Source of the DNA: Spiroplasma floricola 23-6
Lineage (GTDB): Bacteria; Bacillota_I; Bacilli_A; Mycoplasmatales; Mycoplasmataceae
NCBI RefSeq assembly: GCF_002813555.1
Contig: NZ_CP025057.1
Coordinates: 682,001-746,000 of the forward strand
Reading direction: 5' to 3'
DNA: 64,000 bases
Positions within the stretch are counted from its first letter, which is position 1, and each line of letters begins with the position of its first letter. Positions 1 to 64,000 of the stretch are shown piece after piece. Both the position numbers and the translations under genes were made by a program. The notes under the pieces were generated by a model, which was given only the letters and a program-made list of their open reading frames with translations, did no database searches and was not told the DNA's origin.

Positions 1-1533
1 TAAATTATTTATCTCGATTTCAATTTGAGAGCCAATATAATCTCAATTTATGTCTTTTGTATTTTGAATTTGCTCTAATTTTTCAATTGTTTGTTTGTAT
101 AAAATTGAATTTTGATTATTTGAATCTTCAAACATTTTTTTAATACTTTTGAAATATAAAATACATTTAGTAGAAGCATTTTCATAATATTGATAACTAT
201 CATTAATAGTTTCATGTCTTTCAATTTGATTATTTTCTAATTCATTAGTTTCATCAGTTATAGTAAAAGTATTATCTTCTTTATTAATTTGTTGATCATT
301 TAAAATAGCTGAATCAAGAGATTCCTCTTTTTTATTTTCTATTTCATCAGTTACATTAAAAGTTCTATCTTCTTGATTGTAATATTCATCAGTTATATTA
401 AAAGTATTATCTTCTTGAGTGATTTGTTGAATATCTAAAGTAGTTGAATCAAGAGATTTTTCTCTTTTATTTTTCATTTTATTAATTAAATTTAAAGTAT
501 CGTTTTGTTCATCAGTTTCATTAACAGATTTATTTTTTATTTTGTCAATTTCATTGATTATATTCAAAGTATCATTTTCTTGACTATACTGCTCATTTGT
601 TGCACTAAAAATATCTCATTTTTCAGTATCTAGTTGACTAGTTGTTTCAAGAGTTTCTAAAACTTTTGGATAACTAGATTCATTATCTTCTACTTTTTCT
701 TTTTTATTTTTTGATTTTATTTTTTTCTCTTTTACTATTAATTCTTTTACAAATTTTTGACCTGTCTCTTCTTCTAAACTTTTTAAAAATATTATATTAA
801 CTCTTTTTCAACTACATTCTCCACAAATTGTACCTGCTAAAGCAACAATTGAAGCTGTAAATTGGATAATTGTAGGAAGCAAAATTCATAAAATTAAATC
901 TGAACTTTTATATTCTGTTTGACTTGTTCATATACCTGATGAACTGTGAAATATACCAAATGAAAGTCAATATATGTTTGCAAATTGACCATCTAATAAC
1001 TTAGAAATTGAATCTGCAATATCTTTATTAAATGATATAAAACTACTAAAACTAAATTGAAAAGAAATACCTAATATAAATGGCGATGCTGACAATACAG
1101 AAATTAATGAAGTAAATGAAAGTAGTATCAATAAAATTCATGACAATGTCATTGTTAATTGATAACTTCTAATTGGTCTAGTTATTTTAATGATTTCTTT
1201 TTTATTTTTTAAGTTGTATCCAATAATATGGATTATTAATCTACAAGTCATAATAATTAAACCTACAGTACTTATTATTAAAGGAGTTCAATATATTAAA
1301 ACATCATCAGCAGCTACAATTAAATTTTTACCATCATATAAAAAACTTAATAAAACTTTTTCAAAGTTATTTGAAACGATAATTTTATTAACTTGATACA
1401 TATTTTCTTTTGTAATTATTGGAGATAACATCATTAATAACGAATATGAGAAAATAATTATTGAAAAAATCATTAATGAAATTATCATATAAAATGGCTT
1501 TTTATTATTTTTTAATAGTTTAATTTTTTTCAT
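1..1533 (-). CDS. Membrane protein with repetitive acidic tail, partial (C-terminus beyond window)
   Basis: The frame is open from the ATG at 1533 to the window edge (511 codons) when TGA is read as Trp. The first 270 residues hold about four hydrophobic segments: one at residues 13-37, one just after ADDVLIYW, and two more before a Cys-containing stretch (GTICGECSW). The rest is soluble and acidic. It contains a duplicated block built on SLDS..L...QQI..EDNTF.ITDE (about 300-480 on the window) and shorter echoes such as ENDTLNIINEIDKIKNK / QNDTLNLINKMKNK. A GGGAA ribosome-binding site lies about 9 bases before the ATG. No family is recognised. It is probably a membrane protein with a long variable domain; which side the tail faces cannot be told from the sequence. 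Confidence 0.75.
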
Positions 1534-1750
1534 ATCTATGATTCCCTTATAAAATTAACTTTTTATTATTATATAATATCTATTAAAGTTATTTTACCTC
1601 TAAAAACCGTATTGACATTCTAAATTTTATATTTATTATAATTCACCCCTAATTTTATTGATATATAATTCTAAACCTATTTTTACATATAAATAATTAA
1701 AAAATGTTTTAATTCATTTAATAAAAACTATTTTATTAAATTTAAGTAAA

Positions 1751-1775
1751 TAAAAAAACCTTTGAAAAGGTTTTA
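1751..1775 (-). terminator. Intrinsic terminator of the 347-aa gene
   Basis: Read on the minus strand, AAAACCTTTTCAAAGGTTTT forms a tight hairpin followed by a T run, just downstream of the stop at 1780. Confidence 0.8.
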
Positions 1776-1779
1776 AGAA

Positions 1780-2823
1780 TTAATATTTAATAAATTGCTC
1801 AAAATCTGATTTTAAATCTCGATAAGTTAAGCAATCATTAATTAATTTAACTTGATTTTGAATTAATTCAAATGTTGAGAACTTAAATCTTTGTTCACCA
1901 GATAAATAAATTCCATCTTCTTCTATCTTATGATCAGGTTTTAAACAAAATGGTAAAACTTCTTTATTTATCATACTTTCATTAAAATATTTAAATAAAG
2001 GTCTGTACTCTCCTCTACCTGGACCCAAATTAACTAAACCTAAAGCAATTTTTGGATCTACTATAAATAAGCTTAAAATATTAATCTTAGTTCTATCATC
2101 TATAAAATTAGCTATTGTTTTATTTGTTAATAAGAAAGTATCTTCGTCTAATTCAGATATTTTGAAAAATTTAAAAAATGTATTATTTACCACATTGTGA
2201 AAATAAACATCTAAGAATTTATAGTTTTGATTTGTTAAAATATCGCTTGGAATAATAATTGTTTTTTGATATTCTTGCAAATTAAAGTTTATTGAAGATG
2301 TCTCTACATATTCATAAAGACTTTCAAAAGTTCTTTTACTAAAAATATAATCATACATTTCAAATAGTACATAACTGACAACATTTAAAATTACTAATCT
2401 ATAATATTGTTCAATTTCAAAATTTAAAACATCAAATATTCTATACTTTTTATTTAAATCTCCAAATGAATATTTATATTCACCATTAATTAATGTTATT
2501 AAAAAATAAAAATATTTTAAAAATAATACTTCTTTACCTGTCATTTCTACAAATTCATCATTTTTCTTGATTCTTTTATCAACTATAGCTTTTGCTACTT
2601 TTGATATTTGATTGAATTGTTTTATTATTTTTTTAGTATCAAAATTTTGATATTGACTAAATAAAAGCTCTATAAAAGGAACATTTTCAACTTCAATTTC
2701 TTCTACTTGATCACTTACAAAATCAATGTATTTAAAACAAGAGCTTCCATCTTCATTTTGAGTTTTTCAATTATTTAAAAACTCACTTGGCAGTATTAAA
2801 TTTCTTCTAATTCTTCTTTTCAT
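1780..2823 (-). CDS. Hypothetical protein, possibly DUF4238-like (347 aa)
   Basis: The ATG at 2823 (MKRRIRRNLILPSEFLNNW) gives the full reading frame; a Trp-TGA near residue 19 hides this start in the standard code. There is no signal peptide and the protein looks soluble and cytosolic. The N-terminal 'LPSEFLNNW' and the C-terminal helix with 'NQVKLINDCLTYRD' are loosely reminiscent of DUF4238 proteins, which open with a 'P.FYL..F' motif and close with a helix naming Asn residues. That resemblance is by eye and weak. The stop is TAA at 1780 with its own terminator. The gene lies 14 bases downstream of the 92-aa gene at 2838-3116, so the two are probably co-transcribed. Function is unknown. 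Confidence 0.75.
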
Positions 2824-2837
2824 ATATTCACCTGTTT

Positions 2838-3116
2838 TTAATCATTTTCTATTAATTGCATTTGCTTTTCTGGAGAAATTGGTGTAGCAGTAATTATTAA
2901 TTTATTTATTTTTTCAATAACAAAATAAATATCTTTCTTTGGAGTACTTATATATATGTGTCTTGATGTTTCAAAACTATAAGTTGATTTTTCGATTAAT
3001 TTTAAGATTTTCTCTTTTAATTTGAATTCTTCTTCATTTGCTAGATTAAGACGTTGTCTTATCCTCTGAATTGAATGAGTTGAAAAATTATATTCATGTT
3101 TATAATAATAACTCAA
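2838..3116 (-). CDS. Small hypothetical protein (92 aa), RelE/DUF4258-like pattern
   Basis: A TTG start at 3114-3116 follows a good GAGGTGA ribosome-binding site. The N-terminus STHSIQRIRQRLNL has the 'H...R.R.R' pattern seen in DUF4258 and some RelE-fold proteins. It is followed by charged helices and a beta-rich C-terminal half (DIYFVIEKINKLIITATPIS). This suggests a small BECR/RelE-like fold, but I cannot confirm it, and a toxin role is not claimed. It is directly upstream of, and probably co-transcribed with, the 347-aa gene; a two-gene pair of this kind could be an antitoxin/toxin-like or accessory unit. No partner motif is recognised. Confidence 0.65.
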   Translation of the reverse strand: MSYYYKHEYNFSTHSIQRIRQRLNLANEEEFKLKEKILKLIEKSTYSFETSRHIYISTPKKDIYFVIEKINKLIITATPISPEKQMQLIEND

Positions 3117-3204
3117 TCAAATCACCTCACTTATTAATTATAATCACTTTTTTCTTTATTACAAAGCAAAAATGCTATTATAAATTAATAAAAGTTAAAA
3201 AATA

Positions 3205-3702
3205 TTAATAATTATTTTTTATTAAAAATTTTTTAATTTCTGATCCACTTCTATATTTGATTTCATTATTTTTTGAAATTATTCTATGACAAGGAACTAT
3301 TAATAATATTGGATTTTGAGCCATACAAGTTGCTATAAAACGTGTATGATCTGGTTTATTAATATGTTTTGCAAAATCAGAGTAAGTCATGTATTGTCCA
3401 TAATCTAATTTAACTAGTTCTTTTAATACATTCAATTGTTTTTCAGTTAAATTAGGAAGAAAAAAATCTTCAAAATTTAACTCAATTTTTTCTTTTTTTT
3501 CAAATTTTCTTAAAATATCTATGTATTTTTCAAATTCATCTTTTCTTAAAACATTTCTAACTTTATAACCTTTATAAAATTGATAAATATCATCTTTTTC
3601 AAAACCTAAATAACATAGTTTTTCACCAATTATTCCAATTTTCAATATTTTGTTTTCAAATATATTTATTTTAAAAACTTTAATTAATTTTTCTTCTCTC
3701 AT
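3205..3702 (-). CDS. ogt: Methylated-DNA--protein-cysteine S-methyltransferase
   Basis: This is a 165-aa protein whose C-terminal half is the DNA-binding/methyltransferase domain. YMTYSDFAKHIN is the helix-turn-helix part and IVPCHRIISKN carries the acceptor cysteine in the invariant PCHR. It removes alkyl groups from O6-alkylguanine in DNA by irreversible transfer to that Cys. The N-terminal 80 residues are a poorly conserved domain typical of the family, and total length is normal. It is a single gene; the upstream neighbour ends at 3776 and has its own terminator, so ogt needs its own promoter in the short gap. Confidence 0.93.
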   Translation of the reverse strand: MREEKLIKVFKINIFENKILKIGIIGEKLCYLGFEKDDIYQFYKGYKVRNVLRKDEFEKYIDILRKFEKKEKIELNFEDFFLPNLTEKQLNVLKELVKLDYGQYMTYSDFAKHINKPDHTRFIATCMAQNPILLIVPCHRIISKNNEIKYRSGSEIKKFLIKNNY

Positions 3703-3728
3703 TTCGATACACCCAACTTAATTATAAG

Positions 3729-3758
3729 AAAAAAAACACAATAATTATTGTGTTTTTA
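3729..3758 (-). terminator. Intrinsic terminator of the holA / membrane-protein unit
   Basis: A perfect palindrome (ACACAATAATTATTGTGT) flanked by A and T runs sits just after the stop at 3776 on the minus strand. Confidence 0.8.
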
Positions 3759-3775
3759 TTTTCTTTAAAATCTTT

Positions 3776-5254
3776 TTATTTTTTTTCATCATCTTTATCT
3801 TTATTTTTATTTTGTCGGTCTTCAAGTGATTTTAAGAAAGCATCTATTTCTTCTTGAGGTTCATATAAGTTTGGATCTATTTCATAACTTCTTCCTTGCA
3901 TAAGTTCTGAAATCATCATTTGATATTCATCATTTGCTTTTGCAATTTTTTCTCTATCAAGTCTTGGATTTAAGAAAAGAATAATAATTATAGTAATACC
4001 TGCCATTAAAACTGAAATAAAGAAGAATCATATTAATATTTTTGCCATTGTCATATCAAAATGATTATTCATTGCAGTTACTAATTGATCTAATCCTGAT
4101 TTATTTGCATTTATTCAATTATTAAAACTTTCTGTTGTCATTGATTTATTATTTGTAACAACAGCAAGAAAGCCTGATAAACTACTAAAAGGAACATTTG
4201 CTCCAAAAATATAACCAATTGCTCTACTACAAGTAAATATCATCATAATTAAAAACATTGCAGGTACAACTAAGTTAATACCAGGGATTGTAAATTGTTG
4301 TCTATAAGTTTTTGGGGGTTGAACAATTGTAAAAATAATTCAACCCATCATTAATCCTAAAATAACTAAAATAACTATTGAAAATGGTCCACTTTGTATA
4401 CCTAATGAATTTGATAAATATCAACTATATTGAGTTGATTTTCTTTTTTCTAAATAAGCACTTCAAGCTTGTGCAAATTCCTTGTCAAAACCTGATAGAC
4501 CATTTAAATCATTGGTAATTTTAAATGAACTTACTAATTGAAATACAATAGATATTAGAATAAAAAATACAACAGATAATCCTAAAACTATACCTAAAGT
4601 TAGTTTTAATCATTTGGTATATTTAGGTTTTGTACTATAAGGATAAAACCTCATATCTTGTAATGGAGTTGGTGGAATTGTATTTAATCCACTACCCATA
4701 AATGGATTACCTTGTCCTGCATTTCCTCCTGCTCCTGCAACACCTGCAAATCCTTGAAAACCACTTTGTTGATTAGTATTTGTATTTGGTTGTTCTTTTG
4801 ATTTATCTACTACTTCAGGTTCTGGTTTTTCCGATACTTTTAAATACTTTTCCTTCATTTCATCAGTAATTTTTGAGTTTTCTTTAACTAAATCTTCGGT
4901 CAATTCAAAATTTTGATCAGTTAATGAGTCTCTTGATATTTGTAAATTATTAAACAAATATGTTTGAATATAAGTAATATCACTTAAAACATCATCTGCT
5001 TTTTTATCTTCTGGTTTTATAAATTTAAGTTTTTCTTTAGTAATATTTACTAAAGCTTTTCCAAAAACAGGACTTCATTTTTGATCTTTAAAAGTACAAT
5101 TTTCATTAATTTCCAAAACTAATAAATCATTAATTAATTCAATTGTTTGCTTTTTAAATTCAGAATTATTTAATAATTCAACTCTTAATTGCTCATTTTT
5201 TATCAAATTTGCTAACAAAAATATCGAATCCTGATATATCTTTTTAGCTTCCAT
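3776..5254 (-). CDS. Hypothetical multi-pass membrane protein (492 aa)
   Basis: The ATG at 5254 (MEAKKIYQDSIFLLANLIKN) starts a frame that stays open through several Trp-TGA codons. The first 100 residues are helical and soluble. A Gly/Pro/Asn/Gln-rich linker follows (about residues 140-195, GFQGFAGVAGAGGNAGQGNP). Four hydrophobic segments come next (about residues 215-240, 290-315, 330-350 and 400-425), then a charged tail ending KNKDKDDEKK. It lies 20 bases downstream of holA, so the two are probably co-transcribed. No enzymatic motif is seen. It resembles the unassigned membrane proteins common in Entomoplasmatales; function unknown. Confidence 0.8.
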
Positions 5255-5274
5255 CTTTTTAACCTCTATTCTTA

Positions 5275-6228
5275 CTAAAAATTAAACATTTTTAATAGTT
5301 CAATCTCTGGAATTATTTTACTATCATAAATTCCATTTTTTATGTTTTTTTCAAGAACATATAATACTTTAATTTTATCATTTATTTTATCAATATTAAG
5401 TTTATTTTGTTCTAATAACTTTGATATTCTATAAGGATTTATTGCTAATGTTGAAGCAATTTCTGAATTATTCATGTTTTTTTGCTTCAATATTAATATA
5501 TTTCTTAAAGTAATTAAGTTATTTGCCAATAAGGCTAAAAATGAAAATATATCACTGTTTATTTCTAAATAACTTGATCATTGTTTTAAAAACATTTTGA
5601 CATCATTTGAAAGAAAACAATTTGCAATTTGAAATGTATCAAAATTATGATATTTCATAGTTATTTCTTCAACTAATTGACATGTAAGCTTTTTATTTAA
5701 TGAAATTATTTTTGCTAATTCATTTGTAAAAACATGCATATCATTTGGTAATTTTTCAATAAATAATTCCAAAGCTTCATTTTCATACTCAATTTTGTTG
5801 TTTTCAAGTTTTTTGACTAAAATATCTTTTTTTTGCTCTGAATTTGGCTCATCTAATTTTAAAAGTTTACATTTTTCTTCAACTAATTTAGTAATTTTTA
5901 ATCTTTTTGAAAATTTATCTGAGTTTAAAGTCATAATTATTTGAACTTCTTTATTTGTTGAATTTAAAATTTGCTCTATAAATTTTAAATCATATGTTTT
6001 GTTCATTTTAATTTTATTTTCAGTAACAAATCAGCATTCATTTATAATTATTATTTTTTTTGTTGAAAATATTGAATAAGTATTTATTTCTTCTAAAATA
6101 GAAGAAATTGGATCATCAATTAATGAATATTCAAAAATTTCATATTCTTTATCCACATTAATTTTTTGAGTTAATTTCTCTATTTGTCTTTTTATTAAAA
6201 AGTTGTCATTTGAGTATATAAAGAACAT
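5275..6228 (-). CDS. holA: DNA polymerase III subunit delta
   Basis: A 317-aa protein starting MFFIYSNDNFLIKRQIEKLT. The ATG at 6228 is chosen because AAGGTGAT lies directly upstream; the longer frame starting at 6258 lacks a ribosome-binding site. The delta-subunit pattern is visible: the N-terminal 'YxxDxFLIKRQI', a central AAA+-like region without Walker A (VQIIMTLNSDKFSKRLKITKLVEEK), and a helical C-terminal domain with 'FDTFQIANCFLSNDVKMFLKQW' and 'NLITLRNILILKQK'. It acts in the clamp-loader complex. Position supports the call: in Firmicutes holA sits beside comEC and divergent rpsT, as here. Confidence 0.9.
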
Positions 6229-6286
6229 TTTTATCACCTTTATAATATAATTTAACATTAAAAATAAAGAAAAAATATAATTTATT

Positions 6287-6315
6287 TTGAATTACCTATT
6301 TTTTTACTATATACT
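6287..6315 (+). promoter_or_regulatory. rpsT promoter
   Basis: TTGAAT at 6287-6292 and TATACT at 6310-6315 are separated by exactly 17 bases, 43 bases before the rpsT start codon. Confidence 0.7.
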
Positions 6316-6358
6316 CTATATGTATATAAAATATCTTGTTCAAAGGGGTGAATTGAAA

Positions 6359-6601
6359 ATGGCAAATATTAAATCACAAGAAAAACGTATTTTAACTAAT
6401 GAAAAATCACGTTTAGCAAACAAGGCTTTCAGAAGTTCAGTTAAAACTGCAATTAAAAAAGCTTTAGCTGCAAAAGCAGAAGAGTCAAAAGAAAAAGATG
6501 CTTTAATTAATGAAGCAGTAAGTTTATTAGACAAATCAGTAACTAAAGGAATCTTTAAAGCAAATAAAGCTGCAAGAGAAAAATCAAGATTAATGAAATA
6601 A
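6359..6601 (+). CDS. rpsT: 30S ribosomal protein S20
   Basis: An 80-aa basic, all-helical protein (MANIKSQEKRILTNEKSRLA ... KANKAAREKSRLMK), the usual length and pattern for S20, which binds 16S rRNA early in 30S assembly. The ATG at 6359 is preferred over an upstream in-frame ATG at 6287 because AAAGGGGTG lies 8 bases before it and the family starts MANIKSQ. It is the only housekeeping gene on the plus strand in this window and is divergent from holA. Confidence 0.97.
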   Translation: MANIKSQEKRILTNEKSRLANKAFRSSVKTAIKKALAAKAEESKEKDALINEAVSLLDKSVTKGIFKANKAAREKSRLMK

Positions 6602-6620
6602 TTAATTAAACAAATAATAA

Positions 6621-6650
6621 AAAAAGCTCTTATTTTGATAAGAGCTTTTT
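6621..6650. terminator. Bidirectional terminator between rpsT and comEC
   Basis: A 12-bp stem (AAAAAGCTCTTA / TAAGAGCTTTTT) with a short loop. T runs on both strands serve convergent rpsT and comEC; it overlaps the comEC stop codon. Confidence 0.85.
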
Positions 6651-8709
6651 ATATTTTAAATGTTTCTCCATTTTTAATCTTATATTTATAACTTGTAGTG
6701 CCATTTGTCACATAAGTTTGGCATTTATATTTGTTTAGTGTTTCAATTGTTTCTTTATTTGGAAAATTTAAAGTCTTAGATTTATGCCCAGATATATAAC
6801 AAGTTTTTGGTTTAATAATTTCAATAAACTTTTCAGAAGTACTAGTTTTGCTTCCATGATGACCAACTTGCAAAAAGTCAATTCCCCCTTTTATTTTAGT
6901 TAAAAATACTTCATTTTTAACTAAACGATATTCTCTTTTCTTTGTTGCATCTCCTGTAAAAAGAATTTTCTTGTTTGCAATTTCAAGAAGAGATATTTGC
7001 GAATTGTTATTTTCATCATTATTATTTAATTCTATAAAATTTGTAATTTTTAAGTCTTGAAAGATATAGTTAGTTTTTAAATTATAATTAAAAAATATAT
7101 TCTTTACTTTATAACTATTTTTTACACTCTCAAGTTGATCATAGTGATCTTTATGATTATGACTTATAAATACAGCTTCAATTTTTCTTATTCCTTTATA
7201 AATTAAAAACTGCTCTAAACTATTTTTATTAAATCCACTTCCTTTTCCAGCATCAAATAAAATAGTTCTGTTTTTATATTGAAATAAAAAGCTATTGCCA
7301 TTACCTACATTTAACATTGTAATACTTGGACTAATTTGTGAAAACTGATTTAATTCAAATATTAAAAATATATTTAAGCTAAATAAAGAGATGAAAACTA
7401 ACTTTAGTATTTTTTTACTGAATTTAAAATGACTAATCAATATAAACAAAGTAAAGTAAGCAATTAAAAATAGAAAACTAAAGCTTCCACAAATTGTTGT
7501 TAAATTAATATAGGTCAAAGATTTAGAAAAGAAGTATAGTAACTGATAAATTAAATTAAGAACTGTTTTTAAAAATGGAATCATAAAGAATAAAGAACTT
7601 GTAAAACTAAAAGTTATTATTGGAATTAAAAGTACTTTAAAAATTGAACTAAATCAGAAATATTTGTAATAATAGAATATTTGAACAGGTGCAAAAACTA
7701 CATTTATGATTAAAAAATTATAGAAAATATTTGTTATTGGTTTTTTATCAGTATATTTTTTTATAAATAAAAAAGCAATAAGAGTAAAAATAAAACCAAT
7801 ATTAAAAATGAATAAAGGATTTATAAATAAACATGCAATTCAAAGTATTGATAATTTGGTAACTCTAGAGAATTTAAATTTTCAATTTAATTCAATTCAA
7901 TTAATAATAAGTAAAATAGCAGATTTCAATATAAATAATTTGAAATTTAAAAGATAGCTGTAATAAAAAAGTAAGATAATTAGCACTATTTTATATTTTT
8001 TATATATTTGACATCTATCAAATAATTTTTTATTTAAAAAGTTAGATATTATATAAATATTTAATCCACTTAAATTAATTAAGTAACCCAAAGAATAGGA
8101 ATTTAAGTTATTGTAAATTGGATCATCAGTTTTTTGTTGAAAAAGCAATAATTTGGAAAGATTATTAGACGAGTTTATTATTTTGAATAAAAAATATTGG
8201 ATAGAATAAAAATTTAATTTCCTAATTGAACTGTCAATTATTTTATATTTAACATTTCTATTTAATAAATAAGAATTAAAGTCCAACTCTCAAAAATTAC
8301 CATTAACATTGATGTTTTCTAGATTACCTGTTAAAGATATATACTCCCCTACTGATACATTAACCTCCCCTACCTTCAAATAATAGAGAGTATTCAATTG
8401 GTTTATTAAAATATAATTTTCTTTTACCTCAATTACTTTATAAAAATTAAATTTTAAAATTTTATTAATATCAAATTTATAAAATAAAAGAAATCAAACT
8501 AAAAATAAAATAGTAAATATTAAAAAAGGATAAGATTTTTTAATATTAAAGCTAAATATTAACAATACTAATATATAAAAAATAGTGCATATATAAATAT
8601 TGCTTATACTTTTAGTTAAAGCAATACATATAACTAATAAAAAAGTTAAAAAGAACCAATTTACTTTAGTAGATCAATTTAGGTAATGCTTTTTTATAAA
8701 ACTCAGCAT
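6649..8709 (-). CDS. comEC: ComEC/Rec2-family DNA uptake channel protein
   Basis: A 686-aa protein. The ATG at 8709 has AAAGGT 8 bases upstream and overlaps the preceding gene by 44 bases. Order: two N-terminal membrane helices; a small beta domain ending near MDFNSYLLNRNVKYKI (the usual 'FDY..YL...gI' ComEC hallmark); a competence-domain core with many helices including GYLINLSGLNIYIIS; and a C-terminal metallo-beta-lactamase-like domain with ISHNHKDHYDQ and VGHHGSKTSTSE. ComEC forms the inner-membrane channel for single-stranded DNA during transformation. The metal-ligand HxHxDH motif is intact (HNHKDH). It lies downstream of the valS unit. Whether this cell is competent is unknown. Confidence 0.92.
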
Positions 8710-9199
8710 TAAAAGTACCTTTATAAATTTCTTGCAGTTTAGTCATGCACTCTTCAAAAGAATTTTTAGTATCTAAAAATATATCAACACTTTTTTCTGC
8801 TAATGTTTCACTTATACTTCTAGATGTAAAAAATTCTTTTTTAACTTCAAATCTGCTAATTCTTAAAACTTCAATAGTATCTTTTGGATAAAACAAAATA
8901 GTATTATTCTTTTTTAAATTTTTATTATTTTCTATTTCAAACAAGTTTTCCAAATAAGTTAATTTATTTTCTTTTAAGAAATCTTTTGTTTTATTTGTAT
9001 TGTTATTATTTTTTAATTTTACAGGCAAAATTTCTTTATCTAATAAAGTAATATCAAATTTTACTTTGAAGTAGACATAATTATCATAAGTGGTTTTATG
9101 AATTGAATTACTTTCAAAACTAGTATTCGCTATAAAAAATAAACTTGCTCCTATTAATAAAGAAAATATCAATATTGCAAGATAACGAAGTTTTTTCAT
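8666..9199 (-). CDS. Membrane-anchored protein at the comEA position (177 aa)
   Basis: An N-terminal membrane anchor (residues 4-24, YLAILIFSLLIGASLFFIAN) is followed by an extracellular domain. An AGGGGTGA-like ribosome-binding site (GGGGTGAT) precedes the ATG. Its 3' end overlaps the comEC start, the usual comEA-comEC arrangement. ComEA proteins have an anchor, an SLBB domain and a helix-hairpin-helix DNA-binding domain. Here 'NKNLKKNNTILFYPKDT' could be the end of a degenerate SLBB, but the Gly-rich HhH motif (GIG) is not visible. I call it a ComEA positional analogue, not a confirmed homologue. It is probably co-transcribed with valS (48-base gap) and comEC. Confidence 0.8.
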   Translation of the reverse strand: MKKLRYLAILIFSLLIGASLFFIANTSFESNSIHKTTYDNYVYFKVKFDITLLDKEILPVKLKNNNNTNKTKDFLKENKLTYLENLFEIENNKNLKKNNTILFYPKDTIEVLRISRFEVKKEFFTSRSISETLAEKSVDIFLDTKNSFEECMTKLQEIYKGTFNAEFYKKALPKLIY

Positions 9200-9247
9200 A
9201 TATCACCCCAATTAAATTTATCGACAAAAAAATAAAAGTTATAAGTT

Positions 9248-11899
9248 TTATTTTTTTAATTCATTAAGTTTTTCTAACAGTAGAATATATTGTTTTTTAT
9301 AATCTTCATATTTTCTTTTTTCGTCTTCAACTTTTTCTGGAGCAGCTCTTTTAATAAAATTCTCATTTGAAAGCATTTTCTCACTTCTTTCAATTTCTTT
9401 TAAAAGTTCATTTACTTTTTCTTGAGTTTCTAATAAGACTTTTTCTTTATCAAAAAAATCTTTATTTGGAATATCTAAGAAATAATCCTTAACTGGAAGT
9501 GAAGTAAATTCTTGTTCATTAATTTCATTTATTTGTAAACTACAATTAACTATTTTTTCAATAAATAATTTAATGTATTCTATTTCATTATTTAATATTT
9601 CTTTAAATGATGATTTAGAGATATTTAAATAAACATTTAAATTAATTGAATTTTTAATATTTTGATTTGCTCTAAACTCTCTTAAAGTTGTTATGATATC
9701 AAAAATATGTTTAATTGATTCAACTTCATTATTAAATTCTTTTTCTAATCATCTTTCTTTTAAAATAGATGATTCTAGATCAAATGATTGATAAATTTCT
9801 TCTGTCACAAAAGGCATAAAGGGATGAAGCATTATTAAAATATTTTTTAATACAAATCCTAGAGTTAATTTACTAAATTCTTTTTGTTCATTATTTAATA
9901 AATCATTTTCACCTATTTGTGCTTTTGCAAGTTCAATATATCAAGAGCAATAATCATCTCATATAAAGTTATACAAAACTTTACCTGCTATAGTAAATTC
10001 ATATTTATCAATTGCTTCTTTTACTTGTATTTGAGTTTCACTTAATTTATTTAAAATTCACAAATCAATTTGATTTCTTGACAAATCAGGTTTTTTAAAG
10101 TTATTTTCAAATTCCTCATTTGTTGGAATTTTGTCGATATTCATCATAACAAATCTTGAAGCATTTCAAATTTTATTAATAAAATTTCAAGTACTTGTCA
10201 ATTTCTCTTCACTGTATCTTAAATCCTGTCCTGGAGATGAATTTGTCAATAAGAAGTAACGCAATGAATCAGCTCCATATTTTTCAATTACATCCATTGG
10301 ATCAACACCATTGCCAAGAGATTTTGACATTTTTGCTCCTTCTGAATCACGAACAAGTCCATGAATTAAAACATCTTTAAATGGTTTTGATTTTGTAAAT
10401 TCCAAGCTTTGGAAAACCATTCTAGCTACTCAAAAGAAAATAATGTCATAACCTGTCACCATTGTTGAAACAGGAAAATATCTTTTCATCATTTCTGACT
10501 CTTTTTTTTCATTTCAATCCATTGTTGCAAATGGTCAAAAAGCACTTGAAAATCAAGTATCTAAAACATCTGAATCTCTTGTTCAATTGCTTTCATCTTT
10601 TGGTGGATTAACTCCTACATAAACTTCTTTTGTTTGATTGTGATATCAAGCAGGTATTTGATGTCCTCATCATAATTGACGTGAAATTGTTCAATCATAA
10701 GTATTTTGCATTCATTTATTTAATGTTTCATTAAATCTATTAGGATAAAAGTTAATTGCTTCTTTTGAATTTTGTAATTCTAATACTTGATTTGCTAAAT
10801 AATCCATTTTAACAAACCATTGATCTGAGATAAAAGGTTCAACAATAACATTACTTCTTTCAGAATAGCCAACTTGATGAGTTATTTCTTCTTTTTTGAT
10901 GAATGTACCTTCTTTTGTTAATTTTTCAACAATTTTTTCTCTTGCAACAAATCTATCTAAACCATTAAATTCTAATGCTTTTTCATTCATTGTTGCATCA
11001 TCGTTCATAACAACAATTTGTTCTAAATTATGTTTTAAACCAAGTTCAAAATCATTGATATCATGAGCTGGAGTGCATTTCATAATTCCTGTTCCAAAGT
11101 CAATTTCTACATATTCATCCCCTATAACAGGTATTAGAGCTTGATTTGAGGGGTTTATAACAGTTTTTCCAATATACTTGCTATATCTTTCATCTTTTGG
11201 ATTAACAACCAAACAAACGTCTCCAAACATAGTTTCTGGACGTGTTGTTGCAACTTGTAAAAATTGTGATTTATTATCATTTAAAATATATTTAAAATGA
11301 TACATTGCCCCTTTTGTTTCTTTATAAATAACTTCAATATTTGAAATAGCTGTTTTTTGCTTTGGATCTCAATTTATAATTCTTTTACCTTTATAAATTA
11401 ATCCCTTTTCATACATGTTAACAAAAACATAATTAACAATTTCATTTAATTGATCTGAGTATGTAAATTTTTCTTTTGAATAATCTAAACTAAGTCCTAG
11501 TTTTGCTCATTGACTTCTAATAGTTTTGGCATACTCTTCTTTTCATTCTCAAACTTTTTCAATAAACTTTTCTCTACCTAAATCATGTCTTGAAATACCT
11601 TGTTCTCTTAAACGTTGCTCAACTTTAACTTGAGTTGCAATTCCAGCATGATCCATTCCTGGAATTCAAACAGTATCAAAACCATTTAATTTCTTAAATC
11701 TAATTAATATATCTTGTAAAGCTCCATCTCAAGCATGTCCTAAATGTAATTTACCTGTAACATTTGGAGGAGGAATTACTATTGAATATGGTTGCTTTTT
11801 TTTGTCAAATTCAGCTTTAAATAATTCTTGATCTAATCAAAATTCATATTTGTCTTTTTCAACTTCTAAATGATTATATTTTTTTTCTAATTCTTTCAT
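9248..11899 (-). CDS. valS: Valine--tRNA ligase
   Basis: An 883-aa class Ia synthetase that charges tRNA-Val. Landmarks: HIGH motif as [13 protein letters not shown] near residue 45; editing (CP1) domain with [16 protein letters not shown] and the [14 protein letters not shown] signature; 'WFSSAFWPFATMDW' before the second half of the Rossmann fold; KMSKS as [11 protein letters not shown]; and an anticodon-binding domain ending in a short coiled coil ([17 protein letters not shown]). Many Trp are encoded by TGA. Expression is controlled by the T-box leader immediately upstream. It heads the valS / 177-aa / comEC transcription unit. Confidence 0.97.
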
Positions 11900-11919
11900 T
11901 TTTTTGCTCCCTTTTAAAT

Positions 11920-12127
11920 AAAAAAATTCCTATTTTTTAATGAATTAAAAAATAGGAACGAATTGTTTAACAATACGCGGTACCATCCTAATTGACTTTA
12001 AAATAAAGTCCACTCAGTATCTTAAATTTTTTACTTATACAACCTTCAACAGTGATAAATTCTAGTTCACACCAAACACTAGATCTCTGAAAAATATCTG
12101 CTGTTTACTCCTTATAAGCTATTTACT
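11920..12127 (-). promoter_or_regulatory. T-box leader of valS
   Basis: On the minus strand the T-box sequence TGGTACCGCG is at 11976-11985. It is preceded by stem I elements (GGAGTA at the base, CAGAGA and the apical GGTGTGAAC). The leader ends in a terminator with a perfect 15-bp stem (TTCCTATTTTTTAAT, 11927-11958) and six T. Uncharged tRNA-Val should pair with the leader and block this terminator. A GTT (Val) at 12048-12050, followed by GAAG, is my candidate specifier codon; that assignment is tentative. Confidence 0.9.
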
Positions 12128-12132
12128 AAATT

Positions 12133-12138
12133 ATTATA
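12133..12138 (-). promoter_or_regulatory. -10 box of the valS T-box promoter
   Basis: TATAAT on the minus strand, a few bases before the first T-box stem. No convincing -35 box is seen. Confidence 0.5.
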
Positions 12139-12150
12139 TCAAATCAAACA

Positions 12151-12177
12151 AAAAAAATAGCATTTTTATGCTATTTT
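12151..12177 (-). terminator. Intrinsic terminator of the 277-aa membrane gene
   Basis: The stem AAATAGCAT / ATGCTATTT followed by eight T on the minus strand separates the upstream gene from the valS leader. Confidence 0.75.
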
Positions 12178-12271
12178 AATCTTAAAGGTTCCGACATCCT
12201 TAAGATATATTATTTTCTATTTTTTGCAAGTTTTTTAAAGTATCTACACTTGTTTTTAACTAAGTAAATTA

Positions 12272-13105
12272 TTATATTCCCAAGTTAAAGTTTGGAGGTG
12301 TAGTTGACTTCTTAACTTCATTTAAGAAATCTGAGTACTTTTTATTTAAAACTGTATATAAAATCGAGTCTCTTTCATTTTGCATTGTTTTTGTTTTATT
12401 TTCTTTTTCTTGAACCATTTGAATAAAGTTTTCTTCCATTATATCTTTATTTTCCATATTTAAACTAGTTGAAAGTCTATTGAATTGTTTATTAATTTTT
12501 TTAAAATAATTATTCATTGATATTTTATAAATAGCATAAATAATAACCATTAAAAATGATGAGAAAATCATTCCAATTATAAATAATGAAAATACAAATG
12601 ATATTTTTCGATTATTATTTAATAATTTTTCAAAAAATAAAGTTATAAAAGATTTTGATACTTCTTCAGCAAATTCAGTTATACCAGGATAAATTGCTGC
12701 TCCATCATAATAATAAATATTATCATTATATTCAACTGAAATTTTATTATTTAAATTTAAACCTTGAAAAATTGCTAGTAATAAAAATGGTGTTATAGAT
12801 AAAGTTGTTTTTCAAAAAGCTTTTAAATTCTTTCTTCTTAAAGCTCATTTTAAAGAAACAACGTTATTTTTATTGATATCTATAGTTGTTATAAACTCTG
12901 TATATCCCTTGATATACTTTGTCAAAATTACTACAACTCCTATCATACCAATTAATAATTTAATTGTAATTAAAATAACTGAATTGTAAAATTTTGAATT
13001 TATAAAATTAATTGATGGAAGTATGAAAAAAATTGCAAATAATAGAAAAATTGCACTATAAATTATTCAATTTGTTCAATCTTTTTTCATAACCCTTAGT
13101 TTCAT
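12272..13105 (-). CDS. Hypothetical membrane protein (277 aa)
   Basis: The ATG at 13105 (MKLRVMKKDWTNWIIYSAIF) has GAGGAT 8 bases upstream. Four hydrophobic segments are visible (about residues 13-33, 42-62, 88-103 and 157-180). The last is followed by a cytosolic helical tail rich in Lys, Glu and Met (YFKKINKQFNRLSTSLNMEN) that could form a coiled coil. Between segments three and four lies a short probably external domain (YNDNIYYYDGAAIYPGITEF). No family recognised. It is a single gene with its own terminator. Confidence 0.75.
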
Positions 13106-13234
13106 TTTTTTATCCTCGTTATCTATATTATAAAACAATAAAAATATTTTGCAAACTTTTTATATTATTGTTCCAAATTAATTAGAGACTTTTTTGCAAA
13201 ATTCTTATTATTTATGCTTTTTAATGATATTTCC

Positions 13235-13297
13235 TTTTTTTTTTTTTTTTTCAAAAAAAAAAAAAAAAGACAATAATTAATATCAATTATTGTCCCT
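13235..13297 (-). terminator. Terminator hairpin followed by T16-G-A17
   Basis: On the minus strand GACAATAATTGATATTAATTATTGTC (13269-13294, given here only as a palindrome of 11-bp arms) is followed by sixteen T, one G and seventeen A. The hairpin plus T run is a strong terminator for the lipoprotein upstream. The T16/A17 palindrome itself is unusual. Confidence 0.75.
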
Positions 13298-13313
13298 TTA
13301 AACTTGTTGATTT

Positions 13314-13329
13314 AGTGCAAAATTGCACT
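13314..13329. repeat. Short perfect palindrome
   Basis: AGTGCAA-AA-TTGCACT: 7-base arms with a 2-base centre. It is operator-like, but no promoter or regulator can be tied to it. Confidence 0.4.
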
Positions 13330-13644
13330 TATTTTTATTATTTAAGAATTTTTTATATAAATTATTAAAAATAGTCTTTTTAAAATCTATATAAATTTTT
13401 TTATGGATTCTTTACTACATTTAAGTAGTTATTTATGAAATAATTACATGATAAAATACTTTTTAAAGAGTATTTTATATTTATTTGCTATTCACTGATA
13501 TAGTTTAATTTCTATAAAATTAGACAGTATTTATTGTTCTACAATAATATTAATTGTAAAAACTTAAGTGTTTATTTTATTTTCCACTAATTTTTAAAGT
13601 ATATTTTTTAACTTTTGAAATTAAAGAATATACTATAATTATTA

Positions 13645-13797
13645 TTTTCTTACTTTAAATTGTTGCTGTTAACTTCATCTGCAACTTGATCTTTAATAGT
13701 AGAAATTTATTAGATCATTTGATGAGTAACATTGGTTCCTCCATTTAAATTAGGAGTAATTTCAACTTATTTATTGTTCAAAATTATATCAGCTTTT
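13645..13797 (-). pseudogene. Decayed fourth Ig-like repeat of the adjacent lipoprotein
   Basis: Reading on past the TAA at 13798 in the same frame gives KADIILNNK-stop-VEITPNLNGG, then TIKDQVADEVN. This aligns with the repeat start of the intact lipoprotein (DVTLDKNTVEITQGQTGE ... EGQVANKVT). It is therefore a former fourth repeat broken by at least three stop codons. Confidence 0.7.
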
Positions 13798-14673
13798 TTA
13801 AGCTGTTTTTGCTTTAACATTAACTGTAAATGCTTTATCATTTATATTTGTTCCTTTAATTGTTAAATTGTAATTTTGAACAGTGGCATCTTGAGATACT
13901 GTAACTGTAATTTTTTTATTACTAATTGTTGTTGTTACTTTATTTGCTACTTGACCTTCAATAGTCATACCTGTTAAATCATTTGTTGAAGTAATATTAA
14001 CTTCACCTGTTTGACCTTGAGTAATTTCAACTGTGTTTTTATCTAAAGTTACATCAGTTTTTCCAACTGTCTTTTCTTTAACTTTAACTGTAAATTCTTT
14101 TTCATTTATATTAGTTCCACTAATTATTAAAGTATAGTCTTTAATTTCAGCAGTTTCAGATACTGTAATTGTTATTTTTTTAGTCTCGATTTTTGCTGTT
14201 ACTTTATCTGCAACTTGACCCTTAATAATCACATATGTTAGATCATTTGTTGAAGTAATATTAACTTCACCTGTTTGACCTTGAATAATTTCAACTGAAT
14301 CTTTATCTAAAGTTACATCTTTTTGTACAGATCCTTTTTCTTTAACTTTAACTGTAAATGCTTTATCATGTATTTTAGTTCCAGTAATTTCTAAAATATA
14401 ATCTTTAACTTCTGCAGTTTCAGAAACTTTAATTGTTATTTTTTTACCTTCAATTTCTGTTGTTACTTTGTTTTCAACTTGACCTGTAATTTTAATACCT
14501 GTCAAATCGCTATCTGATGTAATTAATATTTCACCAGTTGAACCTTGTTCAATATCTATTGAACTTTTATTCAAAGATATATTTGAACGATTTTCTTGTC
14601 CACATGCAACAACTGTTGCACTTGTAGTTGCAACTAATCCTGTAGCTGCTAGTAAACTCAATAATTTCTTCAT
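13798..14673 (-). CDS. Surface lipoprotein with three Ig-like tandem repeats (291 aa)
   Basis: The signal peptide MKKLLSLLAATGLVATTSATVVAC ends in a lipobox Cys at residue 24, so the protein is lipid-anchored on the cell surface. The rest is three repeats of about 85-88 residues (I.LNKSSIDIEQGSTGEI; VTLDKDSVEIIQGQTGEV; VTLDKNTVEITQGQTGEV). Each alternates beta strands and ends AFTVKVKEK, in the style of bacterial Ig-like domains. The stop lies in the linker before a fourth, decayed repeat, so the gene seems to have been shortened. It is the last gene of the four-gene module that starts at 17016. Its leader carries no long T run, unlike its decayed duplicate near 18.5 kb. Role: adhesion or surface coat is likely but unproven. 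Confidence 0.88.
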   Translation of the reverse strand: MKKLLSLLAATGLVATTSATVVACGQENRSNISLNKSSIDIEQGSTGEILITSDSDLTGIKITGQVENKVTTEIEGKKITIKVSETAEVKDYILEITGTKIHDKAFTVKVKEKGSVQKDVTLDKDSVEIIQGQTGEVNITSTNDLTYVIIKGQVADKVTAKIETKKITITVSETAEIKDYTLIISGTNINEKEFTVKVKEKTVGKTDVTLDKNTVEITQGQTGEVNITSTNDLTGMTIEGQVANKVTTTISNKKITVTVSQDATVQNYNLTIKGTNINDKAFTVNVKAKTA

Positions 14674-14781
14674 TTTTCTCCTTTTAAGTATTCTTTAAAA
14701 GCGCAAATAAGTGAACTCTTTTTGTTGAAAAACTCATTATTATTTTAAGTATATTTTCCATAAAACTTTTATTTTTATAAA

Positions 14782-14808
14782 TAAAAAAACTAGTTTTATA
14801 ACTAGTTA
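14782..14808 (-). terminator. Intrinsic terminator after the 295-aa gene
   Basis: AACTAGTTATAAAACTAGTT followed by T7 on the minus strand, between the membrane-protein genes and the Ig-like lipoprotein. Confidence 0.75.
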
Positions 14809-14864
14809 TATAAATAATATTTAATTTTAATTTTATTTTTAAAAACAATTTATAAAATATATTT

Positions 14865-15752
14865 TTAAATATTGAAAAAATCTAAGAATATATGATCATA
14901 TATTCTTTCAATTCAAAATAAATTTCTAACTTTACCTTTTGAGAATTCTAACATTGAACTTTCCTCTAATAAATCATAATAGTTTTCTCAATTTTTTTTA
15001 TATACTTCCAATATTTTTTCATTTACTTTTTTAATTTGTGATATTTCTGAATCACTTAAATCTTTTTTATTTGTGAATATAAACAATCCATTTTTAGAAG
15101 TTAAATCGTTTTTTGAAAAACTTACATTTAAATAGTGATCTGAAAATTTTGCATCTTCAAATAAAGATTGATTTGAAAAATATTGTGTTTTAATTAAATT
15201 TTTATAATTTGATTCTATTTCTACATTAGATTGTGCTAATTTTTGAAAAGAATTTAAAAATGAAGGTATTAATAAAACATTTAACATTGAAGTAACTAAG
15301 GCATTCATTACTGGTGTATTAGATAAAGAACTATTTAATTCATAGTTAATAAAAATAACTGTAGTAAAATTTACACAAATTATATAAATTCAAAATCAAA
15401 TTGGTATAAATTCAATAGCTCTTTTTGCTCTAAATTTATGATTTTGTAATTTTATTGTGTAATCAAAAACATCAATACATCTAAAAAATTTATTTTTTGC
15501 AAACCAGTTTGTATAAGTAAATTTTAAGAGTAAATAAATACTTCCCCCAATAATTATATATGATATAGAATTTATTTGATTTTTTAATACTAGATTTAAG
15601 ATAAATAATATAAAAGTTGCACCAAAAATAATTTGATCAATTAAGAACATAGTTAAAACAAAATAATTAGTCTTAAAAAAAGTACTTATTATTTTATTGT
15701 GTTTTTTAAGTAAACTACCACTATTTTGTTTGTTCTGATTTTTTTTCTTCAT
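14865..15752 (-). CDS. Membrane protein, module gene 3, copy 1 (295 aa)
   Basis: The ATG at 15752 opens with a Lys/Asn-rich segment (MKKKNQNKQNSGSLLKKHNK). Paired helices follow at about residues 28-55 and 60-80, and another pair around 118-145. The C-terminal 150 residues are soluble and helical (QYFSNQSLFEDAKFSDHYLN ... IERIYDHIFLDFFNI). The start overlaps the end of the upstream gene by 32 bases, so translation is probably coupled. The paralogue at 18803-19687 is almost identical in the C-terminal half. No known family recognised. The constant company of a Pr6Pr-like protein and an Ig-like lipoprotein suggests a membrane assembly. Confidence 0.82.
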
Positions 15753-16599
15753 TTTTTCTTTCTCCTTTATTTCTCATATTATTTGTTTTTTGTCCAATAA
15801 ATAAATAAAGACTTCCTAAACCTATAATAATTCCAATTATTGTTATTATTGCAATAAAGAATCATGCTAAACCATTATTTATAAAACTTTCATTTCTTAA
15901 ACCTAGAACGTTTTTATTATGTATTTCTAAGAAAAAATACGGATAGGCTTTATGTTTTCCAGCTAATGCTGCATTTGATCCATAACTTCTATAAATTAAT
16001 TCTCCACGAATTAAAATATAAACTAAATAAGCAAATGGATAAATTGCTATTCTTCAAAAATCTTTTTTAATAAATTTTTTAAAGTTAAATTCTATATCTT
16101 GTTTCATAAAAAATAAAAAGTAGATAATTGCAGCAATTGGTCCTAATGTGTGAACTATTATTTGCTCTACTCATAAAATTGCTTTAAAATTATTATTTGA
16201 TGATGCTAATACTTTTGGCAATAGCATAAAGTTAAAAATCATAGCAGTAACTGTTATATAAGTTATGACACTTAAAGAAAATGTTTTTTGCAAGATTTTT
16301 ATTTGCCCCTCTTTATTATGATTAAAAAAACCAACTAATAGTCATACAACAATTAATATATTTGATTGAATAGTAAAGTAACTAAAACGGTTGATTACAT
16401 AACCAAAATAATCATAGCCAATTACATTTCCATCTTTTGATCATATAGTTCAAATACTTGGTTGATTTTTAGAAGTTTGACTACTTATATTAAGTAAACC
16501 TCTTATAAGCATTTCAACTATAAAAGTCAAAATTAATAATGCAACTACTAACTTATATCAAAGTTTTCAATCTTTTAAATTTTGCTTTGTAATAAACAT
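15721..16599 (-). CDS. Pr6Pr-like multi-pass membrane protein, copy 1 (292 aa)
   Basis: The start at 16599 follows AGGGGA. Six or seven membrane segments are visible. The motif RFSYFTIQSNILIVVWLLVG and the later HTLGPIAAIIYFLFF and YPYFFLEIHNKN match what I know of the Pr6Pr family of six- to seven-helix membrane proteins found in mollicutes and actinobacteria, whose function is not established. The C-terminus is a short charged tail (NKGERKNEEKKSEQTK) encoded across the start of the next gene. The paralogue is at 19671-20543. It is gene 2 of the duplicated module. Confidence 0.82.
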
Positions 16600-16621
16600 T
16601 ATTTTTTCCCCTTTTTCTATA

Positions 16622-16652
16622 AAAAAATTATAGACCTTTTTAGTCTATAATT
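16622..16652 (-). terminator. Terminator after the 123-aa gene
   Basis: AATTATAGAC / GTCTATAATT arms followed by T7 on the minus strand. It overlaps the stop codon at 16645, so module gene 1 may be partly uncoupled from genes 2-3. The same hairpin is preserved at copy 2 near 20563-20598. Confidence 0.7.
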
Positions 16653-17016
16653 CATTATTTTCTATTTGCTTTTTATGTTCAATATCAGAAAGTTTATCAA
16701 TTTTAGATGAAAATACAAAATAAAATAATCCTCAATCAAGAGCTGATTTCTTTTGTACCTTTTGCAATTCTTTTCAATTCTTGTTAGCTTTTAAAAAGAT
16801 AAAACCTCCAATCATAGAAAAAAGTGCAAAGATTGCAATAACACCTGTTACAACAGCAAGGCCTAATCATAATCATGACATTTGTATTTTTAAAGTATGT
16901 ATTACAAGTAAAGTTACAAAAATGCTAGTTAAAACTAATGAGATAATAAATAAAATCATTGAAGAAACAGCTACTTTAAATATGCCCTGTTTTAACTTTT
17001 CAGTTTTTTTGTTCAT
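16645..17016 (-). CDS. Small two-helix membrane protein, module gene 1, copy 1 (123 aa)
   Basis: The ATG at 17016 has AGGAG 6 bases upstream, and TATAAT on the minus strand (17046-17051) is a likely -10 box. Two membrane helices span about residues 13-38 and 48-72, with a soluble tail carrying NWKELQKVQKKSALDWGLFY and IDKLSDIEHKKQIENNEL. No family recognised. It heads the four-gene module; the second copy (about 20590-20962) is a pseudogene. Confidence 0.8.
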
Positions 17017-17193
17017 ATTTTTCTCCTATTTTTATTAATAGTATTATTATAAACTAATTATTTTAATTAAAGAAAATAATTTATACTAGGTTTTTTGAAA
17101 AAAATGAAATTTTTTTCAAAAAAGAGCAAATTATTATTTTTTAATAAATATAGTAGTTTATTAAAAAATAATAAAAAGTACTGTAATATAATA

Positions 17194-18309
17194 TTAATTA
17201 TATTTTTTATTAACTTTTATAAAATATCTTTTTTGTTTATAATCTATGATTTTTGGGACTATAAAAAACATAAGTAATCCAAATAGTGTTGAAAACTCAA
17301 CATCAGTTCACCAATGTGTCATTGCAATAACTAAAGAAAATTTCATATTAAATAAAATTAATGAAAATCAAATTCAGATAATTGAAATTTTTTTATTTGT
17401 TAATTTTCTATTTTTTTTATTATTTATAAATAAAAACATAATTGAAATAACACAAAATGATGATATTGTATGTCCAGATGGAAAATCTTGATTAATTCAC
17501 CCATTTGTTTGATTTAAATGTGCTGTACTACTAAATCAATATTTTAAATTTTTTCAAAAATCATTTATTTCTCATCAATTTTTATATTGAACATTTTCAG
17601 TTCCATCAATTCCAGCACCTCAAAAATATTTGCTACTATCATAATTTCAATTTTCTGGAAGATAACTATTTAAAATATCATTAAAAATAACTGAATAATA
17701 ATAAGGTCTTCCAAACAATGGTTTAAAAATTAAAATCATAAAGTAACATAAAAAAATAAAAAGAATACCTTTAATAGAATCAATTCAATACTCTTGAATA
17801 AAAATGTCTTTTCTTTTAGAAAATTTAAATCTTATATAATATGCAGATAATAAAATAATTAAAGTAGTAAAAAAAATTACAATAATTGAAATATTAATTC
17901 TGTATTTCATTGGTAAAAGTAGTAACGCATCATTATTTATCCCAAAACCTTCGTCTTTTTTATATAAATTATTTACAAAAGTAAAACAAAAATAAGATCA
18001 TAATATTAAAAACAAAAAATAAAAAAGGAATAGAATTAAATAATATTCTTTTTTTCTTTTTATTTTTATAAAAAGAAAAAAAGTTTCTATTAATATTGCT
18101 AAAAAAATAAATAGTACTGGAAAAAATTGAAAATTCCCAAATACATCAAAAAAAATTATTCAAATTTTTATACTAAAAAAATGAAATCCTTTAGAAAGAA
18201 ATTCTTCAATTTCAAAATCATAAATGCTACCTAAAATAAAACTAATAAAACTCAAAACAAAAAACACTGTTCCAGGAATAAAAATAAATTTAAATTCTTT
18301 AGTTTTCAT
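17194..18309 (-). CDS. PAP2-family membrane phosphatase (371 aa)
   Basis: Open from ATG 18309 to TAA 17194 with many TGA-Trp. Six or more membrane helices. PAP2 (phosphatidate phosphatase/haloperoxidase) blocks are visible: KPLFGRP (block 1, shorter than the usual K-x6-RP), DFPSGHTISS (block 2, PSGH with the catalytic His) and SLVIAMTHWWTDV (block 3). In block 3 the usual Arg of S-R-x5-H-x3-D is Leu here, although His and Asp are kept. It would dephosphorylate a lipid phosphate at the outer face if active. It lies between the two copies of the four-gene module and has no paralogue in the window. Confidence 0.82.
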
Positions 18310-18359
18310 AATTAATTTCCTTTCATTTATCTAAAAAATACCTTTTAAGGTGAAAAATT

Positions 18360-18562
18360 CGGTTTAATAAAGGCTTTAATTTTTTTTGAAATCTTTTTAT
18401 AACTTCTGTTAAATTATTTGCTAATGTAATGCTAATTTCACTAAGTTTTCCTTGAAAACTTCAATTAATTACTTATTCAAAGTTACATTTATCTTTTTTG
18501 TTTCCTATCTGCATAAAATAAATGCTGCACTTGTAGTTACAATAAATTTATTTTTTATTCAT
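18360..18562 (-). pseudogene. Remnant of the second Ig-like lipoprotein copy
   Basis: An ATG at 18562 opens a broken lipoprotein leader (...IVTTSAAFILCR after a stop, against LVATTSATVVACG in the intact gene). Further on, frames in pieces read NVTLNK ... FQGKLSEISITLANNLTEVI. This aligns with DVTLDKDSVEIIQGQTGEVNITSTNDLTYVI of the intact lipoprotein at 13798-14673. Several stops and shifts make it non-functional. Its place right after copy 2 of the membrane genes shows that the duplicated module had four genes. Confidence 0.72.
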
Positions 18563-18626
18563 TGTACTTTCTTAAGTAATTTTTAAAAAAATTAAAAATG
18601 AACAATTTTTTTAAAAATTTATAGTC

Positions 18627-18657
18627 ATTATATATAAAAAAAAAAAAAAAAAGTCAA
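18627..18657 (-). promoter_or_regulatory. Orphan T-tract promoter
   Basis: On the minus strand: TTGACT (18652-18657), a run of seventeen T, then TATAAT (18627-18632). The spacer is 19 bases to this TATAAT, or 15 to the overlapping TATATA. The only gene downstream is the lipoprotein remnant, so the switch has outlived its gene. Confidence 0.6.
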
Positions 18658-18802
18658 GAGTTTTTTTATTATTTTTTGTGAATAGTTCTAAAGAAATTTT
18701 TATAAAATTGTTACCTATATAAATAAAATAAAAAAACTACGTAAGAGTCTAGTTATATAAAGATAAAATTCAATTTTAAATATAATTTATAATATACTTC
18801 TA

Positions 18803-19687
18803 TTAAATATTAAAAAAATCTAAGAATATATGATCATATATTCTTTCAATTCAAAATAAATTTCTAATACTTCCTTTTGAAAATTCTAGCACTGAACTTG
18901 AATCTAATAAGTCATAGTAGTTTTCTCAATTTTTTTTATATATTTGTAATATTTTTTCATTTACCTTTTTAATTTCCAATATTTCAGATTCATTTAAATC
19001 TTTTTTATTTGTAAATATAAACAATCCATTTTTAGAAGTTAGATCATTTTTTGAGAATTTTACATTTAAATAGTAATCTGAGAATTTTGCATCTTCAAAT
19101 AAAGATTGATTTGAAAAATATTGTGTTTTAATTAAATTTTTATAGTTTGATTCTATTTCTACATTAGATTGTGCTAATTTCTGAAAAGAATTTAAAAATG
19201 AAGGGATTAAAAGAACATTTAACATTGAAGTAACTATAGCTTTCATTATAGGCGTATTAGATAAAACATTATTTAATTCATAGTTAATAAAAATAACAGT
19301 AGTAAAATTTACACAAATTATATAAATTCAGAATCAAATTGGTATAAATTCAATAGCTCTTTTAGCTCTAAAATTATTATTTTCTAATTTTATTGTGTAA
19401 TCAAAGACATCAATACATTTAAAAAACTTATTCTTTGCAAATCAGTTTGTATAGGTAAATTTTAAAAGCAAATAAATGCTGCCCCCAACAATTGAGTATG
19501 AAATTCAATTTATTTGACTTTTTAATACTAAGTTTAAAATGAATAAAACAAGAGTTGTTCCAAAAATAGTTTGATCAATTAAAAATGTGATTAAACCAAA
19601 ATAGTTAGTCCTAAAAAACTTACTTATTATTTTATTGTGTTTTTTAAGAAGATTGCCACTATTTTGCTTGTTATGATTTTTTTTCAT
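18803..19687 (-). CDS. Membrane protein, module gene 3, copy 2 (294 aa)
   Basis: Paralogue of 14865-15752, intact from ATG 19687 (MKKNHNKQNSGNLLKKHNK) to TAA 18803. Same layout: Lys-rich start, two helix pairs, soluble C-terminal half ending RIYDHIFLDFFNI. Differences are scattered substitutions, with the C-terminal half best conserved, so selection probably still acts. It overlaps the upstream Pr6Pr-like gene by 17 bases, as in copy 1. Confidence 0.82.
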
Positions 19688-20543
19688 TGTTTTTATTTTT
19701 TCAACTTTCTCTTATATTACTTGTTTTTGAACCAATAAATAAGTAAAGACTTCCTAAGCCTATAATAATTCCAACAATTGTTATTATGGCAATAAACAAT
19801 CATGTTAAACCATTATTCATAAAACTTTCATTTCCTAAACCTAGAGCATTTTTATTATGTATTTCTAAGAAAAAATATGGATAAGCTTGATGCTTATGTG
19901 CTAAACTTGCATCTGATCCATAACTTCTATAAATTAGCTCTCCACGACTTAAAGTATAAACTAAATAAGCAACTGGATAGATTGCTATTATTCAAAAATC
20001 TTTTTTAATAAATTTTTTAAAGTTAAATTCTAAATTTTGTTTCATAAAAAATAAGAAATAAACAACTGCAGCAATTGGGCCAAATGTATGAACTATCATT
20101 TGTTCTACTCATCAAAGTGCTCCAAAATTATTGTCTCCTGATGCCAATACTTGTGGCAATAACATAAAGTTAAAAATCATTGCAGTAATTGTTATATAAG
20201 TTATAACACTTAGAGAAAATGATTTTTGCAATATTTTTATTTCTCCCTCTTTATTGTGATTGAAAAAACCAACCAATAATCATACAACTATTAATATATT
20301 CGATTGAATAGTAAAGAAACTAAAAAAATTAATTACATAACCATAATAATCATATCCAATAATCTTTCCAGCTTCATCTTTTGATCATATAGTTCAAATA
20401 CTTGGTTGATTTTTAGAAGAATCATTACCTATATTAACTAGACCTTTTATAAGCATTTCAAATATAAAAGTTAAAATTAATAAAGCTACTATTAACTTAT
20501 ATCATAATCTTCAATCTTTTAAGTTGTTCTTTGTAATAAACAT
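19671..20543 (-). CDS. Pr6Pr-like membrane protein, copy 2 (290 aa)
   Basis: Paralogue of 15721-16599, checked codon by codon as open from ATG 20543 to TAA 19671. It has the same six or seven helices, with SNILIVVWLLVGFF and YPYFFLEIHNKNALGLGNES. The residues between helices one and two differ most (SKNQPSIWTIWSKDEAGKII against SKNQPSIWTIWSKDGNVIGY). A GGGAG ribosome-binding site precedes the ATG. Its former upstream partner (module gene 1) is now a pseudogene. Confidence 0.82.
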
Positions 20544-20562
20544 TTTTATCTCCCTTTTTCTA

Positions 20563-20598
20563 TAAAAAAATTATAAACTAAAAAAGTCTATAATTTTT
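20563..20598 (-). terminator. Terminator after module gene 1 copy 2
   Basis: Duplicate of the 16622-16652 hairpin (AAATTATAGACT ... AGTTTATAATTT, then T7) retained behind the pseudogene. Confidence 0.6.
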
Positions 20599-20962
20599 TA
20601 TTTTAATTTGATTTTCATGTTCAATATCAGAAAGTTTATTAATTTTGCTGCAAATACAAAATAAAATAATTTTCAATCAAGAGCTGATTTTTTTCTAACT
20701 TTTTGCATTTCTTTTCAATTCTTGTTAGCTTTTAAAAAGATAAAACCCTGAATCATAGAAAAAAGTACAAAGACTGCAATAACACCTGTTACAACAGCAA
20801 GACCTAACCATAATCATGACATTTGTATTTTTAAAGTATGTATTATAAGTAATCTTACAAAAATACTAGTTAAAACTAATGAAATAATAAATAAAATCAT
20901 TGAAGAAACAGTTACTTTAAATATGCCTGTTTTAACTTTTCAGTTTTATTGTTCTTATTTTT
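20590..20962 (-). pseudogene. Degenerate copy 2 of the 123-aa membrane protein
   Basis: It aligns base for base with 16645-17016 but has lost function in at least three ways. The start ATG is AAG. One G is missing in the codon-10 region (CAGGGC is now CAGGC), which shifts the frame. One further base is missing near codon 100 (TCATCTAAA is now GCAGCAAA). The promoter-side region and the terminator hairpin after it (20563-20598) are still recognisable. Confidence 0.85.
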
Positions 20963-21118
20963 TGTCCCATTTTAATTAAAACTAATATTTTATACAAAGT
21001 TTTTTAAAAAATATTAAAATTTTTGTTTAAATATAATTTACTTTATACAATTAAATAAGCATTTTTATTATTAAAAACAAAACTTATATTGTTTTATTTT
21101 GATATAGTTTTCAACTAA

Positions 21119-22939
21119 TTATTTGTTTATTTTTCCAGCTTCATATAAATTTTTAAAATGTCCTGGTTTTTTAATTAATTCATTAAATGTTCCCTCTTGA
21201 ACAATCCCTCCACCATTTGCACCAAGTACAATAATATGATCAACGTTTTTAATGGTTGAAAGTTTATGAGCAATAGTAACACTTGTTCTACCTTTCATTA
21301 ATTGATTCAATTTTGATTGAATTTCTTTTTCAACAATATTGTCCAAAGCACTTGTTGCTTCATCAAGAATTAACAATTCTGGATCTTTTAAAAACATTCT
21401 TGCTATAATTAAACGTTGTTTTTGCCCTCCAGATAGCATAAATCCACGTTCTCCTAAAATTGTTTTATAACCTTCAGGTCAACTCATTACTAATGCATGC
21501 AATTCTGCTTTTTTACATGCCTCAATTGCATCATCATCAGTTGCATCAAAACACCCATATTTAATATTATCTAAAACAGTTCCAAATAAAATTTGAGGCT
21601 CTTGTTCAACATATCCAACATGATTTAAATATGTAGATAAATTAAGCTCTTTTAAATCTTCTTTATTATTAATCAAAATTTGTCCTTCTGTTGGATCATA
21701 GAAACGAAGTAAAAGTTTAGCAATTGTTGATTTTCCACTTCCAGTTTCTCCAACAAAAGCATATGATTTACCATATTGTAGTGTAAAGTTAAAGTTTGGT
21801 AAAATTAAATTTTCTGGTTTTTCAGGGTATCTAAAATTAATATTTTTAAAAACAATATCACCTTTTAAATCCTTAATTTCAATTCCTTCATGATAGTGGA
21901 AATCTAAAATAGATTCTGCATTTAAAGTTCTCAAAATCCTAGCTGATGAAACTCCTGCCATAGCAGCTCCTCCTGAAATTACAAATAATGTAATAATAGG
22001 TCCTGTTAACATTCCTTGTGCCATTACAAATGAAGGAAACAATTGAAAGAAAGCTTCCATTTTACTAGTGTCTGCACTTCCTCCAAAAAAGACTGCAGCA
22101 AACATTGGAGCTGTAAATAATAATAAGAAATCTCCTGCAAAAACAATCATTGAAAAAATACTTAATCATTTTCCAATTGGCTTAGCTTGTTTATAATAAT
22201 CTATATGTTTTTCTTTAAAATGCTCTGTTTCATAATCTTCTGTTCCAGTTGATTTAATCAATCTAATAGAAATAACTCTATCAATTACATTACCATTAGT
22301 TTTTTCCATTGTTAATCTTACTTTTTCATATTTTGCCACTAAAACTGCATAACTTACAAAGAATGAAATTAAAATAAACATAAAAATAACAAAACCAACT
22401 AAAGCAATTCTTCATTCAAGTATAAAAGTTAATGATAAACCAATTATAGCTTGAGAAAATGCACTTGCAACGTTCATTGGAATATCAACAGCTTGATTTC
22501 CAACAATTTGTGAATCAGAAATTACATTAGTTAATAGTTCTCCTATTTTTTTATCTGAATAATATGAAATATCTTGTCTTACTAGTTTTTCAAGAATTTC
22601 ATTTCTCAATTTAGTTTCAATTTGTTTTGCAAATGTATTTGATCATCAATTAAATAAAAACGAGTTAATTAAATTCAAAAATAAAAGTACGACTGAAATA
22701 ATTATTAATTGAATTGTTGAAAGTCCTCAATAATCAAGTAATCAAAAACCATGATTTACAGTTTGATGTGTTAAAGATAAATTAATTTGATTAGTTAATA
22801 AAGGAGCTAAAAATAACATGAAAGCTCAAAATAGAAAATTAGGAATTATTCATCAATTTTTTTTGAAATCTTGTTTGTAGTATTTAAAAAATAAAAACAA
22901 AAAAGCTCTATTATTTGATATTTCTTTTTTCTTTTTCAT
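21119..22939 (-). CDS. ABC exporter half-transporter 2 (permease-ATPase fusion, 606 aa)
   Basis: An ATG at 22939 after AAGGAGAAG. N-terminal type I exporter domain with six helices, then a nucleotide-binding domain: Walker A VGETGSGKSTIAKLL, Q-loop YVEQEPQ, signature LSGGQKQRL, Walker B LLILDEATSALD with the catalytic Glu, and H-loop IAHKLS. This is the MsbA/LmrA-like multidrug or lipid exporter family. It starts 16 bases after the end of the other half-transporter and is co-transcribed with it, so the two probably form a heterodimer. Both nucleotide sites look canonical. Substrate is unknown. Confidence 0.93.
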
Positions 22940-22955
22940 AAATTTCTTCTCCTTA

Positions 22956-24788
22956 CTAATTGTTTTGTTCTAATAGTCCAGCTTCATATAAGTTTTTAAA
23001 ATGACCTTCAACTTTGATTAAGTCAGCAAAAGTTCCTTGTTGTACTATTCCTTGTGCATTTCCCCCAAGCACAATAATGTGATCAACATTTTTAATTGTT
23101 GAAAGTCTATGAGCAATAGTAAAACTTGTTCTACCTCTCATTAATTCATTTAATTTACTTTGGATTTCTTTTTCAACAATATTGTCCAAAGCACTTGTTG
23201 CTTCATCTAAAATTAAAACCTCAGGGTTTTTTAAAAACATTCTTGCAATAACAAGTCTTTGTTTTTGTCCCCCACTTAGCATAAATCCACGTTCTCCCAA
23301 AATAGTTTTATAACCTTCTGGTCATGATGAAATTAAATTGTGAATCTCTGCTTTTTTACATGCTTCAATAACTTCTTCATTTGTTGCTTCAAATCTTCCG
23401 TATTTGACATTTTCAAATACATCACCAAACAGAATTTGAGGTTCTTGTTCAACATAACCAATATGTTTTAAATAACTTGCTAGATTCAAATCTTTTAAAT
23501 CTTGATTTTTATTAATTATAATTTGTCCATTACTTGGATCATAGAATCGCAATAATAAACGTGCGATTGTTGATTTTCCACTACCAGTTTCTCCAACAAA
23601 TGCATATGATTTACCTTCTTCAAAAGTAAAATTAAATTTAGGCAATATTAATTTTTCTGGTTTTTCAGGGTATCTAAATTCAATATCTTTAAATACAATA
23701 TTTCCTCTAATATTGTCAACTACAATTCCACTATTGTAATGTGGATCTAACCTTGTTTCTGCATTTAAAAGTTCAGAAACATGAGTACTGGCAACTCCAG
23801 ACATAGCTAAAGAGAATGTAATTCCCATTAAACTATTAAATGTTGATATTAAACTTGCTTGATTAATCATATAAGCAGGAAATGTAATTGCAAAAAATAA
23901 TGTAGCTGCTTGAGGATCACCTTTAATTGAATAAATAATACCTGCAATAATTGGAATAGCAAATTGCAAAATCATTGATCCAGCATAAACTGTTGTTATT
24001 AAAAAAGATAAATTTAAGATAGCAGGTTTATGAGCTTTATAGTTTATTTGTTGTTGTTCTTCAAAATAAGCTTTCTCATAATCTTCTGTTCCTGATGATT
24101 TAATTAATCTAATAGTTGCAACTCTATCAGTTACATTACCATTTACTTCTTCGTAAATATCTCTAACTACTTCATATTTTTTAACTGTTTTTGAATAAAA
24201 TACAAAATATAAAATTAATAGTGCAAAATAAATAATTGATCCAAAGATAGCAATTTGTCAAGATAAAATAAATGTCATTGTAAATGCAACAACAAATTGA
24301 GAGATTGCAATTCCCATGTTTGTTGGAATTCTAACAGCACCCTCACCTAAATTTTGTGTATCTGCAACAACACTTGTTAAAATTTCTCCTATTTTTTTAT
24401 CTGAATAATATGAAATATCTTGTCTTACTAGTTTTTCAAGAATCTTATTTCTTAAATCAACTTCAATTTTTCTACCTAAAATTCAAGAAAAATAGTTAAA
24501 TACATATGTTCCAATTGCATCAATTAAAATCATACAAACACCAATTATTATATTTGCTTTTGAACTTCACCCTCATCAAATAGCTTGTTCATTTTCACTA
24601 ATTATATTATTTTCACTTTTAATAGATAATGTTATTTGTTGTGTCAACAGAGGAATTGAAGCTCTTGTTAAACAAAATGACAAAATTGTTATAGTCAAAA
24701 TTAAAGTAATTCATCAATATTTTACATAATATCTTGAAATTATCTTAAAAAATTCCATACTTTTAGATTTGGTTTTTTTAGTTTTCAT
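22956..24788 (-). CDS. ABC exporter half-transporter 1 (permease-ATPase fusion, 610 aa)
   Basis: First gene of the exporter pair, with a strong AAGGAGGA site before the ATG at 24788. Six transmembrane helices including the conserved stretch ILEKLVRQDISYYSDKKIGE, shared word for word with its partner. The nucleotide-binding domain has VGETGSGKSTIARLL, YVEQEPQ, LSGGQKQRL, VLILDEATSALD and IAHRLS, all intact. Helix 1-2 loop sequences differ strongly from the partner, as expected for two halves of a heterodimer. Probable role: export of drugs, lipids or peptides. Confidence 0.93.
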
Positions 24789-24889
24789 AAGTCCTCCTTA
24801 AGTGCAATATATTTATAATATCATTTTGTTTTAATAAGTATTAAGAATTATTTTATTATATTTTCCAAGTTATTTTTTTAGTTAAAAAA

Positions 24890-25704
24890 ATAAAATAAAA
24901 CTTTCTACTTTTGAAAAATTTAGAAAGTTTATTTTATATTTATAATTATACGATTTTTTTTAGTATTTTTTTATTTTTTTTAAATTTATCTTAAAAATAA
25001 AAAACAAAAGATATGTGTTTTATAACATATCTTTTTAAAAAAAATATATACTAATTAAGATATTTATTTTCTGTTTAATAATAGAGATATATTTTTTAGT
25101 ATTTTTATTTTTATTTGTGAAATTTTGTGAAGTATTACTCACTAATTCAAAATTATTAATTTAATACTTTTTTATTAATTGGCAGAAATTGTTTTTCCTG
25201 ATAAAAGAAATAGAGGATTCATTTCTAATAGAAAAACAACTATAAGAGTTTAAGGCCAATTACATAATTAATAATCATTGAATTAGTTTTATTATTTTTA
25301 CATTAAATTTATAAGAATTTTTTTTACTAGTTGCACATTGAATTAAAATATACACTTACTATATTTTGACTGTTTATTATTATTTTTTAATCCTAAATCA
25401 TCTTTAAAATTTTATTAGCATAATTAGCAATATTATTTAATGATACTAGAGATATTGATAATGGAGTTTAACCTAGTAAATTTATTCCAAGTAGTTTTAG
25501 TAAAAAGTTTATTATTTTTACCCTTTCTTTCAACAATCCCACCCTACCGACCAAAAATTAAATATTCATTTACTTACAAATTTATCTTATTTAAATCTCT
25601 AAAAAATTAGCATAAAAAAATAAAGAAAAGTCTTTATTTTTTGAAAGTTTTCTTTATTTTTATCATTTTTGTAGTCTTTTATATAATTTGTTAATTTTAA
25701 ATTT
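24890..25704. other. Gene-poor decayed stretch with orphan terminators
   Basis: No intact gene over about 900 bases. Hairpins with T runs (minus strand) lie at 24899-24940 (AAACTTTCTA arms) and 25006-25036 (AAAAGATATG arms), as if they once ended genes. The one at 25617-25665 (AAATAAAGAAAA arms) serves the lipoprotein ending at 25705. On the minus strand 25385-25490 reads LLGINLLG-stop-TPLSISLVSLNNIANYANKI, which looks like a coding fragment of unknown origin. On the plus strand 25183-25252 reads AEIVFPDKRNRGFISNRKTT, stop. Confidence 0.5.
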
Positions 25705-27768
25705 TTAAATTAAGTTAATTTCTGAAATAAGTAATTTTGTATTGTTCTTGTTATAAGTTAACTTAATATTAAATACATATTCAACATTTCCATCTGTTAC
25801 ATTATATTGGAAATCATTTATTGAATTTTTCTTTGTTGTTACTTTTAAAGTTTTTAATAAATCACTAGCTTCTTTTTCAAATTGTTTTTCTAATTGATCA
25901 CTGTTTTTTATTCAAGATTTAATTACTGAATTTGCTCCTCCAATAATTTCTTTAATATCTCCTAAAATTTTAAATAATTGTTCCAATACTGATCCTTGTT
26001 TTATAGTTCCATTACTGTTATATCCAAGAATTTCAAACATTTTATCTAAGTTATTTAAAGCTTTTTCAAGAGTGTTGTCTTTACTTAATCTTGCAACTAA
26101 TTCTCCAAAATCACTGAAGTTAATTTTAGCATTTGTAGTTATATCAAAAGCAGTGTTAAATTCATTTACAATATCTTTAATTGATTTTTTATTTAAATAA
26201 TCTAATAAACCTGCTCTTGATTGATTGAATTTATTATTTGATTTTGAAGATGCTCCTCCAAATAAACTTGAAAGATTAATTTCATTGATAGGTGTTGACA
26301 TTAAATTTTTAATTGAGAAATTTAAAAGTTTATTTGAGTTATTTCATAAATATCCCATTCAATCTGCAGAAAATTTGTCACTATCATTATTTTTTACAAT
26401 TTTTTCCATAAATTCTTTTATTGGACTTGGTAACATATCTGTCATTTGAGTTGCAGCCATTAAAAATATTGTAAATAAATCTCCACCATACTCTTCTGCT
26501 AAACCTCCATTAATAATTGATCTAATTAAAGCATTTATATATATTTTCATTTTTCCTATAAAAGGAGCATCAACTTCTATAAATTCTTTTCCCATTGCTT
26601 TTTGAGCAACTTTAGAAACTAATCCCATTAGTCCATCATTTTTATTATTTTCAAAATCTTTGTCTAAACTAAAACTATTTGAATTTGTAGCAAATAAAAC
26701 TCCTATAAAGTTTTTAAATGAAACTCCTGTTTCATCTTTGTTAACCATAAAACTTAATTTTTTAAATAATTGTTTTAAGTCAATTGTGTTTGATTGAACT
26801 TTGGCAGTTCTTTTTGCTTCAATTTGTTCTAAAGTTAATACGTTTGAAGTCATTTCATCATAACTAAATTGTTCTATATAAATTAACAGTGTTCTTACAA
26901 ATCTAATAATTTCAGCTATTGAATCAATATTTTCTATATAGTCAATATTTAATGATTTTTCTCCTAAAATTAATGATTTAATATTTGTTCCTAATTTTTC
27001 TTTTGCTGCTTCTTTATTAGAATCAACTTCACTTTGATTAGAATATTTTAATTTTTGAACGTTTTTTCCATTTAAAATTTTATCTAAAGCATTTGAAAGA
27101 CCAATTACACTTGAATCAAGTGATGTTTGATAACTCATATCTTTGTAAATATCATTGCTAAATGCATTTTCAAGATATTTTAAATTTTCTTGGTTTATTA
27201 CTTTTCCTAAAGTTTTTAGAATTTCAGGAGTAATTATTCCTGAAATAGCTCCTGGATCGTTTGCAACTAATCCTAACATATCTTTAAGTCCTTCTGGATT
27301 TGATAAAAAATCCAAAATTGTTGGTAACATACTTTTAATTTTTCCTAGGATACCTTCAGTGCTTTTACTTGGATCAACTACATAACCTTGATAAACGTTA
27401 TCAGATAATTTTAAATTATCTGATAAAAGATTTGTATCAAAATATTTTTTAGCAACTGTATCATATTTAGTGTTACTTTCAACTTCTTCTGATTTATCAA
27501 AATCAGTTAAACCTAAAGTAGATAAATATTCATATTTAACTTTATTTTCCATTGTATATTGTGAACTAAAATGTGATTTACCATCAGATAAAGTTTTTTG
27601 ATTTATATAAAGTGTTTTTGAATATTGAGACAATAACTTAGATATTGTATCTTGTTTGACATCATTTTCAGTTCCTTTATTTGTTGAATTCTTACCACAT
27701 GCAACAACAACACTTGCAGTTGAAGTAGTCATTGTAAGAGCTCCCATTATGCTTAATAATTTTTTCAT
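25705..27768 (-). CDS. MOLPALP-like paralogous lipoprotein (687 aa)
   Basis: The signal peptide MKKLLSIMGALTMTTSTASVVVAC has a lipobox Cys at residue 24. The start of the mature part, with SKLLSQYSKTLYINQKTLSDG and SQYTMENKVKYEYLS, fits the mollicute paralogous lipoproteins called MOLPALP as I remember them: a conserved '..k.L.....s.Y.l.n' N-terminal region followed by long helical domains. No catalytic motif. Two Trp-TGA codons near the C-terminus (after NNDSDKFSAD and after GANSVIKS) join three reading-frame pieces. It is the third gene of an operon after the SGNH-hydrolase lipoprotein (18-base gap). Role unknown, surface-exposed. Confidence 0.8.
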
Positions 27769-27786
27769 TTTATATTTCCTCTTTTC

Positions 27787-28920
27787 TTATTTTTTAATTC
27801 ATTTTTTTTCAATTTCTTTAAAGATAAAATCTTTTGCGAATTCATGACCAACTTTTGTTGGATGAACAAAATCTATAAAAAAGAAATCATCTTCTTTACC
27901 TTTATTACCAGATTTAACTGTTGCTTTAACTTCTAAGTTATCAAATTCCACATCAGATAAATTTGGCATTGTTGAATCACACAATTCATCACTAATATTT
28001 TTTGATGAGTTTAAAGATTTAAACTCATTTAGCATTTCTTCAAATCTGCCATATAAATCAAAATGAAGAATTGAGTTATTATAATTTTTATTTGCATTAA
28101 TAATCATTTTTGTAATCTCATAATTAAAATCATCTCCGATAAATTTAATTATGTCTTTATCTGATTGTGATTTTTTATTGTATTTTGGAATAAGTGTCAT
28201 GTCTGGAGGTGAAAGAAAAATTATATTTCTAGCACCATTGTTTAATAATGTATATAATGCATTTTTAATATTTTCCAACGCACCTTGCATTATCTCTTCT
28301 CTTTTTTTAGAATCATTTACATTATCTAAAATAGCAAACATGTCATTTCCCCCTATCTCTACTAGAAATAAATCATCTGAATGAATTATTTGTTGTTCGA
28401 TAAGTGCTTGAGCTTGTTTATAAATTCCAGTATTACCCATTAATAATGAAGCAAGTCCACCTTGTTCATAAGCAGTTGCTCCCCCAATTGAGTAATTTTT
28501 ACCTCAAACTTTTTGATTATTGTGATCAATATCTGCTTTATGAATTAAGTTTGATGAGCCAAATTCTTTAGTTGAGAAATTTAGTTTATTGTTTATCAAT
28601 GCTGCGGTAGTTGGCCCATTGCTAAAGCCACCTTTATATTCACCTGACATTTTAACATTCACATTTAACTCATCTTTAGCAATTGTAACTAGTCCACCTT
28701 GATCACTTAATGAGTCACCAAGTGTAAAAAAGTTTGAAAAACCCATGTGTTTATTTTTATCATCGCTTGTATCTTTTGCATTTCTTTTGTCAAATTGAGT
28801 TCCTATGTTTTTATCAAAATTAAAATTGATCTCATCAGATTGAGGAATACACGAGACAACAGCAGATGCAGTTGTTGTTATAAAACTGAGTGAAGCAATT
28901 ATAGATAATAATTTTTTCAT
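27787..28920 (-). CDS. SGNH/GDSL-family hydrolase lipoprotein (377 aa)
   Basis: Lipoprotein leader MKKLLSIIASLSFITTTASAVVSC. Block I is FFTLGDSLSDQG with the nucleophile Ser. Block III is VEIGGNDMF. Block V is FIDFVHPTKVGHEFAKD with the Asp and His of the triad. This is a surface-anchored esterase or lipase, probably acting on host lipids or acylated glycans; mollicutes scavenge fatty acids. The ATG at 28920 overlaps the stop of the upstream membrane gene (TAATG), so translation is coupled. The C-terminus ends EIEKKWIKK after a Trp-TGA. Confidence 0.9.
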
Positions 28921-29852
28921 TATTTATTAGCTCCTTTCTTTCAATTTATAATTCATAAAGTTAAAAAAGTTAAAAATGTTGGAAGTATAACTATTAGAAA
29001 AATAAAGAATAATATTACACCTGCTCTAAAAACTTCTAAAGTATTTGTTAAGAAAGGATAAGATAATTCTTCTTTGGTTACATTTTTCTTAGTCATATTT
29101 GATTCATTTAAATCTTTATTTTTAAATATGCTGTGTCCTAAAATATTAAAACCAAATTTAATATTTTCGATTTGTTTATTTAAAAATCAAGTTTTATTAT
29201 TAATAATCATTGTTCCTAATGATTTGTCTATACTTATTCCTTCTAAGCCTGGACCTTTAGATTTCATTCATGAATCATAAACATCTTGATCAATAATTGT
29301 TTGATCTCTTTTAACTTGTTTATAGAAACTTGAAGAAAATGCTTCTTTAAGTCCTCCACTTTGAAACATTCATTGAATTCCACTATGTACATAAGCATAG
29401 CTTAAAAATTCAGTTGCCACTGCTTTGTCAAAATTTATTAAGTCCAAACCTAAATCATAAAGATCTACATCTTTTTTGTTCTTAATATCTTCACTTCACC
29501 TTTTTTCAAATCATTTTTCTGCAAATTGACTATACTTTTCTTTTTTCTCAACTAAATCTTTATCTTCATAACTATTTAATGTTGAAAGCGCATCAGTTGT
29601 ATAGGCACTTTTGATAGCAGAGTTCATAACTTCTTCAAAAACAATATCTTGACCATCTATTACATACATACCCTTGGGCATAATCTGCTTAATTTGCTTT
29701 TCAATACTATTTATAAATTTTTGTGATTCTAAACCAATTCCTGGAGTTATCATTAAAAAACTTAATAGAAATAGAAATGAAGTACTTATTGAAGCTATAA
29801 TTATTTTCATTTTTAATTTCTGTTCAAAGAAATTTTTAAATTTCAATTTCAT
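28920..29852 (-). CDS. Membrane protein with large external domain (310 aa)
   Basis: First gene of the lipoprotein operon; ATG 29852 after AAAGGATG. One membrane helix at residues 18-38 (IIIASISTSFLFLLSFLMIT), then about 220 external residues with DGQDIVFEEVMNSAIKSAYT and SYAYVHSGIQWMFQSGGLKE, then a second helix near the C-terminus (VFRAGVILFFIFLIVILPTF) and a short charged end. The two-anchor, external-domain layout and coupling to an SGNH hydrolase suggest a partner or chaperone for the surface enzyme. No family recognised. Confidence 0.78.
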
Positions 29853-29869
29853 ATTTTCATCCTTTTGTT

Positions 29870-30720
29870 AAATATTTATTACAATTTTATTTAGAATCTA
29901 ACACTTAAAGTATTAAACTCGATAAAGGAAAGTTACATTTTTTGTAACTACTTCTCACTTAATGATTTTTAAAAATATTTTTAAAAATATTTTTAAAATA
30001 ATATTAAGCTTATATAGAATATATTCCTTTCTTTTTTTCATATCAATAAATTAAATAATATGTAAAAACTTGACTTTTTCTTTTTTTCTTTACTTAAAAA
30101 ATAATAATTTTTGATTATAACTAAAAAACACCTATTTTACTGTCTTTTTTAAAGAGTTTATTAATAAGTAAATTGTAAAAAAAAAAAAAAAAACTATAAA
30201 GAATAGTAAAAATATAAAAAATAATATATTTTAGATTAAAAAAACACTATTAATGGGGTTTTTTAATGAGAATTTATTAAAATATAAAATATTTTTAAAA
30301 TATAAAATGTTTTTACAATTTCATATCTTAACAAGATATATCTGAATTATTTTTTTCAAGTAAACTAAAACTATAAAAAATATTTATTTGAAATGTATTA
30401 ATATTATTTTTATTATTAATTATTGAGTTTTAATTTTTTCTTTTATTTAATGTTTAAAAAATAAAAACATCTAAAATAAAATTAATAATATTTTTTACTA
30501 TTAGTTTTATTTTAGATGTTCAATTATAAAAATAATAATATTTTTTATAGAGTTTATATTTTAAAATTAACTATAAAAAATTTGAAAATATTTTAATTGG
30601 ATAATTAATAAGTCATGAGTCATGTATTTCTTTAATTATTTAAAAGATACTGAATAGTTTTTATTTTTTTTAAATATTTTGAGAAAGTAAAATAAAATTA
30701 AAAATATATTGACATAATGA
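29870..30720. other. Long AT-rich intergenic region with an A17 run and a long inverted repeat
   Basis: No open frame of note. 30177-30193 is a run of seventeen A; on the minus strand it is T17 followed by TACAAT, as in the T-tract promoters elsewhere, but no gene follows. 30467-30522 is an inverted repeat with arms close to ACATCTAAAATAAAA / TTTTATTTTAGATGT. It may be a leftover terminator of a vanished gene. Confidence 0.5.
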
Positions 30721-30721
30721 A

Positions 30722-30751
30722 AAAAGAAAGTTAATTTTTTTGACTTTCTTA
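30722..30751 (-). terminator. Intrinsic terminator of the ABC-2 transporter operon
   Basis: AAGAAAGTCA ... TAACTTTCTT arms followed by a T run on the minus strand, just after the stop at 30768. Confidence 0.7.
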
Positions 30752-30767
30752 GTTAAATATAAATATT

Positions 30768-31685
30768 TTAATTTTTTAAAGCTTTTTGGATAGATTCAAT
30801 ATTAATAGGTAATCTTACAATATTTTTTAATGGTAGTTTATTTTTTACTAAATATAAAAATAAGAAATTAATCTGCTGATAAGTATCAAAAGCAACAATA
30901 ATTGAGTTTTCAAATTCATCATACTTAAATATTTTTATATTTTTTTCTTTTAAAAATACTTTAAAAGTTTCTAGATCAAAAGTATTTTTAATATAAACTT
31001 TATATTTTTCATAAATATTTAAACTAGATTTTTTACCATTAAAAACACATTCACCATTATCTATTATTATTAAATCATCAACAATATCAACAATTTCATC
31101 AATATTGTGAACTGTAATTATGACAGTTTTCTTATTTTTTTTGCATTCCATTAAAAGTGTTTTAATTTTATTTCTTCATAAAGAATCAAGATTAGCTCCA
31201 GGTTCATCTAAAATTAAAATGTCAGGATCTTTTATGAAACACAAAATTAAATTAACTCTATTTTTCATTCCTCATGAAAAAGATTTAATTTTTTTATCTT
31301 TTGATTCTCAAAGTTCAAAATATTTTAATCAGTGCTCAATTCTTTGAATTGAATCTTTTTTGCTTATTCCCATAGTAATGCAAATATCAAATAAAAATTT
31401 ATAGCAACTTATTTCATATAATGAAAAATCCATTTGTGTATAGTATCCTATTTTTCTGTTAATAGTATAATAATTTCCCTTTTTACGACTAATATTATCA
31501 ATTGAAATATCACCACTAAATCTTTTTATAATTCCTAAAATAGAATTTAAAATAACAGATTTTCCACTACCCGATGGTCCTAAAATAGCTGTAATTTTTG
31601 ATCGCTCTATGGAACAGTTTACAGGTCCTATTTTTTTGGCTTTAAATTTTTTAACAAAGTTTTTAAATATAATTAAATCATTCAT
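30768..31685 (-). CDS. ABC transporter ATP-binding protein (305 aa)
   Basis: The ATG at 31685 follows AGAGGTGA; an upstream in-frame ATG at 31703 lacks such a site. Walker A ILGPSGSGKSVILN, Q-loop region YYTQMDFSL, signature SFSWGMKNR (the 'S.GMk.r' form of ABC-2 ATPases rather than LSGGQ), Walker B ILILDEPGANLD, and H-loop ITVHN. The C-terminal 90 residues are a small accessory domain (KIFKYDEFENSIIVAFDTYQ). It starts 10 bases after the permease gene ends and energises that permease. Substrate unknown. Confidence 0.9.
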
Positions 31686-31695
31686 ATTCTCACCT

Positions 31696-33468
31696 CTAAC
31701 CATTTAGATCCATTCTTTTAAATTTTAAACAAGCAACCAAATTATTTATTAAACCTAAAATAATTTGTGCTATTGCATAATAATATGGAGGAACAAAATT
31801 ATTATATGTATCTCCAACAATTTTATTATTTGTATCTAATTTAAATTTATAGCCTGGCTTTGTAATAAATAAATTATCTTGTTTATTAAAAAATATTTTA
31901 TTTCTTGATTCAGGTTCAAATCAAATATCATCATAACTTTCTCCACCAAAGTATCTATAGTTTTGTAAAACGTTTGCTGTAAAGTTTACATTTAATAAAA
32001 GATTATAAAGATTTCTTGATTTTTCATACTCTTCTCATGTTTCATCACCTGTTGCAATTGTTGAATCTTCAAGTACTGTTAGATTATCTGTATAATTTAA
32101 AAAATAATTTTCTAATAAGTGCATTGATAACATAGTTTTAAAAAATAGACTATTTTCTATTAAATCTTTTGAGTTATCTATATCTAAACCAAGTTTATGA
32201 TCTGCAGGTGAATAATGATATTGATAAATGTCTGCAAGATATTTTGCTTGAAATAAAACTTTTTGGTTTGTGCTTTTATTTTCAATTCAATTTATATCCT
32301 TATTATCTTTATCATCAAAGAAAATAAAATGCTCAAATAAATTACTTGTAAATGATTTAAAGTCAGTTTTATATTTAAAAATATAGTTTGTATATTCTAC
32401 AAATTGAGTTAACACTTTTTTAGTTTTTACATCTTCTGTTCTATTTATTTTTTCTTGTATTTCTTCGATTGATAAAAATTTATATTTCAAATTAAATTTA
32501 AAAGTCACATTATTATTTTTTCAATCTGATATTTCTTCAAAATTTTTATTCATTGAAACTATTCTTGTTGGTTGATCTAATGAAAAAGAAGATGACTTTT
32601 CTTCAATTACACCAATTGTTTTTCAAAAATTAATTCTTTTTTCAATACTTTTTGAAGTTTCAAAACTTGTTGAAGATCTTGTATCAGTTAAATATTTATT
32701 CTCAATAAAGTTATTAAAGATTTCTAAACTTAAATCTGGGAATCTTATTTGTCCATTTAAAACATGCTTTTTTAAATCATATGAGTCATAAATCATATTT
32801 ACTTTTTTTGATAACGTTACTGGAAATCCTTCATTTTGATAATTTAACTTTAACAATTTATGATCTTCTCCTTGCTTTAAAAATAAATAAGGTAGATTAC
32901 TGATAAAAGTAATAGACATAATTAAAGTAGCCATAATTGTTGAAACTTGTATATTTGAAAACAATGTTATCATTGAGAAAAAACCAATAAAACACAAGCA
33001 ACTTGCAAATGAATAAGCAAAAAAAGTTAAACTTATTTTAAAAATAAATCAAGAGAATTTTAAAGAAGATAAATAATTAATAGAATTCAAAAGTATAAAT
33101 GGAATTAAACAAATAATAAAAGTTAATAAAATAAATGTAAAATAGTTATATAAAAATAATTTTCTTCTAGAAATTTGTTGAACAACTTGAATGTTTAAAG
33201 TTTTGTCATTTACTTTTGAAATATAAAAAAACTGAACAAGTCTTAAACAAATAAGAAATAAATTTACAAATACACCAATTAATAAATAGTAGTCATAAAA
33301 TTTTAAAAAGAAAGCATTATTTTTTTCAATAGCTGAAAAAATACTAATAAATAATGTAAAAATTAAGAAAATTAGATTTAAAACTATAAAAGATTTTTCT
33401 TTAAATATCATTCTCAAATTAAATTTGATAATTCATGTTAAAGGTATTCTTTTCTTTAATTCTTTCAT
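31696..33468 (-). CDS. ABC-2 type permease-like membrane protein (590 aa)
   Basis: ATG 33468 (MKELKKRIPLTWIIKFNLRM). Six or so helices in the first 230 residues (IFLIFTLFISIFSA; LLIGVFVNLFLICLRL; YFTFILLTFIICLIPFILLN; SFASCLCFIGFFSMITLFSN; IMATLIMSITFISNL). A large hydrophilic domain of about 330 residues follows, then one last hydrophobic stretch near the C-terminus (YAIAQIILGLINNLVACL). The order of helices and the paired ATPase gene fit an ABC-2 type export system, but the long hydrophilic insertion before the last helix is unusual. It forms a two-gene operon with the ATPase. Confidence 0.75.
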
Positions 33469-33474
33469 AATAAC

Positions 33475-33932
33475 ACAAACCTTCTATTTTTTAAGTTTAG
33501 AAACACTAAAATATTTTACTAAATTATGAAATTTAATAAAATATTTTAAAGGAAACATAAAATTATTTTTATAAAATAAAATTATTTTTATAACTTTTGA
33601 AAAAAAAGTCATAAAGTGACTTTTCATTATTATAGATTACATTACTTATTTAAGCTTTATTTTTTCTAGAATTATAAAGAAAAGGAGCTTCTTTATATCT
33701 TGATTTAAAAAAATAAATATTAATATATTTTCCTCTAAATTATTTTTTCATGTATTTTTATAATTTTACTATTGCTTTTTTACATTAGAATTTTACTTAT
33801 TTAAAAATATTTCTCAACCCACCCACCCACTTTAATATATTTATATTTTATTTATAAATATAAATAAAATATTTTTCATTTGTGAGTGTAAAACATTTTA
33901 ACTAAAAATAAAAAAAAGAAAAAATGTTTTCT
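33475..33932. other. Intergenic region with orphan terminator and possible gene tail
   Basis: On the minus strand about 33660-33775 reads, after an early stop, FRGKYINIYFFKSRYKEAPFLYNSRKNKA and a stop. A hairpin at 33603-33626 (AAAGTCA / TGACTTT plus T8) follows. This could be the end of a decayed gene. A weaker hairpin (AAAACATTTT / AAAATGTTTT, about 33889-33928) follows the P-type ATPase stop. Direct copies of an AT-rich 20-mer lie at 33560-33590. Confidence 0.4.
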
Positions 33933-36827
33933 TTATTTTTTCTTAGTTTTTCTTTTTTGTTTTTCCTTTTGAATATCTAATTCAACTAATTCTTGAGCTA
34001 GAATTCTGTTTCTTCTTCATGGATCTGGTTTATAGTGATAGACTGTAAATACAATTCCATCTAAAGTTAACATACATAATACAGGTATCATTGAAATTGC
34101 CAACGCTCCTGGAATTAAGTATCAGTTTGTTGAATTATAACTGCTTAAATTATTTAAGTTTAATATTTTTTCATTAAGTCCAGGAATACAAATTGAAATT
34201 AAATTTAAAGCTATTGCTAGCATACTTGCAATTCAAAGTGGTTTATTAGTAACTATATTTAATTTTTTTTGAACTTTTCAATTTGATAATTTTATAAAGT
34301 TTGCATACAAACATGGAGCACAAGTTATTACAATAAACATTGCAGTTCTACCATAATCTCCTATTTCAATTTTATTTGCAACTGAAATATCTTTATTTCT
34401 TAAAGCTTGATATCAATTTGTATAACCGTGATTTTCTCCTAGAATTCTGTTTAATTCATTTTGATTTACAAACATCATTCCAAAGCAATAAGCTCCAATT
34501 GAAGCTAATGTTGTAAATAAAATTATTTTAAATAGAGTATATCCCAATCCTTTAAATAATGAATTTTTACCTTTAACTGGTTTTATTTTCATTAGAGTTG
34601 AATCGTTTGAACCCATTCCCATTGCAAGAGCAATTATTGACTCAACAATTAAATTCATTCATAAAATATTTGTAGCTTCTAATGGAGAAACTGAGTTTAT
34701 AGTTGATAGAATAAAAATTGATAAAACGTTTGCTAAATTCACACCAATAACAAAAGCAATTGCTCTTTTAATTTTTTGATAAACGTTTCTTCCTTCATTA
34801 ACACCTTTTATAATTGTTTCGAAGTTATCATCAGTTAAAATAATATCACTAGCTTGTTTTGCAACATCAGTTCCTGTTATACCCATTGCAACACCAATAT
34901 CTGCTTTACTTAAACTTGGAGCATCATTTACTCCATCCCCTGTCATTGAAGTAATGTTACCCTTCTGTTTTAAAGCATCAACAATTCGCACCTTATGTTC
35001 TGGATTAACTCTTGCAAATACTTTAATTTGTTCAATAACTCTTAACAGTTGCTTGTCATCTAAACTATTTAAAGTTTCACTACTCATAACTTCATATTCT
35101 GAGTGCGCTAAGTCTAAATCTTTTGCAATCGCAAGAGCAGTTACAGCATGATCTCCTGTAATCATAACAACTTCGATTCCAGCATCATGTGCTAATTGAA
35201 CAGCATTAACTGCAGTTTCTCTAACTGGGTCAATCATACCTACTGCACCTAAAAATACTAAATCATGTTCTAAGTCATCTTTATCTTCTAAACTATCATA
35301 GTTTAAGTGATATGCAAATGCCAAAACTCTTAAAGCATCTTTTGAAAGTTCATCTGACATTTCAAGCAGTAACTTTTTGTCTTCATCTGTAATGTCTCTT
35401 AAGACATTATCTACCATTATTTTTGTACATCTTTGAAGTAATTGATCTATTGCACCTTTTGTGAAAGTAGTATTAACTTTGTTAATTTCATTAACAGTTG
35501 TCATCATTTTTCTTTCACTGTCGAAAGGCATTTCATCAATTCTTTTTCAAATATCTCTTGAATCTTGTTCATCATAGCCAATTATTTCAGCATAATCAAC
35601 AAGAGCCAATTCTGTAGGATCTCCAATTCTTTCAGTTCCTTCAGTAACAGAGTCATTACATAAAACTAATGCTTTTAAAAATAAATCCATATGATTGTCA
35701 TTTTTTTCTTGTGCATATTCAGTTGAAGTAATAATTTTATTGTCCATTATCATTTTTTTAACAGTCATTTTATTTTGAGTTAATGTTCCAGTTTTATCTG
35801 TACAAATAAAATTAACATTTCCTAAAGTTTCAACTGCTTGAAGTTTTTTAATAATAACGTGTTGCTTTACCATTTTTTTGGTACTAATACTTAATGTTAT
35901 TGATACAACTGCAGCTAAACATTCAGGAATAACACCAATTGCTAAAGTAATTGCAACCATTAAGTAGTTTGCTCAAGCTTTTTGATCTCCACTAAAGAAT
36001 AATGTAGTAAAGATTAAAATTGCTAAAATAAAGCTCAATCCACTTATTCAGTAAGTAAATGAGTTTAATTTTTTTTCTAATGGAGTTGATTCTTCTTCAC
36101 TTTCGTTAATTGATTTTGCAATTTTTCCAATTTCAGTTTCTTGACCTGTTTTAATTACAACTCCAATTGCTCTTCCTGAAGTAATAAAAGTAGACATAAA
36201 TGCTATATTTTTCATTTCAGCCAATATTGTTGTTGTTTCTTTTAAAGGTAAATGAGTTTTTTCAACAGGCAATGATTCTCCTGTTAAATTTGCCTCATCA
36301 ATTGTTAAGTCACTTGATTCAACAATTCTTAGCTCTGCAGGAATATATTTTCCAGCTTCTAAAACAACAATATCTCCAGGAACAAGTTCTGAAGCATCAA
36401 TCTCTTGTTGCATATCATTTCTAATAACAACAGCTCTTGGTTTAGAAAGTGATTTTAAAGCATCCATTGATTTTCGTGCTTTAATAGTTTGTACAGTTTC
36501 TAAAATAGCATCAATTAAAACTATTGAAAGAATAACTGCTGCATCTATAAATTCAGATGCTTGAATATGACCACCATTTGAAATAATTGGAGCAACTATC
36601 GATACAACTGCAGCTCCCATTAGTACTAATAAAATTGGCTCTACTAGTGTTTTTAGAAATATCAAATATCAAGGAGTTACTTTTCCTTGAGGTAGTTCAT
36701 TTAATCCATATTTAGCCTTTTTTGATTCAACTTGTTCAGTTGTTAAACCTTCTTTGATATTTGTTTCTAATTTTTGTTCAAGTTCCGTTTCAGAACTTAA
36801 GAGATTTTCGTCCATATTTGATTCCAT
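33933..36827 (-). CDS. Cation-translocating P-type ATPase (964 aa)
   Basis: A P2-type (calcium-pump-like) ATPase. N-terminal domain LTTEQVESKKAKYGLNELP, actuator motif ANLTGESLPVEK, M4 motif IPECLA (usually PEGL), phosphorylation site CTDKTGTLTQNKMTV, nucleotide-binding KGAIDQLLQRC, hinge MITGDHAVTALAIAKDL and MTGDGVNDAPSLSKADIGVAMG, then C-terminal helices. All catalytic residues are present. The PEGL Gly is Cys here. Start choice is between ATG 36827 and an in-frame ATG 36815. Ion specificity is probably Ca2+ or another divalent cation. It is a single gene. Confidence 0.93.
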
Positions 36828-36892
36828 TTCTTTGTTTTTAAATATAATAAAATTATAACAAAAATATTTATTCTGAGTAAAAAAATTATATA

Positions 36893-36918
36893 AAAAAACA
36901 CTTTAAAAAGTGTTTTAC
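36893..36918 (-). terminator. Terminator behind the GH1 remnant
   Basis: AAAACACTTT / AAAGTGTTTT with T7 on the minus strand. It follows the stop of the GH1 tail and is still intact. Confidence 0.75.
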
Positions 36919-36925
36919 TTTAGAA

Positions 36926-37050
36926 TTATTCTCATAATTTAATTCCATTAGAATCACTAATTTCTTTAAATCATTTCCCTGAGTTTTTAATTCTTCTTTC
37001 CCCAGAACCTGTTCCAAAGTTATCTAAATCTACATATATAAAACCATAAT
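36926..37050 (-). pseudogene. C-terminal tail of a third GH1 6-phospho-beta-glucosidase
   Basis: On the minus strand NYGFIYVDLDNFGTGSGERR and KNSGKWFKEISDSNGIKLWE, then TAA. This aligns with the last 40 residues of the intact GH1 proteins ([20 protein letters not shown] ... FDWFKNFMKTKEL). The other 440 residues are missing. It is diverged in sequence, so it is not a recent copy of either neighbour. Confidence 0.88.
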
Positions 37051-37099
37051 TCTATTAATTTGTGTAAACTTATTCTAATATTTTTATAATTGATATAGA

Positions 37100-37560
37100 T
37101 TATTGCTTCATTTTAGTAAGAGAACTAAATGCTTGAATAAAAGAAGTACTTCAGATGGTCATTTTAAAATCTTTATAAAAATGGTAAATTTGTTTTTTTA
37201 TAATTGAACCCATTTTATATCAAAAAATGATTGGTCCTAAAAAAGGAATAAAAATTATAATTACTAAGTTTCTTTTGTTTATAGCAGTTATAACTTCATT
37301 TTCTTTATAAAAACTTATTATTTTATACATTGTTACTCTTTCCAATATTGGATATATTAACCAAATAATCATTGCAATTATAAATGCTATACTTCATGGA
37401 TTTTGAAATCCTCTCTTTTCAATACTGTTAATTGCAACAGAATAGATTATTGGCATAATAACCAATTTAAAAATACTTAGATAAAAGTTTTTTTAAATAC
37501 TAATAAAGTACTTAATTTATTGTTAAAACCTATCTCTTGTTTTTCGTTCTCTAAAATCAT
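37100..37560 (-). pseudogene. Frameshifted hypothetical membrane protein
   Basis: An ATG at 37560 after AGGAG gives MILENEKQEIGFNNKLSTLL and stops after VFKKTFI. One extra base in the A7 run there would join it to a second frame (FYLSIFKLVIMPIIYSVAIN ... GFQNPWSIAFIIAMIIWLIY ... LVIIIFIPFLGPIIFWYKMG) ending at 37100. The joined protein would have about 153 residues and three or four helices. It is either a recent pseudogene or a gene switched by slippage at the A7 run. Function unknown. Confidence 0.7.
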
Positions 37561-37721
37561 ATTATTACTCCTTTCATACAGGATCATGCAATTTGTTACA
37601 ACAAAAGCATAAACTATAAAAAACTTTATTTCCTATCTCAATATATACATTTCTAAGTCAACTTAATTATATTACCTTACTAATATGTAGAACACTTTGC
37701 TGACTACTAATAAAAGAATTT

Positions 37722-37757
37722 TTAAAAAAAAATATTTCTTTAGGAAATATTTTTTAC
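37722..37757 (-). terminator. Terminator of the first beta-glucoside operon
   Basis: AAAAAATATTTC / GAAATATTTTTT with a long T run on the minus strand after the GH1 stop at 37811. Confidence 0.85.
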
Positions 37758-37810
37758 ATCTTATTTTTTTATTTAAAAGTATATTCCTAGAATTTAATTT
37801 TAAATTTTGA

Positions 37811-39262
<1,452 letters not shown>

Positions 39263-39273
39263 AATTTGCCTCC

Positions 39274-41814
39274 TTAGTTAATAGTTAATAAATTTTGTTT
39301 TTCTTGTTTTGTAAAGTAAATTTTTTTCTTTTCTTCAAAACCATAGCCTACTTCAACTGCATTAATTGCATTTCAGTATAAATTTTTATATTGTAATAAT
39401 TCAACTTTATCTGTTTCTTTTGAAATTTCTTCTACAAATTTCTCTGAAAGAGTTTCCAATTCTTTAATTGTTTTTTGATATTTCTTAACAAGTAATTCAT
39501 TTTCCTTAATTAAGTTATCTTTTTCTAAATTTATAGGATTAATTTTTTCTGATAAATTATATGAATTATATTTTTCAACAATTATATCTATTTTTTCTTG
39601 ATCAAGTTTTTCATTTTTTTGAGCTTTAATTGCTTTTTTATAAAGTGATGTTTTATGTTTTTCTTCAGCACCATTTAATCTTGCAAGTTTAGCTTCTAAT
39701 TTTAAAAGTTTTTGAATATACTTTTCATAATCTTTAATAACTTGTTCTTGTTCTTTGATATCTAAGCTTAATTTTTTAGCTCTTTGATCAAATGAAGTCA
39801 TGTTCTCAAATTTTATTTTTCTCAAAATATTTTTCATTTTATTTGAGATTTTAACTGAGTATTTATATTCATTTTTTCTTTCTTTATAGAATATAAATGT
39901 TAACAATATTCCAACTCCAATTGCAATAACAAATGAAAGTAACAAGAAAACTTTATCTAAGGTTTTATCATAACTTAATAACGCCAATATTCCTTGTGGA
40001 CCAACAGTATTTTGTACAACTCCTGTTGCTCCACACAATAGTGCTCCAGCAAATGATGCTACACAACCAATTAAGAAAGGTTTAATTTTTGGTAAATTAA
40101 CTCCATAAATTACTGGTTCTGTTATTCCAAATACACCTGCAGGAATACTACTTAATGCAAGTTGCTTTAAGTTTCCATTTTTTGAAAAAATTGCAATACC
40201 AATACATGCACCAAGTTGTCCCATAACAGCTATAGGCACTGCAGGTAACATTTCTGATGGAACAGGACTTTGAGATATCATTGGTAACATTAAAGTCATA
40301 GCAACAGCAACGTGAACTCCTGTTAAAACTAATGGTTGTCACATTAACGCAAATAGAGCTACTCCAAGTCCTCATGGTAATTTTTGTCCAATTAATGTTA
40401 CAAATTGAGCCATTAAGAATTCTAACAATGATAAGATTGGTCCTGCAATAAACATAACTGGAATTATAGTAAGAATTATAACTAATGCACTTCTAAAGAC
40501 AATATCAATTGCAGAAGGCATTCAAGTTTTAATTCATTTATCTGCATAGAAACAAATGAAACCAGATAAAATAAATGGCAAGACACTTCCTTCATATGCT
40601 TTTACAACAATTGGATAATTTCCAATTTTAAATAAGAATCATCCTGTAATACCATAGTTAGATTCTGACATTAATTCTCCAAATTTTCATTCATCTGAAG
40701 AACTGACTCCAACACTTGCAAACAAGAATCTTGATGTTAGAATCAAACCTATTAATATTGCAACTATTGTACTTCCACCTAAATATTTAACAGTGTTATA
40801 AATAAAAAACACACCAATTAAATTTAAAGATACTTTAGATAAAATATACATTAGTACTGAAAAAATATCAGCATTTGCAAAACCAGCTTCAGGATTTACA
40901 ATTGCATTTGATTGTAACAATATTGCATACAATGCTCCAAATATACCAGCTGCCATCAATACAGGAATAATTGGAACCATTATTCCAGCAATGCCTTCAA
41001 CAACAATAGTGCCAAGAGATTTTTTAACTTTCTCTTTTACTTCTTGAGTTGATCCTGAATAGTTTTCTTCTTTTTCTATTTCTTCTCTAACTTTGTAACA
41101 TTCCCCCCCCCCGATAATAATTTGTAATTCATCACCTGTTCAATTAATTCCTTTTACAAGCTCATTAGTTTTAATTTTTGCTTCATCTACTTTAGTTTTA
41201 TCATTAATATTAAATCTAAGTCTTGTCATGCAATTATAAACTCTTGAGAAATTTTTTCTTCCTCCAACTGCATTTACAAATAATTCACTAGCTATTTGAT
41301 ACTTGGATTTAAACTCTTTTAACTGAGTGTCTTTTTTTTGTGCTACAAGAGGTTTATAACTAATTTTACAAATTAATTCACCCTTTTTATATTTTCCTTC
41401 TTTTAAGTTAATAACTTTTATATCTTGTGCACTAGTTGGATCAAAAACTATTGGTGTTTCACTTGTTATGTTATTCTCTTTTAAAATTTCTAAATCTACT
41501 TCAAATATTGGATCATTTAACTTTAAGTTTTGCTCAAGCTTAACTTTTTGAGTAAAAGGTTTTCCATTTAGTTTAACAGTATCAATACCACAATGAATTA
41601 GTACTTCTATTTCATTGTTAATTTTAAAACCATAAGCGTGTTTAGTATCAAAAGTCATTTTGCACTTGGCTTTATCAAATGGTAATACAAATCTGCCATT
41701 ATCAGGTACAATAACTATTCCATCACCCAGCATTTTTTGTGAGAAAACTTCATCACTACATTTAGTAATACTTTTAACTTCACAATCAACTGGAGCATAT
41801 AAATTTATTTCCAC
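39274..41814 (-). CDS. PTS beta-glucoside transporter EIIA-EIIB-EIIC with C-terminal coiled coil, operon 1 (846 aa)
   Basis: The start is GTG at 41812-41814, 6 bases after AAGGAGGA. Order: EIIA (Glc type) residues 1-160 with active His in VLIHCGIDTV; EIIB about 180-250 with active Cys in VYNCMTRLRFN and the end DELQIIIGGGECYKV; EIIC about 270-650 with many helices (VPIIPVLMAAGIFGALYAIL, ITEPVIYGVNLPKIKPFL). About 200 charged, helical residues follow (SFDQRAKKLSLDIKEQEQVI ... LEAKLARLNGAEEKHKTSLY ...). A ten-G run inside the EIIB end (41103-41112) is in frame at present. The protein takes up and phosphorylates a beta-glucoside. The A-B-C order is a permuted form of the usual B-C-A. Confidence 0.93.
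41103..41112 (-). repeat. Homopolymer of ten G inside the EIIB coding region
   Basis: Coding strand ATC-GGG-GGG-GGG-GAA (Ile-Gly-Gly-Gly-Glu). The paralogue has only GGG-GGA at this place. In a genome this poor in G+C a 10-G run is exceptional and prone to slippage. A change of one base would stop translation before the membrane domain. Confidence 0.9.
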
Positions 41815-41850
41815 TTTTATTCCTCCTTATAGTAATATTTTCCATAATAT

Positions 41851-41881
41851 AATAAAAAAAAGAATAGATTTTTCTATTCCT
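41851..41881 (-). terminator. Terminator of rpiR-type gene 1 with adjoining promoter
   Basis: GAATAG / CTATTC hairpin followed by T8 on the minus strand, running directly into TATTAT (41849-41854), a likely -10 box for the PTS gene. Confidence 0.6.
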
Positions 41882-41908
41882 TCAAGTACTTTACTAATTG
41901 CATAGTTT

Positions 41909-42634
41909 TTAAAGTTTATTAAATATTGTAAAAAAAAGTACATTTAAAGCAATTACTCTAGTGCTTACTTGAGAATTGTCTAAACTATAATCTATTAAAA
42001 TTTTATTGGTAAAATTAAATTCTAACTTATCAGCTTGTTTTTCAGTTGCTATTAAAAAATTTGTATCTCTTTCATTGTAACTTTTTGAAAAATTATCAAT
42101 TAAAGTATCATTATCTCTTCCTGTTAAAATAATTAAATTAAAACTTTTTTCATCAGTTTGTCTCGGTTTAAATCTAAATTCATTATTTAAAAGAACTACA
42201 TTTTTTCCATAATCAATTAATAAGTTTGCAAAATATTTTGAGCAATCATAAGATTGATAAGATGAATAAATATTTATTATATTAAAATTTTTAATTTCTT
42301 CACAAATATTATTAATAAAATTTTCATTTCTATTTATTCAAGTTTGAATAGATTCAAATATCTCTCCTGTATCTACTTTTTTTTGTCTATCTCAGTTATA
42401 TTTTGATCATTCAGTTTTCATAACAAAAATAAATTCTCGATAACTTGAAAAACCTAGTTTTTTTGAGAACTTTGTCAATGTTGAAATTGATACAAAAGTT
42501 TGATTTGCTAATTCCTCTTGATTATAAAATTTTCCATTTTTAGTATTCTCTATTATTTTTTTAGCTATTATTTTAAAAGTGGTATCTTCAAAATCTTTGC
42601 TCATTATCTCCAACTTTTCAAATACAGATGTCAT
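41909..42634 (-). CDS. RpiR/MurR-family transcriptional regulator, operon 1 (241 aa)
   Basis: N-terminal helix-turn-helix of the RpiR type: YNQEELANQTFVSISTLTKFSKKLGFSSYREFIF (positions about 38-72). A C-terminal SIS-like sugar-phosphate-binding domain follows (INIYSSYQSYDCSKYFANLL; FNLIILTGRDNDTLIDNFSK). It probably senses a phosphorylated sugar and controls the PTS and GH1 genes that follow. The ATG at 42634 follows AGAGGTAAAAATA. A TATAAT lies at 42654-42659 and a T17 run a little further upstream (42682-42698). Confidence 0.88.
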
Positions 42635-42681
42635 TATTTTTACCTCTTAACTAATTATAAATTTTTTTTCTTTTAATTAAG

Positions 42682-42736
42682 AAAAAAAAAAAAAAAACCT
42701 TTTTTTATTTCAAAATAAAAAAGATTTTTTATAAAT
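42682..42736 (-). terminator. Terminator of operon 2 with T17 run
   Basis: On the minus strand CTTTTTTATTT / AAATAAAAAAG arms are followed by seventeen T. The TATAAT of the next gene is 22 bases beyond the run rather than touching it. Confidence 0.65.
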
Positions 42737-42738
42737 AA

Positions 42739-44190
<1,452 letters not shown>

Positions 44191-44213
44191 TGATACACCT
44201 CAATTTTCTATAT

Positions 44214-46796
44214 TTAATTACTAATTGTTAATAATTCTTTTACTATTTTCTTATCTTCTTTAGAAAAGGTAAAATCCTTTTCATCTAAAACTCCAAAATT
44301 AATTTTTACTGAATTTATACCATTGTATAAATTATTTTCAAACTTCATTATATTTTCAAAGTTTGATATTTTTGCTAACTCTTTTAAAGTATCATTATAC
44401 ATTTGTGTTAGTTTGGCAATTGTTAAATCATATTCTTTTATAACTTTTTCATTTTCAATATTTCATTCATTAATTTTATTATTTAATTCAGCTTTTTGAC
44501 TACTTAAATTATAATCATTTGATTTTATAATTGCTTCGTTTACTTTTTCTTGATCTGCTTTTTCATTATCAAGAAGTTTTTTTGCTTTTGCAAAAAGAAT
44601 TCTTTTATTTTTTTCTTCTTTTGCAAGTATCAGATTTAATTTTGCTTCATATTTTGTTTTTAAAATAAAGTACTTATAATAATTTTTAAATATTAATTTT
44701 GAATTTTCCAATTCATCAATATATTGTTTTTCTATTAAATTTATTTTTTCTTTTGCCTCTTTTTGTTCAAGTCCATTTGCTATTAATATCTTTGAGATAA
44801 TTGAATTAATTTTACCAAATTGTTTTTTGCTAAATTTAATTTCATCTCATTTTTCAGAATAAAGTAATATTGTAAACAATGCTCCCCCACCAATTGCAAC
44901 TAGTCAACACAATATAAATAATAATTGATTAACAAAACCAGTTACAGCTGTAATTGAAAACACTCCTAATCCTGAAACAATTGAAGCTTTAATGTTTAAC
45001 AAACCAAGCATTAGCCCACCTAGTCCAGCTCCAATACAACCTCCTATGAAAGGTCTAACTTTTGGTAAAGTTGCTCCATATATAATGGGTTCGCTTATTC
45101 CTAACATTCCTGCAGTTAAACAACCAATTGTATAATTTTTTAACTGTGAATTTCGTGTCACAACAATAAGTCCTATTGCAGCTCCAACTTGACCAAATGA
45201 TCCAATTGCTGTTGCTATATCTAATGAAGTTGGTATAACAGGATTTTGGAAAAGTGTTCCTATCATAATACTCATAATAACAGCAACGTGAACTCCTGTT
45301 AAAACCATTATTTGTCACAACATTGCAAATAAAGCCACTCCTAAACCTAAAGGAATTTTTTCAAATAAAATACATATTTGACTTAATCCAAACTCAACCA
45401 TTCCTAAAGCTGGTCCAAATACAAATAATGTAACAACACAAATAATTGTGTAAACCATAAATGGTCTAAAAACAATATCTACTGTTGGATTTATTCATGA
45501 CTTAATTCATTTATCTAAATATACCATCAATATTGCAGCTGCTATAAATGGCAATACACTTCCTTCATATCCTTTAACAAGTATTGGAAAACTTCCTATC
45601 TTAAATAGTAATCATCCAGGTCCTGCTAAATCTGAAGATGTTCAATTTCCAAACTTTGCTTCCTCAATTGGTATAATGTTTCCAGAAAATAACATTCTTG
45701 AAGTAATAGTTAAACCAATTAGAGCAGCCATCATTATGTTACCTTTAAAATATTTAGCTGTAGAAATACAAAACAATACTCCCATTAAACTAAATCCAAT
45801 TTTACTTAAAATATACATTGTTGCTGCAAACAATCCTGCGTCCGCTACATTTTCAAATTGAGATGCATCTACAATTGCATTTGTTGAAACAAGCAAAGCT
45901 TGTAATGCTGCCAATAATGCAACAGCCATTAATGTTGGAATTTGAGGAGTCATTATTCCTGTGATAGCTGCCAAAAATCTTTTTGAAAATTTTGGTTTTA
46001 TAAATATTTTTGTCTCTTGAGTTTCTTGATCATAAACTCCAGCTTGAATATTTGAAATTTCATCTTTAACTTTATAGCACTCTCCCCCAATAATAACTTG
46101 TAATTCATTGCCATTTCACACTGTTCCTTTAACAAGTTCATTATTAGAAATTTTTTGTACGTCAACTTTTTCTTTGTCAATTATTTTAAATCGTAATCTA
46201 GTCATACAATTATAAACTTCTTCAAAGTTTGAAAAGCCTCCAACATTTTTTATAAATTGTTTTGCAGAAGTTAAATATTTAGATTCAAAACCAATTAACT
46301 CTATTTTTTCTTTTTTAACTTGGCTTTCCTTTTTAATTTCATATTCAATTAAAGCAACCAAATCACCTTTTTTAACTTTTCCTGTATTTAATTTTTTTAT
46401 TTTAAATGTAGATAAATTTGATTCTTCAAAAACTATTGGAGTTTCAGTTACTAAATTTTTTTGAGCTATTTGATTGAAATCAATAGTCATTATTTTAGTA
46501 TTCAAATCAACTTTATTGTTTTGTTCTACATTTAATTTAAAAGGTTTCCCATTCAATGAAACAGTATCAATACCAACATGAATAAGCATTTTTAGATTAT
46601 CACTTTCTAAAAAAACTGCATGCTTTGTATCAAAAATCATTGCAACATTTCCCTTATAAAATGGTGAATAAAGTTCATTAGAAGTTGGTACAATTAAAAA
46701 ACCATCACCCATCATTTTTTGAGCAAACATTGAATCAGAACATTCCTCAATTTTTTTAATTTCTCCATCCATAGGAGAAAATATTTTAATTTCCAT
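44214..46796 (-). CDS. PTS beta-glucoside transporter EIIA-EIIB-EIIC with C-terminal coiled coil, operon 2 (860 aa)
   Basis: Same architecture as operon 1: EIIA with MLIHVGIDTVSLNG, EIIB with VYNCMTRLRFK and NELQVIIGGECYKV, EIIC (MTPQIPTLMAVALLAALQAL, SEPIIYGATLPKVRPFIGGC). A helical charged extension of about 210 residues follows (KAKKLLDNEKADQEKVNEAI ... NFENIMKFENNLYNGINSVK). The site where operon 1 has ten G is only GGGGGA here. The ATG at 46796 has only a weak AGAAAG upstream. The extensions of the two proteins are similar in pattern (..LDNEKADQEKVN.. / ..KNEKLDQEKIDI..), so the extension is an old, kept part of the protein. Confidence 0.92.
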
Positions 46797-46894
46797 ATAA
46801 TAATTTCTTTCTAGAATTATTTTCTATTAAAAAAATTAAAAAAATGTTTTTTAAATAAAGTAGATATTTATTTCCAAAAAGGGAAATTTTGTTA

Positions 46895-47626
46895 TTAAAG
46901 ATCTTGAAAAATAGTTAAGAACAAAATACTTAATGCAATATTTCTGTATATAGACTTACTATCATCATATTGATAATTAATAACCAATGATTTGTCAAAC
47001 TTTAATTTAATTATTGATTCTTGAAATTTTGAGACAATTAAAAAATTTTTTTGATTTTTATTAAACTTACTATTAAAGTTTCTTATTAAAGATTTATTAT
47101 CTTTTCCACACACAACTAAAATATTTACAATTTGTGAGTCACTAAAGTCTTTATTTAAATAATCATAATCATTGTTAATTATTATTGGATTTTTATTTAA
47201 AGCTACTAATGAATCATATAAATATCTAACTGAGTTTTGCACTTGATATGAACCATATATTTTTATACATTTAGAGTTTTTAATTTCATTTGTTAATGTT
47301 TCAATAAACTCTGAATTCTTTTCAATTCAATTAAAGATTGAAAAAATTATTTCTTTTGATTTAACATTATATTTTACTTCTTGATTTCCATACTTGTCAT
47401 ATTCATTTTTTAAAGTGAATAATAATTCTTTATACCCTGAATAACCAATTGCTTTTGAAAATTTGGTTATTGTAGAGTTTGCAACAAATGAAAGTTCAGC
47501 AATTTCTTTTTGATTAATAAATTCACCCTTATCAAATAAATCTATTATATTTTTAGCAATTATTTTAAATGAACTATCTTTACTATTATTAATAAAATCT
47601 TCTAATTTATCATAAACAGATCACAT
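46895..47626 (-). CDS. RpiR/MurR-family transcriptional regulator, operon 2 (243 aa)
   Basis: ATG 47626 (MWSVYDKLEDFINNSKDSSF; the second residue is a TGA-Trp) after GGAGGC. HTH FINQKEIAELSFVANSTITK and SIS-like domain (CIKIYGSYQVQNSVRYLYDS; QIVNILVVCGKDNKSLIRNF). Paralogue of the operon 1 regulator and first gene of operon 2. Its promoter is one of the T-tract units (47660-47703), so its own level might vary between cells. Confidence 0.88.
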
Positions 47627-47659
47627 ATTTTGCCTCCTATATTATTATATTTTTTTAAA

Positions 47660-47703
47660 ATTATAAAAAAAAAAAAAAAAATTATTGTAAAATAATTTTT
47701 TTT
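47660..47703 (-). promoter_or_regulatory. Terminator / T17 / TATAAT unit before rpiR-type gene 2
   Basis: On the minus strand a hairpin with AAATTATT / AATAATTT arms is followed by a T17 run (47665-47681 on the plus strand as A) that ends in TATAAT (47660-47665). TTACAA in the hairpin loop region (47685-47690) could be the -35 box, giving a 19-base spacer. Confidence 0.6.
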
Positions 47704-47849
47704 ATAAGTGTTAAATTACTAAAATGTTTTTATAACTTTATTGTTTCACAAACTTTTTTAAATAGTTGAATATAAGTACTTTTATAAAAAACATTTTGTC
47801 TTGTTAACAAAGTATATTTAGACTTTTTTAATAAAGTTGTATTTTTATT

Positions 47850-49493
47850 TTAAATATTACCTTTTTTAACTCTTATTTCAAAACTTATAGAACCTTTATA
47901 ATTGCCTATTCCCGCAATTGTTTCAATCTCATATTCTTCATTATTTGTATCTTTTTTAGATTCATAGTTTGCTTTAAAATCTTGTTCAGTTAAACCAAAA
48001 GTATCTTTAATCATTTTTTTTACTTTTGCTTGATCTCCACTAAAAGAATCTACATAAAATATTTTATTTTCAAATACTTTATTTTTTAAATCAATAACCT
48101 CTTCAATATTTTTTTGCTCAATTTTTACATTTTTAGAATCTTTAATTAATTTTGAAGTTTCAATTGCACTAATTTCAATTACATCACCTGCAGCAGTTTT
48201 AACAGTATTGCTTAATATTTTTGATTTATTTTCTTTATCTTTAACACTAATTTTATAATCTTTATCTAAAACTACATTTTTATCAATTTTTATTATCTCT
48301 TCTTTTATTATATTTTCAATTTCTATTTTTGATTTATTAAAATCTAATTTAGGAGAAATATTTGCTATACTTTTACGTGTTTCTTTATAGTTTAATATAA
48401 AAGTAGCTGATCCAATTACTTTTGTTGATGCTTTAACTGATTTAACTTCAATTGAGCCTTTTTCAGTTGAAGTTGGTTCTTTATAATTTTCAAAACTAAT
48501 ATCAGTACTTTCAACAACATCAATACTTAATTTAGATTTAATTTGATCAATAACAGCTTTTTTAGCACTTAATTCACTATTTTCCAAAGGTGAAATTTCT
48601 AAACTCTCACCTTTAATTTTTGATAAATCTATTCTATCTTCTTTATAGTTTAATATAAATGTAGCAGATCCAATTACTTTTGTTGATGCTTTAACTGATT
48701 TAACTTCAATCGAACCTTTTTCACTTAATGTTGGTTTTTTATAATTTTCAAAACTAATATCAGTACTTTCAACAACATCAATACTTAATTTAGATTTAAT
48801 TTGATCAATAACAGCTTTTTTAGCACTTAATTCACTATTTTCCAAAGGTGAAATTTCTAAACTCTCACCTTTGATTTTTGATAAATCTATTCTATCTTCT
48901 TTATAGTTTAATATAAATGTAGCAGATCCAATTACTTTTGTTGATGCTTTAACTGATTTAACTTCAATTGAACCTTTTTCACTTAATGTTGGTTTTTTAT
49001 AATTTTCAAAACTAATATCAGTACTTTCAACAACATCAATACTTAATTTAGATTTAATTTGATCAATAACAGCTTTTTTAGCACTTGATTCACTATTTTC
49101 CAAAGGTGAAATTTCTAAACTCTCACCTTTGATTTTTGATAAATCTATTTTATTTTTAATATCATTTTTAACAATATAATTAACTTCAACTGAACCTTTT
49201 TCAATATATTTTTTTGAATCTGTTTTAACAACAATATCGGCTTTTACATTAGTAATATTTTTAACTTCAACTTCTGATTTTATTAACTCTTTGTTTTTAG
49301 CAAATGTAGCATTTAAAATAGTTTCTGAACTCGGTTTACCCGTATTTCCATCTTGATTTAATTCTCCTAAATTTTTATTGATTATTATTTTAGTTAATTC
49401 AATTTTTTTTACTTCACTTTTACATGCTACAACTGTTGCACTTGTAGTTGCAACTAAACCTGTAGTTGCTAATAAACTTAATAACTTTTTCAT
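47850..49493 (-). CDS. Surface lipoprotein with three near-identical 86-residue repeats (547 aa)
   Basis: The start at 49493 (MKKLLSLLATTGLVATTSATVVAC) after AAAGGAGG; the frame extends upstream but without a signal. Residues 24-115 are a unique beta-rich domain. Three 86-residue repeats follow, starting IDLSKIKGESLEISPLENSE and ending SATFILNYKEDR, then about 170 residues of a related but diverged domain type (DLKNKVFENKIFYVDSFSGD). Each repeat looks like one compact alpha/beta domain. The repeats are nearly identical in DNA, so copy number can change in frame. Probable surface stalk or coat protein. The IS3 element sits just upstream. Confidence 0.9.
   Translation of the reverse strand: MKKLLSLLATTGLVATTSATVVACKSEVKKIELTKIIINKNLGELNQDGNTGKPSSETILNATFAKNKELIKSEVEVKNITNVKADIVVKTDSKKYIEKGSVEVNYIVKNDIKNKIDLSKIKGESLEISPLENSESSAKKAVIDQIKSKLSIDVVESTDISFENYKKPTLSEKGSIEVKSVKASTKVIGSATFILNYKEDRIDLSKIKGESLEISPLENSELSAKKAVIDQIKSKLSIDVVESTDISFENYKKPTLSEKGSIEVKSVKASTKVIGSATFILNYKEDRIDLSKIKGESLEISPLENSELSAKKAVIDQIKSKLSIDVVESTDISFENYKEPTSTEKGSIEVKSVKASTKVIGSATFILNYKETRKSIANISPKLDFNKSKIEIENIIKEEIIKIDKNVVLDKDYKISVKDKENKSKILSNTVKTAAGDVIEISAIETSKLIKDSKNVKIEQKNIEEVIDLKNKVFENKIFYVDSFSGDQAKVKKMIKDTFGLTEQDFKANYESKKDTNNEEYEIETIAGIGNYKGSISFEIRVKKGNI
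48375..49148 (-). repeat. Three tandem 258-bp repeats
   Basis: Units at 48891-49148, 48633-48890 and 48375-48632. The same sequence recurs exactly 258 bases apart. Differences are a handful of bases (Ser/Leu after ENSE, KKPTLSEKG against KEPTSTEKG). Confidence 0.92.
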
Positions 49494-49553
49494 TTTTCCT
49501 CCTTTTATAAGAGCTATTAAAATACAAATAAACAATTCAAATTGATATTGCTA

Positions 49554-49595
49554 ATTATATAAAAAAAAAAAAAAAATCAAGTTTATTGACTTGAC
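49554..49595 (-). promoter_or_regulatory. Terminator / T16 / TATAAT unit before the repeat lipoprotein
   Basis: On the minus strand TCAAGT / ACTTGA hairpin, sixteen T, one A, then TATAAT (49554-49559). TTGATT (49575-49580) overlaps the hairpin arm and would be the -35 box with a 15-base spacer. Confidence 0.65.
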
Positions 49596-49661
49596 AGAGG
49601 TTAGAATGTTCCCCCCATTTAGGCAACAATTTTTATACAATAATAGAAAAGGATAAAGTAT

Positions 49662-50024
49662 ATGGCAAAAAAAGGACAAAAGTTTAGAAAGTGAACTCAA
49701 GAAGAAAAAGAAAAAATTATTGAATTAAGTTTGAATGGTTATTCTCTAAAGGAAATAGCATTAAAATTTAACTCAACTACAGGATCAATTGGAACAATAA
49801 TAAACAAATACAAAAATACAGATATTGGTGATTCAAAAACTCGTTTACCTTATAAAATAGATTACAGTATATCTCAAAAGGCAAATGATCTGTTTGTAGG
49901 AATTCTATTTGATTACAATAAGGAATTAATTAAGGAGAATGATATTTTAAAAAAGCAATGAGCCTCCAAGGCCAAAACCAAAAAGAAATAGTTCAACAAT
50001 TATTGATAAATACCAAGAGCAATA
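49662..50024 (+). CDS. IS3-family OrfA (helix-turn-helix, 120 aa)
   Basis: ATG 49662 (MAKKGQKFRKWTQEEKEKII). Helix-turn-helix ELSLNGYSLKEIALKFNSTTGSIGTIINKYK, then a leucine-zipper-like stretch (YNKELIKENDILKKQ) ending at TAG 50022-50024. It overlaps orfB by 67 bases in the -1 relationship. OrfA alone usually binds the IS ends and regulates transposition. Confidence 0.87.
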
Positions 50025-50812
50025 GAACAATGATTTGTAAAATTTTAAATATTAATAGAACATCAACATATAAAAAAAATAAAACTTTAATGAATTTCCT
50101 GGATGATACAAGAATTATGAATTTAGTTATTTCAGAAATTGAAAGGAATAATTTCCTTAGTGCTTATAGTGCTAAAAGATGAGCCCTATATTTTAAATTA
50201 AATTATATTGACCCTTTCAGAATTAATCATAAAAAATTAGAACGTATATTTAAAAAATTTAATCATATTGCATATTACATTAAGAAACAATCTAAACATG
50301 AGATTAAAAGATATAACGAAACTATTAGAAAGAATTATTTAAAAGAAGCAAAAGAAATTGGTTTTGAAAATATTTGAACTAGTGATATAACTGAATTTTC
50401 AGTTAAAACAAAAAAAGGTTATATTTGCACAGTTCAAGATAATTTAACTGGAGAAATAATAGGAAAATCTAAAAGAATTGATAATCAAAAAACAGATTTT
50501 GTTCTTGAAGCTGTAGAAATGGCATATAAAAATAAAAAATATTTAGGTTCAATATTATTACATTCAGATAATGGAAATCAATATACCTCTCTGGATTACA
50601 TAAGTTTATGTAATGATTTACAAATTATTAGAAGCTATTCAAAACCAGGAACACCTCATCATAATGGTAAACATGAAAGTTTTCATGGTCGTTTAAAAGA
50701 TGAAACTATAAGAACATGTCATATTGAAAACATTAATCAATGTATGGAAATAGCATGAGCATGATTGGACTTTTATAATAATGATAGAATTAGAATGAAT
50801 AAAAAATGATAA
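49958..50812 (+). CDS. IS3-family OrfB transposase (DDE integrase domain, 284 aa)
   Basis: In frame -1 to OrfA, joined at the A-AAA-AAG site to give the OrfAB transposase. HTH_21-like N-terminus (RTMICKILNINRTSTYKKNK). The catalytic triad is visible: Asp in WTSDITEFS, Asp in LLHSDNGNQYTS, and Glu in PHHNGKHESFHGRLKDE. The C-terminus ends DFYNNDRIRMNKKW. Three TGA-Trp codons are used, so the element is adapted to this genetic code. It appears intact and possibly active. Confidence 0.9.
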
Positions 50813-50908
50813 AAAAAAAAAAAAAACGTTCCCAATTTGGGGGGAACGTTGTCACTTTATAGAATGAAAAAATAAAGATGTCTTTTATGGAATAATAACT
50901 ATATAAAT

Positions 50909-50945
50909 AAAAAAGCAGAAACTCTTTTATTAGTTTCTGCTTTTA
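50909..50945 (-). terminator. Terminator of the chitinase gene
   Basis: AAAAGCAGAAAC / GTTTCTGCTTTT arms followed by T6 on the minus strand, downstream of the stop at 50976. Confidence 0.85.
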
Positions 50946-50975
50946 TAGTATTTTTATTTATATTTTCTAAAAATA

Positions 50976-53795
50976 TTATTTATTTTTTAATTTACCAAAT
51001 GAATCTTCATATCATTTAGCATATGATCATCTTTTTCATTCAACTTTTGCAACTGTTGATCCATACTGATCTGGAATCATTCCCTCAAATCCATCTCATA
51101 AAACAGATCATGTCATTAAACCTCTAATATGTATTGAATCTTCTTTCAATAAATTGAATGCTTTATTAATTGCATCTTTTGTTGCAGCTCCTCGACCAGC
51201 TGGTTCATTTGTTGCAGCTCCAATAACAAATTTATCAGGAGAAATTTGGAAATAATTATCTACTCCCCCTGGTCTTGAAGTCATATATTTAGTTACTAAA
51301 TAAAAGAACTCTCCACGTTTTTCTTTATTATCATTTGAAATAATTGTTCCAGCTGATACACCAACTTTAGCTGCATCTTGGGCATCAACTGTTGGTCCAT
51401 CTCCTCAACCATTATAATATTGTGGATTTATTCAATCATAGTAATCTTTTAACTCATTTAAGAAAGTTCCATAACTTTTACCAGCATAACCAGCTTTACG
51501 CAGATAAGGTAATTCTGGTGCCATTGTGATTATAAAGTCTCTATTTTCTTTTTTATACTCATCTTTAATTTCTTTTAATGCATCTGATGTAACTTTTTGT
51601 GATTCACTACTTGCTAGTGAATTTCCTTCTCAGTCAAGATCAAGTCCATCAAAACCATATTCTTCAACAGTTTGTTTTATTGCTGCTTTAAGTTCATCTT
51701 TTTGATTACTTCTAAATAGCATTTCTCCCCCTGTTGCTCCTCCCATTGAAATTAAAACTCTTCTTCCTTGACTTTGCAATTTTTTAATTGCTTGTTTAAT
51801 TACACTAGGATTATTTGGTTGATATGTTGGCATTGCATAAGGATGTTGTGAATATAAAAATGAAACATCTATAACATTGTATCTAGAATCAATTTGATCA
51901 AGAGCCATTTTATTTTCAAATGCTCCTCCTCACTCATATCAATAACCTACAAGTGTTTTTACTTCAAAAATAACATCAACACTTCCTTTATATTTAGCAG
52001 GATTCGTAGAAACAATTGTTGCTTTTTCTTTTGAAATTTGTGTTGCTTTTATTGAACTCTCATCTAATGAAGAGTTTAAATATTTTAAAGTTCTTTTAAT
52101 TGAAGATTGATAACTATCTGGAATACCTCCAAGATTTGTTTTAGAAATTACTGTTTTTAAATCTATTGCATTAGAATTATCAACACTAAATGTTACTCTT
52201 ACATTACCTTTATATTTAGCAGGATTTGTAGAAACAATTAAAGCACTATCTGCTAATATATCAATAAATTTGATACTGTTAATGTCAAGTTGTTGATTTT
52301 TATTATAAACAGCTGATTTTAGTGCATCTTGATCATTTGAGTTAATTAATCCTAGTGTTCTGTTTGTAACAACATTTGCTAAATCCATAGCATTTGATGT
52401 ATCTATTGTGAATTTTACACTAACTTGACCTTTATACTTTCTGATATTAGTTGATTTTATAATTGCTTGGTTATCACCAATATTAATAACTTCCACATAT
52501 TTTGTTTCTAAACTAGAATTTTTTTGTTTTACAACTTGCAATATTGTATTTTGATCATTTGAATTTATCATACCTAAGTTTGTATTTGTAATCACTTGTG
52601 AAAGAGGTGTACTTTCTAATGACTCATCTACAGTGAAAGAAACATCCACTCCACTATCTTGAACATCTATATAAACTGATTTATCTAATGAATATACATT
52701 TCCTCAACCATTTCCTCCATTTGCACCATTTCATCTTACACCAAGAAAATTAGTGTCAATATTTGGATTTTTTATTTTAAGTCCTTTTAAAATTTCTTCA
52801 GGTTCTGATGAAACAATTGTTCCTAAATTAGTTTGTTTTATTGCTTCTTTTAATTGTATTGAATCTGGTTTAACAGCTGAAAGTTGAAATAAAACATTAA
52901 CTTTTCCTATATAATTGTTAATTCCAACTGCAACAGCTGAATTCATTGAAATAGATTCTAACATAAAATCATCTTCAGTTAAATTTTGATTTTTTTCTAT
53001 AATAGATTTTTTAATAGTTTTAGAATCCTTGCTATTTAAAACTCCTAAGTTTGTATTTGTAAGAATTGTACTTAATTCAACTCTATTCCTTATTGAAAAA
53101 CTCACTGTTACATTTCCATTATATTTATTTATTCCACTAACTATAGCAGAACTTTTAGTTATTTGATTAATTGTAAAGTCATTTTCACTTAGACCACTAT
53201 TTTTTTGAAGAATAACTTTTAAAATTGTAGAGCTTTTATTATCTTCAAGAATTCCTAAATTAGTATTTTTTAAAAGTGTACTCAACTCTATTTTTTCTTG
53301 TTTTGCAATAGCAAAAGTAATTTTAACTTCTCCTTCATAATCATTCTGTCCCTGTACAATAGCAGAATTGCTATTAATATTAGTTAAAATAAAATCACTT
53401 TCCTTTAATTCAAGATTATTACTAATAATAGCTCTTTTAATAGTTTCTTGACTATTATTATTTATTTCCCCTAAATTTGGATTTTTTAAAACTTCATCTA
53501 ATTTTCTTATAACTTTAAATGTTACTTTAATATTTCCTGAATATTTACTAATACCCTCAATAATTGCTGAATCATTTTTAATATCTTTAACTATAAAATC
53601 ATCTTTTGATAAACCGCTATTCTTTTTAATGACAGCTTCAGAGATTGTTACAGATTCATTATTTTTCAATGTTCCAATATCAGTGTTTTTCAATAAATTA
53701 CTGATATTGTTATTTAATAAGCTACATGATGTTGTATATGTAGCTGGCACCCCAATAAGTCCTAAAACAGATAATAGATATATTTTTTTTCTCAT
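50976..53795 (-). CDS. GH18 chitinase lipoprotein with N-terminal tandem repeats (939 aa)
   Basis: ATG 53795 (MRKKIYLLSVLGLIGVPATY ... TTSCSL, lipobox Cys) after AAAGGAGG. Residues 30-390 and 410-600 carry about eight repeats of 65-70 residues built on NTNLG.L......TI...I..KN..L....F.......SA.V.G...Y.G.V.V.F. A GH18 domain follows (about 620-935). It begins VGYWYEWGGAFENKMALDQI, has the catalytic YGFDGLDLDWEG (DxxDxDxE), INPQYYNGWGDG and a C-terminal MTWSVLWDGFEG. It hydrolyses chitin, for example in the gut lining of an arthropod host. The catalytic residues are intact. It is a single gene. Confidence 0.93.
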
Positions 53796-54054
53796 AATTA
53801 CCTCCTTTAAATATTTTATATTAAAATTGACAAAATATAAAATATCCACTATTTTAATGACAGAATTTTAAAAATAAGTTAAAAAATAAACTTAATTGCT
53901 TTTATAAGCCAAAAATTCATTAATAAACATGTAAAAATAATTCTATACTCTATTTTTTAAAAGATGTGGAATTTTTTTAAACTAAGTTTAAAGAAGTAAC
54001 ATTAAAATTTATTTAAAATATTTAAAAGAAAGAAAATAAGCATAGTAAAACTTG

Positions 54055-54180
54055 ATCAAAAATCCCTAAATACAATGAAGAGTTTAAAGCAGATTGTATT
54101 ACTATATGCAAATGAAAATAGTATAACAATAGCTTATAAAAAATATAAAGTTCCAATTGTTTCTATTGGAACTTCGTAAT
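54055..54180 (+). pseudogene. Fragment of an IS3-type OrfA
   Basis: On the plus strand SKIPKYNEEFKADCITI, then after a one-base shift LYANENSITIAYKKYKVP. This is the typical N-terminal helix-turn-helix of IS3-group OrfA ('kYs.efK..av.ly...g.si...akeygvp'). It is different from the intact IS3 at 49.6 kb. The rest of the element is gone. Confidence 0.6.
54148..54174. terminator. Terminator of lipoprotein copy A
   Basis: AAGTTCCAAT / ATTGGAACTT hairpin, downstream of the stop at 54211 on the minus strand and also at the end of the OrfA fragment on the plus strand. Confidence 0.65.
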
Positions 54181-54210
54181 TATAAGTAAATGCTCAAGAT
54201 AATTTTTAAA

Positions 54211-56088
54211 CTACATAAATTTAATAAATGCTTTGGTCTCTTGACTTTCAGATAATTTAAACAGTTTCTCATACTTAAAATTAACTGCTAAATAACCTAA
54301 TTTAAATGTAATAGAATCTGGATTTTTATCCTTTGCTCCACTTTTTGCAGGAATAAAAGATATATCATTTTCATTTAAAACATATTCAATTTTATTATTA
54401 TAATAACTTCCTTTATTTGATGACTCTAAATCATATAAATTGTTTGAGCTGTTTGAATTAATTAAATATACTAATGATAAATTTTTATTTAACATATTAT
54501 AAATATTTAAATTATTAATAAATTCCTTAGAATTTTGTGAAGATTTAAAACTATCTCAAAGACTTCAAAATATTCTATTTAAATTTCCTCCACTTTTAGA
54601 AGGTTTGGATCTAATATCATCTTCTTTCATTTGAGAAATAATTTCTTTACTTCCAATGTTCATTAAGTAATCTTGATTGGAATTAAACTCAGGGTATTTA
54701 AAATTTGAATCTATTTCATAAAAATTATGCATTCCTTTTATTATAACTTTTGAAGTAAACTCACTTAATAATTCAATTTTCTCTTCAGTTTTTGAAGAAG
54801 CATTATATGTTACAGATAAATTAAAATCAGATAACTCATGAATATATTTATTATTTCCTGAACCTATTGTAATAGTTGCCCCTTTCAATTTAAGATTTCC
54901 TATTGAATCTGCCTTTATATACTCATTGGAGTTTTCAATTAAGTTGCTTTGTTGATCTGTTAACTTTAAATTTTTAAGATAATTACTTTTTAAAGTAGTC
55001 AATTCTTTATTTCACTTATTCATATTATCATTTGTAAAATAAAGCTCTTTTAAAGTTTGAGTATTTAATTCACTATTTGGATCATTTCTAAAAATAGTTT
55101 TAAAAATTTTCTCAGAACCTTGTTCTGACTTTGTATAATCTTCAAAAGACTTTGAACTTTTAGTTTCAAATACATTTAGTAAGTTAGTTTTAAAAATTGA
55201 ATCAACATAAATACTGTTTTTATTAAACTCTAAAGTTAAATTTTCAAAGCTTGTGAAATAATTTTTTTTAATAAAGTTAATTAAATTATTCTTATACTCA
55301 TTATTTGAATTTATATAATTTTTTATCTCATTTGAAAATTCTCCATACCCTTCATAAAAGTTTTTATTATTTTTTATATTCTTTCATTCAAAATTAGAAT
55401 ACTTTTTCATTTCATTTGAAACTAAAAAATCCTTTTCAATATTTTTTGCTAGATTATCTCCTGCTAATTTAAAAGTTTCACTATCTGTTGAAGTATATTT
55501 TAAAGTATCTCTAATTTCAAATTTCTCAATATCATTTTTTCCTTTATATTTTATATTTACTTTATATTCATTTATAAAGTTCCCTATATAAACTCCCTGA
55601 GATAACTCTCCTGATTTTATTTTAAAATTATCATTGTAAATAACTTCTATTCCTTCAAAAACTGAGTCAACTTCATCTAAAATAACTTTATATTTATTTA
55701 CTTTTTTTAACTCATTTAATTTTTCTGCCAATAATTTTGATCTTAAAATTAGATTTTCATCATTTTCTATTTGTTTTTTATTCTCTGGTGTTATATCTTT
55801 TTCTTTATTTGAAAAAGCTATTATATTATCTTTTTTAATAAACAAATAGTTATTCTCTGTTTCTTGTAGACCTATAAGATTTTGAATAACTTCATTTTTC
55901 ATATGGGTGTTGTAAATTTTTGTAACTTCATCTTGAAAATCTTTTATAATCTCATTTAAGTCTTCTTTTTGAGATTCTTCTGGCTTAGAGTTATCTTTTG
56001 ATTTTTCTTTTGTACCACAAGCAACTACACTAACAGTTGAAGATGATACAAATCCAATTGTTGCCAATATACTTAATAATTTTTTCAT
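54211..56088 (-). CDS. Paralogous lipoprotein A (625 aa)
   Basis: ATG 56088 (MKKLLSILATIGFVSSSTVS, lipobox VVAC) after AAAGGAGG; I checked the frame as open to TAG 54211. Residues 30-60 are a charged linker (EESQKEDLNEIIKDFQDEVT). The body is alpha/beta with KYKVILDEVDSVFEGIEVIY and ATITIGSGNNKYIHELSDFN, and the end is KLGYLAVNFKYEKLFKLSES. No known domain. It is over 80 percent like the next gene by eye, with differences gathered around residues 490-560. A tandem surface-antigen pair is likely. Confidence 0.88.
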
Positions 56089-56148
56089 TTTTCCTCCTTT
56101 TTTAAAAGCTGTTGAAATACAAATAAACAATTCAAATTGATATCAATG

Positions 56149-56190
56149 ATTATAAAAAAAAAAAAAAAAGTCAAATTTTTGACTTTTATT
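56149..56190 (-). promoter_or_regulatory. Terminator / T16 / TATAAT unit before lipoprotein A
   Basis: On the minus strand a hairpin of AAAGTCAAA / TTTGACTTT arms runs into sixteen T and TATAAT (56149-56154). TTGACT (56169-56174) is both the right arm of the hairpin and a good -35 box; the spacer is 14 T. The same sequence is found in front of lipoprotein B. Confidence 0.75.
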
Positions 56191-56233
56191 CGAAAAAATA
56201 GGCAAAAAAATGCTTATTTACTTTATTTTTTAA

Positions 56234-58105
56234 CTATACAAATTTCACAAATGTTTTTGATTCTTGTTTTTCAGATAATTTAAATAATTTCTCATACTTA
56301 AAATTAACTGCTAAATAACCAAATTTAAATGTAATTGAATCAGGATTTTTATCCTTGACCCCACTTTTTGCAGGAATAAAAGATATATTATTTTCATTTA
56401 AAACATAATCAATTTTATTATTATACATAGTTACGGAATTTGATTTTTGCAAGGTAACTAAGTTTGTTGAATAGTTTGGTAAAATTAAATATACTCAAGA
56501 TATTTTTTCATTTAACATATTGAAAATATTTAAATTACTAATAAACTCTTTCTTTTTTTGATACTTTATATTATTTCAAAGACTTCAAAAAGGTGGATCT
56601 ATATCTCCTGAAAATTTTGAAGTAGTAGATTTAATATATTCTTTTATATTTAAAACTATATCTCTACTTTCAATATTCATTAAGTAATCTTGATTAGAAT
56701 TAAACTCAGGATATTTAAAATTTGAATCTATTCCATAAAAATTATGCATTCCTTTTATTATAACTTTTGAAGTAAACTCACTTAATAATTCAATTTTATC
56801 TTCAGTTTTTGAAGAAGCATTATATGTTACAGATAAATTAAAATCAGATAACTCATGAATATATTTATTATTTCCTGAACCTATTGTAATAGTTGCCCCT
56901 TTCAATTTAAGATTTCCTATTGAGTCTGCCCTAATATATTCATTAGATTTTTCAATTAAATTAGTTTGCTGATCTGTTAACTTTAAATTTTTAAGATAAT
57001 TACTTTTTAATGTAATCAATTCTTTATTTCACTTATCCATATTATCATTTGTAAAATAAAGCTCTTTTAAAGTTTGAGTATTTAATTCACTATTTGGATC
57101 ATTTCTAAAAATAGTTTTAAAAATTTTTTCAGAATTTTGATTTGATTTTGTATAATCTTCAAATGACTTTGAACTTTTAGTTTCAAATACATTTAGTAAG
57201 TTAGTTTTAAAACTTGAATCTATATAAATATTGTTTTTATTGAACTCTAAAATTAAATTTTGAAAACTTGTAAAATAATTTTGCTTAATAAAATTAATTA
57301 AATTATTCTTATACTCATCACTTGAATTTATATAACTTTTTATCTCATTTGAAAATTCTCCATACCCTTCATAAGAGTTTTTATTATTTCTTATGTTCTT
57401 TCATTCAAAATTAGAGTATTTTTTCATTTCATTTGAAACTAAAAAGTCCTTTTCAATATTTTTTGCTAGATTATCTCCTGCTAATTTAAATGTTTCACTA
57501 TCTGTTGAAGTATATTTTAAAGTATTTCTAATTTCAAATTTTTCAATATCATTTTTTCCTTTGTATTTTATATTTACTTTATATTCATTTATAAAGTTCC
57601 CTATATAAACTCCCTGAGATAACTCTCCTGATTTTATTTTAAAATTATCATTATAAATAACTTCTACTCCATCAAATATTGAGTCAACTTCATCTAAAAT
57701 AACTTTATATTTATTTACTTTTTTTAACTCATTTAATTTTTCTGCCAATAATTTTGATCTTAAAATTAGATTCTCATCATTTTCTATTTGTTTTTTATTT
57801 TCAGCTGTTATATCTTTTTCCTTATTTGAAAAAGCTATTATATTATCTTTTTTAATAAACAAATAGTTTTTCTCTGTTTCTTGTAAACCTATAAGATTTC
57901 CAATCACTTCACTTTTCATATGGCTATTGTAAATTTTTGTAACTTCATCTTGAAAATCTTTTATAATCTCATTTAAGTCTTCTTTTTGAGGTTCTTCTGG
58001 TTTAAAGTTATCTGTTGATTTTTCTTTTGTACCACAAGCAACTACACTAACAGTTGATGTTGATACAAGTCCAATTGTTGCCAATACACTTAATAATTTT
58101 TTCAT
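56234..58105 (-). CDS. Paralogous lipoprotein B (623 aa)
   Basis: ATG 58105 (MKKLLSVLATIGLVSTSTVS, VVAC) after AAAGGAGAA. The frame is open to TAG 56234 through several TGA-Trp. Near copy of lipoprotein A: the N-terminal 250 residues differ at few sites, while the segment around DIVLNIKEYIKSTTSKFSGD and the following 60 residues is different (A has EIISQMKEDDIRSKPSKSGG). It has its own promoter and is followed by A. Probably a gene duplication with divergence in one surface patch. Confidence 0.88.
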
Positions 58106-58167
58106 TTTATTCTCCTTTTTTAAAGAACTGTTAAAATACAAATAAACAATTCAAATTGATATCAATG

Positions 58168-58209
58168 ATTATAAAAAAAAAAAAAAAAGTCAAATTTTTG
58201 ACTTTTCTT
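58168..58209 (-). promoter_or_regulatory. Terminator / T16 / TATAAT unit before lipoprotein B
   Basis: Identical in layout to 56149-56190: TTGACT at 58188-58193, run of sixteen (A 58173-58188 on the plus strand), TATAAT at 58168-58173, 14-base spacer. Confidence 0.75.
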
Positions 58210-58212
58210 CAA

Positions 58213-58235
58213 AACGTTCCCCCATATTGGGAACC
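58213..58235. repeat. Solo end of the IS3 element
   Basis: AACGTTCCCCCATATTGGGA and three further bases match the right end of the IS at 49605-50850 (reverse complement) at about 21 of 23 positions. No other IS sequence adjoins it. Confidence 0.6.
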
Positions 58236-58325
58236 TTGTTCAGTTTGTGCTGATTAATTTTGGTAAGTACTTTAGATTAAGAATGTTGGATAATAAAAAT
58301 AACTTTAAAAAACTTGTTGAGAATA

Positions 58326-61175
58326 TTATTTTCCAGTTTTCTTTTTAATCGTTTTTGTGTTTTTTGTGTTTTTCTTTTTCTTTTTCTTTTTCTTTTTCTT
58401 TTTCTTTTTCTTTAATTTACATTTATTATCTTTTTTTCTATCTTCTTTCTTTAAATAAAATTTACTTCTTATAATTGTGCCTGTAATTAATAAAAGAATA
58501 ACTATTAAAACTGAATGAACTGATAATAAAATTATTAATCAATTTGGCAATGAATTGGGTCTTTTAAGATTATAAAGTTTAATTTCTATTGTTACATAAT
58601 TATAACTATCTTTATTGTTTGTCTCTAAGGATTTTAGAGTAGAGTTTACTTTAAAAGCTCTATCAAAAATTCTAACTTTTATTTTTGTAGAATCAGGTTT
58701 AAAAGTAAAATAATTATTATCTTTTATATTTATTAAAGCAATTCCCAATGATGGATCTAATTTTGAATTTTTATTTAAAAAGTTTTGAATTTGTACTCTA
58801 TTTTCATAAGTATTTTGAGTTGTTAAATTATTGGCTTTAAATACTATTTTAGAGATATCTTTAATTTTTGAATTTAAATCCAATTTATTTTTTTGACTCA
58901 GAGCAACTCTATTTTCTAATGTCGTACTTCTTAAATTTACTATTGCAATTAAAGGTGGCAATTTTACATACTCATTACTTTCAGATTCAAAAGAATTGCT
59001 TACATAAAATAAATTATTATCTTTATCATTAACAGGTTTGATTTTTATCCCATCAAGAGTTATTTTAGTTTTTCCATTTTCCAACTTTTCATATTTTGAA
59101 TTTGTACCAAATAAACCCCATCCACTATTAAATCTCTTATTAGTATTTCCTTTCTTTCAATCATTAATTTCTCAATATGAATTATCTAATTCTTTTCACA
59201 TTACTTTATTTTCAAAACCCTTAATTTTTTCCAAACTGTTTTGAATTTGATTATAAACTCAACCTATAACACTATTAAAATCATTGTATTTATCTAAAAT
59301 ATAATTCTCATTTCAAACCTTATATTCAGATTTTTGATCTGCTATTTGAGCTAAATTAAACTTATTATTATATTTTGCAATAACTAATTGTCTTTTAGAG
59401 CCTCTAAATCTTGAAGTTATTTCATCTTGACTTTCAATAATTGCATATCCTGAAGTTTCGTTTTCTCCATATTTATCTTTTGCCAATATTTTATTTTTTT
59501 GTTCACCTTCAATTTTAATTAAGTAGTCTTCAGTTTTCAACTGACTAAATATTTTTTTAAGTTTTAAACTATTAGATATTAAATTTCCAGTTTTCAAATT
59601 ACTTTTAATTTCTTTTAAAATTTCTTGTTCATAGTTATCACTGTCATTTAACATTTTTTTAGGTTTAAAAATAAAGGATTGTGTATTTAAATTCTCTAAG
59701 TTAAATTTTTCAAAAACTGAACTACTAAAATAGCTATGTTTTTCTTTTACTAAACTATAATTTAATTGTTCATTTAAATATAAAAAAGTATTTTTTACAA
59801 TTGAAAATATTGGTTTTGAAGTCTTTAAATCACTGTCTAGAAATAAAATTTTTCTCACTAAAGCATTTTTTGAAATACTTTGTGCATTCAAATAAGAATA
59901 GTTATAAATAGAGTTTGGTGTTGAAACTACTAAATTATAGTTTTGATTTATTTCATCAAAATAAGAATAAAAATTAATAACTCTATTAGATTCACTAACG
60001 AATTTATTATTGTATTTTTGAGTAAAACTTTGAGCTTGTAAATCAAATAAGGGTATTAAAGTATCTTCATTTTCTCCTCCAATATAATAAATTGTTGATT
60101 TATTAATAAATTTTTTATCATGTGCTGCTATTAAAGTATAGTTTCTCTCATCTAAATTATGAAAAGAATTTATAATATAGTCTATTGCTAAACTCTTATC
60201 TTTTTTGATTTCTTTAAAGTTAGGATTTATTTGTGTTCCTTGTTTATTGCCATTTAAATTTAATAAATAAGATTTTAAGTTTTTTGAGTTAGATAAATTT
60301 AGTTGAACCAAATTGTCTTTTGATAAAGAAAATTCAGCATATTCAAAGTATTGTGCTGTTGAAATATTGAAAATCAAATTAGATTTTATTTCATATGCTT
60401 TTTGATTCAATTTAAATTTTCCATGATTGTTTGAATCAACAATATTTGTTAAATCATAGTGAGCTACTTTTAACGTTGTAATAGAATCATTTGTCTCATA
60501 AAAAACATAAATACTATTATTCATTTCTTCTAAAGTTTTTATAGGTGAATATATTTTTTTAACTTCTTTATAATCATCTGGTAATTTTAAACTTACATTG
60601 TTAACTTTTATTGAAGTTTCCAAATCAAAAAAATTAACTTTTGCTTTATTGCCAATCGATGAATTAACATAAGCCATATAGTTTACTTTCAAAGTTAAAA
60701 CTCCAGTTAATTGATCATTGTAAGAACTTAGAAAACTTGATGTAAAGCAATTATAATTTGTAATTCCATTATAAATATCGCCAAGAACTATTTCTGTTAA
60801 TTTACCCTCTTTATTTTTTAAGATTCTGTTAGTTCCTAATCCATCTGCAGTTATATTATAAATAATTTCATTGTTCAAATTATCTTCATCACTGTATTTA
60901 TAGCTTGCAACTGTTTGATTAAGATTTAAGTTATTAAATTGATTGTTAAAATCAATTGACGTAGCATAAGAAATACCAAAACTTTGATTGCTCCTAGCTT
61001 TTAAACTCTCTTGATTATTTTCAAATAAATTAAATGTTTTAGTTTCATCAACACCTTCTACATTTAAATTATTATTGCTATTAAATACTTTAGTAAATTC
61101 ACTTTGTTCAATTAATAAATTTACAGGTGGGACTGCAATTAAAATCCCACTAAATAAAGTTAATAATGTTTTCAC
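58326..61175 (-). CDS. Large membrane-anchored surface protein with poly-Lys tail (949 aa)
   Basis: The start is GTG at 61173-61175 after AAGGAGTAA. The signal peptide MKTLLTLFSGILIAVPPVNL has no lipobox Cys. The long external part is beta-rich, with repeated patterns of Asn, Tyr and Ser (NLNQTVASYKYSDEDNLNNE; TFLYLNEQLNYSLV). A single membrane helix near residue 875 (WLIILLSVHSVLIVILLLIT) is followed by a cytosolic tail of Lys, partly encoded by (AAGAAA)7. It is a type I surface protein of adhesin-like layout. No domain recognised. It is preceded by a T17/TATAAT unit and by a four-helix membrane gene. Confidence 0.86.
58369..58410 (-). repeat. Hexanucleotide repeat (AAGAAA)7 in the coding sequence
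   Basis: Seven units of TTTTTC on the plus strand encode Lys-Lys each time. Gain or loss of units changes the length of the cytosolic tail without shifting the frame. Confidence 0.9.
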
Positions 61176-61247
61176 TTTAATTTACTCCTTTTTTTCTTTT
61201 AATATTTAATAAAGTTGTAAAGCACTATTACTTGCGCAATACAAATA

Positions 61248-61284
61248 ATTATAAAAAAAAAAAAAAAAAGATGTTTTCACATCT
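61248..61284 (-). promoter_or_regulatory. Terminator / T17 / TATAAT unit before the 949-aa surface gene
   Basis: On the minus strand GATGT-GAAA-ACATC hairpin, seventeen T and TATAAT (61248-61253). It ends the 182-aa gene and starts the surface gene. No good -35 box is visible here. Confidence 0.6.
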
Positions 61285-61305
61285 AAAGAAAATAATATTT
61301 AAATT

Positions 61306-61854
61306 TTATTGAGTAAGATTTTTTGTTTTCTTTTCTATTTTAACTTTCTTTGTTTCATAATAATCTATACTTGTTTTTGCAAAAATTAAACCAAGTGTAG
61401 AGCCTATTAATAAAACAATACTGTGTAATCCTACAGTTGCTAATAATAGCCCAAATATTAATTCAATTAAAGATGGATCTATTTTAATAGAGTTTTTAGC
61501 CATTAATGGTAAAAATGCTATAATAAATAAACAAAGTCCAATTGCTACACCAAAAGCAAAACCAATTCTTTGTATAAATCCTCTTCTTGAATTAATTAAA
61601 ATTAAATTAATAATTAAAATAATATAAAATACTAAACAAATTGTTGATACAGTTCAACCAAATCCTTTAATAGTATCTAAACTAGCTTCACTTACTTGTT
61701 GTAATCATGTACCTAGTTTTCATAATAGTTCATATCCTTTGAACATTAATGATTTCAATGCAATCATAAAAATTCCTATTATCATTATTGGTATTAGAGT
61801 TATTAATAATAAATATATACTTACATTTGATGATGTTTTTGAAACTCTAAGCAT
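61306..61854 (-). CDS. Four-helix membrane protein (182 aa)
   Basis: ATG 61854 (MLRVSKTSSNVSIYLLLITL) after AAGGAG. Helices at about residues 11-35, 62-85, 95-118 and 130-158; soluble tail TSIDYYETKKVKIEKKTKNL. The frame includes three TGA-Trp in the first half (MFKGYELLWKLGTWLQQ). No family recognised. The downstream surface gene has its own promoter, so the two may be independent. Confidence 0.8.
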
Positions 61855-61923
61855 AATATCTCCTTAATTATTTAAATACCTATAACAACCATTAAAAGTA
61901 TAACATTTTAAAATTAAAACTAG

Positions 61924-61953
61924 ACAAAAAAAGCCCAGAGCTAACTCTGGACT
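61924..61953 (-). terminator. Strong GC-rich terminator without an obvious gene
   Basis: AGTCCAGAG / CTCTGGGCT arms, then T7, on the minus strand. It ends whatever is transcribed from the 62.0-62.3 kb region. Confidence 0.75.
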
Positions 61954-61954
61954 A

Positions 61955-62762
61955 AAACTATTTAAGGGTAAAATAATTTTAAATTTAACAACTTGAATTG
62001 TTCTAGGTACTTATTTGCTTTTTTCAAAGCTCTTTTACAAGTAGCATTAACTTGTAGTTTCCTGATCCCACCCTTACACCCTTTACTTTTATAAGTAACT
62101 GGAAACTTGGAGATTTTATATTTAATATTGAGTTAATAAAATCAATACCTTCGATTAACTATTTTTTTATTCCCTGTTTTCTATAATTAGAAATTTACTA
62201 TCTTCGTAAGTTGATTCGTAACCTCTTACGTTTATTATTATCAATTATTAATAAAAATAATCAATAATAATAAGTTAACATAAAATTATTTTTACTTTTT
62301 TATATTTCTTTTATATTTTAAAATTATTATATTTTTAATAATTTTTTTGATATAAAAAATATTTAAATTAATTTTTAATTTCTGCATTTTTGTATAAAAA
62401 AATAATTCTTTTATAAAAGTAATTTTTGTATACAAAAAGTTATGTTTATTCAACTTTTCAGATAATTTTAAATTTTAAATAATCTATTTATATTTATAAA
62501 AATTTAATTAAAACTTTGACTATGAGTTTTTAATATAAAACTTTAATTTATATCTTATTTACAAAAAATAAGCTTCTTTTTCTGAAACTCTCTATAGTTT
62601 TTAAATTAAACTAACTATTTTGTTTATTCCCGAACTACATCAAATGATTACACTTTTTTTATATGTAATACTTTTGACTTCTTTATTTTAATACTTTAAA
62701 TTTAAAATGCAAGTCTTTTTTAAAAATATTTTTAAAATATTAAAATATTTTTAATTATAAAT
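61955..62762 (-). other. Region of decayed coding sequence or unknown RNA
   Basis: 61975-62260 on the minus strand is richer in G+C than its surroundings. It reads in broken frames VRGYESTYEDSKFLIIENRE, then after a shift KISKFPVTYKSKGCKGGIRK and LQVNATCKRALKKANKYLEQ, ending at a stop shortly before the strong terminator. No family recognised. An imperfect inverted repeat of TTATTATTAT type lies at 62230-62270. 62280-62760 is plain AT-rich sequence with nothing I can name. Confidence 0.4.
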
Positions 62763-62793
62763 AAAAATAGTTATTTAATAAATAACTATTTTT
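62763..62793 (-). terminator. Terminator of the phosphatase gene
   Basis: AAATAGTTATTT / AAATAACTATTT arms plus T5 on the minus strand; it overlaps the stop codon at 62786. Confidence 0.75.
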
Positions 62794-63238
62794 CAAAATT
62801 ATATGGAAAATTTAGCTTTAAAAAGGCCTTTCACCCTGGATTTGGTGAGTGATTTGGATATATTTTTCAATATTCTTTTTGAGCTTGTTCATAATTATCT
62901 GCTTTTATTATATTATTTCTAACTAAATACATAAATACTATACTTGCACTTCTATTAACTCCTCAAATGCAATGAACATAAATTTTTTTATCTTTAATAT
63001 TGGTTTCAATTTCTTTAATTGCATCAAGTATTAAATTTTTATCCATATCTTCTAAATATGGATAATCTTCAAAGTTATAAAGTATTCTCTTTTTTTCATG
63101 TTGTATAAGTTTATTTAACCCTTTATGGGGATTTTGATCTTGAAAGATTTCTTGAGCACAGCTAAGAATTAAGTCAGAATCTTTTGGAACTGAGTGCATA
63201 TCTCCTAAATATAAATTATCCACTATTTTTTTGCTCAT
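62786..63238 (-). CDS. Dual-specificity protein phosphatase (150 aa)
   Basis: ATG 63238 (MSKKIVDNLYLGDMHSVPKD) after AGGAGAT. The catalytic loop is VHCIWGVNRSASIVFMYLV: Cys-x5-Arg-Ser with one TGA-Trp inside, the signature of the DSP/tyrosine phosphatase superfamily. 'I.DNLYLGD' at the start is also typical of DSPs. It would remove phosphate from proteins or small molecules in the cytosol. The 171-aa gene upstream ends 15 bases before and is probably co-transcribed. Eukaryote-like phosphatases are uncommon in mollicutes, so the gene may be a horizontal acquisition, but base composition is not different. Confidence 0.88.
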
Positions 63239-63253
63239 ATCATATCTCCTATC

Positions 63254-63769
63254 TTAAATTCAATTTTCTAAAAATGCATTAAAAAATTCTTCTTCATTAT
63301 CTATGAACAAACAATCATAGTCTGTAATACTTTGATTTTCCAAATTTTTGTATTTCAAAATATTTACAAATATATGATTACTTTCATCAATTACTTGTTC
63401 TAAAAAAACAATTGGTCAGTGTTGTAAACTTGTTTTTAATTGTAATAGTCCTATTTTACTTGATTTATCTAGATATAAATTAATTAATTCATCTTTCTCA
63501 TAATTTTCTTTACCTGTTAGGTCACAATAATATGATATGTTATTTTGATTACTTGCTTTTATTAATCAATCATTTTCATCGAATTTTATATATAAATTAA
63601 CAATTTTATCTTTTGTATTTAAAAAATGTACTTTATAGACATTTTTCAATTCATAAGATTGTCCCTCATCATTTAACTGCACATCTTTTGAATCAAAAAA
63701 TTCAATATGATTACATTCTCTTTCTATTAATATTGTATTTAGTTTCTTTAAAAAGTTAACATTATTCAT
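63254..63769 (-). CDS. Hypothetical protein paired with the phosphatase (171 aa)
   Basis: ATG 63769 (MNNVNFLKKLNTILIERECN) after AAAAGGGGG. Acidic, soluble, no signal peptide. Predominantly beta with SYELKNVYKVHFLNTKDKIV and IFVNILKYKNLENQSITDYD, ending FFNAFLENWI. No family recognised. It is the first gene of a two-gene unit with the dual-specificity phosphatase, so it may be its substrate, regulator or sensor. Its promoter (TATTATAAT about 63785-63795) directly follows the terminator of the gene upstream. Confidence 0.78.
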
Positions 63770-63793
63770 ATAATTACCCCCTTTTAATTATAA

Positions 63794-63818
63794 TAAAAAA
63801 CTCGCTAATAGCGAGTTT
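63794..63818 (-). terminator. Terminator of an upstream gene beyond the visible region
   Basis: AAACTCGCTA / TAGCGAGTTT arms followed by T6 on the minus strand. It adjoins the promoter of the 171-aa gene. The bases from 63820 to 64000 show no gene I can support. Confidence 0.75.
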
Positions 63819-64000
63819 AAATATTATATAATTTAATCTTAAATCAGTTGGCTAATACTATTTTAAGATATCTAAGTAAAAATGTAATCTGTATGTGTTA
63901 AGCATTAAGCTATCTATATTTAAAAATTAATACCATATTATTTTATAAAACAAAGAAAACAAAATAATATAATATTTTAATCTAATACTTCAAAAAATAT

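Follow-up and report, generated by a model that had tools for sequence, protein, structure and literature searches.

How did the longest G run of a 1.28 Mb genome come to lie inside a gene for sugar uptake, and could changes in its length switch that gene on and off? The question is raised by a run of ten guanines in a gene of the phosphotransferase system (PTS) of Spiroplasma floricola 23-6. An earlier note on this DNA described the run as a contingency tract. Here, we examined the run in the 64,000-nucleotide window that contains it (positions 682001-746000 of a genome of 1,284,130 bases in one contig), in the whole genome and in related genomes.

The run and the permease gene that carries it

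The run is present in the assembly. On the coding strand its context is ATT ATC GGG GGG GGG GAA TGT, in frame under code 4, so that Gly-Gly-Gly-Glu is encoded by codons 235-238 of an 846-residue open reading frame, as had been claimed. The gene is a PTS EIIABC permease of the glucose/beta-glucoside superfamily, and all three domains score above their Pfam cut-offs (EIIA, 136.1 bits against 27.2; EIIB, 47.6 against 27; EIIC, 69.0 against 30.7). That the run sits at the end of EIIB is also right. Residues 166-260, when modelled (six sequences; mean pLDDT 84.7), have an EIIB fold that matches solved EIIB domains, e.g. 3ipj and 3bp3, with the glycines (positions 70-72) in a loop that follows a strand (64-69) and precedes the last EIIB helix (73-86). 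In this model an extra glycine in the loop would plausibly be tolerated.

An rpiR-type regulator gene and a GH1 glycosidase gene flank the permease gene, and this operon is adjoined by a second rpiR-PTS-GH1 operon, complete and of the same gene order. Its PTS gene reads GGG GGA GAG at the equivalent place, in agreement with the description of the paralogue as having five G and then A. The proposed uptake of beta-glucosides is less secure. The best NCBIfam match of the permease is indeed PTS-II-ABC-beta (TIGR01995), but its score of 332.6 bits is far under the curated cut-off of 614.7 bits for the beta-glucoside-specific family. A beta-glucoside substrate is suggested by the GH1 neighbour, whose best NCBIfam matches are 6-phospho-beta-glucosidases, under cut-off.

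Table 1. Features of the window discussed in the text (window coordinates).
Feature	Position	Strand	Remarks
PTS EIIA-EIIB-EIIC gene, 846 aa	39274-41814	-	GTG start after an AGGAGG-like site; TGA read as Trp
EIIA domain, PF00358, residues 4-126	41437-41805	-	Pfam; predicted to remain in OFF frames
EIIB core match, PF00367, residues 180-210	41185-41277	-	Pfam
G10 run (C10 on the + strand)	41103-41112	-	PTS gene codons 235-237, and base 1 of codon 238
EIIC domain, PF02378, residues 278-585	40060-40983	-	Pfam; lost in OFF frames
rpiR-type regulator gene, PF01418	41909-42634	-	Heads the operon; kept beside all three orthologues
GH1 glycosidase gene, PF00232	37811-39262	-	Downstream of the PTS gene
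T16 run between the two operons	42682-42697	-	Preceded by a hairpin-like stretch; lacks an immediately adjacent -10
GH1 gene, tandem operon	42739-44190	-	
Paralogous PTS EIIA-B-C gene, tandem operon	44214-46796	-	Two Gly codons; G5 (46084-46088), followed by A
rpiR-type gene, tandem operon	46895-47626	-	
T17 run, then ATAAT	47665-47681	-	38 nt upstream of the tandem-operon rpiR; candidate promoter spacer
TTGAN-T12+ sites	18636-18652, 49561-49576, 56154-56169, 58173-58188		T15-T17; TTGA(C) and AT-rich -10-like frame
ATAAT-bearing T runs without TTGAN	47665-47681, 61253-61269		
IS3-like element	49605-50850		One of 11 copies in the genome

The run is a long, uninterrupted coding homopolymer well above chance expectation, as homopolymer contingency loci are. 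No comparable run arose when the window was dinucleotide-shuffled 100 times, and GGG makes up 46 of the 775 glycine codons in the open reading frames of the window. Genome-wide, runs of at least nine G occur at two places, namely the PTS gene, whose G10 is the maximum, and one end of an insertion sequence (IS), with G9. Runs of at least six G comprise 22 that are the ends of 11 IS copies and 14 elsewhere (eleven G6, two G7 and the one G10). In each of 19 same-genus genomes the longest G run is at most eight; runs of exactly G8 number 14, spread over ten of these genomes, and the G8 contexts that we inspected are mostly conserved Gly-Gly or Gly-Gly-Gly in long open reading frames.

By our own reading of the translations, mostly without family search, eight of the 14 non-IS runs fall in genes for the uptake and breakdown of sugars and glycerol: a fructose-type PTS (two runs), GlpF-like, GlpK-like and GH1 genes, and three PTS genes including the one studied here. 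This bias may be a mere reflection of Gly-Gly motifs. An origin of the G10 run from an IS end, where G6 followed by AA is also present, was considered and dropped, for the sequences diverge beyond GGGGGGAA.

Orthologues, reading frame and slippage

The closest orthologues of the gene (L018, L019 and L020; 74, 72 and 70% identity) share its operon, with the PTS gene flanked by rpiR (70-71%) and GH1 (83-86%). At the position of the run they read GGT GGT GAA in L018 and GGT GGA GAA in both L019 and L020. Among the 29 PTS loci of relatives that were compared (L018-L046), 27 have a two-residue loop; L046, a distant PTS, has Gly-Thr-Gly, and in L036 the alignment ends within the loop. The G10 tract is absent as a run from the three closest orthologues and from the other loci compared, and thus is not conserved as a run in related species. 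Relative to its orthologues, the G10 gene has one extra glycine, a net insertion of three bases, and its glycine codons are now pure GGG. Its lack in the three orthologues marks the run as a recent one, present in this genome alone among those examined.

Residues private to one sequence gave no sign of decay or relaxed constraint downstream of the run. After the run, 36 of 602 residues are private to the G10 gene, compared with 27, 36 and 38 in the three orthologues; before the run the figures are 18 of 234, and 1, 2 and 9. This would suggest either a young run or a gene that was ON for most of the time. As a separate observation, L018 and L019 differ at 14 of 234 residues in EIIA-EIIB and at 194 of 607 in EIIC and the tail, as if domains had been swapped by recombination. 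A search of genome contigs with the single PTS protein found no relative, and a contig search with alignment A1 returned 54 loci, for the most part PTS genes from Selenomonadales and from further Firmicutes.

To see what a change of length would do, we computed the reading frame for runs of 5 to 13 G. Lengths of 7, 10 and 13 read through to a product of 845-847 residues, and lengths of 5, 6, 8, 9, 11 and 12 meet a stop at 240-246 residues, ahead of EIIC. Changes by single units would thus toggle between a full-length and a truncated product, as is expected of a contingency locus with a coding homopolymer. The predicted OFF product would retain EIIA with the body of EIIB; EIIC and the C-terminal extension would be missing. 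The loss of EIIC foreseen in the earlier note is therefore borne out by computation, and the coiled coil that it named is the K/E-rich C-terminal extension, a putative coiled coil. The OFF variant may not abolish uptake, because of the complete operon next to it.

Does slippage occur in this lineage? Indirect evidence from sequence comparison says yes. Models of MutS (TIGR01070) and MutL (TIGR00585) found no match in the genome, while the respective controls were positive in 11 of 14 and 14 of 14 genomes. The 11 IS copies, when aligned, show ten substitution columns in 1250, and their length differences are confined to homopolymers: the left run is C6 in ten copies and C9 in one (G6 and G9 on the other strand), an A run is A16 in eight and A17 in three, and the right run is six in all 11. 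As near-identical copies differ in length there alone, homopolymers appear to change length in this lineage. Similarly, two neighbouring candidate promoters of lipoprotein genes have T15 and T17 within DNA that is 93.6% identical. In Campylobacter jejuni, which is without mismatch repair, insertions and deletions in poly-G runs have been reported at 1e-4 to 1.6e-3 per division, and a mutational bias keeps the runs at G9-G10 (PMC8355987). The two G runs longer than seven in the S. floricola genome, in the IS end and in the PTS gene, are exactly G9 and G10.

T runs before lipoprotein genes

G10 is not the sole homopolymer of interest here. A or T runs of 16-17 occur 11 times in the window, and there are none of 10-15. 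Genome-wide, TTGAN followed by at least 12 T is found at 20 sites, and T13 followed by ATAAT at 18; the control counts are zero for both, a reversed pattern serving for the former. At 16 of the 20 TTGAN-T12+ loci a lipoprotein-like open reading frame (MKKLLS...AC or near) starts 55-77 nt past the run, and these genes are paralogous; the other four loci have no open reading frame by the rule applied. Among 29 relatives searched, T13-ATAAT occurs seven times in one genome (G014), three times in another (G001) and once each in G003, G004, G007, G010 and G017, with none in the other 22.

That the T16-T17 runs could be promoter spacers is suggested by the TTGAC and ATAAT that flank them and by the near-fixed distance to the lipoprotein starts. 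The usual promoter spacer is 17 nt. Read as promoters, the T-run sites would have a spacer of 13-15 nt, under the usual length. Some of the T16-T17 runs follow hairpin-like stretches, and both roles, terminator tail and promoter spacer, are possible. The T15-T17 sites could possibly form a family of homopolymer-spacer promoters similar to that of the vlp genes discussed below.

In nine of the 11 IS copies, one end lies 27-42 nt upstream of a TTGAN-T12+ site, against a random mean of 0.008, and the sequence beyond the far end differs among copies. The placement together with the differing far flanks suggests a target preference of the element for these candidate promoters or terminators. We would also like to point out that the lipoprotein gene at 47850-49535 has several near-identical internal repeats, with units beginning IDLSKIKGESLEISPLENSE, and could possibly encode a size-variable surface protein.

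Competing readings and known switches

We argue that the G10 run is probably a slippage-prone, reversible ON/OFF site in one of two tandem PTS operons, which is the mechanism that the sequence comparisons support best. Two ancestral glycine codons (GGN GGN) would have become a pure G run in this lineage, in an order of mutations that is our reconstruction, and the run would then have gained three bases to give Gly-Gly-Gly in the EIIB loop. Replication slippage by one or two bases would stop translation at the early stops computed above, leaving no EIIC membrane part, and slipping back would restore the gene. A population would then hold a reversible minority of cells in which the transporter of one of the two operons is OFF. 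For this locus, the slippage rate, the OFF cells, the substrate and any benefit are all things that we infer. Against this mechanism, the intact paralogous operon may mask the OFF state, and a single genome stands behind it. The position of the run far into the gene, the absence of relaxed constraint after it and the +3 change in an IS end also weigh on this side. The earlier note's slippage site thus stands insofar as the run is unusual, in frame and truncating when changed, in a genome with no MutS or MutL match whose homopolymers vary elsewhere; variation of this run itself is a prediction, and selection for it a hypothesis.

How else could the run be explained? Homopolymers are error-prone in sequencing and assembly, and the ten G could be such an error; an error, however, would have to add exactly three bases to a run of seven to preserve the frame, and the run is in frame within an otherwise intact, constrained gene, which makes this very improbable. 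Long homopolymers can also cause slippage of bacterial RNA polymerase, and transcripts of mixed frames could then arise from one DNA length, so that the full-length product would never be wholly lost. We find transcriptional slippage improbable too, as it explains nothing observed that otherwise lacks an explanation. More serious is a neutral accident, in which a synonymous G run received one in-frame glycine insertion and, stable or not, has no function. The same +3 change is found in a non-coding IS end, where G6 became G9, and the fact that the PTS run keeps the frame is thus no sign of selection on its own, nor need it imply passage through an OFF state. Moreover, Gly-Gly spelled GGGGGG recurs, as the 14 runs of at least six G outside the 22 IS ends show. 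On the other hand, G10 is far outside the other non-IS runs, which are eleven G6 and two G7, and so long a run is expected to mutate often and to give a phenotype even if unselected. We regard the neutral accident as evenly poised between true and false, and our confidences overlap, for a run may be neutral and yet prone to slippage.

A stronger form of the slippage-site reading is that switching of the permease is itself adaptive, as a form of bet-hedging when hosts or sugars change. Every piece of evidence for slippage applies to it, and the T15-T17 promoter-like sites, together with the T17 before the tandem PTS operon, raise the idea that control by homopolymers is general in this genome. 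ON/OFF switching of a PTS permease is, moreover, known in Mycoplasma mycoides (PMC3711806). Yet the orthologues are without the run, the case rests on one genome, the paralogue is redundant, and most of the other runs of at least six G are two glycine codons of conserved motifs. Selected switching seems to us rather unlikely, and no likelier than a neutral origin. Bolder still is a scheme in which EIIA-less PTS paralogues are fed phosphate by the soluble EIIA, with a damaged EIIB, that would be released in the OFF state, given that the run lies after the soluble EIIA-EIIB portion and before the EIIC in the membrane. The T15-T17 promoter-like spacers would set the level of the lipoprotein family and of one PTS operon, the coding G10 would switch the sister operon, and slippage would redirect sugar uptake rather than merely stop it. 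We offer this scheme as a long shot.

If the run does vary, a metabolic transporter would have a clean, easily sequenced mutable switch in a mollicute that is not a mammalian pathogen, and the case would test whether arthropod- or plant-associated bacteria bet-hedge their sugar uptake. It draws attention, too, to the more numerous T runs before lipoprotein genes, whose lengths any existing set of reads would allow one to type. In the titles and abstract openings of the open-licence literature, we met no report of a poly-G run in an EIIB loop and nothing specific on phase variation or slippage in Spiroplasma, and for homopolymers or phase variation together with PTS genes the M. mycoides case alone was directly relevant in that literature.

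A switchable PTS in a mollicute is of a known kind. The glucose permease of M. mycoides subsp. mycoides is turned ON and OFF by premature termination (Gaurivaud et al. 2004, as cited in PMC3711806), and the claim that such switches are unusual outside surface antigens has to be softened accordingly. The likeness is close, for in both cases a mollicute PTS permease is terminated prematurely and there are two similar permeases per genome; the difference is that the M. mycoides permease is one for glucose whose switching was observed, whereas switching at G10 is a prediction. The poly-G contingency loci of C. jejuni (PMC8355987) resemble G10 in their runs of G9-G10, their ON/OFF control by length and the lack of mismatch repair, but they are many loci with measured rates, and here we have one locus, known from its sequence. 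Among mollicutes, vaa of M. hominis and p78 of M. fermentans are switched by frameshifts in coding poly-A, and coding runs of A and T with a presumed regulatory role cluster near gene starts (PMC2831843). These genes share with G10 the coding homopolymer, and p78 is part of a transporter; they differ in that their poly-A runs of 7-8 are at the 5' end and their products are surface proteins. G10 is remote from the 5' end, as it starts at codon 235 of the 846. Finally, the vlp lipoprotein genes of M. hyorhinis each have a promoter that contains a homopolymer of A (PMC10502178), and resemble not G10 but the T15-T17 sites before the lipoprotein genes of this genome; the vlp runs are of A, whereas these are of T on the coding strand, and we know them as sequence.
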